In this document: positions 1 to 64,000 of the stretch, piece after piece
Numbering within the stretch: the first letter of the stretch is position 1
How the letters are laid out: every line of letters starts with the position of its first letter
NCBI GenBank assembly: GCA_029781865.1
Contig: JAKOVW010000030.1
Span: 93,694-157,693 of the forward strand
Direction: 5' to 3'
From: Bacteroidota bacterium
GTDB lineage: Bacteria; Bacteroidota; Bacteroidia; Chitinophagales; Saprospiraceae
DNA length: 64,000 bases
Made by a program: the position numbers and the translations under genes
The notes under the pieces: generated by a model
Told to the model about the DNA's origin: nothing
The model's database searches: none
What the model saw: only the letters and a program-made list of their open reading frames with translations

Positions 1-839
1 CCTCCAACAGTTGGATACAAATAAGGATCTGCGGTACCATCGAGGAAAATCAACCGATCATTATTGGCAATGAGATTCATATGGATGGAAACATCTTTTT
101 CATAGACCGCATTGATATAGGTTAATGCAGCATTCATTTTATCAATTGCGCTTACCACACTTCCTCCTCCCAAATCCGCACGTCCACCCCATTCGCCGGT
201 ACATGCAAGTGCGAGGCGATAGGTGCGCAAATCCACAGGAGCTCCCAGAATTCCTGCATTTGTTCTGGAATGTAAATTGCCATTTGAAATCACTTTGGGT
301 GAATTGATTTTAGACAACTCTTTTGCTCCACAACTCAATGGAAGTGGTTGATCGAGCTGAAGATCTTTAGAATTAAAGACACCAAATTGATTCAGATTTT
401 TTTTGTCGATGGCTTCAATGACGATATCTCCATCATCCGTCAACACATAAGCCTGAAAGCTTAATGGAGAAATGGACATTCTCATCACATTGAGTCCGTC
501 TGTTCCTTTATAGGTTTTGATTTCCGGAAACTTAGCCGCCAGCTCAGGCTCCATGACCGCTGATTCCGTGATGTAAAAACGACGCATACTGCCATCCGGC
601 ATCGGCAAGAGGATAGGTACCGGTTGTGCCTTCGCAGATTCGGAAGGTACATTCTGAGCTAAATAATCGCGGAAAGCCTGATGATCCAGTTGAACGATCC
701 TCAGATTCGAAATTTTGTTCCAATGGCTGGTCACGCTGATATCTGCCTTCTGAGGGGCTATAGTCCAAAAAGATTTTTGTGCATTAGAATGAAAAGCCAT
801 AGCCAGGATGGCTAAGAAAAGGGTTAATCTTGTTTTCAT
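1..839 (-). CDS. Secreted reprolysin-like zinc metalloprotease, 5' part only
   Basis: This gene runs off the left edge of the window and is therefore absent from the ORF track; I translated it by hand and it stays open from the ATG at 839 to base 1 (about 279 codons). The N-terminus (MKTRLTLFLAILAMAFHSNAQ) is a clear Sec signal peptide. From about residue 195 it reads LRTYRLALACTGEW, then a run ending in HMNLIANNDRLIFLDGTADPY. This is the opening of the metallopeptidase domain in Bacteroidota reprolysin-like (M12B-type) secreted proteases. The zinc site HExxHxxGxxH and any C-terminal T9SS sorting domain would lie outside the window. The family call rests on recognised sequence style, not on visible catalytic residues. 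It is probably a surface or secreted protease; no partner genes are visible. Confidence 0.75.
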   Translation of the reverse strand, partial: MKTRLTLFLAILAMAFHSNAQKSFWTIAPQKADISVTSHWNKISNLRIVQLDHQAFRDYLAQNVPSESAKAQPVPILLPMPDGSMRRFYITESAVMEPELAAKFPEIKTYKGTDGLNVMRMSISPLSFQAYVLTDDGDIVIEAIDKKNLNQFGVFNSKDLQLDQPLPLSCGAKELSKINSPKVISNGNLHSRTNAGILGAPVDLRTYRLALACTGEWGGRADLGGGSVVSAIDKMNAALTYINAVYEKDVSIHMNLIANNDRLIFLDGTADPYLYPTVG

Positions 840-936
840 GATTGTTTGATTACCTACTAAAATAATAAAGAGAATAACGACAAAATTAGGCAAACGTTGA
901 CTTACACTCTGTAAATAGTTAAATCCACAGGTCGGA

Positions 937-3051
937 TCAGCGTATTTTTTGGAGAAATTCCTGTTCGGTCCAGATTTCTACGCTTCCCAATGCTCTGGCT
1001 TTGGCAAGTTTTGAGCCTGCGTCCTCTCCGACCACCAGAATATTCAGATTTGAACTAACGGAAGAAAGATTTTTGGCCCCGGCACGCTCAGCGAGTTCCT
1101 GTGCCTCTTTTCGGTCGAGTTCTTTCAGCGTGCCTGTAAAAAGTATGGTCTTGCCGGCCAGAGGGGCATCTGCAGCAATTTCTTTTGGTTTGTCCTCACT
1201 GGTCTGTTTCATGTTGACGCCTAATTCTTCCATCTCTTCCAGCATTTTCACATTTTTCTTGTCTTCAAAAAATGCGATGATATTCTTACCTACCACAGGT
1301 CCGACGTCTTTAATCGAAGTGTATCGTTCCAGGGGCCAATCCTTTAAGTCCGGCAAATACCGGAGATGCTCTGCGATAAGTTTGCTGACTTTTTTACCTA
1401 AATGATGGATACAAAGCCCATGCAGCAACCGATGAATTGGATTCTTTTTTGCCTTTTCAACCGAGAGCCTCAATTTTTCTGCAGACTTCTCCCCCATTCC
1501 TTCCAGATTTGAAATGGCTTTATAATCCAGGCGATAGATGTCTGCCATATTTTTCAGCCAGCCTAGTTCGAAAAACCGTTCAATTAATGATTTACCCAGG
1601 CCATCAATATCCATTGCATCTTTGGACACATGGTGAATCAGGCGCTGAATGATTTGTGCCTCACACATAAAATTGGGGCACCTCCAGGCGGCTTCATCTT
1701 CTTCCCTGATCAAAGTAGTTTTACAAACCGGACAATGTTTGGGAAAGTGAATGGGTTTTTCCTTCCCTGTCCTCAATTCGGGAAAAGCCTTGACAATATA
1801 AGGTATCACATCACCTGCCCTTTCGACCAATACCTGGTCTCCATATCGAATATCCCTGGATGTAATAAAATCTTCATTGTGTAATGAAATGGAAGAAACC
1901 GTTACACCGGCTAACTGCACGGGTTCGATTTTAGCTACCGGCGTTATAGATCCGATTTTACCCACCTGAAATTCTACATTCAACAATACCGAAGTAGCCT
2001 GCTTAGCCTGAAACTTATGTGCAACAGCCCACCTCGGATGATGAGAAGTGTAGCCACATTTTTCCTGTAATGCCAACTCATTTACTTTGACAACTACTCC
2101 GTCGATTTCATATTTATAGTGGTCTCTTTTCTCCACCCATTGATTAATATACTGAATGACCTGGTCAATGTTTTTACAAACTTTTCGCTCGTGCAAAGCC
2201 ACTTTAAAACCGAGGATATCCAGAATTTTCATCCAGTCAGCATGTGACTTTTGTTTGAACATTGCATTCTCCCCTTTAAGATCCTCCACATAGGAAACCT
2301 GAAAAATAAAAACATCAAGTCCACGTGATGATGTCTCCGATGCATCTTTCACTCGTAAAACTCCGGTTGCTGCATTTCTGGGATTGGCTAGCAATGCCAA
2401 ACCATCTGTTTCGCGGTTCTCGTTTATTTTTTGAAACATCGCCTTGCTGATCACCGCTTCTCCTCTCAGTTCTACTTTACCAATGCCATAATCGGAAAAT
2501 GCGGCTTTCAATGGAACCGATCGGATCGTACGCGCATTGGATGTGATTTCTTCTCCTTTTGCTCCATCTCCCCGTGTTGCAGCCCGAACCAAAAAATCAT
2601 TTTCATAAATTAAAGCGATACTTCCGCCATCAAACTTGGGCTCAGCAAAATAACTCAATTCATCTCCTTCACTCAATGCACATAATTTTTTAACTCGCGC
2701 ATCAAAATCATTCAGGTCATCTGCATTGTATGAATTCTCCAGAGACAACATCGGACTCAAATGCTCGACGGATTTAAATACATCCACCAAATCACTGGAC
2801 ACCCGTTGTGTCGGAGAATCCGGAGTGATCCATTCCGGGTGCAGATGCTCTGCACGTTCCAATAATTTAAACAACTGATCGAATTCATAATCTGAAATCA
2901 ATGGATTGTCGTGCACGTAATATTGCCATTCATGAAAACGAATTGTTGCACGAAGTTCTTCCAGTTCTTTTTTATCTGAAATTGAATTTTCTTTTAAAAA
3001 CTTTTTAGTTTGAATATTTAATCTGGATGTCTCTTCTTTTGAATATTTCAT
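937..3051 (-). CDS. ligA: NAD-dependent DNA ligase LigA
   Basis: Seals nicks in DNA during replication and repair using NAD+. The domain order is complete: N-terminal Ia domain (EWQYYVHDNPLISDYEFD), adenylation domain with the catalytic lysine in AEPKFDGG (Lys139 from my start), OB fold, a four-cysteine zinc finger (CPVC...RCPNFMC), helix-hairpin-helix repeats and a C-terminal BRCT domain (GKTILFTGTL). The ORF track begins at a TTG at 3075, but a consensus TATATTTG promoter box occupies 3073-3080, so that TTG would sit inside the promoter. I therefore use the ATG at 3051, giving 704 aa, still about 30 residues longer than E. coli LigA because of an N-terminal tail. The gene lies downstream of bamA in the same direction, separated from it by the hairpin array. 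Confidence 0.96.
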   Translation of the reverse strand: MKYSKEETSRLNIQTKKFLKENSISDKKELEELRATIRFHEWQYYVHDNPLISDYEFDQLFKLLERAEHLHPEWITPDSPTQRVSSDLVDVFKSVEHLSPMLSLENSYNADDLNDFDARVKKLCALSEGDELSYFAEPKFDGGSIALIYENDFLVRAATRGDGAKGEEITSNARTIRSVPLKAAFSDYGIGKVELRGEAVISKAMFQKINENRETDGLALLANPRNAATGVLRVKDASETSSRGLDVFIFQVSYVEDLKGENAMFKQKSHADWMKILDILGFKVALHERKVCKNIDQVIQYINQWVEKRDHYKYEIDGVVVKVNELALQEKCGYTSHHPRWAVAHKFQAKQATSVLLNVEFQVGKIGSITPVAKIEPVQLAGVTVSSISLHNEDFITSRDIRYGDQVLVERAGDVIPYIVKAFPELRTGKEKPIHFPKHCPVCKTTLIREEDEAAWRCPNFMCEAQIIQRLIHHVSKDAMDIDGLGKSLIERFFELGWLKNMADIYRLDYKAISNLEGMGEKSAEKLRLSVEKAKKNPIHRLLHGLCIHHLGKKVSKLIAEHLRYLPDLKDWPLERYTSIKDVGPVVGKNIIAFFEDKKNVKMLEEMEELGVNMKQTSEDKPKEIAADAPLAGKTILFTGTLKELDRKEAQELAERAGAKNLSSVSSNLNILVVGEDAGSKLAKARALGSVEIWTEQEFLQKIR

Positions 3052-3072
3052 TCTTTTATTTGAATTTGAACT

Positions 3073-3080
3073 CAAATATA
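3073..3080 (-). promoter_or_regulatory. Bacteroidota -7 promoter box for ligA
   Basis: Read on the minus strand this is TATATTTG, an exact match to the Bacteroidota primary sigma -7 consensus TAnnTTTG. It lies 21 nt before the ATG at 3051 and overlaps the TTG used by the ORF track, which decides the start codon. No convincing -33 TTG element was identified. Confidence 0.6.
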
Positions 3081-3094
3081 ATAGTCTGGATGGG

Positions 3095-3598
3095 AAAGTT
3101 GCAAGTTATAAATTTACAATAACAGGTGGAAAGAGTTGCAAGTTGCAAACTTGCAACAACAGGTAGGAAAAGTAGCAAGTTATAAACTTACAACAATGGG
3201 AAGTTGCAAGTTGCAAACTTGCAACAACGGGTTGCAAACTTGCAGCAACTGATGCAAGTTGCAAACTTGCAACAACGGGTTGCAAACTTGCAGCAACTGA
3301 TTATAAACTTGCAACAACAGGTTATAAACTTACAACAACGCGAAATTGCAAGTTGCAAACTTGCAATAACGGGGAACTTACAACAATGGGAAGTTGCAAG
3401 TTGCAAACTTGCAACAACGGGTGGGAAGTTGCAAACTTGCAATAACGGGGAACTTGCAGCAACTGATTATAAACTTGCAACAACGTGAAATTGCAAGTTG
3501 CAAACTTGCAACAACGGAGTTGCAAACTTGCAACAACGGATTGCAAACCTGCAACAACCGAGGTAATTAGTAATTCGTAATTAATAATTAGTAATTAA
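3095..3598. repeat. Palindromic heptamer array between bamA and ligA
   Basis: About 500 nt built from 7-nt units, mainly GTTGCAA, ACTTGCA and ACAACGG, often combined as a 21-nt super-unit. Six copies contain the perfect hairpin GTTGCAAGTT-gca-AACTTGCAAC (10-bp stem, 3-nt loop), near 3133, 3201, 3251, 3343, 3391 and 3488. Variant units (ATTATAA, ACAACAG, ACTTACA) stay in the same 7-nt register. The stretch ends with five TAATTNN heptamers (3564-3598), 3 nt from the bamA stop codon. ORFs appear on both strands because a 21-nt unit without stop codons is open in several frames; none has a credible start or homology. The plus-strand product would be a pseudo-coiled coil of NLQQ repeats, which I regard as an artefact. 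Confidence 0.9.
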
Positions 3599-3601
3599 TC
3601 T

Positions 3602-6136
3602 TTACTCCGGTTCGAATCCGAGTACAAGACTAAATTTGGAATAGCCACTGAGAGACGTTGACGATGGGTCAAGCCAGGGTTTGTCAAATCCAATACCATA
3701 ATCAAATCCAAGCAAACCAAACATCGGCAGAAAAACGCGTAATCCAAATCCTACTGATCGTTTTAATTCAAAAGGATTGTAATCTTTGAAAGCGGTCCAG
3801 GAATTTCCTCCTTGTGCCCATAGTGTACCATAAATAGTTGCGGTTGGATTCAATGAGAGCGGATAACGCAATTCCATGGTAAACTTATTGAAAATGGTTG
3901 CATCTTCCGGATCCGGATTGGTGCGCCTTTCTTCAACCGTTTTTGCCTTGACATCTTGCACTTCATAACCACGCAATGCAAAAATATCCCGACCGGTCAC
4001 TGTAAATGATTGATTATTCAATCCATCACCGCCCAAGACAAATCGTTCGAACGGAGGCGCTTTTAATTTTTTATTGTAATAGCCGAGTATTCCCATTTTT
4101 GCATTAAAGGAAAGAACGAGTTTATCAACCAGATTGAGATACCATTCCCCATCAAATCTCCACTTGTGATATTCAACCCAGCGGTATTTGTCACTCAAAC
4201 TCAGGCTATCCGGATTCCATCCGGATCTGAATAATGAATACGGCGGAGTAAGTTGTATCGATAATGCTAATCTGGAACCCGATCTTGGAAATAAAGGATC
4301 GGCAACTGTTGATCTGATAAATGTTTGCTTCAGTGATATGTTATAGAAATCTCCGTTATCAACCGGAGCAGCACCTGCATAAAATCCCACGTAATCTTTC
4401 AACCGAATGCGCTCCAGGTTTAAGGAAGCAGAAACAGCAAAATTATCATCAGGCCATACAAGCTGAGATCCTAATGTTCCATACAAACGGGCTATACTTA
4501 ACCGTCCACCGGAAGTTGTCGTCAATGAAGTATTGTCTATCAAACTGTAAATCCCACCAATGGATAAAGAAGTCGGACGCTTGCCACCTAACCAGGGTTC
4601 AGTAAAAGAAGCATTATACGATTGATAATATCTTCCATTGGTTTGCGCTCTTAAGGACAACTTTTGTCCATCCCCTTGTGGTAATGGTTTCCATGCTTCC
4701 TTTTTAAAAAAGTTATGCGTAGAAAAATTATTAAACACCACGCCAAGTGTACCGATGACCCCATATGCACTGTACCCTGCTGATAATTCCAATTGATCGG
4801 ATGGTCTTTCTTCTACGGCGTATTCAATGTCAACCGTTCCTCTTCTCGGATTTACCGGTGTATTAATACCCAGTGTTTCCGGATTAAAAAATCCCAAAGC
4901 CATTATTGCTCTTTGTGAACGTATGATATCGGACCGACTGAATTTTTGTCCGGGCTTGGTACGCAATTCTCTTCTGATTACATGTTCGTGAGTACGGTCA
5001 TTTCCTTTTACGATAACCTTATCGATAGTCGCAGGAGGACCTTCGGTAATTCGTATTTCAATATCTACCGAATCATTTTCAATGGCTGTCTCTACAGGCT
5101 CTGCTTTAAAAAACAAATAGCCTTCATCCATGTACAAACTACTGACATCACGTCCATCCTGGGCAAAGCTCAATCGTTTCTGTAATAATTCCTGATTATA
5201 AACATCTCCTTTCTGAATGCCCAACACATTTTTAATATGCTTCTCCGGATATAGTGAATTTCCTTTAATCGAAATATTTCTGAAATAAAACCGATTGCCC
5301 TCATGCAAATCAATATGAATATTCATCTTGCCATTCGCAATACGCCAGATCGAATCACCTATGATATCGGCATTCCGGAATCCAATACTATTGTAATAAT
5401 TGATAATACTGGCTTTATCCTTCTCATATTTATCTTCTTCGAATTTCGACTTTCCAAAAATCTTCCAGAATCTAGCGCGCTTGGTTTCACTCATTTGTTT
5501 GCGCAACTTAGATGCACTGACTTCTTTGTTACCGGAAAACGTGATGTTGGCAATCTTGACTTTGTCTCCTTTTTTGATATCGATTAAGAGTTTAACTGTG
5601 TTTGGTTTTTTTTCATCCGGAGATTCGGTGATGACCACCTTAGCATCGAGATACCCTTTTTCGTAAAAATATTTTTGAATATTATCAATCAATGCTTCCT
5701 TGATCTCGCCGGTGAATATGGAATTTTTAGGCAAGTGATTGGATACGATTACATTTAAATCTTCGTGAGTCGACTTTTTGACTCCTTTGTAGGAATGCGT
5801 AGAATATCTGGGCTTTTCTTTTACATGGATTTCCAAACTGACCACATTGCCAACTTGATTGGCAAAGGTTATTTCCACCTGTGTAAACAAGCGTTGCTTG
5901 TAAATTGCTTTGATTGCATTCTGAATATCCGGACCCGGAAGTGTAATTTTTTGTCCTACGCGGATTCCTGAAATCCCAATAATTGCTTTTTCATCACTGA
6001 ATTCATTTCCTGTGACTTTTATGCCGGAAATTTCATAGGACTTGTTGTTATATTCAATGAATTCCTGTTGCTGGGCATTCAAACTCAAGGAGAACTGTAA
6101 AAATAGATATAGGAGACCAGGGACAATTTTATTCAT
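3602..6136 (-). CDS. bamA: Outer-membrane assembly factor BamA (Omp85 family)
   Basis: Inserts beta-barrel proteins into the outer membrane. A signal peptide (MNKIVPGLLYLFLQFSLSLNAQ) is followed by several POTRA domains with typical motifs (ISGIKVTGNEFSDEKAI; KIANITFSGNKEVSASKL; NISIKGNSLYPEKHI; IDKVIVKGNDRTHEHVI) and then the Omp85 barrel, including the lid-lock-like VLGGDGL and RGYE segments. It ends SKFSLVLGFEPE. The ORF track starts at a TTG (6148); the ATG at 6136 gives 844 aa and a standard signal peptide. In many Bacteroidota uppS, bamA and an OmpH-like chaperone gene form one unit. Here uppS is upstream on the same strand but 513 nt away, and ligA replaces ompH downstream. The T-loop-like GGTTCGAATCC at the gene end is coding sequence, not a tRNA. 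Confidence 0.95.
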   Translation of the reverse strand: MNKIVPGLLYLFLQFSLSLNAQQQEFIEYNNKSYEISGIKVTGNEFSDEKAIIGISGIRVGQKITLPGPDIQNAIKAIYKQRLFTQVEITFANQVGNVVSLEIHVKEKPRYSTHSYKGVKKSTHEDLNVIVSNHLPKNSIFTGEIKEALIDNIQKYFYEKGYLDAKVVITESPDEKKPNTVKLLIDIKKGDKVKIANITFSGNKEVSASKLRKQMSETKRARFWKIFGKSKFEEDKYEKDKASIINYYNSIGFRNADIIGDSIWRIANGKMNIHIDLHEGNRFYFRNISIKGNSLYPEKHIKNVLGIQKGDVYNQELLQKRLSFAQDGRDVSSLYMDEGYLFFKAEPVETAIENDSVDIEIRITEGPPATIDKVIVKGNDRTHEHVIRRELRTKPGQKFSRSDIIRSQRAIMALGFFNPETLGINTPVNPRRGTVDIEYAVEERPSDQLELSAGYSAYGVIGTLGVVFNNFSTHNFFKKEAWKPLPQGDGQKLSLRAQTNGRYYQSYNASFTEPWLGGKRPTSLSIGGIYSLIDNTSLTTTSGGRLSIARLYGTLGSQLVWPDDNFAVSASLNLERIRLKDYVGFYAGAAPVDNGDFYNISLKQTFIRSTVADPLFPRSGSRLALSIQLTPPYSLFRSGWNPDSLSLSDKYRWVEYHKWRFDGEWYLNLVDKLVLSFNAKMGILGYYNKKLKAPPFERFVLGGDGLNNQSFTVTGRDIFALRGYEVQDVKAKTVEERRTNPDPEDATIFNKFTMELRYPLSLNPTATIYGTLWAQGGNSWTAFKDYNPFELKRSVGFGLRVFLPMFGLLGFDYGIGFDKPWLDPSSTSLSGYSKFSLVLGFEPE

Positions 6137-6649
6137 AAGCTGTTTCAAATCTGAGTTCTATTAACGCATTCAGGCCTATAGGCATTGTGGCGGCGAAGGT
6201 AAGGCTTTTTAAGGAGCTTAGACGGGTAGATAGGTAGAGGGGGAAGCGGGAGAAAGGGAAATTGGGATACCTGCAAGTTCGGATAGACAATAGCCTTGCA
6301 TTCTCTGTACAACATGGGATCCCATCCAAGACAAAATTGGTGTACAAATTCCGATGGCAATGAACTGAACTAAGCAGGGGAACTTTACGCTTATTAATTA
6401 CCATTTACATTAAATAACAAGAGTTTAAATATACAAATTTTATTACATATAATAAGTGCTTTATCAGAACTTCGCTTTTTATAATTATAGGACTTGAAAA
6501 CAGAAATAAAGTTGCATACTTCTGCATTTCCTAATTCATATGACACTTACGAACGGGATGATTGCCAAAATTAAGAACGGATTCCTTTAGAGAAAATGAG
6601 GAAATAGCCCTAATAAGCCTCAATCTCAAACCAGGTGGCTCCACTCTGA
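6137..6649. other. Long uppS-bamA gap, no gene seen
   Basis: There are 513 nt between two genes that usually sit close together. Two overlapping minus-strand ORFs (6129-6404 and 6145-6360) are low-complexity and look spurious. A perfect 12-bp palindrome ATGGGATCCCAT lies at 6314-6325, and a purine-rich tract (GGTAGATAGGTAGAGGGGG) lies near 6225-6245. The bamA promoter is presumably here, but I find only near-consensus boxes (CAGATTTG before the bamA start). Confidence 0.5.
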
Positions 6650-7396
6650 TTAACGGGCAATCTGCTCCGACGTTTTGCCAAACCGCCGCTGCCTTTTCTG
6701 AAAATCGAGAATAGCTTCATACAGATTTTTCTTCCTGAAATCCGGCCAGAATACATTGGAAAAATGAAACTCCGTATAAGCAAGCTGCCAAAGTAAGAAA
6801 TTGGAAATCCGGTGCTCCCCGCTGGTGCGTATCAACAGCTCCGGATCAGGTATTCCATTGGTACTGAGATAAGATGAGAATACAGCTTCATCAATGGGCA
6901 AGTGAATATTTTCGTTTTTAGACTGCTCTGCTATCTTGTTGACTGCAGAAAGTATTTCCCACCGGGAACTGTAATTCAGGGCAAGTACCAGATCCATCCT
7001 GGTATTCCGTTTTGTTTTTTCGATACCGCTCAGGAGTGCTGTCCTGGTGTTATCCGGAAGCTTGGAGAGATCCCCGATAGCCCGAAGCCGGATATTATTT
7101 TTTTCAAGTGTATTCAGCTCTGCTTTTATGGTTTCAACCAGTAAGCTCATCAATCCCATGACTTCCATTTCTGGCCGGCTCCAGTTTTCGGTAGAAAATG
7201 CATAGAGGGTAAGAAATTTGATACCCAACTCTGCAGAAGCTTCTGTAATCTCCCTCACTGCCTTTACGCCCTGCTTATGTCCAAATAGCCTCGGCATGTT
7301 GTGAAGCTTAGCCCAACGGCCGTTGCCATCCATGATGACCGCAATATGCTGAGGCAAATTTTGGATATCAATTGCCGCTAATTCAGGACTCTCCAT
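6650..7396 (-). CDS. uppS: Isoprenyl transferase (undecaprenyl diphosphate synthase)
   Basis: A cis-prenyltransferase that adds isopentenyl units to farnesyl diphosphate to make the C55 carrier lipid for peptidoglycan and surface glycans. It is 248 aa, the normal length. The signature HIAVIMDGNGRWAK is at residues 17-30 with the catalytic Asp23. Later motifs are also present: FLTLYAFSTENWSRP, LNYSSRWEI, and LIRTSGEHRISNFLLWQLAYTEFHF near the C-terminus. The ATG at 7396 is clear. It is divergent from the sugar-phosphate transferase gene at 7481, which uses the same carrier lipid. The 84-nt gap must hold both promoters; each side shows only a one-base-short version of the -7 box (TAATTTG, TATTTTG). 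Confidence 0.96.
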   Translation of the reverse strand: MESPELAAIDIQNLPQHIAVIMDGNGRWAKLHNMPRLFGHKQGVKAVREITEASAELGIKFLTLYAFSTENWSRPEMEVMGLMSLLVETIKAELNTLEKNNIRLRAIGDLSKLPDNTRTALLSGIEKTKRNTRMDLVLALNYSSRWEILSAVNKIAEQSKNENIHLPIDEAVFSSYLSTNGIPDPELLIRTSGEHRISNFLLWQLAYTEFHFSNVFWPDFRKKNLYEAILDFQKRQRRFGKTSEQIAR

Positions 7397-7480
7397 TTTT
7401 CGGTAAAGTTAATAATTCATTCTATGCCTCAAATTAGGACGAAATGTCTTTATTTTGTTCTTTAAATTGTAAAAATCAAA

Positions 7481-8545
7481 ATGTTATACCGGTTGATTCT
7501 CAGCTTTTTGACCGCTTTTTTATTGACCTATCTCATCATTCCTTCTATTATCAATATCGCCAAAGTTAAAAAGCTGACCGATGAACCTGATGAACGAAGG
7601 AGTCATAAAAAGAGTATTCCAACCCTGGGAGGTATTGGAATTTTTGCCGGTGTGGTCTTTTCCATTGTACTATGGACTCCATTTAATGTCTTTGGAGATC
7701 TGCAATACATTCTCTGTGCCTTTATCATGATTTTTCTGATCGGATCTAAAGACGACATCATCCCTTTAACGCCTTATAAAAAAATGCTGGGGCTGATTCT
7801 GGTATCCGGAATTCTTGTGTTTAAAGCAAATGTCCGCATCACCAGCTTTTATGGAATCTTTTTTATCGAAGAGCTCCCTTATTTCTGGAGTATCCTTATT
7901 TCATTATTCACCATACTGGTTATTGTAAATGCCTTTAACCTGATTGATGGTATCAATGCCCTGGGTGCAAGCCTGGGCATTTTAATAGCTACCACTTATG
8001 GTGCATGGTTTTACCTGGCTGATCAGGTTGTACTTAGTATCATATCTTTCGCGCTCGTTGGTTCTTTGATTGCATTTTTAAAATTCAATCTTACTCCGGC
8101 TAAAATCTTTATGGGCGATACGGGTTCATTACTGATTGGTGTCATCTGTTCCATTCTAACCATTAGCTTTATCGAATTATCCTACCGCGAACCAAATCCG
8201 TTATACAAGATCATTGCTCCTCCTGCAGTTGCAATCGGAATTTTATTTGTGCCTTTATTTGATATGCTGCGCGTTTTTTTTGTTCGCATTTTTTCAGGCA
8301 AATCACCTTTTGCTGCAGACCGTCAACATATCCATCATCTCATGCTTGAAGCAGGATTGAATCATTTACAGGCTACCGGTGTGTTGATTGCAGTTAATGC
8401 ACTGGTATTATTTACCGTAGTGGAATCACAGGCCATTGGCAATTTACTGCTACTTATTCTCATCATTGGATTTGGGCTCGTGCTTACCGGCGTTTTATTA
8501 TTTATTAAGAAAACAAAATCACCGGTTTCAGATGACACTATATAA
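7481..8545 (+). CDS. MraY/WecA-family polyprenyl-phosphate sugar-1-phosphate transferase
   Basis: An integral membrane enzyme of 354 aa with about ten hydrophobic segments. It carries the family signatures NAFNLIDGINALG (Asp-rich, Mg-binding), KIFMGDTGSLLIG and the cytoplasmic loop ADRQHIHHLMLEAGLNH. The HIHH loop is typical of the WecA/TagO branch, which moves a HexNAc-phosphate onto undecaprenyl phosphate, rather than of MraY proper. The likely role is to start synthesis of an O-antigen, capsule or teichoic-like glycan; the donor sugar cannot be told from sequence. It is divergent from uppS and overlaps crcB by 14 nt at its 3' end, so the two are probably co-transcribed. Confidence 0.88.
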   Translation: MLYRLILSFLTAFLLTYLIIPSIINIAKVKKLTDEPDERRSHKKSIPTLGGIGIFAGVVFSIVLWTPFNVFGDLQYILCAFIMIFLIGSKDDIIPLTPYKKMLGLILVSGILVFKANVRITSFYGIFFIEELPYFWSILISLFTILVIVNAFNLIDGINALGASLGILIATTYGAWFYLADQVVLSIISFALVGSLIAFLKFNLTPAKIFMGDTGSLLIGVICSILTISFIELSYREPNPLYKIIAPPAVAIGILFVPLFDMLRVFFVRIFSGKSPFAADRQHIHHLMLEAGLNHLQATGVLIAVNALVLFTVVESQAIGNLLLLILIIGFGLVLTGVLLFIKKTKSPVSDDTI

Positions 8546-8894
8546 GTTTCTATTAATATTTATCGGTGGAGGACTGGGAAGCATTAGCCGATACCTGATC
8601 GCATATAACTTAAATCCGACCCAATCCAAATTTCCACTTGCAACTTTTCTTGCAAATATTACCAGTTGCTTTGTACTGGGTATTGCATACAAAAATTTTA
8701 AAATGAATGAAGCACAATACTGGATCTGGTTTTTTGTCATGATTGGATTCTGTGGAGGCATGAGTACATTTTCCACCTTTGCCGCGGAAAATTTTCAATT
8801 ATTACAACAGTCGGAATTTGGATACTTTGCGCTTTATATTTTGATCAGTTTGTCTTTTTGTTTATTTTTTTTCTGGTTGGGAATTCAATTGTAG
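8532..8894 (+). CDS. crcB: Fluoride channel CrcB/FluC
   Basis: A small membrane protein that exports fluoride passively as a dual-topology dimer. The start at the ATG of MTLYKFLLIF gives 120 aa, the normal size for the family; the ORF-track start at 8436 would add 32 residues lying within the previous gene and unlike the family. Motifs: GGGLGSISRYL in the first helix, the conserved Asn in ATFLANITSCFVLG, and GFCGGMSTFSTFAAEN, which carries the Phe-box and Thr-Ser residues. It overlaps the upstream transferase gene by 14 nt, suggesting translational coupling. No fluoride riboswitch was recognised upstream, as expected for an internal operon gene. Confidence 0.93.
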   Translation: MTLYKFLLIFIGGGLGSISRYLIAYNLNPTQSKFPLATFLANITSCFVLGIAYKNFKMNEAQYWIWFFVMIGFCGGMSTFSTFAAENFQLLQQSEFGYFALYILISLSFCLFFFWLGIQL

Positions 8895-9079
8895 AAAAGT
8901 AAATCAACATAGTAATTAATAATTGCAAATCGGAAGAGAATATGTATTTGTCGAAATTCACGGACTGTTTTGATTTCAGGATAAGACGCATACATTAAAA
9001 ACAGCAATTGCTGATCAGGCTTTTTTGCATCGACGCCATTTATGGCAATAATTCTGAATGCTAATTCGTAAGACATCCA

Positions 9080-12000
9080 TTGAATCAGAGAATAAAACAT
9101 GCCGGCTTACTATTGATGTTCTTAGGGATTGTGTATTCCCCATCCTTCTCACAAACCAGTAGCTTGCGTTGTCTGAACTTACCTGTTAAGGACAGCATCC
9201 AATTAGAAGATAGCTTAGTCCTGTTTCCTGCATCCATTTCAATTACTTCCCTTCATCATCCGGATAAGCACTATACCTATTTGTTTTCAGAAAAAACACA
9301 ACAACTCTCCATATTAAACCCAATTCACAATGATTCCATCAAACTTTGTTACCGGGTATTTCCGGTGGCTAAGTTTTCACATTATTTTTTGTATGATACC
9401 ATAATCCGGCAAAATCCACTTCGCCCGGATTACGCCAATCCAACTTATGAAGTAAAATCAAGCCGGGATTGGTGGCTAAGCCCGGGTATTAATTATTCCG
9501 GAAATTTTACGCGAGGATTAAGTACAGGCAACAGTCAATCTTTAGTACTCAACTCGAGTTTGAATCTGCAACTCAGCGGAGATCTGGGGGATGGATTTTC
9601 GATTCTTGGCGCCATATCAGATAATCAGATTCCGATTCAACCCGAAGGCAATACTAGGCAAATACAGGAATTCGACAAACTATTTATTAAATTATCCAAA
9701 AATAAACAGCAACTGACTGCCGGCGATTTTGAAATCGGAAAACCAACCGGCTACTTCATGAATTATTATAAAAAAAATAAAGGTGGATTGCTTGAAACGC
9801 AACATCAAATTCATTCCTGGAACATTGACAATAAACTTGGCTTCGCGATATCAAAGGGAAAATCGAACCGGCTTACGCTCAAAACACAAAATGGAAATCA
9901 GGGTCCGTATCGGTTAAGCGGCAATAACAACGAACAATTTATCATACTCCTTGCCGGAAGTGAAAAGGTCTGGATTGACGGCACACTACTGCAACGCGGA
10001 GAAGATGCAGATTACAGCATTGATTATAACCTTGCAGAAATTAAATTTACTGCGCGCAGAATAATTTCCGATGTGTCCAGGGTCATTATTGAATTCGAAT
10101 ACCTGGACCAGAATTATACGCGGAGTTTATCGGTACTGCAGACGACCGCGCAAAAAAATAATGTAGGGATCTACTTTAATTTTTACAACGAGCAAGACAG
10201 TAAATCCCCTGCAGTGGCCGGAGATTTGGATTCACTGGACAAACTCATTCTTTCACAAAGTGGTGATGATTTAAAATCTGCTGTACGAAGCGGCATCATG
10301 AAAGCTGGAGGCAATTTTAATATCAACCGGGTGTATTACCGGGAAAGAGATACTATCGTTACTGTAAATGGAAATCCTGCTTTGTACCATTATTTATATT
10401 ACGATCCCAATGCAGATAGTACTGCATTACAAGTTGGCTTTTCTGAAGTCACAGCAGGTACCGGAAATTACAATCTAAAATTAAGCACTGCGAATGGCCG
10501 CGTTTATGAATGGGTAGCTCCTGATCCGGTTAGCGGCAAAAGTTCCGGAAATTACGAACCGGTAGTACCATTGATAGCCCCTCAGCGACATACCATGATG
10601 ACAGGTGGATTGAATTGGAAAAGCAAACAAAACATACAGACCGGATTTGAAGTTGCACTCTCTTCATTGGATAAAAATAGATTGTCTTCCTTGCAGGATG
10701 ATGACAATGTTGGTTTGGCATTTAAATTTCAATCTACTTCACCGCGTGTCCGGTTGATTGATTCCCTGATCAGTTTGCAGGCCAGCGTGTATTATGAATT
10801 CAATCAAAAGAATTTCACTCCGGTGAATCCATATCGCTCTGTGGAATTTGCAAGGGACTGGAATATTACTTCTCAGACAGGATCGGCTGATCGTCTTCCG
10901 AAATTTAAAATCAGTGCAGGTGTTGGCAATCATGTTCAATTGGAGTACGAACAAATCCGGTTTAACCGGTCCATCGGATTTGACGGACTTAAACATTTGA
11001 TGAATGCAAGCTGGTCTGATTCCTTGACGAGAATTCAATTGACCTATGATTATCTGAAAAGCAATGATCTTACTGAAAAGGCCACCTTTCTGCGTCCCAA
11101 TCTTCAAATTAATCGGACCTTGCCGAAAGGCTGGAAACTTCAGCTTAAAGCTAATCGCGAACAAAATGAACGGAAGCATATTGGAACCGACTCCATTTCT
11201 TTCTCCAGTTTTTATTTCGATGTACTTGAAGCAGGAATAGCAAAAGAAACGCAGAAAAAATTCAGAATAAATTTGACCGGGAAACACCGGATAGACTTTT
11301 CTCCGCAAGGAAATTCTTTTTCTAAATTTTCGGTAACCGATGAGATGGTATTAGAGGGCAACTTATTGAATGAACACATCGGTAATTTCGATGTAAAAAT
11401 GAGTGCTAAAAATCTGAATTACGTAGATACAAAATTAAATGATTCTCTAGGTCGTATTTATTTTCTCGGATCATTTGACCATCAAATCAGTTTCTTCAAA
11501 AAATTTATCAACCTCAAAAATTATTACGAACTACAAAGCGGAGTAGAGCCAAGACAGGAATATGTATTTGAAGAAAAAAAAGCGGGAGAAGGAAATTTCA
11601 TCTTTATTGATTCTAATCACGACGGCATCAGACAGATATATGAATACGTTTATGCACCGGATATTGACACAGCACGATTTATACGCATTCAATTATTCAA
11701 TTCAGAATATGTACAGGTTTATCAATCGTCCTGGAATCAGTTTCTGAATTTCGATCTTAAAAATATCATTAAAGGAAAAAATAAATACGCCAAACTATTC
11801 CAGGGATTTTCATTTGAATCCGGTTTCCGATTTACCTCTAAAGTCAGCCGTGAATCGAATGTCAGCAACAGGCTGAATCCTCTTTACTTTTTAAAAAATC
11901 AAACCGATCTTATCGGATACAATTCATACATCCAGGAAAACCTGTATTACAACCGATCCCATCCGGTTTACGAATTGCAGGCCGGATTTCAACAGAATGG

Positions 12001-12562
12001 CCAACAAATACTTTTGACTTCCGGTACAGATACCAAAAAACTGCTGAACGCCTATTTTAAATCAAGAGTAACCTTGTTTAAAAAACTGGATTGCAATCTG
12101 GAGATCTTCAACAAACAGGATGAGAAAACCACGCAATATTATGCAGATCAAAATTATGAGATTCTCAGTTATGGATTTAAACCCGGATTGTTATACCGAT
12201 TGAATCAATTTGCGCGATTTTATGCGAATATCACGATCCGAAATTCTCACGCCAGTAATCAGGCTGAAGAAAAAGCAAAGCTGGTTGAATCAGAAGCAGG
12301 TGCTGCAACCTTTTTATTTAAAAAATTATCACTTCGCTCTACGTTGAAATACCTGTCCATCGATTATACAGGAAAACCAGGCAGCATACTGGAATTTACC
12401 ATGCTGGATGGTTATAAGAATGGCAATAATTTTAACTGGGATTTTCAAATTGATTATAAAATCAATGCATTGATTCAATTGCAATTTTCATACAATGGAC
12501 GCAAAGCGGCCTCTTCAGAAACCCTGCATACCGGGAGAATGCAACTCAGAGCAAACTTTTAA
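9080..12562 (+). CDS. Very large outer-membrane beta-barrel protein, SprA-like features
   Basis: 1160 aa. The N-terminus MNQRIKHAGLLLMFLGIVYSPSFSQ is a signal peptide. A TTG at 9080 is the best start, because an in-frame stop lies just upstream (9062) and the first internal ATG would cut the signal. Near residues 150-230 it reads GLSTGNSQSLVLNSSLNLQLSG, then IQPEGNTRQIQEFDKLFIKL and LTAGDFEIG, strongly recalling the gliding/T9SS translocon protein SprA. The rest alternates short polar and aromatic strands. A calcium-loop-like segment FIDSNHDGIRQIYEYV is also seen in other Bacteroidota barrel proteins. The chain ends with Phe, as many barrels do. It is about half the length of SprA, so it is a relative or analogue, not SprA itself. 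The substrate is unknown. Confidence 0.65.
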   Translation: MNQRIKHAGLLLMFLGIVYSPSFSQTSSLRCLNLPVKDSIQLEDSLVLFPASISITSLHHPDKHYTYLFSEKTQQLSILNPIHNDSIKLCYRVFPVAKFSHYFLYDTIIRQNPLRPDYANPTYEVKSSRDWWLSPGINYSGNFTRGLSTGNSQSLVLNSSLNLQLSGDLGDGFSILGAISDNQIPIQPEGNTRQIQEFDKLFIKLSKNKQQLTAGDFEIGKPTGYFMNYYKKNKGGLLETQHQIHSWNIDNKLGFAISKGKSNRLTLKTQNGNQGPYRLSGNNNEQFIILLAGSEKVWIDGTLLQRGEDADYSIDYNLAEIKFTARRIISDVSRVIIEFEYLDQNYTRSLSVLQTTAQKNNVGIYFNFYNEQDSKSPAVAGDLDSLDKLILSQSGDDLKSAVRSGIMKAGGNFNINRVYYRERDTIVTVNGNPALYHYLYYDPNADSTALQVGFSEVTAGTGNYNLKLSTANGRVYEWVAPDPVSGKSSGNYEPVVPLIAPQRHTMMTGGLNWKSKQNIQTGFEVALSSLDKNRLSSLQDDDNVGLAFKFQSTSPRVRLIDSLISLQASVYYEFNQKNFTPVNPYRSVEFARDWNITSQTGSADRLPKFKISAGVGNHVQLEYEQIRFNRSIGFDGLKHLMNASWSDSLTRIQLTYDYLKSNDLTEKATFLRPNLQINRTLPKGWKLQLKANREQNERKHIGTDSISFSSFYFDVLEAGIAKETQKKFRINLTGKHRIDFSPQGNSFSKFSVTDEMVLEGNLLNEHIGNFDVKMSAKNLNYVDTKLNDSLGRIYFLGSFDHQISFFKKFINLKNYYELQSGVEPRQEYVFEEKKAGEGNFIFIDSNHDGIRQIYEYVYAPDIDTARFIRIQLFNSEYVQVYQSSWNQFLNFDLKNIIKGKNKYAKLFQGFSFESGFRFTSKVSRESNVSNRLNPLYFLKNQTDLIGYNSYIQENLYYNRSHPVYELQAGFQQNGQQILLTSGTDTKKLLNAYFKSRVTLFKKLDCNLEIFNKQDEKTTQYYADQNYEILSYGFKPGLLYRLNQFARFYANITIRNSHASNQAEEKAKLVESEAGAATFLFKKLSLRSTLKYLSIDYTGKPGSILEFTMLDGYKNGNNFNWDFQIDYKINALIQLQFSYNGRKAASSETLHTGRMQLRANF

Positions 12563-12950
12563 GCGCAGATTGGAGGATTAAGCAGATGGCGCAGATTTTA
12601 TATTTGCATGTGATTTTTGTAGTGATGGATTAAATCAACCAGGAACGCAGATTGGAGGATTAAGCAGATGGCGCAGATTTTATTTTTGCATGCGCACTAT
12701 ACACTAATGGAATAAATGTAATTCTTACAAGAACTTAGTGCCAAACAATCTGAAGTTAATTCAGATCTATGGTCTATTCTTCGTTTTGGAATTCAGTCTG
12801 ATTAAAAATGCCATTATATATCTCTGTTAAATTGCTTTGGGAAGTTCGATGCAGAAAATTGATGATTAATGGCATTCTCAGAAGTATTCACCACTCTTAG
12901 TTTTAACTCAATATTTAGATTCAATAAGCCGTTTTATAGCCTTCAATGTT
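12563..12950. repeat. Two 38-bp direct repeats downstream of the barrel gene
   Basis: An identical 38-nt sequence beginning CGCAGATTGGAGGATTAAGC occurs at 12564-12601 and 12646-12683, with weaker similarity continuing another 10 nt (ATTTGCATGTG / TTTTGCATGCG). The first copy starts one base after the TAA of the barrel gene. The remaining sequence up to the moxR promoter shows no ORF or strong hairpin. Confidence 0.85.
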
Positions 12951-12958
12951 TAAATTTG
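12951..12958 (+). promoter_or_regulatory. -7 promoter box for moxR
   Basis: TAAATTTG, an exact match to TAnnTTTG, ending 26 nt before the ATG at 12985. Confidence 0.6.
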
Positions 12959-12984
12959 CGGCTCTCAAAAAATAAAATGACGAT

Positions 12985-13947
12985 ATGAAGTACAGCTCAG
13001 ATGTGGAAGGAATGAATGCCCTGGCCCAATCCTATAAAGACCTAACCTCTGAAATTGGTAAAGTCATAGTAGGTCAGGATGAGGTGATCAAAGCCACGTT
13101 AATTTCACTATTCAGCAACGGGCACAGTCTGCTGGTTGGTGTTCCCGGCCTAGCTAAAACCTTATTGATCAATACAATATCCCAGGTTTTGGATTTGAGT
13201 TTTAAGAGAATTCAGTTTACGCCCGACCTGATGCCATCAGATATTACCGGTTCTGAAATCCTCGATGAAGACCGTAAATTTAAATTCAACAAAGGTCCAT
13301 TATTTGCCAATATCGTATTGGCGGATGAGATTAACCGGACACCGCCCAAAACGCAATCTGCTTTATTGGAAGCGATGCAGGAACGGAATATCACCGTCAG
13401 CGGAGTAAAACATGAGTTACCCGTACCCTTTTTTGTACTGGCTACTCAGAATCCGATCGAACAAGAAGGTACCTATCCCTTGCCTGAAGCGCAACTGGAT
13501 CGTTTTATGTTTAACATTCTTCTCGATTATCCTTCTTACAAAGAAGAAGTCATGGTCGTAAAACAAACGACTTCCGAGAATACCGTTCAATTAAAGAATG
13601 TCATCAATTCCAACGAGATTCTGGATTTTCAACGCTTAGTGCGCAAAATCCCAATCGCAGATAACGTACTCGAATATGCAGTTTCACTGGCTGCACGTAC
13701 ACGACCGAATGCAGCGAATGGCATTAAAGAAGTAAATCAATATGTGAGTTGGGGTGCAGGACCAAGAGCATCACAATACCTGGTATTGGGTGCCAAATGT
13801 AATGCCGCTTTAAATGGAAAATTTTCACCTGATATTGAAGATGTGCAGGCCATTGCTCCACTGGTTTTAAGACACCGTATCGTCCTCAATTACAAAGCTG
13901 AAGCGGATGGACTTAAAATGGATCAATTTATTAATACACTGCTGTAA
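12985..13947 (+). CDS. MoxR-family AAA+ ATPase
   Basis: A 320-aa ATPase of the MoxR/RavA clade, thought to act as a chaperone that remodels or inserts cofactors into partner proteins. The sequence shows VGQDEVIKATL at the start of the AAA module, Walker A GVPGLAKT (residues 52-59), Walker B IVLADEINR, the family signature QSALLEAMQE and sensor-1 ATQNPIEQEGTYPLPEAQLDRF. Most Bacteroidota moxR genes are followed by DUF58 and von Willebrand factor A genes (the Bat operon). Here the next genes are an unrelated secreted protein and a convergent lipoprotein, so this copy appears to stand alone. It has its own consensus promoter. Confidence 0.93.
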   Translation: MKYSSDVEGMNALAQSYKDLTSEIGKVIVGQDEVIKATLISLFSNGHSLLVGVPGLAKTLLINTISQVLDLSFKRIQFTPDLMPSDITGSEILDEDRKFKFNKGPLFANIVLADEINRTPPKTQSALLEAMQERNITVSGVKHELPVPFFVLATQNPIEQEGTYPLPEAQLDRFMFNILLDYPSYKEEVMVVKQTTSENTVQLKNVINSNEILDFQRLVRKIPIADNVLEYAVSLAARTRPNAANGIKEVNQYVSWGAGPRASQYLVLGAKCNAALNGKFSPDIEDVQAIAPLVLRHRIVLNYKAEADGLKMDQFINTLL

Positions 13948-14004
13948 ACTTTTAAAACCAAACCAACAATTACCTGATCTTAAACAAATAAAATTCAGAT
14001 TAAC

Positions 14005-14469
14005 ATGAAAACAATCATTCTCTTTTTACTTCCTGTATGCTTTGTGTTTCAAAATCTAAATGCACAAAAAACCTATACCTGGGATTATTATAAAATTCAA
14101 ATTACCGTTCCGGATGATTTCAGGGTAAAAACAAACGACAATCACAATTTTGAAATGAAAGGAGATGGTATGGAATTGGCCATGCATATCTTCGAAGAAA
14201 ATGTTCCGATTGATGATTTGGATGATGCAACAATTGCCGGTGCAAAAGCGATTGAAATGACCGAAATCGATGCTGCTACCAAAGTAACAGCTAATGAATT
14301 GCGCGGCTATTATGTGGAAGGATTTAAAGCAGGATACCGGGTGATGTTTGCCGGATTGGGCGATCCGAATTCACATACAAATTTCTTTCTGGTCATCACT
14401 TTTGCTGATGATGATAAGGAAGCAGAAAAAGCAGCAATCCGGATTTTGGATTCTCTGGACGTACTTTAA
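14005..14469 (+). CDS. Small secreted protein of unknown function
   Basis: 154 aa with a signal peptide (MKTIILFLLPVCFVFQNLNAQ). The mature part is acidic (DDDKEAEKAA near the end) and reads as an alpha/beta fold, with strands such as YTWDYYKIQITVP and RVMFAGLG and a C-terminal helix. It has no cysteines after the signal and no recognised domain. The pattern resembles periplasmic proteins that measure cell or lipid state, but I cannot assign a function. It follows moxR by 57 nt on the same strand, so read-through from the moxR promoter is possible, and it converges with the lipoprotein gene at 14490, 20 nt away. Confidence 0.7.
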   Translation: MKTIILFLLPVCFVFQNLNAQKTYTWDYYKIQITVPDDFRVKTNDNHNFEMKGDGMELAMHIFEENVPIDDLDDATIAGAKAIEMTEIDAATKVTANELRGYYVEGFKAGYRVMFAGLGDPNSHTNFFLVITFADDDKEAEKAAIRILDSLDVL

Positions 14470-14489
14470 TTCAGAATTGATTTACCGGA

Positions 14490-15131
14490 TTAATCCCTTT
14501 TATAGGGGAATTTCTTTGATACATTTTTCATAAGTCCTTTGGTCAGCGATTCACTATTGCTACCGATGCTTCCTTCTGCCACCCAATCATATTTCCAAAG
14601 AAGGTTGCTATTGGTTTTATCGTGAATGGTCATCGCGACATTGACTTTATTGGTAGAAGTCCACACCCCAAACAACAGTCCTAATGCAACCGCACCGCCT
14701 TCTGACATGGGTTTGTCCATAGTTACTTTACCGGAAATCACTGCGTCGACTCCAAGCGTCTTACACAATTCTTCTTTGCTGAATTCATGTAATTTTTCAT
14801 AGGAAATTCCTGCTTTGGAAAGCAAGGCATTTGTTTTATCGATGTCCTGGAAAGTAACGGTGTATTTGTTTTTTGACATCTCTTTCAGAAAGTAGGTATA
14901 GGAGTGATTCTGAATGGAAAATCCGGTATTCTTTTGTTCTTCCTGAATGCCTTCAGCGGTCATACCCTTAGGCAATTTTTTCGCGGTAATCAGTACATCA
15001 AATGGAAGTATAGCTAATTCCCTGTGTTTCAACTTTACGCTCTCGAAGTTAGGCGCCATGTATATGGTTGGGCCACAAGAGGATAAAACAATTGCAAAAA
15101 GACAGAGATACAAAAAATGAATGCGATTCAT
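14490..15131 (-). CDS. Lipoprotein with TolB-N/GNA1162-like appearance
   Basis: 213 aa. The signal peptide ends in a lipobox (FAIVLSSC), so the mature protein is lipid-anchored at the Cys near residue 19. The body contains HRELAILPFDV, a strand pattern found in the TolB N-terminal, CsgG-type and GNA1162-type folds, and later CKTLGVDAVISGKVTMD plus NVAMTIHDKTNSNLLWKYDW. These are typical of a protein that assembles in the periplasm or at the outer membrane. A glycine-rich hydrophobic stretch (GGAVALGLLFGVW) may contact membrane. The fold call is inference from pattern; the molecular role is unknown. It is convergent with the gene at 14005. Confidence 0.7.
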   Translation of the reverse strand: MNRIHFLYLCLFAIVLSSCGPTIYMAPNFESVKLKHRELAILPFDVLITAKKLPKGMTAEGIQEEQKNTGFSIQNHSYTYFLKEMSKNKYTVTFQDIDKTNALLSKAGISYEKLHEFSKEELCKTLGVDAVISGKVTMDKPMSEGGAVALGLLFGVWTSTNKVNVAMTIHDKTNSNLLWKYDWVAEGSIGSNSESLTKGLMKNVSKKFPYKRD

Positions 15132-15220
15132 AGACTAAACTTTGGTTAGAAGCTCAAATCTACCAAAACTAAATTTCAATTTAACTAAAAACATTTTTGG
15201 ACTGAAAGCAATCAAAGAGT

Positions 15221-16210
15221 TCAATCCTTGACCCATTTACGGGATGCTTTTTCGTTTCCGGATTGAATCTGTACAAAATAAATTCCTTTCGGAAATGCAG
15301 CAACGGGATACTGGAACTGCTTGCTTCCGGATTTCAGATACGTGCTATAGATTTCACGGCCCATCAAATTTGTAATCGAAATTTTCCCTGTAACCGGTAT
15401 TGCATTCTGCCATTCCAGTTTGAGCATTTCTTTTACAGGATTCGGATAAACTGTAAATTGAAGTCCGTTTAAATTGGTTGCAGAAGTGACAATATCAAAT
15501 GGAGTGCCGCTATTCAATACTTCTTTGGTATCTGCATCCTGAATCCAGGCCATGATATACACCTGGCTTTCTACCCAATTGGAAGGTATGGAAATGGAAA
15601 GGTTTTTTGTCACCGAAGATCCGGTGGCTGCGAGATCAATTTGATCGCCATCAGCCGAACTAAGAAAATCTCTGAATACGTCATAGTGGATTTTCTCACC
15701 ATTCGGAGATGCATAATTCAATTCTTTCTCCAATGCAACTGCATAAAATTTGTAATTCCCCACAGGTTTAGTTCCTACGGTTTTGATTTCAATCGCAGCA
15801 GATCTTGGGTTGGTCCCACTTTCTTTTACGATAATTTCAATAGCTGAAGTTTTATTTAACTCAGCATTCAAAGTTGCTGCGTTTACCGAACCCAGTGATT
15901 TTTTAGTCAATCCATTTATTACCAAAGTCGGGGTTCCACTGATATTGTAAAAATTAGTCCGTTGTGTATTGTCAACCGGATTGGACTGGTATAAAGCGCA
16001 AGATGTATAAGGAATAGCCGGATGAAACGAAATATGATGGTATTGATTTTTATAACCGGTTAATAAAGAATAAAAACCCGGATTTGCTCCGGCACAAATT
16101 CCGCAACGCGTATTTGTAAAATGCTCCAGGAAAATATATCGCTTTGCCTGGGAGAAGGCCAAATCCAGAACGAAAAAAAGTGAAAAAACTAAAAGTAAAG
16201 TTCTCTTCAT
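15221..16210 (-). CDS. T9SS-exported Omp28-like protein with thioredoxin-type CxxC
   Basis: 329 aa. A signal peptide (MKRTLLLVFSLFFVLDLAFSQA) is followed by a thioredoxin-like module, RYIFLEHFTNTRCGICAGANP, where RCGIC is the CxxC site, then PTLVINGL with the cis-Pro region. The middle forms a beta domain similar to Bacteroidota Omp28-related proteins. The last ~80 residues are a type A T9SS sorting domain (FTVYPNPVKEMLKLEW, GREIYSTYL, KGIYFVQIQSG), so the protein should cross the outer membrane and be attached at the surface. It may help disulfide exchange or folding outside the cell, which is an inference from the CxxC. It is monocistronic on the minus strand. Confidence 0.85.
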   Translation of the reverse strand: MKRTLLLVFSLFFVLDLAFSQAKRYIFLEHFTNTRCGICAGANPGFYSLLTGYKNQYHHISFHPAIPYTSCALYQSNPVDNTQRTNFYNISGTPTLVINGLTKKSLGSVNAATLNAELNKTSAIEIIVKESGTNPRSAAIEIKTVGTKPVGNYKFYAVALEKELNYASPNGEKIHYDVFRDFLSSADGDQIDLAATGSSVTKNLSISIPSNWVESQVYIMAWIQDADTKEVLNSGTPFDIVTSATNLNGLQFTVYPNPVKEMLKLEWQNAIPVTGKISITNLMGREIYSTYLKSGSKQFQYPVAAFPKGIYFVQIQSGNEKASRKWVKD

Positions 16211-16469
16211 AGAAATCGATTTTTACGGTTCAACTATAATCAGGCATAACGCTTGAAAAGCCGCATTGTTTAGCATAAGACAATAATTTAGCTTTCTTGA
16301 ACGGACTCTATTAAAAACAGCAGGATGCGACTGCTTGAATGAATTATACAATCACCGGAAAATGCTATTCGAATTGATAATGCATTCTGATTTATGCTGA
16401 ACTCACCCAAATTAACTGTTCAAATTTATTGCCTTTCGTTTAATAGCATGTTTGGTCTTTATCCGAAGT

Positions 16470-17267
16470 TCATTTTCTCTTCATCAACTTCAAATGTTCA
16501 TTTTCCAGCCACAACAGGTAATCAGGATTTACGGCAAATGAACTTATCGGTGCGTTGCCTTTTAAAATAACTTCCTCCGATTTGAACCTGGTATCAAATT
16601 GGATTAACTCGTTCCCGGAAAGATAAAATAACTGATCACCGGAAACGTCCATTTTACTTATTTTACCATTCAGCCATTTATTCTCTTCAAACAATTGATT
16701 GTTATATCTTGAAATACCAATACCGGGTCTTAGCAAATACAGATACTCATTGCTCTGCTTTAACTGAAAAGGATATTGCGTATGAATGGTATCGATATTA
16801 AACAAGGGTTCGGAACTTACAGAAATCTGTTGTTCATAGTTTTTAAGTTTCAAAACATTATTCGAAAAAAGGGCAATGTAATCCGTGGAAAAATGACAGA
16901 TCGTACTTTGTGCGTTCAATTCGGATTCGTCATATGATGAGATCACCGCAAGACTTTCATCCAAAACCAAAATCTTATAATCGCCCGGATAATACAAGAG
17001 ACATTTAAACGGATCGCTGACATCCAGTACAGCCTGATCCCAGCCTTGTTTAAAACTGATGGACTTCAATAAACGCAAACTCAAATTGTATTTGCTGATG
17101 CTTTTTTCATTATTGTTTACCACATAAATCTGGTTCAACGGATCGAGATAGACTTCGTCTGCCTTTAAGATTGTATCTGTAATAACCGGCTCAAGGCCCT
17201 GAGCAGATATTCCCGTGAACCATAAACAAAACAGGATGAAATTAAGGAAATACTTTTCCATCTTCAT
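16470..17267 (-). CDS. Secreted beta-propeller-like protein coupled to lpxH
   Basis: 265 aa with a signal peptide ending ...WFTGISAQ. The mature chain is a series of short repeats such as LNQIYVVNNNEKSISKYN, FKCLLYYPGDYKILVLDE and QLFYLSGNELIQFDT, the look of a six- or seven-bladed propeller. No catalytic motif is visible. Its ATG at 17267 lies inside the end of lpxH (26-nt overlap); the ATG two codons later (17261) is an alternative. The overlap indicates translation coupled to lpxH. A link to the envelope is inferred from secretion and coupling only. Confidence 0.75.
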   Translation of the reverse strand: MKMEKYFLNFILFCLWFTGISAQGLEPVITDTILKADEVYLDPLNQIYVVNNNEKSISKYNLSLRLLKSISFKQGWDQAVLDVSDPFKCLLYYPGDYKILVLDESLAVISSYDESELNAQSTICHFSTDYIALFSNNVLKLKNYEQQISVSSEPLFNIDTIHTQYPFQLKQSNEYLYLLRPGIGISRYNNQLFEENKWLNGKISKMDVSGDQLFYLSGNELIQFDTRFKSEEVILKGNAPISSFAVNPDYLLWLENEHLKLMKRK

Positions 17268-18006
17268 TTTTATAGAATCGCATTTGAAGCTGACCGTCTT
17301 TTAATATCGCATACGATTGAAACTGCAACCAGTCACCCAGATTGATGTAACGCGATTTGCCATTGGCAAGTGTATAATCAATTGGCAAATGCCGGTGACC
17401 AAATACCAGATAGTCATAGTCTTTTTCCTGTAACTTGCGTTCAGCATATTGTATCAACCACTCTTTTTCCGGTCCAAGAAATTTTTGAATTGCATCCTGG
17501 GCTTCCCTGCTCTTCGAACTAAAATAATCCGCTAAACCAATTCCCAGATCCGGATGAATCCAGCGAAATAAAGTTTGTGCCACCGGATTGGCAAATACTT
17601 TTTTTAATCTCTTGTATCCATGATCACCCGGACCAAGTCCGTCTCCATGTCCAATCAGAAATTTCTTTCCTTGCAATTCAACTTCTATCGGTTTATGATA
17701 AATCGGTATGCTCAATTCTTTTTGCAAATAATCGAACATCCACAAATCGTGATTGCCGGTAAAATAATAAATTTCAACTCCACGATCTTTCAATTCAGCA
17801 AGCTTACCCAGTATCCGAATGAATCCTCTTGGAACCACTTTTTTATAGTCAAACCAAAAATCGAACACATCACCAACGAGATACAAAGCATTCATATCCG
17901 CTTTCATCTCATCCATCCATTGCACGATGAGCTTTTCACGAGCATGCGTATCCAGCCGTCCGGGCGAACCCAGATGAAAATCGGAAGCAAAATAAACGGT
18001 ATTCAA
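17242..18006 (-). CDS. lpxH: UDP-2,3-diacylglucosamine diphosphatase (LpxH-type metallophosphoesterase)
   Basis: Cleaves UDP-2,3-diacylglucosamine to lipid X, a cytoplasmic-face step of lipid A synthesis. 254 aa. All metallophosphoesterase motifs are present in order: SDFHLG (residues 8-13), VGDVFDFWFDY, TGNHDLWMFDY, LIGHGDGLGPGD and VFGHRHLPIDY. The start is a TTG at 18006; no in-frame ATG exists between it and the upstream stop. It sits 8 nt after the haaO stop and overlaps the secreted propeller gene downstream, so the three genes form one transcription unit. Confidence 0.9.
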   Translation of the reverse strand: MNTVYFASDFHLGSPGRLDTHAREKLIVQWMDEMKADMNALYLVGDVFDFWFDYKKVVPRGFIRILGKLAELKDRGVEIYYFTGNHDLWMFDYLQKELSIPIYHKPIEVELQGKKFLIGHGDGLGPGDHGYKRLKKVFANPVAQTLFRWIHPDLGIGLADYFSSKSREAQDAIQKFLGPEKEWLIQYAERKLQEKDYDYLVFGHRHLPIDYTLANGKSRYINLGDWLQFQSYAILKDGQLQMRFYKNEDGKVFP

Positions 18007-18014
18007 TGATCCAA

Positions 18015-18551
18015 TTATGATTGATCAACAAATCTGGGATCTGCTGCCATCACAGAACCGCAATTCGGACAGGTGCGCATTTTTTCCGAACCATAATATT
18101 CCTTAAACCGTGGAATAAAATCCTTTTCGATATTCTCCAGTGGAAAATAAGTATCGTGCAATTTCGTATTGCATTTTTCGCAAAACCACATCAATCCGTC
18201 TTTGACCTGTGGGGCTCTTTTGGTTTCAATCACCAGTCCCATCGTATTCTCAGGGCGAATCGGTGAATGGGGAGTTCTGGCGGGTAACAAAAACATCTCC
18301 CCCTCTTTAATAGGAATATCAACAGCCTTGCCATCTTCCTGGATCCGGACAGTTATATCCCCTTCGAGTTGATAATACCATTCTTCCGTTTCATTGAAAT
18401 GATAATCCTTGCGGGCATTCGGGCCGGCCACCACCATCACAATAAAATCCTGAGCATCGATGTATAAATTGCGATTGCCAACAGGCGGTTTTAATTCTGC
18501 TCTGTGTTCCTCCACCCATTTGTGGATATTGAAAGGTCTGCGTACCGGCAT
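18015..18551 (-). CDS. nbaC: 3-hydroxyanthranilate 3,4-dioxygenase
   Basis: Opens the ring of 3-hydroxyanthranilate in the kynurenine pathway, leading to quinolinate and NAD or to tryptophan breakdown. I start at the ATG at 18551 (MPVRRPFNIHKWVEEH), which gives 178 aa; the track start adds 25 residues not found in the family. In this numbering the iron ligands fall at His51, Glu57 and His95, and substrate arginines at Arg47 and Arg99, the same numbers I recall for the Cupriavidus enzyme. A second rubredoxin-like metal site is formed by CEKC (124/127) and CPNC (161/164). No other kynurenine-pathway gene is in the window; lpxH follows in the same unit. Confidence 0.94.
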   Translation of the reverse strand: MPVRRPFNIHKWVEEHRAELKPPVGNRNLYIDAQDFIVMVVAGPNARKDYHFNETEEWYYQLEGDITVRIQEDGKAVDIPIKEGEMFLLPARTPHSPIRPENTMGLVIETKRAPQVKDGLMWFCEKCNTKLHDTYFPLENIEKDFIPRFKEYYGSEKMRTCPNCGSVMAADPRFVDQS

Positions 18552-18926
18552 GTCTGAAAATTTTGATAAAGGTACGGAATTGGACGGAAATAAGGCGAGT
18601 TGCAACTGATAAGGAATAAGCGTCAATTTGCCGGCAAGCAGATAGGCGACAATTGGTAAATAAAAATTACTATTGCTTAAAATTCAAAAGATTCCTTGCT
18701 GCTACTTAGCATGATATACTAATTATTTATTTAGGAGAGATTCCTCCTTGGCGCCCGTAATGACATTCTCATTTCTTATTTAAAAGAGAGATTCCTCGCG
18801 GTGCTCGGAATGACATTCCTTTTTTAGAAGTGTTCCCTCTGTGTCTTTAGCAATGACATCCCTTTTTATTTCCGGAGAGATTCCTCCTTGGCGCCCGTAA
18901 TGACATTCTCATTTTTTATTTAAAGA
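18552..18926. repeat. Degenerate GAGATTCCTC...AATGACATTC repeats upstream of haaO
   Basis: The sequence GAGAGATTCCTCCTTGGCGC followed by CCGTAATGACATTCTCATTT occurs at 18735 and again at 18876. Related, more diverged copies are at 18786 (GCGGTGCTCGGAATGACA) and about 18836. The spacing alternates near 50 and 90 nt, so the region is a tandem duplication of a two-copy unit. These are variants of the core that forms the arms of the adjacent palindrome and the 28.6-kb array. The stretch from 18552 to about 18720 shows nothing else clear; the haaO promoter should be there. Confidence 0.8.
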
Positions 18927-19076
18927 GAGATTCCTCGCTGCCGCTCGGAATGACAGTTGCCATTTAAATGGAACAGGGGGTTAAAGTAAGCTAAGGCCAT
19001 GGCCTTAGCTTACTTTAACCCCCTGTTCCCCTAAATAAAAAAAGGAATGTCATTCCGAGCGGCAGCGAGGAATCTC
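18927..19076. repeat. 150-nt palindrome (giant hairpin) just after the CoA-transferase gene
   Basis: Outer arms: GAGATTCCTCGCTGCCGCTC... at 18927-18955 is exactly complementary over 29 nt to 19048-19076. Inner part: 18970-19029 is a perfect 60-bp palindrome with no loop, centred on GGCCATGGCC. Between outer and inner arms the sequence is only partly paired (ATTTAAATGG / CCTAAAT). It begins 26 nt past the stop of the minus-strand gene at 19103, so it would be in that gene's 3' untranslated RNA and could end transcription or protect the RNA end. As DNA it could extrude a cruciform. Confidence 0.92.
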
Positions 19077-19102
19077 AATTTCCTATTTAGTTAACCTGAT
19101 TT

Positions 19103-20374
19103 TCAAAGATGTTTAAACCTTAAAAAGGCTTGCTTTTCCAATTCTTCCCGATGCATCGGATGAGCAATTTCTATTAATGCTTTGGCGCGTTGTCTTAAAT
19201 TTTTTCCATTCAAATAGGCAATGCCGTACTCGGTCACTATATAATGCACATGGGCACGAGTGGTAGTTACTGCAGCACCTTGTTTTAAGAATGCTACGAT
19301 TTTGCTTTCCCCTTTTTTAGTTACAGAATCCATTGCTATAATCGGCTTACCTCCTTCACTAAACGCCGCAGCTCTTATAAAATCCAATTGACCGCCAACT
19401 CCGGAAAATTGATACGTTCCAATAGATTCTGCACAAACCTGCCCTGTAAGATCTATTTCAATAGCAGAATTAATCGCAGTCACTTTGGGATTCATTCGAA
19501 TGATTCCGGGATCATTGGTGTATGATGTTTCCCGCATGGACACCTCCGCATTGTCATGAATGAAATCATAAATTTTTTGCGAACCCAGCACAAACGAACT
19601 GACAATTTTACCCCGCGATATTTCTTTTTCTTCACCATTGATAACTCCGTTTTCGACCAGAGGAATGATACCATCCGAAACCATTTCCGAATGAATGCCC
19701 AGATTCCTGTGATTAGCCAATTCCTTCAAGACGGCATCAGGTACTCCGCCAATGCCTAATTGCAGCGTAGCCCCATCTTCTATTAATCCCGAAATATATC
19801 TTCCAATTTTCAAGTCGTTTTCAGAAAGCTCAGGAGATTGAATATAATAAAGAGGTCTGTTGGATTGCACGAGGAAATCAATTTTTTCCACCGGAATGCT
19901 GCCTGCACCATGTGTACGCGGTGCCTGCTCATTGACTTCTGCGATGATGATTGATGCCGCTTCTGCAGCCTGCCTCGCAACATCCACAGATGCTCCCAAT
20001 GTACAATTGCCATGTTTGTCCGGAGGCGAAACCTGAATCAAAGCAACATCCGGTCGCAACAGGTCATTCTTAAAAAGCAAATGCACATCGCTTAGAAACA
20101 TCGGCACATAGTCTGCATTTTCTTCATCGACGGCTTTGCGCATGTTTCGTGCAACAAAAAAAGAATTTACATGAAATGACTGTTTGTATTCATCTGATGC
20201 ATATCGGGCTTTTCCTTCTGTATGCATGTGCATGAGTTCCACCTGTTCCAATTCATTTGCCCGTTCAACCATCGCATCAATTAATAGTTCAGGTGTCATG
20301 GCTGCGCCATGGATGAATACTTTTTGATGACTTTTTATTTTAGAGACGGCTTCTGCAGCGGTGACAAAATTCAT
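19103..20374 (-). CDS. Acetyl-CoA hydrolase/transferase family protein
   Basis: 423 aa of the Cat1/AbfT-type CoA-transferase family, which swaps CoA between acetate and acids such as succinate, butyrate or 4-hydroxybutyrate. Visible signatures: HGAAMTPELLIDAM, VSPPDKHGNCTLGASVD, LQLGIGGVPDAV and NLGIHSEMVSDGII, where the Glu of HSEM is the usual catalytic residue. Also present are QFSGVGGQLDFIRAA and VTEYGIAYLNGKNLRQRA near the C-terminus. Length and motifs fit the 4-hydroxybutyrate CoA-transferase subgroup, but substrate cannot be fixed from sequence. The ATG at 20374 is clear. It is followed directly by the giant palindrome. Confidence 0.88.
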   Translation of the reverse strand: MNFVTAAEAVSKIKSHQKVFIHGAAMTPELLIDAMVERANELEQVELMHMHTEGKARYASDEYKQSFHVNSFFVARNMRKAVDEENADYVPMFLSDVHLLFKNDLLRPDVALIQVSPPDKHGNCTLGASVDVARQAAEAASIIIAEVNEQAPRTHGAGSIPVEKIDFLVQSNRPLYYIQSPELSENDLKIGRYISGLIEDGATLQLGIGGVPDAVLKELANHRNLGIHSEMVSDGIIPLVENGVINGEEKEISRGKIVSSFVLGSQKIYDFIHDNAEVSMRETSYTNDPGIIRMNPKVTAINSAIEIDLTGQVCAESIGTYQFSGVGGQLDFIRAAAFSEGGKPIIAMDSVTKKGESKIVAFLKQGAAVTTTRAHVHYIVTEYGIAYLNGKNLRQRAKALIEIAHPMHREELEKQAFLRFKHL

Positions 20375-20745
20375 TTGATTCGTTTTGATTTGTCTAAAAT
20401 TGGGATGAATGAGTGATGAGTTATAATAAAACTAACCAGGAAAGAAATTGTTTAATCGCGAAACCAATTTGATTGGTACATATCGAACTATCAAACAATG
20501 AAATAAAAGGTAATCAAAAGAACATATGTATTCTGTTTTGCTTTGTTTTGGCCACAATTGAAAAGTACAACTGTTTCAGATCATCATGAATTCATTTAGA
20601 TAACATACATTTCATCAACATTTCAGTATCCAGCTGGTTTGAATGCTTCAGCATTTCTAATTGCTTTCTTACAAAGGATTCATGTTTTATCTATTTTGAA
20701 TGCAATGTGTATAAGATTTTAGATCTTTGTCCATAATTTTTTATT
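20375..20745. other. Divergent intergenic region, nothing specific seen
   Basis: AT-rich gap between the CoA-transferase (minus) and M14 peptidase (plus) genes. It must carry two promoters. On the plus side AGATCTTTG near 20720 is a weak -7 candidate with one mismatch. No ORF, repeat or strong hairpin was found. Confidence 0.5.
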
Positions 20746-22485
20746 ATGAGCAATTTCATATTCGCAATTACCCTGTTTTTTATTTTTTCATTATCTGAAA
20801 TTCATTCTCAATCCCTCCTCACCCCATTCGAAAAAAACAACAAGACCACCACGACCTACGAAGAATGCATCAGCTTTTATAAGAATCTTGAAAAAACATC
20901 CAAACTGGTAAAGGTAATCGAAGCCGGTCCCTCCGACGTAGGCTATCCGATTCATACGATTGTTTTAAGCAGTCACAATGATTTTACCGCAGAGAAATCG
21001 CGAAAATCCGGCAAAACGATACTCCTGATCAATAATGGCATACATCCAGGAGAACCGGAAGGTATCGATGCCAGCATGTTGTACGCACGGGAAATGGTCA
21101 CTGACGGCAACAAAAGTAAACTCCTGGATCAGATTACGATCGTGATTATTCCGATATACAATGTCGGTGGAAGTCTGAACAGAAATAGTTTCAGCAGAGT
21201 GAATCAAAACGGTCCGTCGGAATATGGCTTCAGGGGCAATGCACAAAATCTGGATCTCAACCGCGATTTTATCAAATGCGATTCTAAGAATGCAGAAACA
21301 TTTACCCACATATTCCAAAACTGGGATCCGGATGTTTTTGTCGATACTCATTGTACGGATGGCGCTGATTATCCATACCTGATGACGCTGATCACCTCAC
21401 AACGGCATAAACTTCAAAAACAACTGGGGGATTTTGTCTACTCCCATTTTGTTCCGGCTTTTTACGACAAGATGAAATCAGAAGGACTGGAGGCCTTTCC
21501 TTATATTAATTCTGATGGCGACCCATCCACGGGTATTTCCGATTTAATGGACAGCCCAAGATTTTCAAGCGGATACGCGGCGCTGTTTCATTGTATTCCG
21601 TTTATCAGCGAATCGCACATGCTCAAACCTTATGATGCCAGAGTGAATGCGCAAAAAATTTTGTTGCGAAGTCTTGCTTTGGTTTGCGTAGATTACAAAA
21701 AACAAATTTTTGAAATCCGGAAAACGGCCAAAGAAAATTACAGAAAACAAACTGATGTAACCATTAATTGGAAAATACAAAAGCAAACGACCGACAGCAT
21801 TTTATTTCATGGCTATGAAGTGGAAAAAATGACCAGTGAGGTGACCGGCCTGGAACGAATAAAATACAACCGGAACAAACCCTACGAAAAGAAAATTCCA
21901 TTTTTCGATTACGGAAAACCGGATCTCAAAATACAACGACCGGATGTTTATATTGTCCCTGCCGCATATCAACAGGTCATCGAACGATTAAAATGGAATG
22001 GCGTTCAGATGCAGATGCTAAGCAAAGACAGCATGATCAAAGCAGAATATTATCGGATCATCGATTACAAATCTCCGGCTAAACCCTATGAAAATCATTT
22101 TCTCCACAGTCAGATCGAATTGGAAACAATAAAAACAAAGCGCAAATTTTTTAAAGGCGACTACCTGATCAAAACAGATCAGCCTTCCATGCGCTACATT
22201 ATCGAAACATTAGAACCACAAGCACCTGATTCTTATTTCGCCTGGAATTTTTTCGATGCGATGCTGCAACGCAAAGAGTATTTTTCCAATTACCTGTTTG
22301 AAGATATCGCCACAGAATTACTGCAAAACAATTATACCCTTCGGGAAGACTTCGAAAAACGCAAACGCGATGATCCTGCATTCGCAAAAGATCCGGATGC
22401 CATGCTTAACTTTATTTATTCCAGATCAAAATTCAGTGAGCCGGGCTATATGATTTATCCGGTAGCTAGATGGAGGGAGGAGTAG
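20746..22485 (+). CDS. Secreted M14-family zinc carboxypeptidase
   Basis: 579 aa with a signal peptide (MSNFIFAITLFFIFSLSEIHSQS). The catalytic domain has the zinc HxxE motif in NNGIHPGEPEGIDASML, NVGGSLNRNSFSRVNQNGP, the NLDLNRDF element, the third zinc His in VDTHCTDGADYPY, and FISESHML, which probably holds the catalytic-acid region. The C-terminal third (from about residue 330) is a beta-rich extension with no recognised motif. It probably trims peptides in the periplasm or outside the cell. It stands alone; a heptamer array begins right after its stop codon. Confidence 0.87.
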   Translation: MSNFIFAITLFFIFSLSEIHSQSLLTPFEKNNKTTTTYEECISFYKNLEKTSKLVKVIEAGPSDVGYPIHTIVLSSHNDFTAEKSRKSGKTILLINNGIHPGEPEGIDASMLYAREMVTDGNKSKLLDQITIVIIPIYNVGGSLNRNSFSRVNQNGPSEYGFRGNAQNLDLNRDFIKCDSKNAETFTHIFQNWDPDVFVDTHCTDGADYPYLMTLITSQRHKLQKQLGDFVYSHFVPAFYDKMKSEGLEAFPYINSDGDPSTGISDLMDSPRFSSGYAALFHCIPFISESHMLKPYDARVNAQKILLRSLALVCVDYKKQIFEIRKTAKENYRKQTDVTINWKIQKQTTDSILFHGYEVEKMTSEVTGLERIKYNRNKPYEKKIPFFDYGKPDLKIQRPDVYIVPAAYQQVIERLKWNGVQMQMLSKDSMIKAEYYRIIDYKSPAKPYENHFLHSQIELETIKTKRKFFKGDYLIKTDQPSMRYIIETLEPQAPDSYFAWNFFDAMLQRKEYFSNYLFEDIATELLQNNYTLREDFEKRKRDDPAFAKDPDAMLNFIYSRSKFSEPGYMIYPVARWREE

Positions 22486-22492
22486 TGGGCTG

Positions 22493-22722
22493 TTGAAAGT
22501 TAGGAGTTAGAGGTTAGGGGTTATCAAGTGATTAATGATGAGTGATAAGTGTTAGGTGTTGGACTCTAAATTAAAATTGAAAATAGGAAGAAATAGTATA
22601 GGTGCATAGTCATCTTTTTAGTTCCGGTTTCGACAAAATAAAATACTATAGCTTTTTACCAAAAGACCTGGTAGTACCATTTTCCTCCTAACTTCTAACT
22701 CCTAACTTCTAACTCCTAACTC
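22493..22722. repeat. Opposed heptamer arrays after the M14 peptidase gene
   Basis: From about 22493 the sequence runs in 7-nt steps: AGTTAGG, AGTTAGA, GGTTAGG, GGTTATC, AAGTGAT, TAATGAT, GAGTGAT, AAGTGTT, AGGTGTT. After about 130 nt of ordinary sequence, 22688-22722 holds five CTAACTY heptamers in the opposite orientation (reverse complement of RAGTTAG). The two arrays thus face each other like inverted repeats. Confidence 0.85.
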
Positions 22723-22755
22723 ACATCTCCTTATCCCAACTGCCAACTTTTTCCC

Positions 22756-22763
22756 TATCTTTG
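22756..22763 (+). promoter_or_regulatory. -7 promoter box for yebC
   Basis: TATCTTTG, an exact TAnnTTTG match, ending 22 nt before the yebC ATG at 22786. It lies just beyond the CTAACTY array. Confidence 0.6.
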
Positions 22764-22785
22764 CCCCCCTTAAGTAATCGCTTTT

Positions 22786-23496
22786 ATGGGTCGAATTTTT
22801 GAAGTTAGAAAGCATACCATGTTTGCCCGTTTTGCTAAGATGAGCAAGCAGTTTGCCAGGGTCAGCAAAGAAGTATTTATGGCTGTTAAGGCCGGCGGTC
22901 CAAATCCGGACACCAATCCGAGACTTCGGGCAGCTATGCAGAATGCTAAATCCTGCAACATGCCTAAGGACCGCGTTGAAGCGGCGATCAAAAAAGCAAG
23001 CGGCAAAGATGAAAAGGATCTCGAAACCCTTATTTATGAAGGCTATGGTCCGCATGGGGTTGCCATATTGGTAGAAACGGCTACGGATAATCATACCAGA
23101 ACAGTAGCCAATATCAGGTCTTATTTTAATAAATTCGGAGGCAGCTTAGGCACCAGAGGTTCTATTGATTATTTGTTTGAACACAAGTGCAATTTCAGAA
23201 TTCGTAAAACGGCAGACATTGATCCGGAAATGCTGGAACTCGAACTTATCGACGCAGGTTGCGAGGAACTTTCTGTCGACGGTGACGAACTGATTATCTA
23301 TGCACCTTTTGATTGCTTCGGAAGTCTCCAGCATTATTTTGAAACGCATTCCATGGAAATCATCTCATCCGGATTTGATCGCATACCAACAGTCACCAAA
23401 AAACTGACACCCGAACAAGCAGAGGAACTCAATAAACTACTCGATAAAATTGAAGATGATGAGGATGTTCAAAATGTTTACAGCAACATAGAATAA
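22786..23496 (+). CDS. YebC/PmpR-family protein
   Basis: 236 aa, normal family length. It has the family opening in shortened form (MGRIFEVRKHTMFARFAKMSKQF), then PNPDTNPRLRAAMQNAKSCNMPKDRVEAAIKKA, YEGYGPHGVAILVETATDN and NKFGGSLGTRGSIDYLF. The family was long called a transcription regulator; recent work on relatives points to helping ribosomes through difficult sequences such as polyproline. The role here is not decided by sequence. The next gene starts 15 nt later on the same strand, so this is the first gene of a yebC - membrane TPR - GH3 unit. Confidence 0.93.
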   Translation: MGRIFEVRKHTMFARFAKMSKQFARVSKEVFMAVKAGGPNPDTNPRLRAAMQNAKSCNMPKDRVEAAIKKASGKDEKDLETLIYEGYGPHGVAILVETATDNHTRTVANIRSYFNKFGGSLGTRGSIDYLFEHKCNFRIRKTADIDPEMLELELIDAGCEELSVDGDELIIYAPFDCFGSLQHYFETHSMEIISSGFDRIPTVTKKLTPEQAEELNKLLDKIEDDEDVQNVYSNIE

Positions 23497-23511
23497 AACT
23501 CCCGGCTAATT

Positions 23512-25452
23512 ATGTCATCAACCCATTCAGAACGGATGCATCGATTGTTGTATGACATCAAACTTCACAAAATCATTTTACTCTTACTTGCATTTTTACT
23601 CTATGCAAATACGCTTGGGCATCAGTTCGTACTGGATGATGGTATCGTCATTACAGAAAACAAATTTGTAAAAAACGGTATCAGCGGTATCCCGGATCTT
23701 ATTTCCAAGGATTCTTTTTATGGATTTTTTAAAAAACAGGGCAAAGAGAAACTCGTCGCCGGTGGTCGCTATCGCCCGATGAGCCTGATTTTATTTGCTT
23801 GTGTTTACCAGTTGTTTGGGGCAGAACCGGCCATCTTTCATTTTTTATCCATCCTGCTCTATGGCATTTTAGGTATTGCATTCTATTTACTGCTGCAAAA
23901 ATTATTCAGTCCGAAGCTTCAAAATCTATCCACACCTTTTGCCCTTTTTGCAGCCCTGCTATTTATTGCACATCCCGTGCATACCGAATGCGTTGCCAAC
24001 ATTAAAGGCGCTGATGAAATTTGTGCCCTTCTGTTTTCTTTGCTGGCATTTTATTTTTCCTTGTGGTATGCAGATACCAAAAAACATATTTATCTGCTGA
24101 TCGCATCGGTTTGCTTTTTATCCGGATTGCTATCCAAGGAAAATGCCATTGCCTATCTTGCATTTATACCTGTAGCGATTTACGTTTTATATTCCAATGA
24201 CAAATCATCCACTTTCAGGATTAGTGCTTCACTGGTCGCTTCGACTTTGATATTTTTATTCATGAGAGCGGAAGTTCTTGGATTCAATCCATTTACCGGT
24301 CTTTCCAATGAGTTGATGAATAATCCTTTTGTAAAAATATCCAACGGCGTTAGTCAGCCGATGAATTTTTTTGAAAAAGCCGGAATCATAAGTTACACTT
24401 TATTTGAATATCTGAGACTATTGATTTTTCCACATCCACTTACCCATGACTACTATCCAAAACAAATACCGGTATTGGGATTGATTTCGGTAAAATCGTT
24501 GCTGGCTATTCTATTATATGGAAGTATGATTTTATTCGCTGTAATAAAAATCAGGAAGAATCCGGTAATCAGTGTCAGTATAATCTGCTATTTATTTCCC
24601 CTATTTCTCGTTTCAAATATTTTATTTCCTATTGGAACGAATATGGGTGAACGATTTTTATTCATGCCTTCCGTAGGATTTTGCATCATCATTGCATTTT
24701 TGCTTGCAAACTATATTCGCACGAATCTGAATAATGCGGTTTATGTGATGGGGATTCTGTGCGTACTCTATTCGATCAAAACTATTTTGAGGAATCCGGC
24801 CTGGCATGACAACCTGACCCTGTTTACGACGGATGTAAAAACATCAAACAATAGTGCCAAGATTCACAATGGAATTGCAGGCATGATGTTGGAAAAAGTA
24901 CCGGAATTAAAAGACAGTGCGGAAATCCGGAAGATCACTTCCAAAGCAAGAGTGGAATTGGAAAAAGCACTTGCCATTCATCCATTGTATACGGAAGCAC
25001 AACTGCAAATGGGCAACATTCATTATTTTGAAAAGAATTATGAAGAAGCCATTAAAAGATACAATATCGTACTTAAGAATTTGCCGGAAGATGAAGATGC
25101 CTTTAAAAATCTCCAGATGGCATTACGGGAACGTGGCCGGCAGATTGGAATGCAAACGGGAAACATCGCATTGGCAAAAGATTATCTGAAACAATCATTG
25201 GGCATGAATCCCAAAGATGCAGAAGCTATGATGCTAATGGGGATTGCAGAAGGTTCATCCGGCAATTATCCGGAAGCGGCCGGTAATTTCTACAAAGTAC
25301 TTGAATCCGAACCCAAAAATGCACAGGCTTATTTTAACCTGGGAATCACGTTCAGAAATTCAGGACAAATGACCCGGGCGGATTCCATGTTTCAGGAAGC
25401 GGCACGTTTGGATCCTAAAATTTATGAGAAAAACGGAGTACCCGGAAAATGA
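23512..25452 (+). CDS. TMTC-like polytopic membrane protein with C-terminal TPRs
   Basis: 646 aa. The first ~440 residues form about ten to eleven membrane segments. The first extracytoplasmic loop reads NTLGHQFVLDDGIVITEN, with an acidic DD pair in the position typical of GT-C glycosyltransferases. HPVHTECVANIKGADEICALL and GMLSKE-like SGLLSKENAIAYL match the TMTC / DUF1736 protein-mannosyltransferase group. The C-terminal ~190 residues are tetratricopeptide repeats (AQLQMGNIHYFEKNYEEAIKRYN; AQAYFNLGITFRNSGQM). It probably transfers a sugar from a polyprenyl carrier to protein, but activity is inferred. It overlaps the GH3 gene by 4 nt (ATGA), so the two are translationally coupled. Confidence 0.78.
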   Translation: MSSTHSERMHRLLYDIKLHKIILLLLAFLLYANTLGHQFVLDDGIVITENKFVKNGISGIPDLISKDSFYGFFKKQGKEKLVAGGRYRPMSLILFACVYQLFGAEPAIFHFLSILLYGILGIAFYLLLQKLFSPKLQNLSTPFALFAALLFIAHPVHTECVANIKGADEICALLFSLLAFYFSLWYADTKKHIYLLIASVCFLSGLLSKENAIAYLAFIPVAIYVLYSNDKSSTFRISASLVASTLIFLFMRAEVLGFNPFTGLSNELMNNPFVKISNGVSQPMNFFEKAGIISYTLFEYLRLLIFPHPLTHDYYPKQIPVLGLISVKSLLAILLYGSMILFAVIKIRKNPVISVSIICYLFPLFLVSNILFPIGTNMGERFLFMPSVGFCIIIAFLLANYIRTNLNNAVYVMGILCVLYSIKTILRNPAWHDNLTLFTTDVKTSNNSAKIHNGIAGMMLEKVPELKDSAEIRKITSKARVELEKALAIHPLYTEAQLQMGNIHYFEKNYEEAIKRYNIVLKNLPEDEDAFKNLQMALRERGRQIGMQTGNIALAKDYLKQSLGMNPKDAEAMMLMGIAEGSSGNYPEAAGNFYKVLESEPKNAQAYFNLGITFRNSGQMTRADSMFQEAARLDPKIYEKNGVPGK

Positions 25453-28364
25453 AAAAACACATCCTGTTCTTCATCCTATTAATTACTTCATCGGTAGTAT
25501 TTTCACAAGCATCCCGGCAGACGATATGGGTTGATAGTGTATTGCAAAATATGACTCTCGATGAAAAACTCGGCCAGCTTTTTATTATCAGATCCTTTGC
25601 CAAAAAAGAAGAGGAACAATCTATCAAAATATTATCCCTGATTAAAGACTTTCACATCGGTGGTGTTTGCTTTTTTAAAGGAACTGTACCTGCAATGGTT
25701 GACCTGATCAACCGGTACCAGTCTCTTTCCAGGTGGCCTTTACTGATGAGCATGGATGCAGAATGGGGAATGGGTATGCGTCTTACGGATTTGTTGAGTT
25801 TTCCTAAACAAATTACCCTGGGTGCTATGGAAAACAATCAATTGATTTATCAAATGGCTCGCGAAATGGCAGCACAGATGAAGGATCTTGGCATTCACAT
25901 GAACTTCGCACCCGTGTTGGATATCAACAACAATATTTGCAATCCGGTGATTAATGAACGATCGTTCAGTTCAAACCGGAAAAAAGTTATTGCAAAATCA
26001 TTTGCTTACATGCAGGGCTTACAGGATGGTGGCGTTCTATCCTGTCTTAAACATTTTCCCGGGCATGGTGATACGGAAATTGATTCACATGCTGATCTGC
26101 CGACCATAAACTGCAGCAAGCAACGACTCGACAGTATCGAATTATATCCGTTTAAAGCGATTATCGATTTACATCCTGCATCTGTCATGGTTGCTCATTT
26201 GAATATACCCGCACTCGACAGCACAAAAGATAACCCGGCAACATTATCATCTGCCATTGTGAAAAGCCTGTTGAGAACTGAATACAATTATGACGGACTC
26301 ATCATCACAGATGCTCTTGAAATGAAAGGAGTCACACGGAAATTTACTGCTGCTGAAATCGCGCTCAAAGCATTTCAGGCAGGTAATGACCTGCTCTTGC
26401 TCAGTGAAGATATCCCCGCTGCTTTGATTGCTTTAAAAAACGCATTGTATTCCGGAGAAATTACCGTAACGCAATTAGATGAAAAAGTGAAACGAATATT
26501 GATGGCAAAATACCACGCGGGGCTTTCCAATTTTCAACCCATTCAGATTGACTCCAATTGGATAAAAAGATCAAATCTCCGATCGCAATCAATCAAACAA
26601 GACATTTATAAAAAAGCATTTACGTTAGCAAGAGATAAAAACAATCTGGTACCGGTACGAAACATTCCTTCAAAAATTGTTCACCTGAATATCAATGGAG
26701 ATCCGGATAATGGTTTTCAGAAACGGATTAAAGATTATGCAGATCTAACTACGTTTTCATTTTCCAATTCAGATCATTGGAATCCACAACTAAATCCTGT
26801 ACTAGAAGATGCGGATTTAATTCTGATCAGTTTGCATAAATTAAATTATTCGGAATCCAGATATTACGGATTGAACGAAGAGTTCATTCAGGAATTAAAT
26901 CCGTTGATTGCGGGTAAGAAATGCATCATAACGGTCTTTGGCTGTCCTTATGTAAGCATGCTATTTCCCAAAAGCTGCAGTTTGTTCCTTGCGTATGAAG
27001 ACAATGAGATATCTATGGATCTCGCTGCACAAATGTTATTCGGTACCGATCCTATCGCAGGAAGCTCACCTGTGGATGTATATGACCTTTTGCAGGAAGG
27101 CTCCGGCATACAACTGCCTGCATTAATGAGATTGGGTTACAGCAATCCGGAATCTCAGGGAATGAACAGTGATAGTCTTCAAAAAATAGATTCGCTTGCA
27201 ACTGAATTGATTCAGCATCAGGCAGCACCGGGTTGTCAGATCGTCGTTGTAAAAAATAATCATATCGTTTTTCGAAAAGCCTACGGATTTTTTACGTACG
27301 ATTCAATTACGCCGGTAACTGATCACAGTATGTACGACCTTGCTTCACTGACCAAAATCGTTTGTACTGCACCCGTACTTATGAAACTTTTTGACGAGCA
27401 TAAATATGAAGTTGAGGATAAATTTGCCAATTACTTTCCGGAATTCGGCAATAGCAATAAATCAGATCTGACATTAAAAGATTTTATGCTTCACCAGGGC
27501 AAACTGGTTGCATGGATTCCATTTTATAAATCTACCTTGATCTCTCCGGATACACTTAATGTTTTAGATCACAGCTACTATGGCAAAGTCCCTTCCTTCC
27601 GGTTTAATATTCCGGTCAGTGATAGTTTATACCTGAGATCCGATTACCGAGATACTATCTTTCAGAAAATTCTGGATTCTAAATTATTGGATGAAAAAAA
27701 ATACCTGTATTCCGATATTGGTTTTTATTTCATGCCAAGGTTTGTTCAACAATTAACTCAACAGGGATTTGAACCCTATTTCAATAAAAACTTTGTAAAG
27801 CCACTATCCCTTAGATACACTGCATTTAATCCACTGTCAAAACAATATTCAAAAAATCAAATTGCTCCTACTGAAGTGGATAATTATTATCGTCACCGGG
27901 TAATTCAGGGTTATGTGCACGACATGGGTGCTGCTATGCTAGGTGGCATAAGTGGTCATGCAGGATTATTTTCAACAGCTACTGATGTAGCCACTATCAT
28001 GCAAATGATATTAAACCATGGAACCTACGGCGATGTGACTTATTTCAATGCAAATACATTTTCAAAATTTACCACAAGAGATCCGGAATTATCGCGAAGA
28101 GCTTTGATATTTGATATGCCGGAATTAATAGACTCGTCCACTGCTTATGTTTCTCCCCTAGCATCCAAAAAAACGTTCGGTCATCAGGGTTTTACCGGTA
28201 CCTGCACGTGGGTAGACCCAGAACATAAATTGATTTATGTATTTTTATCAAACAGAACCTATCCTGACTCCAAGATAAATCTATTGCATAAAAACAGGTA
28301 CAGAAGGAAAATACAGGAAGTGATTTACAAATCTATCATGAATGAGAAGCAGGAAGTGGATTAA
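25449..28364 (+). CDS. Secreted GH3 glycosidase fused to a beta-lactamase-type domain
   Basis: 971 aa. Signal peptide MKKHILFFILLITSSVVFSQ. The N-terminal GH3 domain carries KHFPGHGDT (201-209) with His nearby (DSH), the NagZ-type signature, and the nucleophile Asp288 in LIITDALEMKGV; this suggests beta-N-acetylhexosaminidase action on muropeptides. A GH3 C-terminal alpha/beta domain follows. From about residue 590 a serine beta-lactamase/DD-peptidase fold begins: S633-L-T-K636 (SxxK), a YSD triad near 755, and a HQGFTG motif near the end. The fusion joins sugar cleavage with peptide or ester hydrolysis of cell-wall fragments. This arrangement is known in Bacteroidota and is often annotated as glycoside hydrolase family 3. 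It is coupled to the TMTC-like gene. Confidence 0.92.
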   Translation: MKKHILFFILLITSSVVFSQASRQTIWVDSVLQNMTLDEKLGQLFIIRSFAKKEEEQSIKILSLIKDFHIGGVCFFKGTVPAMVDLINRYQSLSRWPLLMSMDAEWGMGMRLTDLLSFPKQITLGAMENNQLIYQMAREMAAQMKDLGIHMNFAPVLDINNNICNPVINERSFSSNRKKVIAKSFAYMQGLQDGGVLSCLKHFPGHGDTEIDSHADLPTINCSKQRLDSIELYPFKAIIDLHPASVMVAHLNIPALDSTKDNPATLSSAIVKSLLRTEYNYDGLIITDALEMKGVTRKFTAAEIALKAFQAGNDLLLLSEDIPAALIALKNALYSGEITVTQLDEKVKRILMAKYHAGLSNFQPIQIDSNWIKRSNLRSQSIKQDIYKKAFTLARDKNNLVPVRNIPSKIVHLNINGDPDNGFQKRIKDYADLTTFSFSNSDHWNPQLNPVLEDADLILISLHKLNYSESRYYGLNEEFIQELNPLIAGKKCIITVFGCPYVSMLFPKSCSLFLAYEDNEISMDLAAQMLFGTDPIAGSSPVDVYDLLQEGSGIQLPALMRLGYSNPESQGMNSDSLQKIDSLATELIQHQAAPGCQIVVVKNNHIVFRKAYGFFTYDSITPVTDHSMYDLASLTKIVCTAPVLMKLFDEHKYEVEDKFANYFPEFGNSNKSDLTLKDFMLHQGKLVAWIPFYKSTLISPDTLNVLDHSYYGKVPSFRFNIPVSDSLYLRSDYRDTIFQKILDSKLLDEKKYLYSDIGFYFMPRFVQQLTQQGFEPYFNKNFVKPLSLRYTAFNPLSKQYSKNQIAPTEVDNYYRHRVIQGYVHDMGAAMLGGISGHAGLFSTATDVATIMQMILNHGTYGDVTYFNANTFSKFTTRDPELSRRALIFDMPELIDSSTAYVSPLASKKTFGHQGFTGTCTWVDPEHKLIYVFLSNRTYPDSKINLLHKNRYRRKIQEVIYKSIMNEKQEVD

Positions 28365-28420
28365 GGAGTTTGGAGTTAGGAGCTAGGAACTAGGAACTAG
28401 GGGTTAGGAGTTTGGAGTGA
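28365..28420. repeat. Eight-unit heptamer array starting at the GH3 stop codon
   Basis: Eight 7-nt units in strict register: GGAGTTT, GGAGTTA, GGAGCTA, GGAACTA, GGAACTA, GGGGTTA, GGAGTTT, GGAGTGA. The first base follows the TAA of the GH3 gene directly. Confidence 0.92.
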
Positions 28421-28518
28421 TGAACTAGGTGGTTAATTCTAATTAATATAAGTTATTGGGTATTGATTAAGGATTCCATGTCGCTAAGGAATGAAAGCAT
28501 TCTTCTATAAAACAAAAA

Positions 28519-28562
28519 GGAGACAAAGAAACAAACGCGTTGTCGTTTGTTTCTTTGTCTCC
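28519..28562. terminator. Strong 19-bp stem-loop
   Basis: GGAGACAAAGAAACAAACG (28519-28537) pairs perfectly with 28544-28562 around a 6-nt loop, CGTTGT. A-rich sequence precedes it and CTTTTCCC follows. It lies 155 nt past the GH3 stop. It could end transcription from either side, although no pure T-run follows. It directly precedes the 128-bp repeat array. Confidence 0.6.
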
Positions 28563-28578
28563 CTTTTCCCATAAGAAA

Positions 28579-29150
28579 ATGCAACGTCATTCCGAGCGGC
28601 AGCGAGGAATCTCTTGTTAATGATAATTACATATCCCATACCTCCGAAGATTCTCTCTTAAAAAATTGACTTATCCTTTATCTGACAGGTATCACTCTAA
28701 AAAAATGCAATGTCATTCCGAGCGGCAGAGAGGAATCTCTTTTTAATGATAATGACATATCCTATACCTCCGACGTTTCTCTCTTAAAAATTTGACTTGC
28801 CCTTTATCTGACAGGTATTACTCTAAAAAAAAATGCAACGTCATTCCGAGCGGCAGCGAGGAATCTCTTGTTAATGATAATGACATATCCCATACCTCCG
28901 ACGATTCTCTCTTAAAAATTTGACTTGTCCTTTATCTGACAGGTATCACTCTAAAAAAAAATGCAACGTCATTCCGAGCGGCAGCGAGGAATCTATTGTA
29001 AATGGTAATGACATATCCCATACCTCCAACTATTCTCTCTTAAAAAATGACTTATCCTTTATCTGACAGGTATCACTCCTAAAAAAAAATGCAACGTCAT
29101 TCTGAGCGGCAGCGAGGAATCTCTTGTAAATGGCACTTACATATCTCTTG
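28579..29150. repeat. Tandem array of ~128-bp units (four full, one partial)
   Basis: Units begin ATGCAACGTCATTCCGAGCG at 28579, 28705, 28833, 28961 and 29089 (spacing 126, 128, 128, 128). Each has the core GTCATTCCGAGCGGCAGCGAGG, a middle part (AATGACATATCCCATACCTC), a CTCTCTTAAAAA stretch, CCTTTATCTGACAGGTATCA and an A-run of five to nine bases. The fifth copy decays after about 60 nt. Differences are scattered point changes. Neighbouring units are more alike than copies at the 18.9-kb site, so this array grew locally. No ORF spans it, and there are no unique spacers, so it is not CRISPR. Confidence 0.93.
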
Positions 29151-29227
29151 TCTGCGAGGATACTTTCTAATACTTTATCGGCTAAACAAAAAAAATCAGA
29201 TACCCAATTGCACTATTTAAATGGTGG

Positions 29228-29341
29228 TAGTGTTCATAATGCTTCAATCTAACTTAAGCGCAATGGGTATACGCCCATTGATGTGCAAGCTTTAAGCCGC
29301 CATGACTTCAAGTGCAAGCTAACAAACACTTTCTGAACACA
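29228..29341. other. Hairpin-rich element bounded by GTGTTCA / TGAACAC
   Basis: GTGTTCA at 29230-29236 pairs with TGAACAC at 29334-29340. Inside is CAATGGG-tatacg-CCCATTG (29261-29280), and GTGCAAGCT occurs twice (29283 and 29312). The layout suggests a folded single-stranded DNA or RNA element. ATCTAAC (on the other strand GTTAGAT) fits the attC core pattern RYYYAAC, but a complete attC site cannot be assembled. Its function is unknown. Confidence 0.35.
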
Positions 29342-29415
29342 TAATTCTTTCTCCCGGCAAAATTTATACTATTTTTATGACACCAACAAATATCTTAAAA
29401 GCTATTCCAGATATT

Positions 29416-29471
29416 ACCTAAGGACCTAAAAACCTAAATACCTAAATACCTAAATACCTAAATACCTTATT
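29416..29471. repeat. Octamer array ACCTAAAT
   Basis: Units in 8-nt register: ACCTAAGG, ACCTAAAA, then four ACCTAAAT, then ACCTTATT. It lies 24 nt before the permease start, in what should be its promoter or leader. It differs from the other simple arrays by its 8-nt period. Confidence 0.9.
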
Positions 29472-29494
29472 TACAAAAGAATCCTTCTTTCTAA

Positions 29495-30712
29495 ATGAAC
29501 CTCACTAACGCCATCGCAATCCGGTATTTATTCGGCAGGAAATCGTCCCAGGCCATTCATTGGATTACGGGAATTTCAGTGCTGGGCATATCTGTAGGTT
29601 CGGCGGCCTTAATTTTAGTGCTTTCCGTTTTTAATGGATTTGAAGAATTGCTATCCGGACTATTCAGCAAGTACAATCCCGATATTAAAATTGTCCTGAA
29701 AGAAGGTAAGACCTTTCGTGAAGATAGTCTGCAAATGCAAAGCCTGCATACACTTAACGGAGTACTTTATGTAACCCGCACCCTGGAAGAAGTGGCCATG
29801 TTTCAGTATGATGATGCGCATGAGTTTGGAATTATCAAAGGTGTGGATTCCGAATTCGAAAAAGTTTGCGCTGCCCGTGAAGCAGTAGTAGAAGGTAATT
29901 TTGAAATCACCAGTGATGGTGCACCTCTGGCCAATTTAGGTTTAGGAATTAAAAATAAACTCGGCGTATCCATAAGCAACTTTCAGGAAGTGATCAAAGT
30001 ATTTGTTCCGGACCATGAAGAAAATCTCAACTTTACCAACGAAATAAAACGATACCCTCTTCAACCGCAATCCGTTTTTTCATTTCATCAGGATGGAGAC
30101 TACTCAAATATCATCACTGATCTGAATGCCGTTCAGATCATCCTTAAAAAACCAAACCAGCTGAGTTCCATTGAACTCAAACTGAACCCGGGCACATCAG
30201 TACAAAATATACTTCCCGAAATCAGAAGAATCATGGGGGATTCCTATCTGGTCAAAGACCGTTATCAGCAAGATGAAGCATTTCTCAAGATTATGAAACT
30301 CGAAAAATGGCTTTTCTATTCCTTGTTCTGTCTGACCTTGCTATTGGTTTCATTTACTGTCGTAGGCGCTTTGTGGATGATCGTTTTAGAAAAACGCATG
30401 GATATATCCATTCTGAAATCAATGGGAATGACAGATCGCAACATGAAAATGGTATTTGTCCATCTCGGACTGATGATTTGCTTTTTAGGCCTGATGTTCG
30501 GCTCTGCCCTTGCATTAACGTTTTATTGGTTACAAAAGAAATACGGTCTGATTGGCGTACCCGAAGAATTCATAATCGACAGCTACCCTATACAGATCAG
30601 GCTTGCAGACTTTTTGGTGGTGGGCCTGACCGTCCTGCTCATCGGGTGTATAGCCTCTTTTCTGCCCACCCGCAAAGTGGCTGAAATATTACCCGTTTTT
30701 CATGAGGAATAA
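29495..30712 (+). CDS. LolC/LolE-type ABC transporter permease
   Basis: 405 aa with the classic four-helix layout: one helix after a short N-terminus (WITGISVLGISVGSAALILVLSVF, about residues 24-47), a large periplasmic MacB-like core domain, then three C-terminal helices (LFYSLFCLTLLLVSFTVVGALW; LGLMICFLGLMFGSALALTFYW; DFLVVGLTVLLIGCIASFLP). The N-terminal AIRYLFGRKSSQAIHWIT and the cytoplasmic loop RMDISILKSMGMTDRN fit LolC/LolE, which release lipoproteins from the inner membrane. The partner ATPase (LolD) is not in the window. The next gene starts 21 nt later. Confidence 0.85.
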   Translation: MNLTNAIAIRYLFGRKSSQAIHWITGISVLGISVGSAALILVLSVFNGFEELLSGLFSKYNPDIKIVLKEGKTFREDSLQMQSLHTLNGVLYVTRTLEEVAMFQYDDAHEFGIIKGVDSEFEKVCAAREAVVEGNFEITSDGAPLANLGLGIKNKLGVSISNFQEVIKVFVPDHEENLNFTNEIKRYPLQPQSVFSFHQDGDYSNIITDLNAVQIILKKPNQLSSIELKLNPGTSVQNILPEIRRIMGDSYLVKDRYQQDEAFLKIMKLEKWLFYSLFCLTLLLVSFTVVGALWMIVLEKRMDISILKSMGMTDRNMKMVFVHLGLMICFLGLMFGSALALTFYWLQKKYGLIGVPEEFIIDSYPIQIRLADFLVVGLTVLLIGCIASFLPTRKVAEILPVFHEE

Positions 30713-30718
30713 TTTGTC

Positions 30719-30726
30719 TAAATTTG
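30719..30726 (+). promoter_or_regulatory. -7 promoter box very close to the start of the 30734 gene
   Basis: TAAATTTG, an exact match to TAnnTTTG. It ends only 7 nt before the ATG at 30734, so the transcript would begin at or next to the start codon (leaderless or nearly so). Confidence 0.5.
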
Positions 30727-30733
30727 CGCCCGC

Positions 30734-31108
30734 ATGGAAAAGTGGGAATTGGATTTCGAATGGTTAAGAATCCGTCACTTTGTTAAAGATAAGATTGGCC
30801 GGGAAGAATTGCCGGAACTCAATGCGATATTGCTGATGATCGGCATTCAGGAATTAGGTCAATTGAAAGAAGGGCGCTTTACCAAAGAAGAAAAAACAGA
30901 TTTAATGCACATTGCTTCATGCAGATTGCTGAGCCAGGATGGATACTATGAATTTCAGGGTAACGATCAGGATGGATGGCCGCATTATCAAATGATAAAA
31001 CCTTTTAAACTAAAAGGTGTAAAAGAACAGGAAGAATATTTAAAAGTCAAAGTCATAGAATATTTCAAATCAGAATTTCCAACAGAATTTAAAAATAATC
31101 AGTCATGA
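30734..31108 (+). CDS. Conserved small cytoplasmic protein of unknown function
   Basis: 124 aa with no signal or membrane segment. It reads ELDFEWLRIRHFVKDKIGREELPELNAILLMIGIQELGQL, then helical, charged sequence with QDGWPHYQ. The style is that of a conserved Bacteroidota protein, but no domain is recognised. It overlaps the following peptidyl-prolyl isomerase gene by 4 nt (ATGA), so they are co-translated, and it may be expressed from its own promoter at 30719 as well as from the permease unit. Confidence 0.75.
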   Translation: MEKWELDFEWLRIRHFVKDKIGREELPELNAILLMIGIQELGQLKEGRFTKEEKTDLMHIASCRLLSQDGYYEFQGNDQDGWPHYQMIKPFKLKGVKEQEEYLKVKVIEYFKSEFPTEFKNNQS

Positions 31109-31755
31109 AAAAAATTTGTTATCTAATTTTTTTAACATCAATATTAATTTCATCCTGTAAACAATTTGAAACCAAGGAGACCATTGTGCTCATTGAGACT
31201 CCGCTGGGTAACATGAAAGCAAAACTGTACAACAGCACTCCAAAACACAAAGAAAATTTTCTAAAATTGGTTAAGGAAGGGTACTATGATGGATTGTTGT
31301 TTCACCGTGTGATTAAAAACTTTATGCTTCAGGGTGGTGATCCAATGTCAAAAGATGCTCCTGCCGGAGTAATGCTTGGTGCCGGCGGACCAACGTATAA
31401 AATACCTGCAGAAATTGGTAAACTTCATTTCAAAGGAGCTCTGGCTGCAGCACGACTGGGCAATCAGGCCAATCCGAATAAAGAATCCTCCGGATCCCAG
31501 TTTTACATTGTTCAGGGACAACCCACAAATAGAAGTCAACTGGAAATGATGACGAAAGGAAAAAATGTAAAATACACTGAAGAGGATAAGAAGCGCTATG
31601 AAGCGTTTGGAGGTACTCCATTCCTGGATGGTGATTACACGGTATTCGGTGAAGTCATTGAAGGATTTGATATTATCGACCGTATTTGTTCTGTTGATGT
31701 CGATCAAAACAGTCGACCGCTTAAGGATCTGAAAATGAAAATTACCATTCAATAA
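31105..31755 (+). CDS. Cyclophilin-type peptidyl-prolyl isomerase lipoprotein
   Basis: 216 aa. The signal ends in a lipobox, FLTSILISSC, so the enzyme should be lipid-anchored in the periplasm. The cyclophilin domain has FHRVIKNFMLQGGDP (with the catalytic Arg), GSQFYIVQGQP and YTVFGEVIEGFDIIDRI. An insert of about 30 residues (NRSQLEMMTKGKNVKYTEEDKKRYEAFGG) is typical of Bacteroidota members. It catalyses cis-trans proline isomerisation during folding of exported proteins. It is paralogous to the next gene; the shared insert shows they arose by duplication. Confidence 0.93.
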   Translation: MKKICYLIFLTSILISSCKQFETKETIVLIETPLGNMKAKLYNSTPKHKENFLKLVKEGYYDGLLFHRVIKNFMLQGGDPMSKDAPAGVMLGAGGPTYKIPAEIGKLHFKGALAAARLGNQANPNKESSGSQFYIVQGQPTNRSQLEMMTKGKNVKYTEEDKKRYEAFGGTPFLDGDYTVFGEVIEGFDIIDRICSVDVDQNSRPLKDLKMKITIQ

Positions 31756-31782
31756 ATTATTTCTTCCTATAAAATTTTTCCT

Positions 31783-32667
31783 ATGAACCGATTTCTTTGG
31801 TGTGTTCCTTTATTTTTTATTATCAGTGCTTGTTCTCCAAACATGGTAAAATTCAGCCTGGACAATAACCAGGTCAAATTACCCGCAAGCGCAACATTCA
31901 AAAATCAATCTCCCGATGCTGATCGCTTTGAATGGGATTTTGGCGACGGAAGCAAATCAAAAGAAAAAAATCCTAAACATTTGTACACAAAATCAGGCAT
32001 CTATCAGGTGTCACTTAAATCTTTTAAAGGCAAAAAAATGAGTAGCTTTCAACAAAAAATCGAAGTTCTTCCTCCTGAAGGATGCTATGTAGTTATTGAA
32101 ACATCTTTAGGATCTATGCTTGCGAAATTATACGATCAAACTCCATTGCATCGCGATAATTTTTTTAAACATGCCGAACAAGGATTTTACAATGATCTGC
32201 TGTTTCACCGTGTCATCAATGGATTTATGATCCAGGGTGGTGATCCCAATTCCAGAAATGCGTCTCCAACGAGCATGCTTGGAAGTGGTGGCCCGGGATA
32301 TACTATTCCCGCAGAATTCAATCCCATGTTTGTACATAAGAAAGGTGCCATAGCAGCAGCAAGAACAGGAGATCAGGTGAATCCTAAAAAAGAATCTTCA
32401 GGATCCCAGTTCTATATTGTTCAGGGCAATATTCAAACCGAACAAAATCTTACCCAAATAGAAGACCGCAAAGGAATCAAATATACCGCTGAGCAAAAAG
32501 CAGCTTATGAGAAACTTGGAGGCACCCCTTTCCTGGATATGGAGTATACCGTCTTTGGTGAAATTATTGAAGGCCTCGATGTGATTGATAAAATAGCAGC
32601 AGTAAAAACGGAGAGAGGTGACCGGCCTACAGAGAATGTAACGATGAAAGTAAGAGCGCTTCATTAA
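31783..32667 (+). CDS. PKD-domain plus cyclophilin lipoprotein
   Basis: 294 aa. Lipobox FFIISAC near residue 17. A PKD domain follows (ATFKNQSPDADRFEWDFGDGS, then HLYTKSGIYQVSL, residues ~35-90) and then a full cyclophilin domain (FHRVINGFMIQGGDP, GSQFYIVQGN, YTVFGEIIEGLDVIDKI). PKD domains bind proteins or sugars at the surface, so the PKD probably positions the isomerase near its substrates. It lies 27 nt after its paralogue and contains the same insert before GGTPFLD. The PKD-PPIase pairing is uncommon. Confidence 0.92.
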   Translation: MNRFLWCVPLFFIISACSPNMVKFSLDNNQVKLPASATFKNQSPDADRFEWDFGDGSKSKEKNPKHLYTKSGIYQVSLKSFKGKKMSSFQQKIEVLPPEGCYVVIETSLGSMLAKLYDQTPLHRDNFFKHAEQGFYNDLLFHRVINGFMIQGGDPNSRNASPTSMLGSGGPGYTIPAEFNPMFVHKKGAIAAARTGDQVNPKKESSGSQFYIVQGNIQTEQNLTQIEDRKGIKYTAEQKAAYEKLGGTPFLDMEYTVFGEIIEGLDVIDKIAAVKTERGDRPTENVTMKVRALH

Positions 32668-33307
32668 ACAATCTGTGATAGGATTATAGAATGATGGTAT
32701 AAGCTATGATCGAAAATACCATTGTCTCTATAAGATATTTCTGATAAAAAACCGGCACTATTCAAATTATTAAAGACAGCTCTACAGCCTTTAGTCTTAA
32801 GCTTATAAGCGAATGTGGTTTTTTTTAGTATTCGTGTAATGATAATATTAAAAAATGCAGACCATTGCTGTAAGAGATATAAATTCTAAAACCCAAGTTG
32901 CAGATTCCTATACGCTTTTTATTTACTTCATCGGGAACGCTACAGATACATAGAAAGATTTTCTTAAACGCAAAGAACGCAAAGGTTTCGCAAAGAGCGC
33001 AAAGGTTTCTTAAACAGGCAAGGGTTTTGCAATGAGCGCAAAGAATGAATTCGAAAAACTACTATTTAGAAATGAACCGAATACAAGACTGGTATTATTA
33101 CGCTTTTTATTTACTTAATCGGGAACGCTACAGATACGTAGAAAGATTTTCTTAAACGCAAAGGTTTCGCAAAGAACGCAAAGGTTCCTTAAAGAGGCAA
33201 AGGTTTTGCAATGAGCGCGAAGAATGCATTCGAAAAACTACTATTTAGAAATGAACTGAATACAAGACTGGTATTATCAGGAATTGAATGATTTCAAATG
33301 GTCATCA
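32668..33307. repeat. Tandem ~188-bp duplication rich in CGCAAAG motifs
   Basis: Two adjacent copies begin ACGCTTTTTATTTACTT at about 32912 and 33100 and end GAATACAAGACTGGTATTAT. They differ by point changes and one small deletion in the CGCAAAG section (AACGCAAAG, AGCGCAAAG, GTTTCGCAAAG). A related CTTTGCG stretch in reverse orientation lies at 41861-41895. The first ~240 nt (32668-32911) show no feature. No ORF is present. Confidence 0.85.
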
Positions 33308-34714
33308 TCAACTCTCGACAGAATAGTATCTGATCATGCTCATCACTTCTTTATCTTCATTCAACTGTGGATAAAGTTTGAGAAGGATCTGATACTCTTT
33401 GGAATTTTCAGCTAAGGCTTCTTCTAAAGTAGCGATGGCATTTTCTCTGGAATCAGTCAGAAAATAATACGCAGCGCGGCAATAAAGCAGATCTGCACCA
33501 AAACTATATTTATCTGCCCGTATCAGAATTTTTTCGGCCTTTTCAAATTGTTTGCTGGTCAGAAGGAAAGAGATATATAAGCACCAATATTTGCTTTGTT
33601 CGAGTCCACAGTTTGCTGACTTGCGGTAATGCGATTCCGCTTTTTTTACGTTGTCAATATTTTCGTAGGCAAGGGCGATACCCGCATGAAATTCTTCCCT
33701 CTGGTCATCCAGTTCTATCGCCTGCAAATAAGCCTTGATCGCTTTCTTCCAGCTGGATTCAGCACAGTAACATTCTCCTAAATAAAAGAATATTTCCTCA
33801 TTGTATGGATCCTGATAAATCGCTCTTTGCAATTTAACTTTGGCTTCTTTGTGTCTGTTTAATTTAATCAGACATTCTGCTATATATACGATGAGCTCAG
33901 CATCCGGTCCAAAAATCTCGTTGGCTTCCTGGTAACATCGCAGTGCTTTTTCATACATGCTCACCTGTAAACAGAGTTCTGCACAATCCAAATAACCCTG
34001 TTCGAAATGAGGATTAATCAGGAAAGAATATTCCAGAGCTTCGACTGCCTTTTCGTATTCACCTAAACAGGAATAGGCATGTCCCAGGTTGTACCAGGCC
34101 AGATAAGAATAGGGATTTTTATCGATAATGTCCTGATGAAGCTGTACACTTTCATCGTATTTTTTGGAAAATTCCACACTGACCCAGATTTGTTCCAGTG
34201 CTTCATGATTGTTCGGATTCAGGATCAATGCTTCGCGCAAAGAATCAAACATTTTATTAAAGTCCTTCATGGTTTCGTAGATAAATGCTTCAACCAATAA
34301 TAATTCTGTGAAATCGGTTTTCAAGAATTCGCATTTTAAATCTGAAATAATCCTGAGACTTTCGTCAAACTGTTGAGATAGTGCATACGCCTTTGCTTTG
34401 AGCAGGCTGATTTCCGGATCAGATGGAGAGAGTGCATAGGCCTGCTCCAGTACTGAAATAGCAGCAAGTGGCTTTTGCGAGGAAACTAATAATTTTGCTT
34501 TGATCAGGAAAAAGTCCGGTTTGAACTGGTATAGTCTTAAAGCAAGACTTGTTACTTGCAGGGCTTTGTCAAATTGACATTGTTTCTCATAATGATTGAT
34601 CAATCGAAGGTAAGATTTTTCATCCCAACACTCACGTGTGAGTATTTGACCTTGCTCTTCAAATTCTGTGATAAGTTTTGAAAGTATATGATCCGGCTTC
34701 GTTCTTTTCGGCAT
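33308..34714 (-). CDS. Tetratricopeptide repeat protein
   Basis: 468 aa from the ATG at 34714 (MPKRTKPDHILSKL), preceded by GAGGAAG, one of the few purine-rich ribosome-site candidates here. The track start (TTG, 34759) adds 15 unlikely residues. The chain is almost entirely TPR pairs, about ten or eleven, for example YLAWYNLGHAYSCLGEYEKAVEALEYSFLINPH and EEIFFYLGECYCAESSWKKAIKAYLQAIELD. There is no signal peptide, so it is cytoplasmic and probably a scaffold. Similar stand-alone TPR proteins are common in Bacteroidota; no partner is shown by context, since neighbours are a repeat region and a divergent membrane gene. Confidence 0.87.
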   Translation of the reverse strand: MPKRTKPDHILSKLITEFEEQGQILTRECWDEKSYLRLINHYEKQCQFDKALQVTSLALRLYQFKPDFFLIKAKLLVSSQKPLAAISVLEQAYALSPSDPEISLLKAKAYALSQQFDESLRIISDLKCEFLKTDFTELLLVEAFIYETMKDFNKMFDSLREALILNPNNHEALEQIWVSVEFSKKYDESVQLHQDIIDKNPYSYLAWYNLGHAYSCLGEYEKAVEALEYSFLINPHFEQGYLDCAELCLQVSMYEKALRCYQEANEIFGPDAELIVYIAECLIKLNRHKEAKVKLQRAIYQDPYNEEIFFYLGECYCAESSWKKAIKAYLQAIELDDQREEFHAGIALAYENIDNVKKAESHYRKSANCGLEQSKYWCLYISFLLTSKQFEKAEKILIRADKYSFGADLLYCRAAYYFLTDSRENAIATLEEALAENSKEYQILLKLYPQLNEDKEVMSMIRYYSVES

Positions 34715-35233
34715 ATCTTCCTCAGGGGGATTATTAAATGCGTTGTAAAAGTAAAACAAAAATCCAAAAATGCATCCAGGCCTTGTTCTTTTTTACAAGA
34801 AGTCCTTCGTATTAAAAATACTCGTCATCTCACTAAATTTAAGGCTTCCAGATGCTTACACTTCTAATCATTTTCAAATGTGTATAAACCATTTTCATAA
34901 CTCCTTAATTTTCATGTTCTAAAAAGAAAATTACCATTTCTAAAAAAAAAGAAAAGTTTTTTTCCTGTATCCCCGAAACAGGCCAAAATTCAAGGCTTTC
35001 CAAGCAATCAGATACGCATTCCTTTCGAATTCAAATCATCCATTATGAAAATGAAGACCCGAATTTGCACTGAATATAGATCACATTGCAGATCGGCGAT
35101 CCGGTTTCGCGATCTTTAATCAAGTATTGGATCCTTGATCAGTACGACAATCAAATACATCATTTATCCATACTTTACTACCATTTATAATTCCGGTAGT
35201 AGTTTACGATATTTGCAATGTAAATAATTGAAA
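34715..35233. other. Divergent intergenic region
   Basis: About 520 nt between the TPR gene and the membrane-protein gene. It is AT-rich with no ORF above 25 codons. Near the right end TACGATATTTGC (about 35205-35216) resembles a -7 box with one mismatch and would serve the gene at 35234. No repeats were noticed. Confidence 0.5.
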
Positions 35234-35815
35234 ATGACGAAACGCAAGCTCATCAATACCATCATTGCATATACATTTTTATATACGCTTATTTTAGCCA
35301 TTGGATTGATGCTTTATTTCTGGGATGGCTCAGCGAATAAAATGTACTATTCCCTCTTTAAAGATTTATTTCCGATACTCATTACTATACCCCTGGCCTA
35401 CCTTGGTTTTTGCTTCCAGAGAAGATCCAATTTTATGCTTGCCCTCCGTTCCCTGTGGGGAAATCTGATCACCTCAGTAAATCAGGCACTATTGTATACC
35501 TATAATCAGAATAATTCAAGGGAAAAATATTTTGAAGTCTTATTCAACTTAAGCAAATCCATTGATGAGGTAAGAAGTGTTTACAAAAACCTGAATGAAT
35601 CCGAAATACAAACCGGCCATTATCCATTTGAATCCCTGAAAACCATTTACAAAATCATCGAAACATTGGGATACGGCGATGTCGATTCAAAAGAAATGGA
35701 AGTGGTGCGTTTAAAAATCAGAAATAACTGGAAACAAATACGTCAAACCTTTCTGGCTGAATTTGACCGGTCTGAACCTACTGTATTCGACGCAATAGTC
35801 GATGAGAACGGATAA
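35234..35815 (+). CDS. Unknown two-helix membrane protein
   Basis: 193 aa from the ATG at 35234 (MTKRKLINTIIAYTF); a TTG two codons upstream is the track start. Two N-terminal membrane helices (about residues 8-29 and 41-61) precede a cytoplasmic, mostly helical domain containing SLWGNLITSVNQALLYTYNQNN and SKSIDEVRSVYKNLNE. No domain is recognised; the layout resembles small sensor or effector proteins with a membrane hairpin and a helical bundle. It converges with the patatin gene 37 nt away, so it is not part of that operon, though it may belong to the same functional island. Confidence 0.7.
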   Translation: MTKRKLINTIIAYTFLYTLILAIGLMLYFWDGSANKMYYSLFKDLFPILITIPLAYLGFCFQRRSNFMLALRSLWGNLITSVNQALLYTYNQNNSREKYFEVLFNLSKSIDEVRSVYKNLNESEIQTGHYPFESLKTIYKIIETLGYGDVDSKEMEVVRLKIRNNWKQIRQTFLAEFDRSEPTVFDAIVDENG

Positions 35816-35852
35816 TCCTGCTACGGTATACAATTGCAGGTATTCGGCCGTC

Positions 35853-36986
35853 TTAAACCTTTAAACTATTTATAAATACCTCATCAAAATGCTCCTCTTT
35901 CATATACACTTTTGCGGCTGTTGAGCCAATTAATGCCAGCAAATCCATATTTTCTACGAGATCCATTTCTCCAATAGTCTCCAGTTGTTTTGCGTTCAGA
36001 TGAATCCCGATTTTTTCGAGCGGATCTTTATCCAGATTTACATTATAGCGCAGATAAGTCAGTGCATACTGACCAAATAAATTATCCTCTTTTAAATCTC
36101 CGAATTCACTATTAATTTCAATTGCCGTAGGAGAATCACTTATGATTTGCAACAAGAGTTGATTGAAGGAATTGGCATCATGGAAAAAATATTCCGGAAG
36201 TTTACCGGCCCATGAAATCACACTTTCGTTTTCAAAATCGGATGGCTTGAACCGATTTGTTTTTACGCCGGTTCCAACGGAAACGAGTTGTATATCCTCT
36301 TTACCTACCTTCCATTTGAAAGGAAATCCATTTAATGTTGAAATTAAAAACAAATACAAAGACGGATTATTGACAAGACTGATGCCACCATCGATAAAGA
36401 CACCATGCTCTCCTTTCGAAATTTCCATGGCTACCGGGATGAAATAGGTTGGAGCCGCTGCGCTTGCTCTCAACAACTTCCATAAGGGAATCTGTTTGTT
36501 TTCTTCAAAATATTTGCCTGCCGGATGATTGTATACAGGCCAGGTACTAAATGTATCCGCCCGCTTTGTCATCACGCATAAACCGGTTTTTATCTTCTCT
36601 TGATCACCCAACAAAATAGTTCCGGCCTGTTCCTGCAAAGCCTTATCCAATGGTTTGGGATCATACTTTTCACCTCTCAGTAAATAATGTATCAAATTTT
36701 TCCGCTTGCCAAAAACACTTCTTGAAAGTTCGAAATATTTCTTCTTAACCTCTGAAGCTGAATTGCCGATGGCAAGACTTGCTGCAATGATTGAACCCGT
36801 GCTCGTTCCTCCGATTAAATCGAAATAATCACAAAGCTTCAAATTTGGATTATTTGATTTGAGACGGAGTATGCGTTCCATTTCTTCGAGAAAACCTAAG
36901 GTCAGAATACCACGAATTCCTCCCCCATCCAGGGATAGTATGCGTTTAGGTCCTTTGGCATTTAATCGTTCAATCAGTCCGGACAT
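35853..36986 (-). CDS. Patatin-like phospholipase, last gene of the TIR operon
   Basis: 377 aa with no signal peptide. It has the oxyanion loop DGGGIRG (residues 20-26), the nucleophile elbow GGTSTG with Ser62, and the dyad Asp199 in FIDGGIS, so it should be a serine acyl hydrolase acting on phospholipids. The short N-terminus and RILSLDGGGIRGILTLGFLEE style match bacterial patatins used both in lipid turnover and as effectors such as CapV in CBASS. The C-terminal ~100 residues are helical. Its ATG lies 10 nt after the stop of the barrel gene, in one operon with the TIR gene. No nucleotide cyclase gene is present, so this is not a standard CBASS. Confidence 0.93.
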   Translation of the reverse strand: MSGLIERLNAKGPKRILSLDGGGIRGILTLGFLEEMERILRLKSNNPNLKLCDYFDLIGGTSTGSIIAASLAIGNSASEVKKKYFELSRSVFGKRKNLIHYLLRGEKYDPKPLDKALQEQAGTILLGDQEKIKTGLCVMTKRADTFSTWPVYNHPAGKYFEENKQIPLWKLLRASAAAPTYFIPVAMEISKGEHGVFIDGGISLVNNPSLYLFLISTLNGFPFKWKVGKEDIQLVSVGTGVKTNRFKPSDFENESVISWAGKLPEYFFHDANSFNQLLLQIISDSPTAIEINSEFGDLKEDNLFGQYALTYLRYNVNLDKDPLEKIGIHLNAKQLETIGEMDLVENMDLLALIGSTAAKVYMKEEHFDEVFINSLKV

Positions 36987-36996
36987 GATTCAGGTA

Positions 36997-37614
36997 TTAA
37001 TTGCTTATATGATAGGATACTCCGATTCCATAGCTCAATGAAGTAAAGGTATAATTATCTTCCTGTCTGAAATCATTCAGATAAATTTTACTGCTTTTAC
37101 CATAAGTTCCCTTTAGCATTCCAAATAAACTCAACTGACTGTTCAAATAATAATGGGCACCGGCAGATAAGCCGACTCCGTAACCAATCAATCGCAAATC
37201 AAAATAATTACCGGGATTATTGAGATCAGATGCCGGCCCTGTAAATTTGGTATAATTTACATGAGCCCCCAGAAAGGGTCTCCATTTTTTGGTGTTTGTA
37301 TTAAAATAATACCGTGGTCCCAGGCAAGCCTCAAAATATGGGTAATTATCAAATCCCTCCAGCGGAGTTGCAATCGATGCAAAATGAATCTGAAGAATAA
37401 CCGCCCATTGATGATTGAAACCGAAACCTGCATGAAACCCGTAATAAAAACCATTTTCAAATTGAGAATCCAAATCCTCCGAACTCCAGCCTAACCTACC
37501 GAAAGTAGCTGCAATGGAAAGACCTTTTGTTTGAGATTCCACAGAATAAGCATCCTGACTGAATCCGGACTTCATAGAAACAAGAGTCATCACACACAGA
37601 AAATAAAGTTTCAT
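36997..37614 (-). CDS. Small outer-membrane beta-barrel protein in the TIR operon
   Basis: 205 aa from the ATG at 37614 (MKLYFLCVMTLVSMKSGFSQ, a signal peptide). The track start is a TTG inside the TIR gene. The mature chain shows alternating strands and aromatic girdles (GFYYGFHAGFGFNHQWAVILQIHF, FEACLGPRYYFNT, RLIGYGVGLSAGAHYYL, SLSYGIGVSYHISN), fitting an eight-strand porin-family or OmpA/OmpX-like barrel. It starts 4 nt after the TIR stop and ends 10 nt before the patatin gene, so all three are made together. Its role in the operon is unknown; an outer-membrane partner for the periplasmic part of the TIR protein is a reasonable guess. Confidence 0.85.
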   Translation of the reverse strand: MKLYFLCVMTLVSMKSGFSQDAYSVESQTKGLSIAATFGRLGWSSEDLDSQFENGFYYGFHAGFGFNHQWAVILQIHFASIATPLEGFDNYPYFEACLGPRYYFNTNTKKWRPFLGAHVNYTKFTGPASDLNNPGNYFDLRLIGYGVGLSAGAHYYLNSQLSLFGMLKGTYGKSSKIYLNDFRQEDNYTFTSLSYGIGVSYHISN

Positions 37615-37618
37615 ATCA

Positions 37619-39283
37619 TTACTTTTCAATGGTTATAGCCTGAGCTGTTTTCACTTTAAATTGCTGACCTCTCGCGATGATTAAAGGAATATCATCATCA
37701 GCTTTCAATTGGAAATTACTCGACTTCAAATTTAATCCTGATCCATCGCCCAGGACCAATCTGGTAATCACAAACTCCAATACCCCCGCCCTCTTATAAT
37801 CGCTTTTTTTGATTTTGCTTATTTTCATTTCTGCTTTATCATTTAATGAAACAGCGACTACTCCATTTATCAATACAGGTTTGGCAACTCTAAAATAATA
37901 TAATTTATTCTGCTGAAGATCTTCTTCGCTATTGAATTCCTGATTGGTGGCCAGAACCAATTCCGTATTAGCCGGAATGGTTACTTTTCTGGTTTTATGT
38001 TCAGATTTTTGTGCATTCGCATTTTCAACGGATTTAGTTTCCGGGCTTATTTCCGGAACCTGCTTTATGGCTTCGTTTTTGGGAGGTTCTTTGGTCTGTA
38101 CGACCGGGGATTCAGGCACGACCGGATGGTTGCTTTTATTGATTTCTTTTGAAACTGTCTCTTTGTTTTTTGATTCCGATTTGGGCCATTTTGCAATTTC
38201 TTCTTTTTGGCGGTTAATCCTATCCACCATTTCCCTTGTTTGCTTATTCAACGGATCCAGTTCGTGTATTTTTTGCACGATAAGCTGCGCTTCAAAAGGA
38301 GAATTTGCCGCCAATAAATCATTTGTTCTGCTTATCAATTTGGAAACCAGATCATTCTTCAAAGCCGGCAAGCCGGAATAATCCGGATATAATTTTTCCA
38401 GTTGTTTATAGGCTTTCCAGGCACAATCTTTATCCGGATAATAGAAATCACCGGACCTCAAAAAAGATTCTATTTTTAATTTGAGCGAATCCGCCACTGC
38501 AAATTCAATTTGACTTTTTACTGGAATCGCCACTGCTTGTTCCTTCGTGGAATTTCCGAATATAAACTTGCCCATTCCCAATACTAAAAATACAGCTACC
38601 ATAGCTAATCCTGCCCACTTAATCCAAACCTTGGAAGTATGAATTGAATTCAACAATTCCGGTTTGGGCTCAATAACGGTTTCCGGTTTTGCCGGTATTG
38701 GAGCTTTTGACGGTTTCAATTTAGCTAAAATGCCCTGGCATAAAATCTCGAAATCAGTATCCGAATGCATCCTGAGATTTAAAGAATTAATGTCCCTGAG
38801 AATGCTGGTGAGCTTGGCAATATTATTTCTGATTTCAGTGTACAGATTCAGGTCATCCGTAATTCCTTCAATATAACTCAGGGAATTCAATTCTTTGAGT
38901 TTAGATTGCAATAGATCAATCTGATTTTCCCAATACTTTACCAATTCAAGACGATCCGTAGATTTAGATATAGCTACTTCATCCAAAACAATGGGAAAGA
39001 TGCGGTCTCTAAGTCGGTCATTTTTATAAATCTGAATCAATTCAAACATACAAAATTCAGATTGCAGGTATTTATTACTTAAAATAATAATCACCATATC
39101 AGCTTTACCCAGCTGTATCATAAATTCCTGGATACTGCCTCTGTAATCGAGATGACTTTTGTCAACGATATAGGGTATGTTCTTTTCTTTGAATTTTCTG
39201 ATGAGGGCTTGCGTGACTTCATCGGATAGACCTCCCCAGGCATGAGAAATAAAAACACTATTTGACGGATACTCCTTAGTCAT
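37619..39283 (-). CDS. Transmembrane TIR-domain protein with periplasmic extension
   Basis: 554 aa. Residues 8-170 are a TIR domain of the bacterial type: NSVFISHAWGGLSDEV at the first strand, DKSHLDYRGSIQEFMIQLGKAD, IIILSNKYLQSEFCMFEL with Glu81 in the CxxE position used by TIR NADases, and RIFPIVLDE. Residues 219-242 are a single membrane helix with basic residues before it, so the TIR domain is cytoplasmic. The remainder is periplasmic: a helical TPR-like section (AWKAYKQLEKLYP; EAQLIVQKIHELDPLN), a long Lys/Pro/Glu-rich linker (365-430), and a C-terminal beta domain. The gene heads a three-gene operon. A near-consensus promoter (TAAATTTTG, one extra T) lies at 39294-39302. Substrate and trigger are not known. 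Confidence 0.92.
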   Translation of the reverse strand: MTKEYPSNSVFISHAWGGLSDEVTQALIRKFKEKNIPYIVDKSHLDYRGSIQEFMIQLGKADMVIIILSNKYLQSEFCMFELIQIYKNDRLRDRIFPIVLDEVAISKSTDRLELVKYWENQIDLLQSKLKELNSLSYIEGITDDLNLYTEIRNNIAKLTSILRDINSLNLRMHSDTDFEILCQGILAKLKPSKAPIPAKPETVIEPKPELLNSIHTSKVWIKWAGLAMVAVFLVLGMGKFIFGNSTKEQAVAIPVKSQIEFAVADSLKLKIESFLRSGDFYYPDKDCAWKAYKQLEKLYPDYSGLPALKNDLVSKLISRTNDLLAANSPFEAQLIVQKIHELDPLNKQTREMVDRINRQKEEIAKWPKSESKNKETVSKEINKSNHPVVPESPVVQTKEPPKNEAIKQVPEISPETKSVENANAQKSEHKTRKVTIPANTELVLATNQEFNSEEDLQQNKLYYFRVAKPVLINGVVAVSLNDKAEMKISKIKKSDYKRAGVLEFVITRLVLGDGSGLNLKSSNFQLKADDDIPLIIARGQQFKVKTAQAITIEK

Positions 39284-39509
39284 CGGATAGGATCAAAATT
39301 TACGCTAAAATATGCTAAAATCGGGAAGATATCAATGGCTACTTTTCCGGTTGAACTGCGAATTGCTTAACTTATGCAAATAACCTTTCATTGGCATACA
39401 AGCCGTTTTATGATTAAAACATCATTCAAAAAAATTCGATGCTCATTATTCACGACTATCACAGAACGCATCACCGCAATTTCATATCTTGTGCCCTCTA
39501 ATAGAACAC

Positions 39510-41765
39510 ATGAATTCTTTTCTCGACGGATTAAATCCGGAACAAAAAAAAGCAGTTACTCAAACTCATGGTCCCGTAATGGTAATTGCCGGTCCGGGAT
39601 CCGGTAAGACCAGGGTACTTACCTTCAGACTTGCTTATTTAATTCAACAAGGAATTAAACCCTATAACATACTTTCACTCACATTCACCAATAAAGCTGC
39701 ACGGGAAATGACAGAACGCATTAGTCAACTCGTCGGCAATGAAGTCAGAAAGGTCTGGAGTGGTACCTTTCACAGCATATTCGCAAGAATACTGAGAGTG
39801 GAAGCACCGAAGATCGGCTATCCTTCTGCCTTTTCAATTTATGATACGGAAGACAGTAAAAGTGTCATCAATGAAATTCTAAAGGAATTGAATCTGAATC
39901 CTAAAGAATACAATGTAAATACAGTCCGGACCCGCATCTCATCTGCTAAATCGAATCTCATTACGCCGATTATGTATGAAAAAGATGCTGACCTGAGAGA
40001 TCAGGATGCCGAAAACCGGATGCCACGAACCTATGAAATTTACAAAAAGTATGTACAACACTGCATCCGCGGTGGTGCCATGGATTTTGATGACCTGTTG
40101 CTACAATTGTTCCGTCTACTTCAGGAAAATCCGGATAACGTACTTGAAAAATACAGAAAGCAATTTCAATTTGTATTGGTAGACGAGTTTCAGGATACCA
40201 ATTATTTACAGTATGCGATTATCAAAAAACTAGTCCTTTATAAAGATAGTCCCAGAAATATCTGCATCGTCGGTGATGATGCACAAAGTATATACGCATT
40301 TCGCGGAGCAACCATAAAAAATATACTGGATTTTCAAACTGATTTTCCGGATGCACAAATTTTCAAACTTGAACAAAATTACCGGAGTACGCCACACATT
40401 GTTCAGGCAGCAAATGACGTCATTACCAACAATCAAAAGCAAATTAAAAAAGAAATCTGGACCGAAATTGAATCCGGAAATAAAATCAAATTACTGAAAT
40501 GCACGACCGACGTAGAAGAAGGACGAAAAGTTGCAGATTATATAGTCGAATTAAAGAACAGGTATCATCTTAAAAATCACGAAATCGCCATTCTTTACCG
40601 GACCAATGCGCAGTCACGGATCTTTGAAGAACAGTTGCGCAGAGTGAATATACCCTACAAGGTATTCGGTGGATTGTCTTTTTATCAGCGAAAAGAAATA
40701 AAAGATTTTCTGGCTTATCTGCGATTGATTGTAAATCTGAAAGACAATGAAGCCTTCAAACGGATTATTAATTATCCCAAACGGGGCATTGGTGATTCTA
40801 CAATAGATAAGTTTAAAGAATTCGCCACGGAAAACAATTGCTCGCTTTGGGAAGCAAGTGCACAGATCGAACTAAGTCCAAAAGCAGCACAGAGTCTTAA
40901 GCAATTCAAAATGCAGATCCTCGAGGTCCAGCAATCCAGTCATGCATCCGATGCTTACAACACGGCCATGTATGCATTTAAAATTTCAGGAATGTCTTCT
41001 GAATTAAAACAGGATCTGACGAATGAAGGATTACAGCGCCTGGAAAATGTGATGGCTTTATTAGATGGTATAAAAACGTTTACCGAAGAAGATGAATGGA
41101 GTGCAGAAGAAGACAAAGACAAATCACTTGCATCCTATTTACAATCCATCTCCTTAATTACAGAATTGGATCAAAGTGACAGTGCTGCCGAATATGTCAC
41201 CCTGATGTCCGTTCATTCCGCAAAGGGTTTGGAATTTGGCGCAGTCATCATCGGAGGATTGGAAGAAAATTTATTCCCAAGTTATCTTGCGTCCAAAGAT
41301 CCCGAGCAAATTGACGAAGAAAGGCGATTGTTTTATGTTGCTATCACCCGTGCTAAACAATTTCTTGCACTGTCATATGCAAATACCAGGTACGTATTCG
41401 GAAATCTTCGCATGAGCGAGCCCAGTCGCTTCATTGATGAGATCCAACCTGAACGAATGGAGATCGATAAAAATAATACACGCAATGCCGTATTTGAATT
41501 GATGGATGACAAACCGGATTTCAAAAATAAATGGGTTAGTAACAAACCGAAATTCAGCCGCGAAGTCATCACCAATTTTTCTGCCAGCCCTTCGGATTCC
41601 ATACAATCCGGCATGATGGTCCTTCATCAAAAATTTGGCAGAGGAAAAGTAATCACCATTGAAGGATCAAAAGAAAATAGAGTTGCAACAATTCTATTTA
41701 ATGAAATTGAAAATCCACAACGTAAAATCATTTTGAAATTTGCGAAATTGCAAATTGTAAATTAA
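39510..41765 (+). CDS. UvrD/PcrA-family DNA helicase
   Basis: 751 aa, a superfamily 1A 3'-5' helicase used in excision repair, removal of RecA filaments and conflict resolution. Start at the ATG of MNSFLDGLNPEQ; the TTG at 39489 lies in the promoter-like TATCTTGTG. Motifs: Q-motif LNPEQKKAV, Walker A GPGSGKT (28-34), TFTNKAAREM, VDEFQDTN, GDDAQSIYAFRGA, LEQNYRST, VMSVHSAKGLEF (as LMSVHSAKGLEF) and FYVAITRAK. The C-terminus ends with a Tudor-like HQKFGRGKVITIEG module that binds RNA polymerase in PcrA relatives. It is divergent from the TIR operon. It looks like the housekeeping copy, but the position next to the TIR genes should be noted. Confidence 0.94.
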   Translation: MNSFLDGLNPEQKKAVTQTHGPVMVIAGPGSGKTRVLTFRLAYLIQQGIKPYNILSLTFTNKAAREMTERISQLVGNEVRKVWSGTFHSIFARILRVEAPKIGYPSAFSIYDTEDSKSVINEILKELNLNPKEYNVNTVRTRISSAKSNLITPIMYEKDADLRDQDAENRMPRTYEIYKKYVQHCIRGGAMDFDDLLLQLFRLLQENPDNVLEKYRKQFQFVLVDEFQDTNYLQYAIIKKLVLYKDSPRNICIVGDDAQSIYAFRGATIKNILDFQTDFPDAQIFKLEQNYRSTPHIVQAANDVITNNQKQIKKEIWTEIESGNKIKLLKCTTDVEEGRKVADYIVELKNRYHLKNHEIAILYRTNAQSRIFEEQLRRVNIPYKVFGGLSFYQRKEIKDFLAYLRLIVNLKDNEAFKRIINYPKRGIGDSTIDKFKEFATENNCSLWEASAQIELSPKAAQSLKQFKMQILEVQQSSHASDAYNTAMYAFKISGMSSELKQDLTNEGLQRLENVMALLDGIKTFTEEDEWSAEEDKDKSLASYLQSISLITELDQSDSAAEYVTLMSVHSAKGLEFGAVIIGGLEENLFPSYLASKDPEQIDEERRLFYVAITRAKQFLALSYANTRYVFGNLRMSEPSRFIDEIQPERMEIDKNNTRNAVFELMDDKPDFKNKWVSNKPKFSREVITNFSASPSDSIQSGMMVLHQKFGRGKVITIEGSKENRVATILFNEIENPQRKIILKFAKLQIVN

Positions 41766-42019
41766 ACAGGTCTTCTAAAATTTATATGCTACGATGGCTT
41801 AGACATTTTGGAGTGATGAACAAACCCAAAATTTGTAGATACGTATAGCATTAAACTTTGCGCACTTTGCGAAACCTTTGCGCCTTTGCGGTTATAAAGT
41901 GCTTTCAACTTACGGATGCATCTGAAAATTAAAGAATATCGCACTAATAATTTCCCTTATTTCCCGTTATTTTGCAACGCTTTAGTTTTACGGCAATTAC
42001 AGCTATTCAGAATCTACAG

Positions 42020-43162
42020 ATGAATCAAGGTATAAAAACAAAGAATTGGAAGTTAATCATCATTGCAGTAGGACTACTGTTTATGCTGATGCCCTTATTC
42101 TATTCATATTACCTGGCTCAAAAACTTTCCAAACTGGAATTAACCAAAGTAGAATTATTTGAAAAAACCTTAAGAGAAATTACCAATACGTCCAACCTGA
42201 ACGAAGATATGACCTATGAGCAGGAAATGCTCGAAACCATTAAATCGGATCTGCAGATTCTTACCATCAACAGAAATAATAAAATCGAATTTTACAATTT
42301 TCCTGAAAACAGTGATACCGCAAGTTTGGTGCGCGAACTTAAGGCTCATGGTCCGCCTCCATTGGAAAGTGAAGACTATATCATTTATTACAAGTATCCG
42401 GTGATACTGACCTGGTTAAGCTATTTCCCCGTAGTCCAATTATTCCTGCTCATTCTCTATGCGGGAATAGGCTATGCCGTATTTAATGCTTCGCGCCGTG
42501 AGGAGCAAAACAGGGTATGGGTAGGAATGGCAAAAGAAACAGCACATCAGCTGGGTACACCCATATCAGGTATGATGGCATGGATTGAGAATCTGCGTGC
42601 TGCAGGAACCAGCGCGGAAGATCAAAAGCGATTTATTGATGAAATGGAATTCGATGTATTTAAATTACAGCAGGTTGCGGACCGCTTTTCGAAAATAGGC
42701 TCACAACCGGAATTGATAAAAACAGATTTAGTAGAAGTATTGGTGAATTGCAAAACATATATTGCCGCCAGGGCTTCAAAAAAAATCCGATTCGAATTTC
42801 CGGATCACGCAACTAACTCATTTTTTGCTCAAATTAACAGCAACCTGTTTTCCTGGGTCATCGAAAATCTCCTGCGCAATTCACTGGATGCCATGAATGA
42901 CAGCGGGTTAATCCGTTGTGAGATCAGGCAGGATTCAAAATGGGTCAATATCGATATCAGCGACACCGGAAAAGGCATTCCTTCTTCACAGTGGAAACAG
43001 ATTTTCCGACCCGGATTTACAACCAAAACCCGCGGTTGGGGGCTGGGCCTCTCCCTGGGACGCCGGATCATCGAAAACTACCACAATGGCAGGCTTTTCG
43101 TCAAGTCCTCCGAGCCCGGAAAAGGCACCACTTTTACCATACAATTGCCAAAGATTTCATAA
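42020..43162 (+). CDS. Membrane-bound sensor histidine kinase
   Basis: 380 aa from the ATG at 42020 (MNQGIKTKNW). Two membrane helices (about 11-32 and 133-155) enclose a ~100-residue periplasmic sensor. The H-box GMAKETAHQLGTPIS has the phospho-accepting His176 but lacks the usual S-x-E-x-R/H-E-L-R-T-P form. The N-box ENLLRNSLDAMNDSG, G1 DISDTGKGIP and G2 GWGLGLSLGRRII follow. The HQLGTP variant is a known Bacteroidota subgroup. No response regulator gene is adjacent, so it is an orphan; its partner must be elsewhere. The pckA gene begins 88 nt downstream from its own promoter. Confidence 0.92.
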   Translation: MNQGIKTKNWKLIIIAVGLLFMLMPLFYSYYLAQKLSKLELTKVELFEKTLREITNTSNLNEDMTYEQEMLETIKSDLQILTINRNNKIEFYNFPENSDTASLVRELKAHGPPPLESEDYIIYYKYPVILTWLSYFPVVQLFLLILYAGIGYAVFNASRREEQNRVWVGMAKETAHQLGTPISGMMAWIENLRAAGTSAEDQKRFIDEMEFDVFKLQQVADRFSKIGSQPELIKTDLVEVLVNCKTYIAARASKKIRFEFPDHATNSFFAQINSNLFSWVIENLLRNSLDAMNDSGLIRCEIRQDSKWVNIDISDTGKGIPSSQWKQIFRPGFTTKTRGWGLGLSLGRRIIENYHNGRLFVKSSEPGKGTTFTIQLPKIS

Positions 43163-43201
43163 AGAATTCTACTCTGATTCTTTTTCATTCGGTTTTGATA
43201 C

Positions 43202-43209
43202 TAACTTTG
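43202..43209 (+). promoter_or_regulatory. -7 promoter box for pckA
   Basis: TAACTTTG, an exact TAnnTTTG match followed by C, lying after the kinase stop and ending 41 nt before the pckA ATG. It shows that pckA can be expressed apart from the kinase. Confidence 0.65.
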
Positions 43210-43250
43210 CAGCCGCTTTTCATTTAATCAACCAGGCTAAATCCAAATTC

Positions 43251-44864
43251 ATGGGCTTTTCAGGTAAAATTTCAGCTAGATCGCCAATTGAAAACTATGG
43301 TATTAAGAATCCAAAACATGTTTATTCCAACTTAACTCCGTCCCAACTCGTTAATGAAAGTTTAAACAGAAATATGGGCGTGCTGAGCGATAAGGGAGCC
43401 CTCTGCATCCGCACCGGTGAATTTACTGGCAGAAGCCCGGACGATAAATTTACCGTCGACAATGACATAACACACGACGCAGTCGACTGGAATAAATTCA
43501 ATAAACCCTTTCCACAAGATAAATTTGATGCGCTCTTTCAAAAAGTATGCGCTTATTTCGAAGGAAAAGAAATTTTCATTCAGGATTCCTATGCTTGCGC
43601 TGACGAAAGATATCGCATTAAAGTGCGGGTATTTGCTGAATATCCCTGGAGTGCACAATTTGCAAGCAATATGTTTATCCGATTAAACGATGAGCAAATT
43701 GAACAGTTTGAGCCGGAATGGTGCATATATTGCGCGCCTGACTTTCGCGCAGTACCATCTGTTGACGGAACCCGTCAACACAATTTTTCAATGATTGATT
43801 TTAAAACCAAGCGGATTTTAATAGGAGGTTCAGCATACACCGGAGAAATTAAAAAATCCATTTTTACCATACTCAATTTTATACTGCCTTATCAGAAAAA
43901 TGTATTGTCCATGCATTGCTCTGCAAATATTGGAAAGGCAGGAGATACAACCATATTTTTTGGTTTGTCAGGGACAGGAAAGACAACCCTTTCAGCAGAT
44001 CCTGAACGAGGACTGATCGGTGATGATGAGCATGGCTGGTCTGATAATGGCATATTTAATTTTGAAGGAGGTTGTTATGCCAAGTGCATCGATCTTACAG
44101 AGGAAAAAGAACCGGACATCTTTCATGCAATAACTCCGGGAGCGATATTGGAAAACATCGGTTTTTATAATGACAGCAATGTTCCTGATTATAGCAATTG
44201 TGCCATCACGGAAAACACAAGAGTTTCATATCCGATAGAACATATTCGCAATGCGGTAATTCCTTCTGTTGGTGGCCATCCGTCCAACATTTTCTTTTTG
44301 ACCTGTGATGCTTATGGTATCCTTCCACCAATCAGTAAATTAAATAAAGGACAGGCGATGTATCACTTTATTTCAGGATACACCGCAAAAGTAGCCGGAA
44401 CAGAAGCCGGTGTTACTGAACCGAAGGCAACCTTTTCGAATTGCTTTGGTGCGCCTTTCCTTCCATTGCATCCGACTTTTTATGCCGGTATGCTTGGTAA
44501 AAAAATTGAACAGTTCAAACCGAATATCTGGTTGGTGAATACAGGTTGGACCGCCGGACCTTATGGCGTAGGCAGCAGAATTAAATTGTCGTATACCCGT
44601 GCTTTGATTACAGCTGCAATGAATGGCACCTTAAACAAAGCATCCTATCAAACACATGAAATCTTTGGATTAGAATATCCCACGTCCTGCCCTGAAGTAC
44701 CAGCGGAAATATTAAATCCCAAAAATACCTGGGCAGATAAGGAATCATACGATCAGAAAGCAAATGCACTGGCAGAACTATTCATCAAGAATTTTGAAAA
44801 ATACAAATCAAAAGCTGATGATGAGATGCTTGCCGCTGCACCAAAAATGATGGTGGGGAATTAA
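43251..44864 (+). CDS. pckA: Phosphoenolpyruvate carboxykinase (ATP)
   Basis: Converts oxaloacetate and ATP to phosphoenolpyruvate, the entry step of gluconeogenesis. From the ATG at 43251 it is 537 aa, close to E. coli (540). The track ORF starts 111 codons earlier, inside the kinase gene in another frame, and is rejected. Motifs: RTGEFTGRSPDDKF, the kinase P-loop GLSGTGKTTLSADP (about residue 240), GDDEHGWSDNGIFNFEGGCYAK with metal ligands, and NTGWTAGPYGVGSRI. It has its own promoter at 43202. Confidence 0.97.
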   Translation: MGFSGKISARSPIENYGIKNPKHVYSNLTPSQLVNESLNRNMGVLSDKGALCIRTGEFTGRSPDDKFTVDNDITHDAVDWNKFNKPFPQDKFDALFQKVCAYFEGKEIFIQDSYACADERYRIKVRVFAEYPWSAQFASNMFIRLNDEQIEQFEPEWCIYCAPDFRAVPSVDGTRQHNFSMIDFKTKRILIGGSAYTGEIKKSIFTILNFILPYQKNVLSMHCSANIGKAGDTTIFFGLSGTGKTTLSADPERGLIGDDEHGWSDNGIFNFEGGCYAKCIDLTEEKEPDIFHAITPGAILENIGFYNDSNVPDYSNCAITENTRVSYPIEHIRNAVIPSVGGHPSNIFFLTCDAYGILPPISKLNKGQAMYHFISGYTAKVAGTEAGVTEPKATFSNCFGAPFLPLHPTFYAGMLGKKIEQFKPNIWLVNTGWTAGPYGVGSRIKLSYTRALITAAMNGTLNKASYQTHEIFGLEYPTSCPEVPAEILNPKNTWADKESYDQKANALAELFIKNFEKYKSKADDEMLAAAPKMMVGN

Positions 44865-44991
44865 TTTCAGATAAAATAGTACCATACCAATTTGTTTTCT
44901 ACTGAACCACATAGAAGACAAATAACATAATTTAAGAATACCTAAGGCGATTCTATCAGCACTATTGGTTTCAAAAATTTTTTCTGTCCTC

Positions 44992-45831
44992 ATGATCAAA
45001 ACATATTTAAAAACTGCTTCCAGGTTTCTAAGAAAATCAGGCTTTGGTCTTGAGGTAGATAAACTCATCTATTTTTATCATTTTCTCAAAAACAGAAAAG
45101 CGAATCTGCAATTTGAAAAAGCAAATCCTGATCTTCCACTGCCACCGCCCTACATGTTATTCGAATCCTATAAACTAAATTATGAAGCTTATTATAAGGA
45201 CGGATACGAAACGGCTAAATGGATTATCGGTTTACTCGGAGCCCATCTGGACTTAAATAAACCCATACGCATTTTAGATTGGGGATGCGGACCATCCAGA
45301 GTCATTCGTCATTTGCCCAAATTAGTAAATCCCGGCAGCATCATTGCCGGCAGCGATTACAATAAAAATACCATAGCCTGGAACAAAGAGAATATTACCG
45401 GCGTCCATTTTATTTTGAATCAATTACAACCACCATTGGATTTAGAAAATAATTCATTTGACGCAATTTATACGATCTCTATTTTTACTCATCTCTCCGA
45501 ACATCTTTTTACACCCTGGATTGAAGAGTTACATCGAATTTTGGATCACGAAGGTATTTTAATGATCACTTTACACGGCGAAGCATTTGTATCCAGACTT
45601 GAAGCTGATGAAAGGGAGCGCTTTCTAAAAGGCGAACCGATCATTCACGAATCCAATATAGACGGCCACCGTTCGTTCGGCGCTTTTCATCCGGTGAAAT
45701 ATGTTGAAGCCAGGATCAAACATTTATTTCAAATTGAGCAATTCATTCCGGGCACACTTATCAATGACATACCACAGCAGGATATGTGGATATTGAGAAA
45801 ACAAGACTCAACGAGTAACACCACCACTTGA
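44992..45831 (+). CDS. Class I SAM-dependent methyltransferase
   Basis: 279 aa from the ATG at 44992 (MIKTYLKTASRFLRK); the track TTG at 44965 is less likely. The SAM-binding motif I is IRILDWGCGPSRVIRHL, followed by the acidic end of strand 2 in IAGSDYNKNT and motif IV NSFDAIYTISIFTHL; LHRILDHEGILMITLHG is motif VI. The C-terminal part (GHRSFGAFHPVKYVEARI) is family-specific and may set the substrate. Similar proteins often modify sugars or lipids in surface polysaccharide clusters, but none is next to it here. It follows pckA by 127 nt and converges with the lptB operon. Confidence 0.88.
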   Translation: MIKTYLKTASRFLRKSGFGLEVDKLIYFYHFLKNRKANLQFEKANPDLPLPPPYMLFESYKLNYEAYYKDGYETAKWIIGLLGAHLDLNKPIRILDWGCGPSRVIRHLPKLVNPGSIIAGSDYNKNTIAWNKENITGVHFILNQLQPPLDLENNSFDAIYTISIFTHLSEHLFTPWIEELHRILDHEGILMITLHGEAFVSRLEADERERFLKGEPIIHESNIDGHRSFGAFHPVKYVEARIKHLFQIEQFIPGTLINDIPQQDMWILRKQDSTSNTTT

Positions 45832-45929
45832 ATGATGAAGATGAGCGACGATTTTACCTGAAGTCAAAACCATCTTAAGTGATCATAAAATTGTAATCCT
45901 ATTATTTCAGGCCGATCCTGAGTACTACT

Positions 45930-46277
45930 TTATTTGGGCCTGGAAGAGCTTTGAATTGAATCCACATTGATTTTATCTTCCGGCTTTTCCGGTTTTTTAT
46001 ATTGTGGAAATGCGACTTCGGGTTTTTCCGGTCTGATGGAATCATGAGGAATGGTCAAGCTGTCGTATTTTATTTTTTTTGCGGTATAGATTAATATGGA
46101 ATCGGCTTTCTCTTCAATTTCCTTCATCAATAGTTTATGACAATCTTCTTCTCTTTCTTTAATAAATTCGCGACGTCGCTCATCCAGTTTTTTGGCAACC
46201 ATTTCAACGGTGACTTCGGATTCATTTTTGCATCGCAGAAACAAAACTACAATTAATAGGAATAAACTAATTTTCAT
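45930..46277 (-). CDS. Small lipoprotein, last gene of the lptB operon
   Basis: 115 aa. [16 protein letters not shown] gives a short signal with a poor but usable lipobox (FLRC). The mature part is a charged helix (VAKKLDERRREFIKEREEDCHKLLMKEIEEKAD) followed by a Pro/Lys-rich tail (RPEKPEVAFPQYKKPEKPEDK). It overlaps the preceding lipoprotein gene by 4 nt (ATGA). No family is recognised. The helix plus proline-rich tail suggests an extended periplasmic protein. Confidence 0.75.
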   Translation of the reverse strand: MKISLFLLIVVLFLRCKNESEVTVEMVAKKLDERRREFIKEREEDCHKLLMKEIEEKADSILIYTAKKIKYDSLTIPHDSIRPEKPEVAFPQYKKPEKPEDKINVDSIQSSSRPK

Positions 46278-46516
46278 AAACCCTTTTGCAATTGAATGAT
46301 TTGGATTTTCCGCACCTCTACTATAGAATCGAGTAAATGAGGCAGCACAGATTTATTTCGTAGCATACAGAGTGAATCCTGTTCCCTGATGATAGTCTGA
46401 TATTCAATCTGAAAAAGACTGTCCGCTTTTACTTTTGCTTTTTTCTCAATCTTGTAGGCATCTTCGCCACAGGAAAAAAAGAAAATCAGAAACAATAGTC
46501 CACTAAATACTTTCAT
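46274..46516 (-). CDS. Very small lipoprotein overlapping lptB
   Basis: 80 aa from the ATG at 46516 ([19 protein letters not shown]); the track start adds 21 residues read through lptB in another frame. The lipobox FFFSC leaves a 65-residue mature chain that is one predicted helix ([28 protein letters not shown]). It starts 14 nt inside the end of lptB and shares 4 nt with the next lipoprotein gene, so its translation depends on LptB. Both small lipoproteins resemble each other in layout (Lys-rich helix with one internal Cys) and may be ancient duplicates. Confidence 0.72.
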
Positions 46517-47252
46517 TGCCTGCTCTTCTTTTACGCAATTCGAAATTTTGTCCGAGATATACTCTGCGTACCGCCTCATCTGCAGCTAACTCTTCTGCAG
46601 TTCCTGACATGAGTATTCGGCCTTCAACGATCAAATAAGCTCTGTCTGTGATCGACAAGGTTTCCTGCACATTATGATCTGTGATCAATATCCCGATATT
46701 TTTGGCTTTCAGTTTTTGTACAATAGATTGTATATCCTCCACTGCAATCGGATCAATTCCGGCAAAGGGCTCGTCCAACAATATAAAATGAGGATCAGAA
46801 GCCAGCGATCTTGCTATTTCCGTACGACGACGTTCTCCCCCACTTAATGAATCCCCCGGATTTTTACGCACCCGGTTTAAATTGAATTCTGCCAACAGGG
46901 ACTCGAGTTTATCTCTTTGTTCTTCCTGACTCAATTGAGTCATTTCAAGTATCGCTTTGATATTATCCTCAACACTGAGCTTGCGAAAAACAGAAGGCTC
47001 CTGAGGTAAATAGCCGACTCCTTTCCTCGCTCTCACATACATTGCATCTCTGGTAATTTCTTTTTCATCCAGATAGACTGCACCTTTATTCGGAGTAATA
47101 AATCCAACAATCATATAAAAAGTGGTAGTCTTTCCTGCTCCGTTAGGACCGAGGAGGCCTACGATCTCGCCTTCATTGACTTCCACGGATACTCCATTCA
47201 CAACGACACGTGCACCATATGATTTCATCAGATTATCTGTACGCAGTTTCAT
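46503..47252 (-). CDS. lptB: LPS export ABC transporter ATPase LptB
   Basis: Powers extraction of lipopolysaccharide from the inner membrane with LptFG. 249 aa. It has Walker [11 protein letters not shown], the Q-loop region [19 protein letters not shown], the signature [15 protein letters not shown], Walker [14 protein letters not shown], and the switch His in [11 protein letters not shown]; the [15 protein letters not shown] and LTVxDN-type wording is diagnostic for LptB. It starts 1 nt after the stop of the Ig-like lipoprotein gene and is followed by two overlapping lipoprotein genes. LptFG are not in the window. Confidence 0.96.
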
Positions 47253-47253
47253 G

Positions 47254-48819
47254 TTATAATTTTATACTTACATCGACATCCCAATCCGCTCTTAAATCCG
47301 GAATATCAAAATACCAGATAGATTCAGCCTGAGTTCGGTTTGAAAAATCCGCAGGATCCCAATATTCATTCTTGTTTGCATCATGAATTAATCGCAATCG
47401 ATATTTACCCGGAAATAAATTCCTGAAAAACAATTTTTTGTTGCTTTCTGTTGCGACAAAGGTGAATTCAACATTAACCGTTTCACCGTTCAGCAACTGA
47501 AAAATATACGCCCACCCAGTTTGCAAACCATCCAGATTCATACTCAATCGGGAAAGGCTGGATTTTTCCATAAACCTCAATGTAAAGGTATCTCTTCGAT
47601 TCGTGATTTGGTGCAACCCCTGGATGGCATTCGCCTGAATAAGTAGTCTGGCAGGTTTACTTTGCGGATAAGTACCTTCAATCGAAAATTTTCGTGGATC
47701 CAGACTATCCATATGAATAGCCGTAATTTTCGAAACACTATCTAAAAACTGAAAACTGTCCTTACGGATTTGAAGAATAGGGTAATTCATTTTGAATTCT
47801 GGCAACTCACCCGGTTTGATCAGTGACTGAACCAACTGAATTCCACGGATTGAATCTTTTAATCGCTCTTTGACTGGTGGTATCTTGAAGGTATCTTTCT
47901 TGCTGTTATAATTTAGAATGCAACGAATTTCCTCTTGTGAGCCATTCCAAAGCAATACACTGTCTTTTAAATTTACAAATTGTATGGATGAAGATGAATC
48001 ACATTCCAATTTCACTTTGAATGGTTTTTCATTGAAATAAACATTTAATTGTCCGGGACGTAGTTGCTTGTCTTTGATATTTACCGGCAATGATTTTACA
48101 GATAAACTCAACACATAATTCAGAGAATCTTTTGAATTGATCTGAATGGTATCCGGATAAAATGCAAATCCTTCGGTCGTCTGATCGTAATAATAATTCT
48201 GATTTTTATCTTCTAATGCATAGAGTTTATACATGCCCGGACTTAAATTATTCATAGAAAACTTTCCGGCTGTATCGGTCCAACTGAAATAATAGGGCTT
48301 CATTTTTTGAAATGCCGTATCGTCCAGTAATTTATACAAGCTCACCAAAATTTTTTCTTTAGGTTTTTTGGTAAATGCATCAATCACCTTTCCATGGATG
48401 CTCAATGAATCCAAATAACTTCCGGTAGAAAAAACATACCGGATATTTCGTTGAATATTTCCTGCTGTAATGTCTCTTATGCATTCTCCGAATTGTACGT
48501 TGTATGTAGTATTTACACGTAAGGTTTCCCGTTTGTCAAAACGGATCGTAAATCGCTTCCCTTTCAGTTTATACTCCGGTGGAAATTCGGTAGGTGGTGA
48601 TATGCTGATATTAGCAGATGGATTTTCTATTCTCACCCACTCATTAAAACTCAAATTAATTTCCCTTTCATTAAAATTGGTTACATAATTTGGAGTAGAA
48701 TTTTGTTCAGTTAACATCGGAGGGGTTTTATCTTCCGGTCCTCCCGAGATACCCTGAATATTGGCGCATGAGCTGTAATAGATAACACTGAGGATCATGA
48801 ACCATCTGTAATCAAACAT
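47254..48819 (-). CDS. Ig-like domain lipoprotein (Bacteroidota '[10 protein letters not shown]' family)
   Basis: 521 aa. A short signal leads to YYSSC and the family hallmark [17 protein letters not shown] directly after the lipidated Cys. An Ig-like (SbsA/Big-5 type) domain follows ([23 protein letters not shown]), then a carboxypeptidase-regulatory-like beta-sandwich ([51 protein letters not shown]). The C-terminus has a further module with [20 protein letters not shown]. The protein is conserved in the phylum; its function is unknown. It heads the lptB operon, and the promoter box at 48824-48831 makes its mRNA probably leaderless. Confidence 0.88.
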
Positions 48820-48823
48820 AGCG

Positions 48824-48831
48824 CAAAAGTA
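48824..48831 (-). promoter_or_regulatory. -7 promoter box for the lptB operon
   Basis: Minus strand TACTTTTG followed by CGCT and then the ATG at 48819. An exact TAnnTTTG match only 4 nt before the start codon implies transcription starting at the A of ATG. Confidence 0.55.
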
Positions 48832-48971
48832 ATGACAAGTCCTTAAAGCCTGGCCTAAAAACCGTTATTTGAATATATTAATCCGGCGAATCTTGGAAAT
48901 TCCCGAAGCCTTACACCAAACAAAAAGCAGGAAAATTGAATTTTATAAAAACGAAAAAAGAATTTCTGCCA

Positions 48972-50114
48972 TTATACTTTTCTGCCTTTCCAATCTGTAG
49001 CAATCGGTAACCAGGAAAGTATCCCCAGTAATATAAAATAAATGCTATGCAAAAATTCGACAGGTATAAACCAGAATTCCCATTTTTTAATGTTGTAAAA
49101 CCGGCAAGCATCCATTTGAAGAATAAAGTCAAGCAACCATTGAAGAATCAAACAGGAAAATGAAATCATCAATACGTTAACATCCGAATAATAGATTCCT
49201 GCATAAAATAAAGCATACACCAAAACTCTTTGCAACCAGACAAATGCAGGCAAAGCTTTCAAATTAAAATCCTTCACAATGCCCATCTTTCCGGCCCATC
49301 GCAATCGTTGATTGATAAATGAGGACCAGGATGTCATCGCCTGTGTCTCGACAATCACTTCTTTTGATTTTGCAAAACAGATTCCATCCGGATAAGTCTT
49401 TCTTATTTTTTCAACCAGAAACACATCATCGCCGGAAGCAATGTTATAATTATTTTCAAATGCATCGTCTTCCAGAAACACTTCTTTCCGGTAAGCCAGA
49501 TTTGCCGCATTGGCCAGGTAAAATTGTTTGGCATGAATTCCGGCTGCGTTGACTAATCCATTGCCGCTAAAATCCAAAGATTGAAAACGGTTGATGAATC
49601 CTCTCGTTTCAACCACTTTTACAGGGGCTGTCACCAGCTTAATACGCGGATCAGCAAAATAGGCAACCAGATTTTTTACCCAGTTTTGAGGTACGATACA
49701 ATCGGCATCCGTAGTACAGATAATATCTCCCTTGGCATGATTAATTCCATAAGCCAGGGCTTTTTTCTTGGATCCTTTTATGGTGGTGCGACGATATACT
49801 CCCAATCTCATCAATACGAGTCTGCTGTCTTCTATTGCCTCTACCAATTCGTAGGTATTGTCTTCTGACTGGTCGTCCACGACGATTATCTCCAGTAAAT
49901 GGGCCGGATAATTCTGATTCAGACAGGACTGAATACATTGGATAATGTGTTCTTCTTCATTCCTCGCAGAAATAACAATACTGACTGATGGTTCAGTAAC
50001 GGATGATTTTACCAATTCAGGAAAGCTTATCCTGTTCCATTGATAAATTAAATAGATGATGAGCAGTATGTAAAAAAAAGTAAAAAGGATAGCAAAAATG
50101 GAGAGTATGGTCAC
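48972..50114 (-). CDS. Membrane-anchored family 2 glycosyltransferase
   Basis: 380 aa. One N-terminal helix (LSIFAILFTFFYILLIIYLIY) is followed by a GT-A domain with SIVISARNEEEHI, IIVVDDQSEDNT, the DxD-like TTDADCI, SGDDVFL (catalytic base region) and QRLRWAGK (the QxxRW motif of processive enzymes). At least two C-terminal helices follow (VLVYALFYAGIYYS; YFILLGILSWLP). The layout fits polysaccharide or lipid-glycan synthases. It starts with GTG (50114), 10 nt after the stop of the small membrane-protein gene, so the two are probably one unit. Confidence 0.9.
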   Translation of the reverse strand: MTILSIFAILFTFFYILLIIYLIYQWNRISFPELVKSSVTEPSVSIVISARNEEEHIIQCIQSCLNQNYPAHLLEIIVVDDQSEDNTYELVEAIEDSRLVLMRLGVYRRTTIKGSKKKALAYGINHAKGDIICTTDADCIVPQNWVKNLVAYFADPRIKLVTAPVKVVETRGFINRFQSLDFSGNGLVNAAGIHAKQFYLANAANLAYRKEVFLEDDAFENNYNIASGDDVFLVEKIRKTYPDGICFAKSKEVIVETQAMTSWSSFINQRLRWAGKMGIVKDFNLKALPAFVWLQRVLVYALFYAGIYYSDVNVLMISFSCLILQWLLDFILQMDACRFYNIKKWEFWFIPVEFLHSIYFILLGILSWLPIATDWKGRKV

Positions 50115-50124
50115 GGAGGCTTAC

Positions 50125-50592
50125 TTATTCAAATAAATCATCGTAACGCCCATCTGCCAATGCATTTTGCCTGGATGGATTTTTAGGTTTTGACTCGAAG
50201 TCCATTTCTTCATAAGGTGTAAATTTTTCTTCGAAATGATCTTGTTTCATTTGCTGATTAAGACGTCCGAATTTTTTATAGACCCAGGCCTTAAAAATCA
50301 AACCAATACTTACAAAAGGAAATCCGATCACATTCACTAATGCATTCATTAATCCGGAAACAATGTTTTCCGTGAGTTGCATCCAGATATTTTTGAAGTA
50401 GGCCAATACCACCTTAGGCTCCAAAATAAATGCAATAATCAGGAAGACCGGTGAAGCAAACCACAAAAATTTGTACAATTGAAAAAACAGGTAAAACAAT
50501 ACGCTGATTATAAGCAGAAACAGGAGGCTTCCTACCAGTTTTTCGGTAAAACTCTTTCCGCTTGAATAGGTATATGTTTTAAAAGTGTTCAT
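50125..50592 (-). CDS. Small membrane protein of unknown function
   Basis: 155 aa from the ATG at 50592 (MNTFKTYTYS). A promoter box ends at 50601, so the ATG at 50598 used by the track lies too close to it; the second ATG is preferred. Two membrane helices (LVGSLLFLLIISVLFYLFFQLY and FLWFASPVFLIIAFIL) are followed by an amphipathic middle part and a charged C-terminal tail (QDHFEEKFTPYEEMDFESKPKN). No domain is recognised. It is conserved in style with unannotated Bacteroidota membrane proteins and precedes the glycosyltransferase gene by 10 nt. Confidence 0.75.
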   Translation of the reverse strand: MNTFKTYTYSSGKSFTEKLVGSLLFLLIISVLFYLFFQLYKFLWFASPVFLIIAFILEPKVVLAYFKNIWMQLTENIVSGLMNALVNVIGFPFVSIGLIFKAWVYKKFGRLNQQMKQDHFEEKFTPYEEMDFESKPKNPSRQNALADGRYDDLFE

Positions 50593-50600
50593 GGACATTG

Positions 50601-50608
50601 CAAAGGTA
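50601..50608 (-). promoter_or_regulatory. -7 promoter box upstream of the 50592 gene
   Basis: Minus strand TACCTTTG followed by CA and then ATGTCCATG. An exact TAnnTTTG match; it separates this unit from the ABC transporter gene upstream and favours the second ATG. Confidence 0.6.
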
Positions 50609-50664
50609 ATAATAATGTATTAAATAAAAAAATAATATGTAAAAATGGGAGCTGATTGGGCTGC

Positions 50665-52416
50665 TTAATAACCGGGGGTTTCCTCTGCTGTCTGAAAATA
50701 CGTTTCATACAGACTTTTGTACAAACCATCTTCTTTCGCTAATAGTTCACTGGGTTTGCCAAATTCTACAATTCTTCCATTCTCCAATGCCATGATATGA
50801 TCGGCATGCTGTATCGTGGACAGCCTGTGCGCAATTACAATAGAACTTCTTTTCTCGATGAGTTTTTCGATGGCGTGTTGCAATACGGATTCCGTTTCAG
50901 TATCCAGGGAAGATGTAGCTTCATCCAGAATAAGGACATCCGGATTACACAACAGGGCTCTGACGAAAGAAATCAATTGTCGCTGACCTACGGAAAGATT
51001 GCTTCCGCGCTCTGCAAGTACATAGTGATAGTCCCCGGGCAATTTCATTATATACTCATGAGCACCGATTATACGGGATGCTTCAATTACTTCCTCCAGG
51101 GTAATCCTGTTATTTTTAAGAGTCATGTTTTCCATGACGGTACCCTGAAATAAAAACACATCCTGCAATACAACAGCTATCCGGTTTCTCAAAAATTCAA
51201 TGTTGTATTCTTTGAGGTCATGTCCGGCAATTTGAATACTTCCCTTATCGATTTCATACAATCGGTTGATCAGGCTGATGATACTGGTTTTACCGGATCC
51301 GGTACTACCGACGATGGCCAGCGTTTTACCTTCTTCAAGTTTAAAAGAAACATCTTTTAGCACTTCCGTTTCTCCATTGTAACTGAAGGATACATTTTGG
51401 AATACAATATCGCCTTTTAATTTACCGGAGCGGATCTGCCCTGAATCCTTTGCAGTTTCAGCATTATCCAATATTTCGAAAACCCGCCCTCCGGCAACTA
51501 ATCCCATTTGTAAGGTATTGAATTTATCCGCTAGCGTTCTGACGGGTTGAAACAAGCGGGCCAAATACATGGGAAATGCTACGAGCTGGCCTATGGTCAC
51601 CAAGCCTTCCAAAACACCCTGGGCTCCCCACCAAACCATAAATCCAAGAGAAGCAGCTGAAATGATTTCAACCACCGGAAAGAAAACGGCATAATAGAAA
51701 ATGCCATCGAGATTAGCCTGTGTATATTCTTTGTTGATGTCTTTAAATTTTGAAGCCACCCGTTGTTCGGCAGCAAAAATCTGAACCGTTTTTATACCGC
51801 TGATGTGTTCCTGCAAAAAAGCATTCATGCGGGCAACCTGGGTACGAACGCGCTGGAATGAGGCTTTGACTTTTTCTTTAAACACATAGCTGGCAAGCAA
51901 CAAAACGGGAAAAGTCACTAAACAAATCAAAGTGAGTTTGACGCTGGTCCAGAACATAAGAAACAACACCGTCAGCAGGGAAAGTATATCTGCAGCAATG
52001 GTAATCAGTCCCTCTGAAAAAACACTGTTAACTGTTTCCAGATCATTGATTACACGGGTTGTATTGGTGCCAATCGGGGTTTTGTCAAAATACGACAAGC
52101 GCAATGAAAGTATATGGCTGTACACTTTATTCCTCAGATCAAATATGATTTGCTGACCCATGGTATTCGTCAATATCGTGAATCCATATCTCATTGCCGT
52201 CAATACAAACAATACAATCAAATACCAGATTGCCATCACTTTTAATCCATGTAGATCGGGCTTCATGATATGTTCATCCACCATGATATTGGTGAGGTAA
52301 GGAAGTATTGCATTTAAAGGGGCCATAGCAATGGCTAGAAAGGCAGAAGACCAGAAAATCCACCGATAGGGCCTTATAAATTTGACCAGCCTTTTAAGTA
52401 TTTGAAAACTAGACAT
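50665..52416 (-). CDS. MsbA-like ABC exporter (permease fused to ATPase)
   Basis: 583 aa, a half-size type IV exporter. Six membrane helices occupy residues 1-320 (FWSSAFLAIAMAPLNAILPYLTNIM; WYLIVLFVLTAMRYGFTIL; ADILSLLTVLFLMFWTSVKLTLICLV). The ATPase has Walker A GSTGSGKT, signature LSVGQRQLISFVRAL, Walker B VLILDEATSSLD and the H-loop IVIAHRLSTI. Relatives export lipids, peptides or drugs; the substrate cannot be named. It is followed at 72 nt by the small membrane-protein gene with its own promoter. Confidence 0.93.
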   Translation of the reverse strand: MSSFQILKRLVKFIRPYRWIFWSSAFLAIAMAPLNAILPYLTNIMVDEHIMKPDLHGLKVMAIWYLIVLFVLTAMRYGFTILTNTMGQQIIFDLRNKVYSHILSLRLSYFDKTPIGTNTTRVINDLETVNSVFSEGLITIAADILSLLTVLFLMFWTSVKLTLICLVTFPVLLLASYVFKEKVKASFQRVRTQVARMNAFLQEHISGIKTVQIFAAEQRVASKFKDINKEYTQANLDGIFYYAVFFPVVEIISAASLGFMVWWGAQGVLEGLVTIGQLVAFPMYLARLFQPVRTLADKFNTLQMGLVAGGRVFEILDNAETAKDSGQIRSGKLKGDIVFQNVSFSYNGETEVLKDVSFKLEEGKTLAIVGSTGSGKTSIISLINRLYEIDKGSIQIAGHDLKEYNIEFLRNRIAVVLQDVFLFQGTVMENMTLKNNRITLEEVIEASRIIGAHEYIMKLPGDYHYVLAERGSNLSVGQRQLISFVRALLCNPDVLILDEATSSLDTETESVLQHAIEKLIEKRSSIVIAHRLSTIQHADHIMALENGRIVEFGKPSELLAKEDGLYKSLYETYFQTAEETPGY

Positions 52417-52705
52417 GTCTTTTGAATCCTAAGTAATGAATAGAGCCTAAATTTTGTTCAGCTTATAATAGCAACTTCCGCAATTTATTTAAACGGCTGC
52501 CATCATATAACCTCCCGTCCACTAAAATCTAAAACCGTATTGAATTTTTATTGAAATACAATAGGCACATCGGGCACATAAGTTTTCATTATTTTAAATA
52601 TCATTTAAGTCTCATGCGCCATATATGCCTTATCTGCCTTATGTGTTTTATTATATTTAAACCATATCAGGTTTACCAGACAAATCGTTTTTCCAATTTA
52701 AAAGT
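52417..52705. other. Gap between radC and the ABC exporter gene
   Basis: 289 nt. CACATAAG (52575-52582) and CTTATGTG (52638-52645) form an 8-bp inverted repeat, and GGCACAT occurs twice 9 nt apart just before it. A 61-codon plus-strand ORF (52551-52736) runs into radC from the wrong side and has no protein-like features. Confidence 0.4.
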
Positions 52706-53413
52706 CTATAACATTCCTTCATCTGAAAAACTATAGTAGCCCTGATCAGAAACAATCAGATGATCCAAGACAGAAATATCAAGTGTTTGACCGGCTGCTT
52801 TCATTTTTTTGGTGAGGTCAATGTCCTGGCTGCTTGGTTTTAAAGATCCACTGGGATGATTGTGCACCAAAATAATTCCAGTGGATTTCAACTCCATAGC
52901 CCTGGTGAAAATAATTCTGCTATCGGCTACTGTGCCGGTAATTCCACCTTTACTGATATTCTCAATAGATAAAATTTTATTCGCCCGGTTGAGAAACATA
53001 ACCCAGAATTCTTCATGATTCAAATCCTGAAGATTTGCTTTGATCAAATGATAAGCGGATTGGCTTCCGTTTATGACGGCCTTTTCTTTGGCTTCAGATT
53101 GTTGCCGTCTGCGTCCCAGCTCTAAAGCAGCCTCGATGGATATGGCCTTTACTGTACCTATGCCTTTGAATTTTTTCAATCGTTCGATGCCCAATTTACT
53201 CAATTCAACCAGGTTTTGATCGCAGCTGTCCAGGATGCGTTTAGCCAGATCAACGGCAGATTCTTCCCGGTTACCGGAACCCAAGATAATGGCCAGCAAT
53301 TCTGAATTGCTCAATGCACTTTTTCCTTTGGACAATAATTTTTCACGCGGTCTGTCGTCTTCAGCCCATAATTTAATAGGACTACCGCCAGGGTATTCGT
53401 TAAGGTGTTTCAT
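52706..53413 (-). CDS. radC: RadC family JAB-domain protein
   Basis: 235 aa. An N-terminal helix-hairpin-helix region (LSKLGIERLKKFKGIGTVKAISIEAALELGRR) precedes the JAMM metal site: His184 and His186 in VHNHPSG and Asp197 in SSQDIDLT. The family was once thought to act in repair; the JAB fold suggests a metal-dependent hydrolase, and its role is unsettled. This is the full-length chromosomal form rather than the short plasmid form. It is divergent from the gene at 53552. Confidence 0.94.
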   Translation of the reverse strand: MKHLNEYPGGSPIKLWAEDDRPREKLLSKGKSALSNSELLAIILGSGNREESAVDLAKRILDSCDQNLVELSKLGIERLKKFKGIGTVKAISIEAALELGRRRQQSEAKEKAVINGSQSAYHLIKANLQDLNHEEFWVMFLNRANKILSIENISKGGITGTVADSRIIFTRAMELKSTGIILVHNHPSGSLKPSSQDIDLTKKMKAAGQTLDISVLDHLIVSDQGYYSFSDEGML

Positions 53414-53517
53414 GAAACAATATTACGGAATTATTAAATTTTCAGAATCCATAAATAGTATTTTCAAATAAAAATCCGGATCAAATTTGAAAAATCCGTT
53501 CAATCTGCGATTAACAT

Positions 53518-53525
53518 TACCTTTG
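53518..53525 (+). promoter_or_regulatory. -7 promoter box for the 53552-rnr unit
   Basis: TACCTTTG, exact consensus, ending 26 nt before the ATG at 53552. It probably drives the small unknown gene and rnr together. Confidence 0.6.
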
Positions 53526-53551
53526 ATCTGAATACAAGTAAAAATTCTTCA

Positions 53552-54052
53552 ATGCCTTCCAAACCATTTTCTGATTTCCTGAGCTTCTTTCCCAAGACTA
53601 CATTGCCTTTAACGATACAACATACAGATCATCATCAATTCAGTAAAACAAACGATCCGCTTCCTGATCCCCTGCTATTGTCTTTTGTATTGCCCAACCT
53701 CGAATTTGAAGTAGATGAATTTACAGAATTTCTTCCGTGTCTGCAATATGAAAGCATGCCCGGCATGCATCATCTGGTCCTGTGGACTGCACGATTGATG
53801 CACTACTCCTTTTACCTGATGAACTTTAATCTGGAAGGAACGTTTCTTGACATGGAAGAGATTGCCGGTTTTTATACGGATAATAACCGGATCATTCAAA
53901 AAATGGCTCACGTTGATGCTGAAGGAAATATTTTTTTAGTGGAGGGGATTTTAAATGAAACCCAAAACGAAGTACAACCGGACCAAACAAAAAAATGGCA
54001 GATTGAAATTTTACCTGATGGTCTTATACAATCATCTGCTATAAAACTCTGA
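53552..54052 (+). CDS. Unknown cytoplasmic protein upstream of rnr
   Basis: 166 aa with no signal. Readable parts include LLSFVLPNLEFEVDEFTEFLPCLQY, HHLVLWTARLMHYSFYLMNF and KWQIEILPDGLIQS. Mixed alpha/beta; no domain recognised. It lies 25 nt before rnr on the same strand behind a consensus promoter, so it is likely co-expressed with the nuclease. A part in RNA handling would be a guess from position only. Confidence 0.7.
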   Translation: MPSKPFSDFLSFFPKTTLPLTIQHTDHHQFSKTNDPLPDPLLLSFVLPNLEFEVDEFTEFLPCLQYESMPGMHHLVLWTARLMHYSFYLMNFNLEGTFLDMEEIAGFYTDNNRIIQKMAHVDAEGNIFLVEGILNETQNEVQPDQTKKWQIEILPDGLIQSSAIKL

Positions 54053-54077
54053 TCACATTCTGTCTCCTCAATAATTC

Positions 54078-56225
54078 ATGAAAAGAAACAAATTCAAAAA
54101 AAGGAATTCACCCAGCACAAAGTCCAATCCTAAAAATTTATTGAAAGAAAAACTGGCCGCTTTCTTTAGCAAACATCCCGGAAAAAAATTCTCCGTATTT
54201 CAATTAGCGGAAAAATTAAAAACCAGGGATGTTCGCAGTTTATTGGAACAATTGGACATTATGGTTGAAAAAAAGCAACTGCAGTCCAATGACAATCAAA
54301 AATATTTTGCTAAAGTAAATTCCGCTGCGCAGGGTAAGACAAGCATTTATGAAGGTTATGTCGACATGGCCCGAGCCGGATTTGCATATATCATTTGCAA
54401 GGATGAAGGCAAGGATGTTTATGTTGCGCAGAAAAATTTAAAAAGCGCAGAAGATGGCGATCTGGTTAAAGTAGAGATCATCAATGTTTATAAAAACAAA
54501 CCCGAAGGACGGATTACCGAAGTCCTGCAGCGCTCGAGAAATCAAATTATTGGAATTGTCCGGTTTTTCAATAAGCAAGCCATCGCGTATGCACAAAGCG
54601 GACAGAAAGTATTTGAAGTATTATTAGACATCCCGAAGACCATACCGGTCAATGAATTTGACCGCGTGGTGATCTCCATCACAAAATACAAAGAGAAAGC
54701 ACGCGATCTTCTGGAAGGAAAAGTAATCCGCAATCTTGGAAAAGAAACATCCATCGACGTGGAGATGCAAAGCATCCTCGCAGAAAAAGGATTTCCTCTT
54801 GACTGGAGTGAAGGATTGCTTGCCGCAGCAAACAAAATACCGGAAGAAATCACCTTGCATCCTTACCGAAAAGATTGCAGACACATTACCACGTTTACCA
54901 TTGATCCGGTAGATGCAAAAGATTTTGACGATGCGCTTTCCGTACAAAAAAATCAGGATGGCAATTGGGAAATCGGAGTCCATATTGCAGATGTAAGTCA
55001 TTATGTGGATGAAAATTCTGCTTTGGACAAAGAAGCACTCAAAAGAGGAAATTCAGTGTACCTGGTAGATCGGGTACTTCCAATGCTTCCTGAAAAACTA
55101 TCCAACCATTTGTGCTCGCTGCGACCACATGAAGATAAATACACCTTTTCTGTATTGTTTACCATCACCCCGGAATTTAATGTATTGAATCATTGGATCG
55201 GCAAAACACTGATTCATTCCAATCACCGCTTCAGTTATGAAGAAGTGCAGGAAATACTAGATAAAAAACAAGGTCAATTCAAAAAAGAACTTATCCTCTT
55301 GAATGAGATGGCCATCCACATTCGCAAAAAAAGAATGGAAAATGGTGCCATCGATTTTGACTCAGAAGAAGTGAAATTCAAATTGGATGAAAAAGGTAAT
55401 CCGGTTGAACTCATCGTGAAAGAACGGAAGCAGGCCCATATGCTGATCGAAGAATTTATGCTTCTGGCCAATAAATACGTTGCGAGTTTTATGGCGGAAA
55501 AAAACAAAGAACGACCGATACCCTTTGTTTACCGGATACACGACAAACCTGATCCAGCCAAACTGGAAGAGTTTGCCATGTTTGCCCTGGAAATGGGAGT
55601 CAAACTCGATCTGAGTTCACCAAAACGAATTTCCACTTCATTAAATAAATTGACGGAACTCTGTCAAAAAAATGAAGCGCTTAAAATATTACAACCTCTA
55701 GCTATCCGCTCGATGGCAAAAGCGGAATACAGCACGGAGAATATCGGGCACTATGGATTGGCCTTTAAATTTTATTCCCACTTTACCTCTCCGATCAGAC
55801 GATATGCAGATCTCGTCGCGCATCGAATTCTGTTTGCCAATCTGAAAGAGAATTACCGAGTGGATCAGGGAATGCTGAGCAGACAGTGCCAGCACATTTC
55901 CAATCAGGAACGAAAAGCCATGGAAGCTGAACGCGCCTCTACCCGCTTTTTCCAGGTCTATTATCTGAAAGACCGGATCGGTGAAATCTTTGAAGGCCGT
56001 ATTATCGGGATGAATGAACAGGGATTTTATATCGAATTGGAAAGCGTGAAATGTGAAGGTTTTTTAGCGTTTTCCCAATTCGAAGAAGAAATCATCATTG
56101 ACAGAAACCGGTTACAGGCTACTGCTGCTTTCATCAATAAAAAATGGAAAATTGGCGATAAACTCAAAGTAAAACTGGCAGATGCCGATCTGAACCGCAA
56201 AGAACTCACGCTTTCTTACTATTAG
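54078..56225 (+). CDS. rnr: Ribonuclease R
   Basis: A 3'-5' exoribonuclease that degrades structured RNA. 715 aa. A basic N-terminus (MKRNKFKKRNSPSTKSNPKN) leads into a winged-helix region (KFSVFQLAEKLKTRDVRSLLEQLD), two cold-shock OB domains, the RNB catalytic domain with HITTFTIDPVDAKDFDDALS (metal-binding Asp cluster, about residue 275-290), VHIADVSHYV and FTSPIRRYADLVAHR, and a C-terminal S1 domain (GRIIGMNEQGFYIELES). It lacks the long Lys-rich tail of enterobacterial RNase R. No tRNA or smpB is adjacent. Confidence 0.96.
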   Translation: MKRNKFKKRNSPSTKSNPKNLLKEKLAAFFSKHPGKKFSVFQLAEKLKTRDVRSLLEQLDIMVEKKQLQSNDNQKYFAKVNSAAQGKTSIYEGYVDMARAGFAYIICKDEGKDVYVAQKNLKSAEDGDLVKVEIINVYKNKPEGRITEVLQRSRNQIIGIVRFFNKQAIAYAQSGQKVFEVLLDIPKTIPVNEFDRVVISITKYKEKARDLLEGKVIRNLGKETSIDVEMQSILAEKGFPLDWSEGLLAAANKIPEEITLHPYRKDCRHITTFTIDPVDAKDFDDALSVQKNQDGNWEIGVHIADVSHYVDENSALDKEALKRGNSVYLVDRVLPMLPEKLSNHLCSLRPHEDKYTFSVLFTITPEFNVLNHWIGKTLIHSNHRFSYEEVQEILDKKQGQFKKELILLNEMAIHIRKKRMENGAIDFDSEEVKFKLDEKGNPVELIVKERKQAHMLIEEFMLLANKYVASFMAEKNKERPIPFVYRIHDKPDPAKLEEFAMFALEMGVKLDLSSPKRISTSLNKLTELCQKNEALKILQPLAIRSMAKAEYSTENIGHYGLAFKFYSHFTSPIRRYADLVAHRILFANLKENYRVDQGMLSRQCQHISNQERKAMEAERASTRFFQVYYLKDRIGEIFEGRIIGMNEQGFYIELESVKCEGFLAFSQFEEEIIIDRNRLQATAAFINKKWKIGDKLKVKLADADLNRKELTLSYY

Positions 56226-56294
56226 TAAATTATTGAATTTCAATTATTTATCCAGATATCTTTGGATTTTCTATCCAACTTCCCTTAATTTTCG

Positions 56295-56302
56295 TACCTT
56301 TG
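56295..56302 (+). promoter_or_regulatory. -7 promoter box for the 56337 unit
   Basis: TACCTTTG followed by CA, exact consensus, ending 34 nt before the ATG at 56337. It probably drives the starch-synthase-like, DUF4270 and glmS genes. Confidence 0.6.
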
Positions 56303-56336
56303 CACTCCGTTTTAGAAATCTAAGCCTCCAATTGAC

Positions 56337-57140
56337 ATGAGCAAAAACAGGATACTATTTATAACACAAGAAATGGAACCTTATCTGGATTTGTCCGGAA
56401 TTGGTTCGTTGATTCAAAAATTGCCCGCTTTTGCACAGGATGCCGGTATGGAGATCCGGATTTTAATGCCTCGTTTTGGAACCATCAATGAAAGAAGACA
56501 CCGGCTCCACGAAGTCGTGCGGCTTTCAGGTATGAATATTATTATCAATGACGACGATTTTGCCTTAATCATAAAAGTGGCCTCTCTGCCAGGATCCAGA
56601 ATTCAGGTCTATTTTCTGGATAATGACGAGTTCTTCAAACGAAAATACGTTTTTGAAGACGAACAGGGAAAACTTTATGATGACAATCAGGACCGGATGA
56701 TCTTCTTTTGTAAAGGGGCTCTGGAAACCGTCAAAAAATTTGGCTGGCCTCCGGATGTAGTTCATTGCCATGGCTGGATGACCAGTTTGATTCCATTCTA
56801 TTTAAAAACCAGTTATAAAAATGATCCGGTTTTTAAACATTCCAAAGTGGTATTTTCCGTATACGACCAAAAAATTGAATCCAGTTTCGGCGAAGATTTT
56901 CTGACTAAAGCAGCAATCAACAACCTGAAACCGGAACAACTTCTGGCCTATAAAAATGGAACCGGAATTACCTTGGACAAAGGCGCTATTCAGTATGCAG
57001 ATGGAATTATACAGGGTAGCAAGAGCCTGAGTGATGCCATTTCAGCTTCCATTAAATCTTCTGAAAAACCATTTATACAGACCCAGGAAGAAGAATTCTT
57101 ACCTTCTTACATCGACTTTTATAAGAATTTGATTCATTGA
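56337..57140 (+). CDS. Starch/glycogen synthase N-terminal-domain protein
   Basis: 267 aa matching only the N-terminal (GT5) Rossmann half of glycogen synthase: RILFITQEMEPYLDLSGIGSLIQKLPAFAQ at the start, RILMPRFGTINERRHRLHEVVR, and DVVHCHGWMTSLIPFYLK. In the ADP-glucose-binding loop the usual KxGGL is replaced by DLSGIGSL, and the C-terminal catalytic half is missing altogether. This truncated form is regular in Bacteroidota next to DUF4270 and glmS, so it is a family of its own and not a broken gene. It is unlikely to make glycogen; a sensory or binding role is possible. Confidence 0.85.
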   Translation: MSKNRILFITQEMEPYLDLSGIGSLIQKLPAFAQDAGMEIRILMPRFGTINERRHRLHEVVRLSGMNIIINDDDFALIIKVASLPGSRIQVYFLDNDEFFKRKYVFEDEQGKLYDDNQDRMIFFCKGALETVKKFGWPPDVVHCHGWMTSLIPFYLKTSYKNDPVFKHSKVVFSVYDQKIESSFGEDFLTKAAINNLKPEQLLAYKNGTGITLDKGAIQYADGIIQGSKSLSDAISASIKSSEKPFIQTQEEEFLPSYIDFYKNLIH

Positions 57141-57167
57141 TCCGTTAATTCCCGTATCTTTTAGACA

Positions 57168-58538
57168 ATGACTGGAAAAATACTGAAAGGCTTTTGGGGA
57201 ATAATCGGCAGCCTGTTGATTTTTTTGTGCAATTCCTGCAATGATTTTGATTCGTTTGGTACAGATCTTTTAAACAATGACTGGATCCACGCAAAAGGGG
57301 ATAGTTCGTTTACCTTCACCGCAAAATCCGCAGATCTCGATTCCCTGATCACGTTTTATAACAGGTCTTACCTCAGCAGCAACAGCCTGAGCAGTGTTTC
57401 TTTTCCATTGGGAAAAATGATCGATCCTGTATTTGGCAAAGTAGAAGCAGCCATCGGAACACAATTGCGGATTATACCGACCAGCAACCTGGCTTTCCTG
57501 AAAAATCCAATAGATTCTATAATGCTATCCCTTCGATTTGATACCAGTCTGTTTTACGGGAAGTATAAGGAACCTATGAACTTCAGTGTTTATCCGCTGA
57601 CACAGGCATACAATGCTGCTACAACATACTATAGCCATTATACTTTGCAATATGATGCAAGTAAAAAACTTGGTGAGCGCATCGCTTATTTCCCCAACAG
57701 AACAGACAGTCTGCCTTTGCAAACAGATACATTAAAATACAGAGCATTTCCGCAACTTCGAATTGCATTGGATGTCAATGCATTCATGACTATCTTAAAA
57801 TCATACAGCGATACAGTTTATTTCACCCTGGACTCATTCAGCAAAGTTTTTAATGGCATTGCTATTGTTTGTGAACAAGGGAATGGAATTATATCTGTGC
57901 AACCGGAGCATAGTGATAGCAAAGTGACTATTTATTATCATGACAATGGCTCGGTGACACAATCCACTCAGGAATTTAATATGGGTAATCTGGCCGTAAA
58001 AACGCCGGAATACAAAATAGACAACCAGGGCACTATTGCGGGTCAATGCATTGATGGCACGATCCCGGGAGACAGCCTTTTATGTTTACAAGGATTTAAT
58101 GGAAGAGATATCCATATTACCATACCCTATGATACCAAATGGAATGGTAAGTTTATCAATTTTGCTGTTCTTCAGTTTTATGCACAGACTGAATTACCCG
58201 GTGATAGTTTGTCCAACTATTCACTGCCCGGATTGTTAGAAATCTTTGATGTAAGTGGCGGAACAAAAGTGGGAATTGATGATGTCATTGCTGCTTTGGG
58301 ATCTAATTACACCCGTGTATTCGGAGGAAATCCGGTAGAGACTACAGTGAATGGTAAATCCATGTATCTTTATAAAATGAATATCACCAGACATTTTCAA
58401 AAATCGCTGAAAGCGAAGACATCAATGGATTTGGTAATCAGCCCGTTGCTGAAACTGGAATCACCGGCCAGAGCAGTGTTTTTTGGTCCCGGGAAATCGC
58501 CGTTTTCTGCAAAATTATTTCTAACTTATTCTGAATAA
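57168..58538 (+). CDS. DUF4270 lipoprotein
   Basis: 456 aa. The signal ends in LIFLCNSC, giving a lipoprotein; CNDFDSFGTDLLNNDWIHA follows the lipidated Cys, as in the family. The mature part is beta-rich with family-type phrases (FPLGKMIDPVFGKVEAAIGTQLRI; KNPIDSIMLSLRFD; VYFTLDSFSKVFNGIAIVCE). The function is unknown. Position between the half starch synthase and glmS is conserved in Bacteroidota, which suggests an envelope role. It starts 27 nt after the previous stop; a weak -7-like TATCTTTT lies just before the ATG. Confidence 0.88.
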   Translation: MTGKILKGFWGIIGSLLIFLCNSCNDFDSFGTDLLNNDWIHAKGDSSFTFTAKSADLDSLITFYNRSYLSSNSLSSVSFPLGKMIDPVFGKVEAAIGTQLRIIPTSNLAFLKNPIDSIMLSLRFDTSLFYGKYKEPMNFSVYPLTQAYNAATTYYSHYTLQYDASKKLGERIAYFPNRTDSLPLQTDTLKYRAFPQLRIALDVNAFMTILKSYSDTVYFTLDSFSKVFNGIAIVCEQGNGIISVQPEHSDSKVTIYYHDNGSVTQSTQEFNMGNLAVKTPEYKIDNQGTIAGQCIDGTIPGDSLLCLQGFNGRDIHITIPYDTKWNGKFINFAVLQFYAQTELPGDSLSNYSLPGLLEIFDVSGGTKVGIDDVIAALGSNYTRVFGGNPVETTVNGKSMYLYKMNITRHFQKSLKAKTSMDLVISPLLKLESPARAVFFGPGKSPFSAKLFLTYSE

Positions 58539-58567
58539 GATTAAAACACTTTACATTTACACATAAT

Positions 58568-60409
58568 ATGTGTGGAATTATCGCATATCTCGGCAATAAG
58601 AATTCCTACCCTATCATTCTGGAAGGTCTTAGAAGACTGGAATATCGTGGTTACGATTCTGCCGGTATTGCTTTGCTCAATGGCAATCTTGAAATTTTTA
58701 AAAAGAAGGGAAAAGTTCAGGAACTCGCCGAACTTACCGATTCCAAAAACCTTTCTGCAACAATAGGCATGGGGCATACCCGTTGGGCCACTCACGGAAA
58801 ACCGGACGATATAAATGCCCATCCACATTTTTCAGGAAACGGACGACTTGCCATTATTCACAATGGCATTATAGAAAATTATGCAACGCTTAAAGAAGCA
58901 CTCACCCGTCTCGGTCATAAGTTCAAAAGCGAAACAGATACAGAAGTACTGATTCATCTGATTGAAGAATTTCAGAATAAAGAACATCTTCCGATTGAGA
59001 AAGCGGTGCGCAAAGCTTTAACTAAAGTAGTCGGAGCTTATGCCATTGTAGTCATCGATAAAGAAGATCCGAATAAACTCGTTGGTGCACGAAAGTCAAG
59101 CCCACTGGTCATAGGCATTGGCGAAAATGATTATTTCTTTGCATCAGATGCAACGCCAATCGTTCAATACACCAATAAAGTAGTCTATCTCAATGATGAA
59201 GAAATAGCCGTCCTTTCCCGTGAAAAAGGATTGGAGATTTCCACGCTTACCAACGACTCTCTGCAGGATCCTGTAATCCATGAATTGGATATGAACATGG
59301 ATCAGTTGGAGAAAGGCGGATTTGAGCATTTCATGTTGAAAGAAATTTATCAGCAATCGCAAACGATTTCCGATTGTATGAGAGGTCGCTTAAATGGCGT
59401 AGAAGGCTGGGTAAGGCTTGGAGGACTGGAAGAACATATCAACCGCATCACGAATGCAAACCGGATTATTATTGCAGCATGCGGTACTTCCTGGCATAGT
59501 GCGTTGATCGGAGAATATCTCATTGAGGAATTAGCACGGATTCCTGTTGAAGTAGAATATGCATCCGAATTCAGATACCGCAATCCAATTTTGACAGACA
59601 AAGATGTAGTGCTGGTTATCTCTCAATCCGGAGAAACGGCGGATACCCTGGCAGCGGCAGAATTGGCCAAAGAAAGAGGCGCACTGGTTTATGGAATCGT
59701 CAACGTGGTTGGATCTTCCATTGCCCGGATGACTCATGCCGGCTCGTATATACATTGCGGCCCGGAAATCGGAGTTGCATCAACCAAAGCATTTACCGGT
59801 CAGGTTACTTTATTAACTCTGATGTCTTTAGTGTTGGGCCATCGCAACGGATCTCTTTCCAATACGTATTATCATCAACTCATTGCTGAACTTGCAAATA
59901 TTCCTAAAAAGGTTGAAAAAGTTCTCGATACCAATGACAAAATAAAATACCTTGCTTCCGAAATACAATCGACTAACAATGCACTTTATCTCGGTCGCGG
60001 ATATAATTTTCCGGTCGCTCTCGAAGGTGCATTGAAATTAAAAGAAATTTCATACATCCATGCTGAAGGTTATCCCGCCGCTGAAATGAAACATGGCCCG
60101 ATTGCCCTGATTGATGAAAACATGCCGGTGATTGTCATCGCAACCAATGTTAGTGCATACGAAAAAATCGTGTCCAATATTCAGGAAGTGAAAGCAAGAA
60201 AAGGCATTGTCATTGCAATCGTCACAGAAGGAGATAAAGAAATAAAAAGAATTGCAGATCACTGTATAGAAATTCCAAAGACGATTGATCCGCTCACTCC
60301 GCTCCTCTCTGTAATTCCATTACAACTATTGTCTTATCATATTGCAGTCATGCGCCATTGTGATGTAGACCAACCCAGAAATTTAGCTAAATCCGTAACC
60401 GTTGAATAA
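58568..60409 (+). CDS. glmS: Glutamine-fructose-6-phosphate aminotransferase
   Basis: Makes glucosamine-6-phosphate, the first step to UDP-GlcNAc for peptidoglycan and LPS. 613 aa. The N-terminal amidotransferase begins MCGIIAYLGN, where Cys2 (Cys1 of the mature enzyme) is the nucleophile, with GMGHTRWATHGKPDDINAHPH following. Two SIS domains carry AACGTSWHSALIGEYLIEELARIPVE and LGRGYNFPVALEGALKLKEISYIHAEGYPAAEMKHGP; the C-terminus ends DQPRNLAKSVTVE as usual. No glmS ribozyme was recognised in the 29-nt gap upstream; these are a Firmicutes feature. Confidence 0.97.
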   Translation: MCGIIAYLGNKNSYPIILEGLRRLEYRGYDSAGIALLNGNLEIFKKKGKVQELAELTDSKNLSATIGMGHTRWATHGKPDDINAHPHFSGNGRLAIIHNGIIENYATLKEALTRLGHKFKSETDTEVLIHLIEEFQNKEHLPIEKAVRKALTKVVGAYAIVVIDKEDPNKLVGARKSSPLVIGIGENDYFFASDATPIVQYTNKVVYLNDEEIAVLSREKGLEISTLTNDSLQDPVIHELDMNMDQLEKGGFEHFMLKEIYQQSQTISDCMRGRLNGVEGWVRLGGLEEHINRITNANRIIIAACGTSWHSALIGEYLIEELARIPVEVEYASEFRYRNPILTDKDVVLVISQSGETADTLAAAELAKERGALVYGIVNVVGSSIARMTHAGSYIHCGPEIGVASTKAFTGQVTLLTLMSLVLGHRNGSLSNTYYHQLIAELANIPKKVEKVLDTNDKIKYLASEIQSTNNALYLGRGYNFPVALEGALKLKEISYIHAEGYPAAEMKHGPIALIDENMPVIVIATNVSAYEKIVSNIQEVKARKGIVIAIVTEGDKEIKRIADHCIEIPKTIDPLTPLLSVIPLQLLSYHIAVMRHCDVDQPRNLAKSVTVE

Positions 60410-60415
60410 TTTATT

Positions 60416-61096
60416 ATGAACTTAGAAAATGTAAGCTTTACCTATAATACATCGCAGGCAGAACTCATCATGCCGGAATATGGCCGCAATGTGCAGGATC
60501 TCGTCATTCATTGCAAGTCCATTGAAAATCCGGATTTGCGCCAGGCTTTTGCAGAAGAAGTAGTCAACCTGATGCAGATCATGACTCCGTATAACCGGAA
60601 TATTGATGAACACCGTAAAAAACTATGGCATCATTTTTTCAGAATTGCCAAGTACGATATCAATGTCGTAACTCCTTATGGTTTCATTCCAACACCGGAT
60701 GAAGATAAACTCAGACCGGAGCGAATCTTGTATCCTAAAGGAACAGATAAATACAGGCATTATGGCAATTATGTAAATATCCTTATTAAAAAAGCACTTG
60801 AAATGGAACCCGGTCAAAAGCAGGATGAATTTGCCCACATCATCGGTTCCTATATGAAAATGGCTTATAAAAACTGGAATAAGGAACACTACGTCAGTGA
60901 TGAATTGATTAAAAATGATCTTGCCGTCATGTCAAATGGTAAATTGGTCATTGATGAAAATATACAATTCAATTCACTGGTGAATTCGCCTGCAAAAAAT
61001 CAGCGACGAGTTTATAAAGGTCAGAACAAACAGAATTTCCGCAAGAAAAATAACAACAACAGGAATAGGAATAATAATTATAAGAAGAGAGCTTGA
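60416..61096 (+). CDS. DUF4290 protein
   Basis: 226 aa. It contains the family's opening FTYNTSQAELIMPEYGRNVQDLVIHC and the later RYHRHYGNYV-like DKYRHYGNYVNILIKKALEME. Mainly helical and cytoplasmic. The C-terminal 35 residues are Asn/Lys/Arg-rich (RKKNNNNRNRNNNYKKRA), which looks like a flexible nucleic-acid-binding tail. It is 6 nt after glmS in the same unit. The function is unknown; the basic tail suggests RNA contact, an inference from composition only. Confidence 0.88.
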   Translation: MNLENVSFTYNTSQAELIMPEYGRNVQDLVIHCKSIENPDLRQAFAEEVVNLMQIMTPYNRNIDEHRKKLWHHFFRIAKYDINVVTPYGFIPTPDEDKLRPERILYPKGTDKYRHYGNYVNILIKKALEMEPGQKQDEFAHIIGSYMKMAYKNWNKEHYVSDELIKNDLAVMSNGKLVIDENIQFNSLVNSPAKNQRRVYKGQNKQNFRKKNNNNRNRNNNYKKRA

Positions 61097-61110
61097 GGAA
61101 GTCAGGTAGG

Positions 61111-61187
61111 AGTAGTTAGGAGTTAGGAGTTAGAAGTGATGAGTGATGAGTGATTAATTAGTAATTAGTAATTGTTAATTTGTAATT
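61111..61187. repeat. Eleven-unit drifting heptamer array after DUF4290
   Basis: Units in strict 7-nt register: AGTAGTT, AGGAGTT, AGGAGTT, AGAAGTG, ATGAGTG, ATGAGTG, ATTAATT, AGTAATT, AGTAATT, GTTAATT, TGTAATT. Sequence changes along the array while the period does not. It begins 14 nt after the stop codon. Confidence 0.93.
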
Positions 61188-61275
61188 GTCTATTCTTACA
61201 TTATAGCGTTGATGAATTTTTCTTTTTGCGTTTTTTCTAAAGCCTGCAATCTATAGCCTACAGACGTATTTCTCC

Positions 61276-62253
61276 ATGCTTACAAAAGAACAATTCGATC
61301 TTATAGAAAAAGCGGCCCTTTCCTGTATCGATATTGAATCTAAAGCCATTTTAAATTTAACCGCTGCAATTGGCGCTTCGTTTCTAAACACGGTGGAAGC
61401 CTTATTTTCATCCAAAGGCAGAATTGTAGTTACCGGAATTGGCAAAAGCGCCATAATCGGACAAAAAATTGTTGCCACATTTAATTCAACCGGAACGCCT
61501 TCCTTGTTTATGCATGCAGCAGATGCGATACATGGTGACCTCGGAATGGTTCAGTCTGAAGATCTGGTCATCTGTATTTCTAAAAGCGGCGAAACTCCGG
61601 AAATCAAAGTGCTGATTCCGCTGGTTAAAAATTTAGGTTCAAAATTGATTGCCATTGTTGCAAACGAACAATCCACTTTGGCACGATTGGCGGATCATGT
61701 CATACTCACACCCGTTGCCATAGAAGCCGATCCGAATAATCTTGCACCTACGACAAGCACTACGGTACAATTGGTCATCGGAGATGCGATTGCCGTTGCA
61801 TTGCTGGCGCTGCGGGGATTCAGCACTAAAGAGTTTGCTCAATTTCATCCGGGAGGATCACTGGGAAAGCAACTCTATCTTAAAGTCAGCGATATTTATC
61901 CAAATCATCAAAAACCTGCTGTTTCCATACATGCAGATTTAAAAGAAGTCATTGTTGAAATGACCACTAAACGACTAGGCGTTACTGCAGTATTGAATGA
62001 TCAGAATCAACTGGCCGGAATTATTACCGATGGTGATTTGCGGAGAATGCTTCAAAAATCTGTTTCTCTGGATGCGCTATCAGCCAAAGACATCATGAGC
62101 TCAAATCCGAAAACCATTTCAGAAAATGCATTGGCAATCGAAGCATTCAAAATGTTAAAAGATCAAAACATTACTCAAATTCTCGTTGTTGAAAAAGATC
62201 AATATCTCGGAGTCATTCATATTCATGATTTGATTAAAGAAGGAATATTGTGA
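61276..62253 (+). CDS. kdsD: Arabinose-5-phosphate isomerase (KpsF/GutQ family)
   Basis: Interconverts ribulose-5-phosphate and arabinose-5-phosphate, the precursor of Kdo in LPS. 325 aa. The SIS domain has [41 protein letters not shown] and [19 protein letters not shown]; the second half has two CBS domains ([47 protein letters not shown]). The glmS-DUF4290-kdsD order places sugar supply for peptidoglycan and LPS in one block. It is flanked on both sides by heptamer arrays. Confidence 0.95.
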
Positions 62254-62412
<159 letters not shown>

Positions 62413-62503
62413 AAAAAAAATGGGTACAAAAGTTTGTTCACACAGATATCATTTATTTAATTTAAATATTTTTGAACTTTTTATATAAATCGCTATCACT
62501 CAT

Positions 62504-62587
62504 CAATAATCAATAATCAATAATCAATAATCAATAATCAATAACTATTAACCACTAACTGCTAACTCCTAACTCCTAACTAATAAC
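62504..62587. repeat. Twelve-unit heptamer array NNNTAAY before the rhomboid gene
   Basis: Register of seven: five CAATAAT, CAATAAC, TATTAAC, CACTAAC, TGCTAAC, two TCCTAAC, TAATAAC. The heptamer just before it, CACTCAT, is the reverse complement of ATGAGTG from the array at 61111, and TCCTAAC is that of GTTAGGA. This array is therefore the same composite type in opposite orientation, on the other side of kdsD. Confidence 0.93.
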
Positions 62588-62618
62588 CACCTCTTTATCT
62601 AATTTTTAAATCTGAAAC

Positions 62619-63311
62619 GTGTTTTTTCCAATTGGCGATGATAATGTACAGGGCGGGCATAAACCCATTTTTTCGTACACGCTTATTTTTGTGAATATAC
62701 TGGTTTTTCTTTTTGAATTCAGTTTAAAACAAGATGCTGCTGAAGTATTTGTGATTCACTTCGGATCTATACCGGCAGAAGTATTATCCGGTCAGGATTT
62801 ATTTACTTTGGTGACGTCCATGTTTTTACATAGTGGCTGGATGCATCTGATCGGCAATATGTTATTCTTATGGGTATTTGCAGATAATATTGAAGCGGTG
62901 GTTGGCACTTTTAATTTTATGTTGTTTTACATTCTCGGCGGAATCGCTGCAACTCTTATTCATGCTTTATTCAATCCAATCAGTGAAATCCCGGTAGTAG
63001 GTGCCAGCGGTGCTATCTCAGCAGTCATGGGAGCTTATCTCGTGATGTTTCCCTCTTCCAGAATTAAAGTATGGATTCTTTTTTTATTTACTTCCGCCTA
63101 TGTTCCTGCACTCTTGTTTTTGGGTATCTGGATTTTCCAACAGATGATTTCCGGCGTTGGTTCTTTGGGATTGAGTATTGATGAACAAGGAGGAGTAGCA
63201 TGGTGGGCACATATCGGAGGATTTGCTTTTGGTCTTATGGCTGGTTTCTTTGCCCGAAAAAACTATGGCAATAAATATAAGTACCTGAAAAGCGACGATC
63301 ACTTTGTCTAA
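62619..63311 (+). CDS. Rhomboid-family intramembrane serine protease
   Basis: 230 aa, six to seven membrane helices, starting at a GTG (MFFPIGDDN); there is no earlier in-frame ATG. Motifs: the L1-loop WMHLIGNMLFLWVFADNIE, the catalytic Ser130 in GASGAISAVMG and His198 in WWAHIGGFAFG. It cuts substrate helices within the membrane. A soluble-loop insert (SIDEQGG) precedes the His helix. It is monocistronic as far as the window shows. The substrate is unknown. Confidence 0.92.
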   Translation: MFFPIGDDNVQGGHKPIFSYTLIFVNILVFLFEFSLKQDAAEVFVIHFGSIPAEVLSGQDLFTLVTSMFLHSGWMHLIGNMLFLWVFADNIEAVVGTFNFMLFYILGGIAATLIHALFNPISEIPVVGASGAISAVMGAYLVMFPSSRIKVWILFLFTSAYVPALLFLGIWIFQQMISGVGSLGLSIDEQGGVAWWAHIGGFAFGLMAGFFARKNYGNKYKYLKSDDHFV

Positions 63312-64000
63312 CTCAAAATTTTTTCCTGAATTTCATTCAACGAGAAATGACGACAACTATTGGCTTCCATTTCGATTTCTTCTTCCATAAATTATTGGAT
63401 TCAAAGTATAGTGAGCTGGCAAATTCGATTAGCAAATAAACGCAGTGCAATAAATAGTTGCATCGAGTTCGGGAGGTCTCAACCTTTAAAACAATTCCAA
63501 GAGTTTATTAGAATGTGATTCAATATCAGTTTTGCAATTCAGAGAGAAACATAAAAGCAGGGGAATTGACTTTAATCAGATAGAGAAAAATCGCAGAATA
63601 ATCCTATCTGGATTTTGGATATCATATTATTGATTTGCGTACATCTTTGATCCTTGTCGAATCAATTATTTTACAGCATTTTTTACATTAGTGAAAAATA
63701 TTTTTGATAAATAATTTGGAAATATGGTTTTTTTTTTAAACAGATTTGTAGAGAAATCAATGCCACTATTGTGATTTGAGCTCCCTAATTAGCGCGGGTA
63801 TGATTTCATGAATATCCCATTGCATATCTGCAATCAGGTTGATTTAAGTTTTACTGTTAACCATCTTCATACGGATACTTTCATTTGTGTCAGATCTTTC
63901 GGTCATTCGTCATTGAACTAACTGAAAATCAAGGTTATGTGTATTTGACAGGTTAGGCAAGGTTAGCAAAATCAATGGAACGGTTTAGATGGGTAAACAC
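63312..64000. other. Gene-free right end of the window
   Basis: About 690 AT-rich nt with no ORF of 60 codons, no repeat array and no clear promoter. A 26-codon minus-strand ORF (MEEEIEMEANSCRHFSLNEIQ...) ends on the rhomboid stop codon but has stops just upstream; it may be chance or a gene remnant. Confidence 0.5.

Follow-up and report, generated by a model that had tools for sequence, protein, structure and literature searches.

Heptamer arrays at gene junctions of a Saprospiraceae-like genome and their probable relation to 23S rRNA intervening sequences

Heptamer arrays in the window

The window (the whole stretch of DNA analysed here, 64 kb) belongs to a 4.52-Mb, 93-contig Saprospiraceae-like genome (G000), whose nearest named relatives, judged by KdsD, are Saprospiraceae. 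Pfam confirmed the genes GH3, M14, DUF4290, SIS-CBS (KdsD-like) and POTRA/Omp85 (BamA-like). The window contains six period-7 arrays and one period-8 array, and none with periods of 4-6 or 9-12. These copies sit between protein genes, not inside 23S rRNA, and a search with Rfam over the window gave no match and no rRNA. The features are listed below, with the terms arm and core used in the sense developed later.

3563..3597, no strand assigned: AATTACT-type array, 4 nt behind the stop of the BamA gene (minus strand, stop at 3602)
22498..22560, plus strand: degenerate left arm at the M14 site; the M14 stop ends at 22485, distance 12 nt; score 11.2, below the cut-off of 13
22685..22722, minus strand: right arm at the M14 site, complementary to the left arm; about 60 nt before a YebC/TACO1-family gene
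28365..28418, plus strand: left arm at the GH3 site; the GH3 stop ends at 28364, distance 0 nt
29416..29467, minus strand: possible right arm at the GH3 site, 8-mer TACCTAAA units before an FtsX/MacB-like start; the left arm is not complementary to it
61111..61187, plus strand: left arm between DUF4290 and KdsD; the DUF4290 stop ends at 61096, distance 14 nt
62254..62412, plus strand: left (G-rich) arm between KdsD and rhomboid, (AGGCAGT)22.7; the KdsD stop ends at 62253, distance 0 nt
62413..62494, no strand assigned: core of the KdsD-rhomboid insertion, 82 nt, A+T-rich, with no IVP ORF
62495..62587, minus strand: right arm of the KdsD-rhomboid insertion, C-rich on the plus strand; 31 nt before the rhomboid GTG start (62619)

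A sequence-only reading had placed arrays directly behind the stop codons of these five genes, and all five exist at the distances listed. It had also described most of them as purine-rich in gene sense. This is true behind stop codons; the arrays that precede start codons (22685-22722, 62495-62587 and the 8-mers at 29416-29467) present their C-rich strand in gene sense, and the BamA array, which reads AATTACT in gene sense, is an exception with a polarity opposite to the rule given below. Within the DUF4290-KdsD arm the unit drifts in register from AGTTAGG to AGTGATG to AATTAGT. At the M14 site a 26-bp RNA stem is predicted between the arms, and the total fold energy is weakly better than that of shuffles (z -1.46). 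The KdsD and DUF4290 insertions fold no better than shuffles. We did not find an ORF for IVP (PF05635), the 23S rRNA intervening-sequence protein, in any of the window insertions, and a search for a repeated core found that of the KdsD insertion to be unique in the genome.

A role in transcription ending, suggested earlier from the link to 3′ ends, is not borne out. The GH3 gene has a separate terminator, a strong intrinsic hairpin with a 20-bp stem (28518-28563), about 90 nt downstream of its array. The DUF4290-KdsD and KdsD-rhomboid gaps, the two sites that fold no better than shuffles, showed no terminator-like site, and no GC-rich hairpin with a T run was found at the arrays themselves at these two sites or at GH3.

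Other repeats also occur in the window. Four 128-bp tandem repeats with CATTCCGAGCGGCAGCGAGGAATCTC (28576-29132) lie within the core of the GH3 site. Palindromic repeats of another family, GTTGCAAACTTGCAACAACGG, adjoin the heptamer array between the BamA-like gene and its downstream neighbour (3095-3562), and a 179-bp duplication with AACGCAAAGGTTTCGC repeats, together with an 82-bp duplication, is found at 32911-33277 and 12564-12717.

Number, placement and polarity of the arrays

A 1.01-Mb sample, about 22% of the genome, holds 69 period-7 arrays, vs. 0 in local shuffles and 0-12 arrays for other periods. The commonest units are AGGAGTT, AATTAGT, AACTAGG and AGTGATG; unit sequences drift and copy numbers vary. 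Genes were called with a small hexamer model, 51 intergenic arrays were scored, and the null model combined uniform placement inside each gap with random orientation (5000 simulations). In 20/51 arrays the G-rich strand has its 5′ end no more than 14 nt from a stop codon, where 3.4 ± 1.7 are expected, a count reached in 0/5000 simulations; the 3′ end of that strand is as close in seven of the 51 (3.5 expected). The link to stop codons noted in the window holds and is statistically strong. Start-codon edges showed no enrichment among the same 51 arrays, and arrays are rare between divergent gene pairs in the sample.

The arrays are tandem 7-nt units, intergenic, with the G-rich strand reading away from the ordinary gene that they abut, so that sense orientation is opposite in 5′ flanks. 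Neighbouring arrays of opposite class face inward in 14 pairs and outward in none across three data sets: seven vs. none in this genome, two vs. none in one relative and five vs. none in 80 other Bacteroidota loci. The link to gene 3′ ends claimed from the window is real, and it is only half of a symmetric rule that runs from the stop of the upstream gene to near the start of the downstream one. A gradient from G to AT along the arrays, an impression gained in the window, was dropped as weak genome-wide (G, p 0.18; GC, p 0.027), and a search for asymmetric decay of periodicity beyond the array edges gave nothing convincing.

Comparison with a genome of the same genus

The contig of the window has a syntenic counterpart, contig C15, in a genome of the same genus (G004). 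Three co-directional gaps that bear arrays measure 179 nt (DUF4290-KdsD), 365 nt (KdsD-rhomboid) and 362 nt here vs. 9 nt, -1 nt (a TAATG overlap) and 57 nt in G004, while 22 conserved array-free neighbour pairs have gaps that agree (medians 98 vs. 86 nt). Judged by these lengths, the arrays are insertions relative to G004, and the small stop-to-array distances reflect small target gaps. None of 13 relatives examined has an array at the orthologous KdsD locus; identity at KdsD does not exceed 68%, and so only gap lengths can be compared within the genus. Of the earlier suggestions, the one that these insertions into short junctions and the empty sites described below support is insertion chosen to leave genes unbroken. 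Arms begin at the upstream stop and end near the downstream start, since a complete unit was inserted into a short junction, and the stop-codon link would thus reflect the insertion site rather than a function in termination.

At a fourth shared gap, G004 has an intact PF05635 gene inside inward-facing heptamer arms made of other words, and our genome has a decayed copy (C10:70491). The IVP gene at this gap prompted a test of the association between IVP genes and arms.

IVP genes between heptamer arms

PF05635 is present in 130/153 good genomes of this order. The order set comprised 31 IVP matches from the loci that scored best in the order; selection used the protein score, irrespective of repeats. 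A period-7 array lies within 150 nt in 28/31 of them, and 16/31 have a G-rich left and a C-rich right arm. On plasmids, mostly cyanobacterial, arms flank the IVP gene on both sides in 12 of 14 loci and are G-rich on the left and C-rich on the right in ten. None of 324 non-IVP control genes from two same-genus genomes has this arrangement (Fisher 1e-19). IVP genes lie inside the arms and ordinary genes outside them. In IVP cassettes an arm is more complementary to its own partner than to the arms of other cassettes (p 1e-4 for plasmids, 0.012 for the order). Ten ORFs tested were all PF05635, and IVP has weak matches to bAvd. IVP arms share heptamer words with the remaining arrays of their genome or lineage, and these words are rare elsewhere.

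Within our own genome, about half of the IVP genes (C61, C60, C31) have no arms at the thresholds used, and IVP-less arm pairs show no specific complementarity (p 0.61). A second cargo family, PF13366 (GxxExxY), was looked for and has one copy only in the genome. There is one reverse-transcriptase ORF; this permits an RNA route and is no demonstration of one. A literature search, thin on subscription journals, found no paper that links heptamer arrays with IVP.

On cyanobacterial plasmids, IVP cassettes separate cas6 from cas4 and cas10 from cmr3 (L254, L255, L258). IVP genes in cas loci were reported earlier (PMC3936711), and that report may describe operon insertions with no role in CRISPR. 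In Riemerella, a heptamer-armed IVP cassette separates sufB from a sufA-like gene (L263); the record, labelled as a plasmid, carries lepA and is possibly a piece of chromosome.

Empty and truncated sites

Related plasmids fix the insertion points at single-base resolution. In Trichormus variabilis a 428-nt IVP cassette with arms at both ends lies directly behind a stop codon. The same site is empty in Nostoc linckia (97.9% identity), and in Nostoc C052 its content is reduced to the left arm and the beginning of the IVP ORF (L266). With the remainder of the element lost, such a truncated copy presents itself as an array directly behind a stop codon. Two plasmids of Nostoc ATCC 53789 have IVP cassettes at two successive junctions of one operon, and one of these junctions is a TAATG overlap in a relative. 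The empty-site pairs are Trichormus/Nostoc linckia, pNsp_a/C052, pNsp_c (the next junction of the same operon) and C052/C057. Nine IVP insertions were measured. In eight of them the distance from the stop codon to the left arm is -10 to 13 nt, mostly 1-6 nt, which matches the window; L254, the remaining one, has several arrays. Repeats of 3-6 nt occur at the junctions of three sites only (GTAAT, TTCTAR, ATG) and may be due to chance. We established no recombinase, no repeated core and no clear target-site duplication. In Azospirillum lipoferum a heptamer-armed IVP cassette lies inside the 23S (LSU) rRNA, at a position that its flanks place in helix 45.

Relation to known repeats and elements

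Classical 23S rRNA intervening sequences (IVSs), e.g., that of Coxiella burnetii, have complementary ends and an S23p ORF and are excised by RNase III (PMC4990558). The complete cassettes resemble them in being insertions of about 430 nt with a central IVP/S23p ORF and complementary termini that would form a stem, and the Azospirillum copy is itself in 23S rRNA (PMC4990558 for the IVS). Unlike IVSs, the elements here sit at protein-gene junctions and have period-7 arms, and the ORF is absent from the copies in the window although relatives with the same arms carry it. Complementary termini are found at the M14 site (the 26-bp stem) and in the IVP cassettes, and not at the KdsD and DUF4290 sites.

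STRR are heptamer repeats of cyanobacteria. The arrays here are like them in having a period of 7, and the genera concerned also carry armed IVP cassettes. Three heptanucleotides of Calothrix are cited in PMC4692102. In that paper, Rehm et al. describe GGGAATC and GGGGA(C/T)T repeats of Xanthomonas and Nostoc as G-quadruplex repeats. These are, like ours, tandem intergenic heptamers whose G-strand is the coding strand directly behind a stop and the non-coding strand before a start; the unit sequence differs, and the passages on them make no link to insertion or IVP (PMC4692102). Runs of 3-4 G, as in a quadruplex-capable unit, are not found in our commonest units, which have no run of three G. 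The TAACTGA direct repeats that MacGregor reports from Beggiatoaceae, Cyanobacteria and Bacteroidetes are also intergenic heptamers, with the C-strand towards start codons, a polarity compatible with ours, and repeat-free relatives have shorter gaps. The relevant passages explain them as translational control and do not link them to IVP (PMC4679880).

The four-helix-bundle IVP is a distant relative of the Avd accessory proteins of diversity-generating retroelements (PF22296; PMC10053308), which says nothing certain about IVP mobility. Compared with MITEs, which have terminal inverted repeats and a target-site duplication, the elements here have inward-facing arms, and short junction repeats at three sites only.

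Origin of the arrays

We consider it probable, at roughly three chances in four, that the arrays represent arms of small selfish elements, of the same kind as 23S rRNA IVSs and inserted at gene junctions. The complete element would work like a 23S rRNA IVS, and we class it as a variant that occupies operon junctions. The window copies lack the ORF and would be derivatives. Since only three intact IVPs adjoin arrays in the 1.01-Mb sample (C5, C11, C20), we infer the descent of the other, IVP-less arrays from IVP elements, because they share period, polarity, insertion sites and genome-wide words with them, and because one truncated copy has been found.

The arrays could also be ordinary minisatellites that grew by slippage in unconstrained intergenic DNA, with their proximity to stops due to short gaps and to selection against gene damage. 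The excess of period 7 in many bacteria was earlier put down to slippage, a view discussed in PMC4679880 and PMC4692102, and the drift of units, the variable copy numbers and the majority of arrays with no IVP agree with this. However, slippage predicts no polarity, no inward pairing (14 vs. 0) and no tie to one protein family, nor would it yield a clean 428-nt insertion bounded by two arms. We find this explanation unlikely. Slippage may well shape the arms after insertion, and the empty sites and the polarity argue against it as the sole cause.

It is rather improbable that the arrays belong to independent MITE-like heptamer elements moved by another enzyme, with IVP genes as passengers at the same insertion sites. 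Many pairs have no IVP, their cores are mutually unrelated, and the arms of our genome are not mutually complementary, as such elements would have it; against them stand the truncated IVP copy that leaves only a left arm (L266) and the presence of IVP cassettes with heptad arms in Bacteroidota and cyanobacteria and in alphaproteobacterial 23S rRNA, in words that differ by genome. The arrays could also be host RNA elements of gene ends: terminators, mRNA-end stabilisers, translational regulators, which PMC4679880 proposes for TAACTGA, or G-quadruplexes, which PMC4692102 proposes for GGGAATC. This would fit the placement right behind stops and before starts and the purine-rich sense strand at 3′ ends. 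The separate terminator at the GH3 site, the 13 relatives with an arrayless KdsD locus, the lack of three-G runs in the commonest units and the reversed sense orientation in 5′ flanks make such a function very improbable.

In the IVS-like reading, a complete element consists of a G-rich heptamer arm, the IVP ORF and an inverted C-rich heptamer arm. It inserts at intercistronic junctions directly behind the stop, as the empty sites show, and in one case, in Azospirillum, inside 23S rRNA. Because the arms are inverted, a transcript of either strand would have the purine-rich arm first and the pyrimidine-rich arm last, and the arms are predicted to form a stem that tolerates slips of whole heptamers. 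RNase III would probably cut the stem, as it does that of 23S IVSs, or the stem would just be tolerated, so that co-transcribed genes would survive. For mobility, a reverse transcriptase acting in trans may have IVP as its Avd-like RNA-binding partner, a step that we put forward with much reserve. In this genome most copies would have lost the IVP ORF and kept one or both arms, which then diverged; the loss is seen in part in the truncated Nostoc copy and the decayed IVP at C10:70491, and is presumed for the other copies.

Intergenic heptamer repeats occur in several phyla and have no accepted origin. In Bacteroidota and Cyanobacteria, the "four helix bundle" genes of PF05635 are common orphans of no known role. 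Joining heptamer arrays, PF05635 and 23S IVSs would replace these two puzzles by a single element that can be tested and whose insertion sites are known. If true, it would account for PF05635 genes inside CRISPR, suf and conjugation operons. As a wider and tentative suggestion, on which we would bet at somewhat less than even odds, IVP marks a phylum-crossing class of RNA-borne selfish elements, perhaps reverse-transcribed with IVP acting like Avd, which aim at stops and operon junctions and leave heptamer arrays as scars, so that most reported intergenic heptamers of Cyanobacteria, Xanthomonas, Beggiatoaceae and Bacteroidota would be their remains.

Other observations on the arrays

Two contigs (C5 and C10; L001-L009) end in (AGGCAGT)n; these arrays thus interrupt the assembly, and the copy numbers given may be too low. 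On contigs C2 and C8 (L018, L024), repeated genes are accompanied by AATTACT and ACTAACA arrays that differ between copies (three vs. five units), which offers material for a study of array turnover. One gap (L052, 9286-10096) holds a row of six heptamer arrays, up to 115 nt long (GTTATCGGTTATC...), which form a higher-order repeat.
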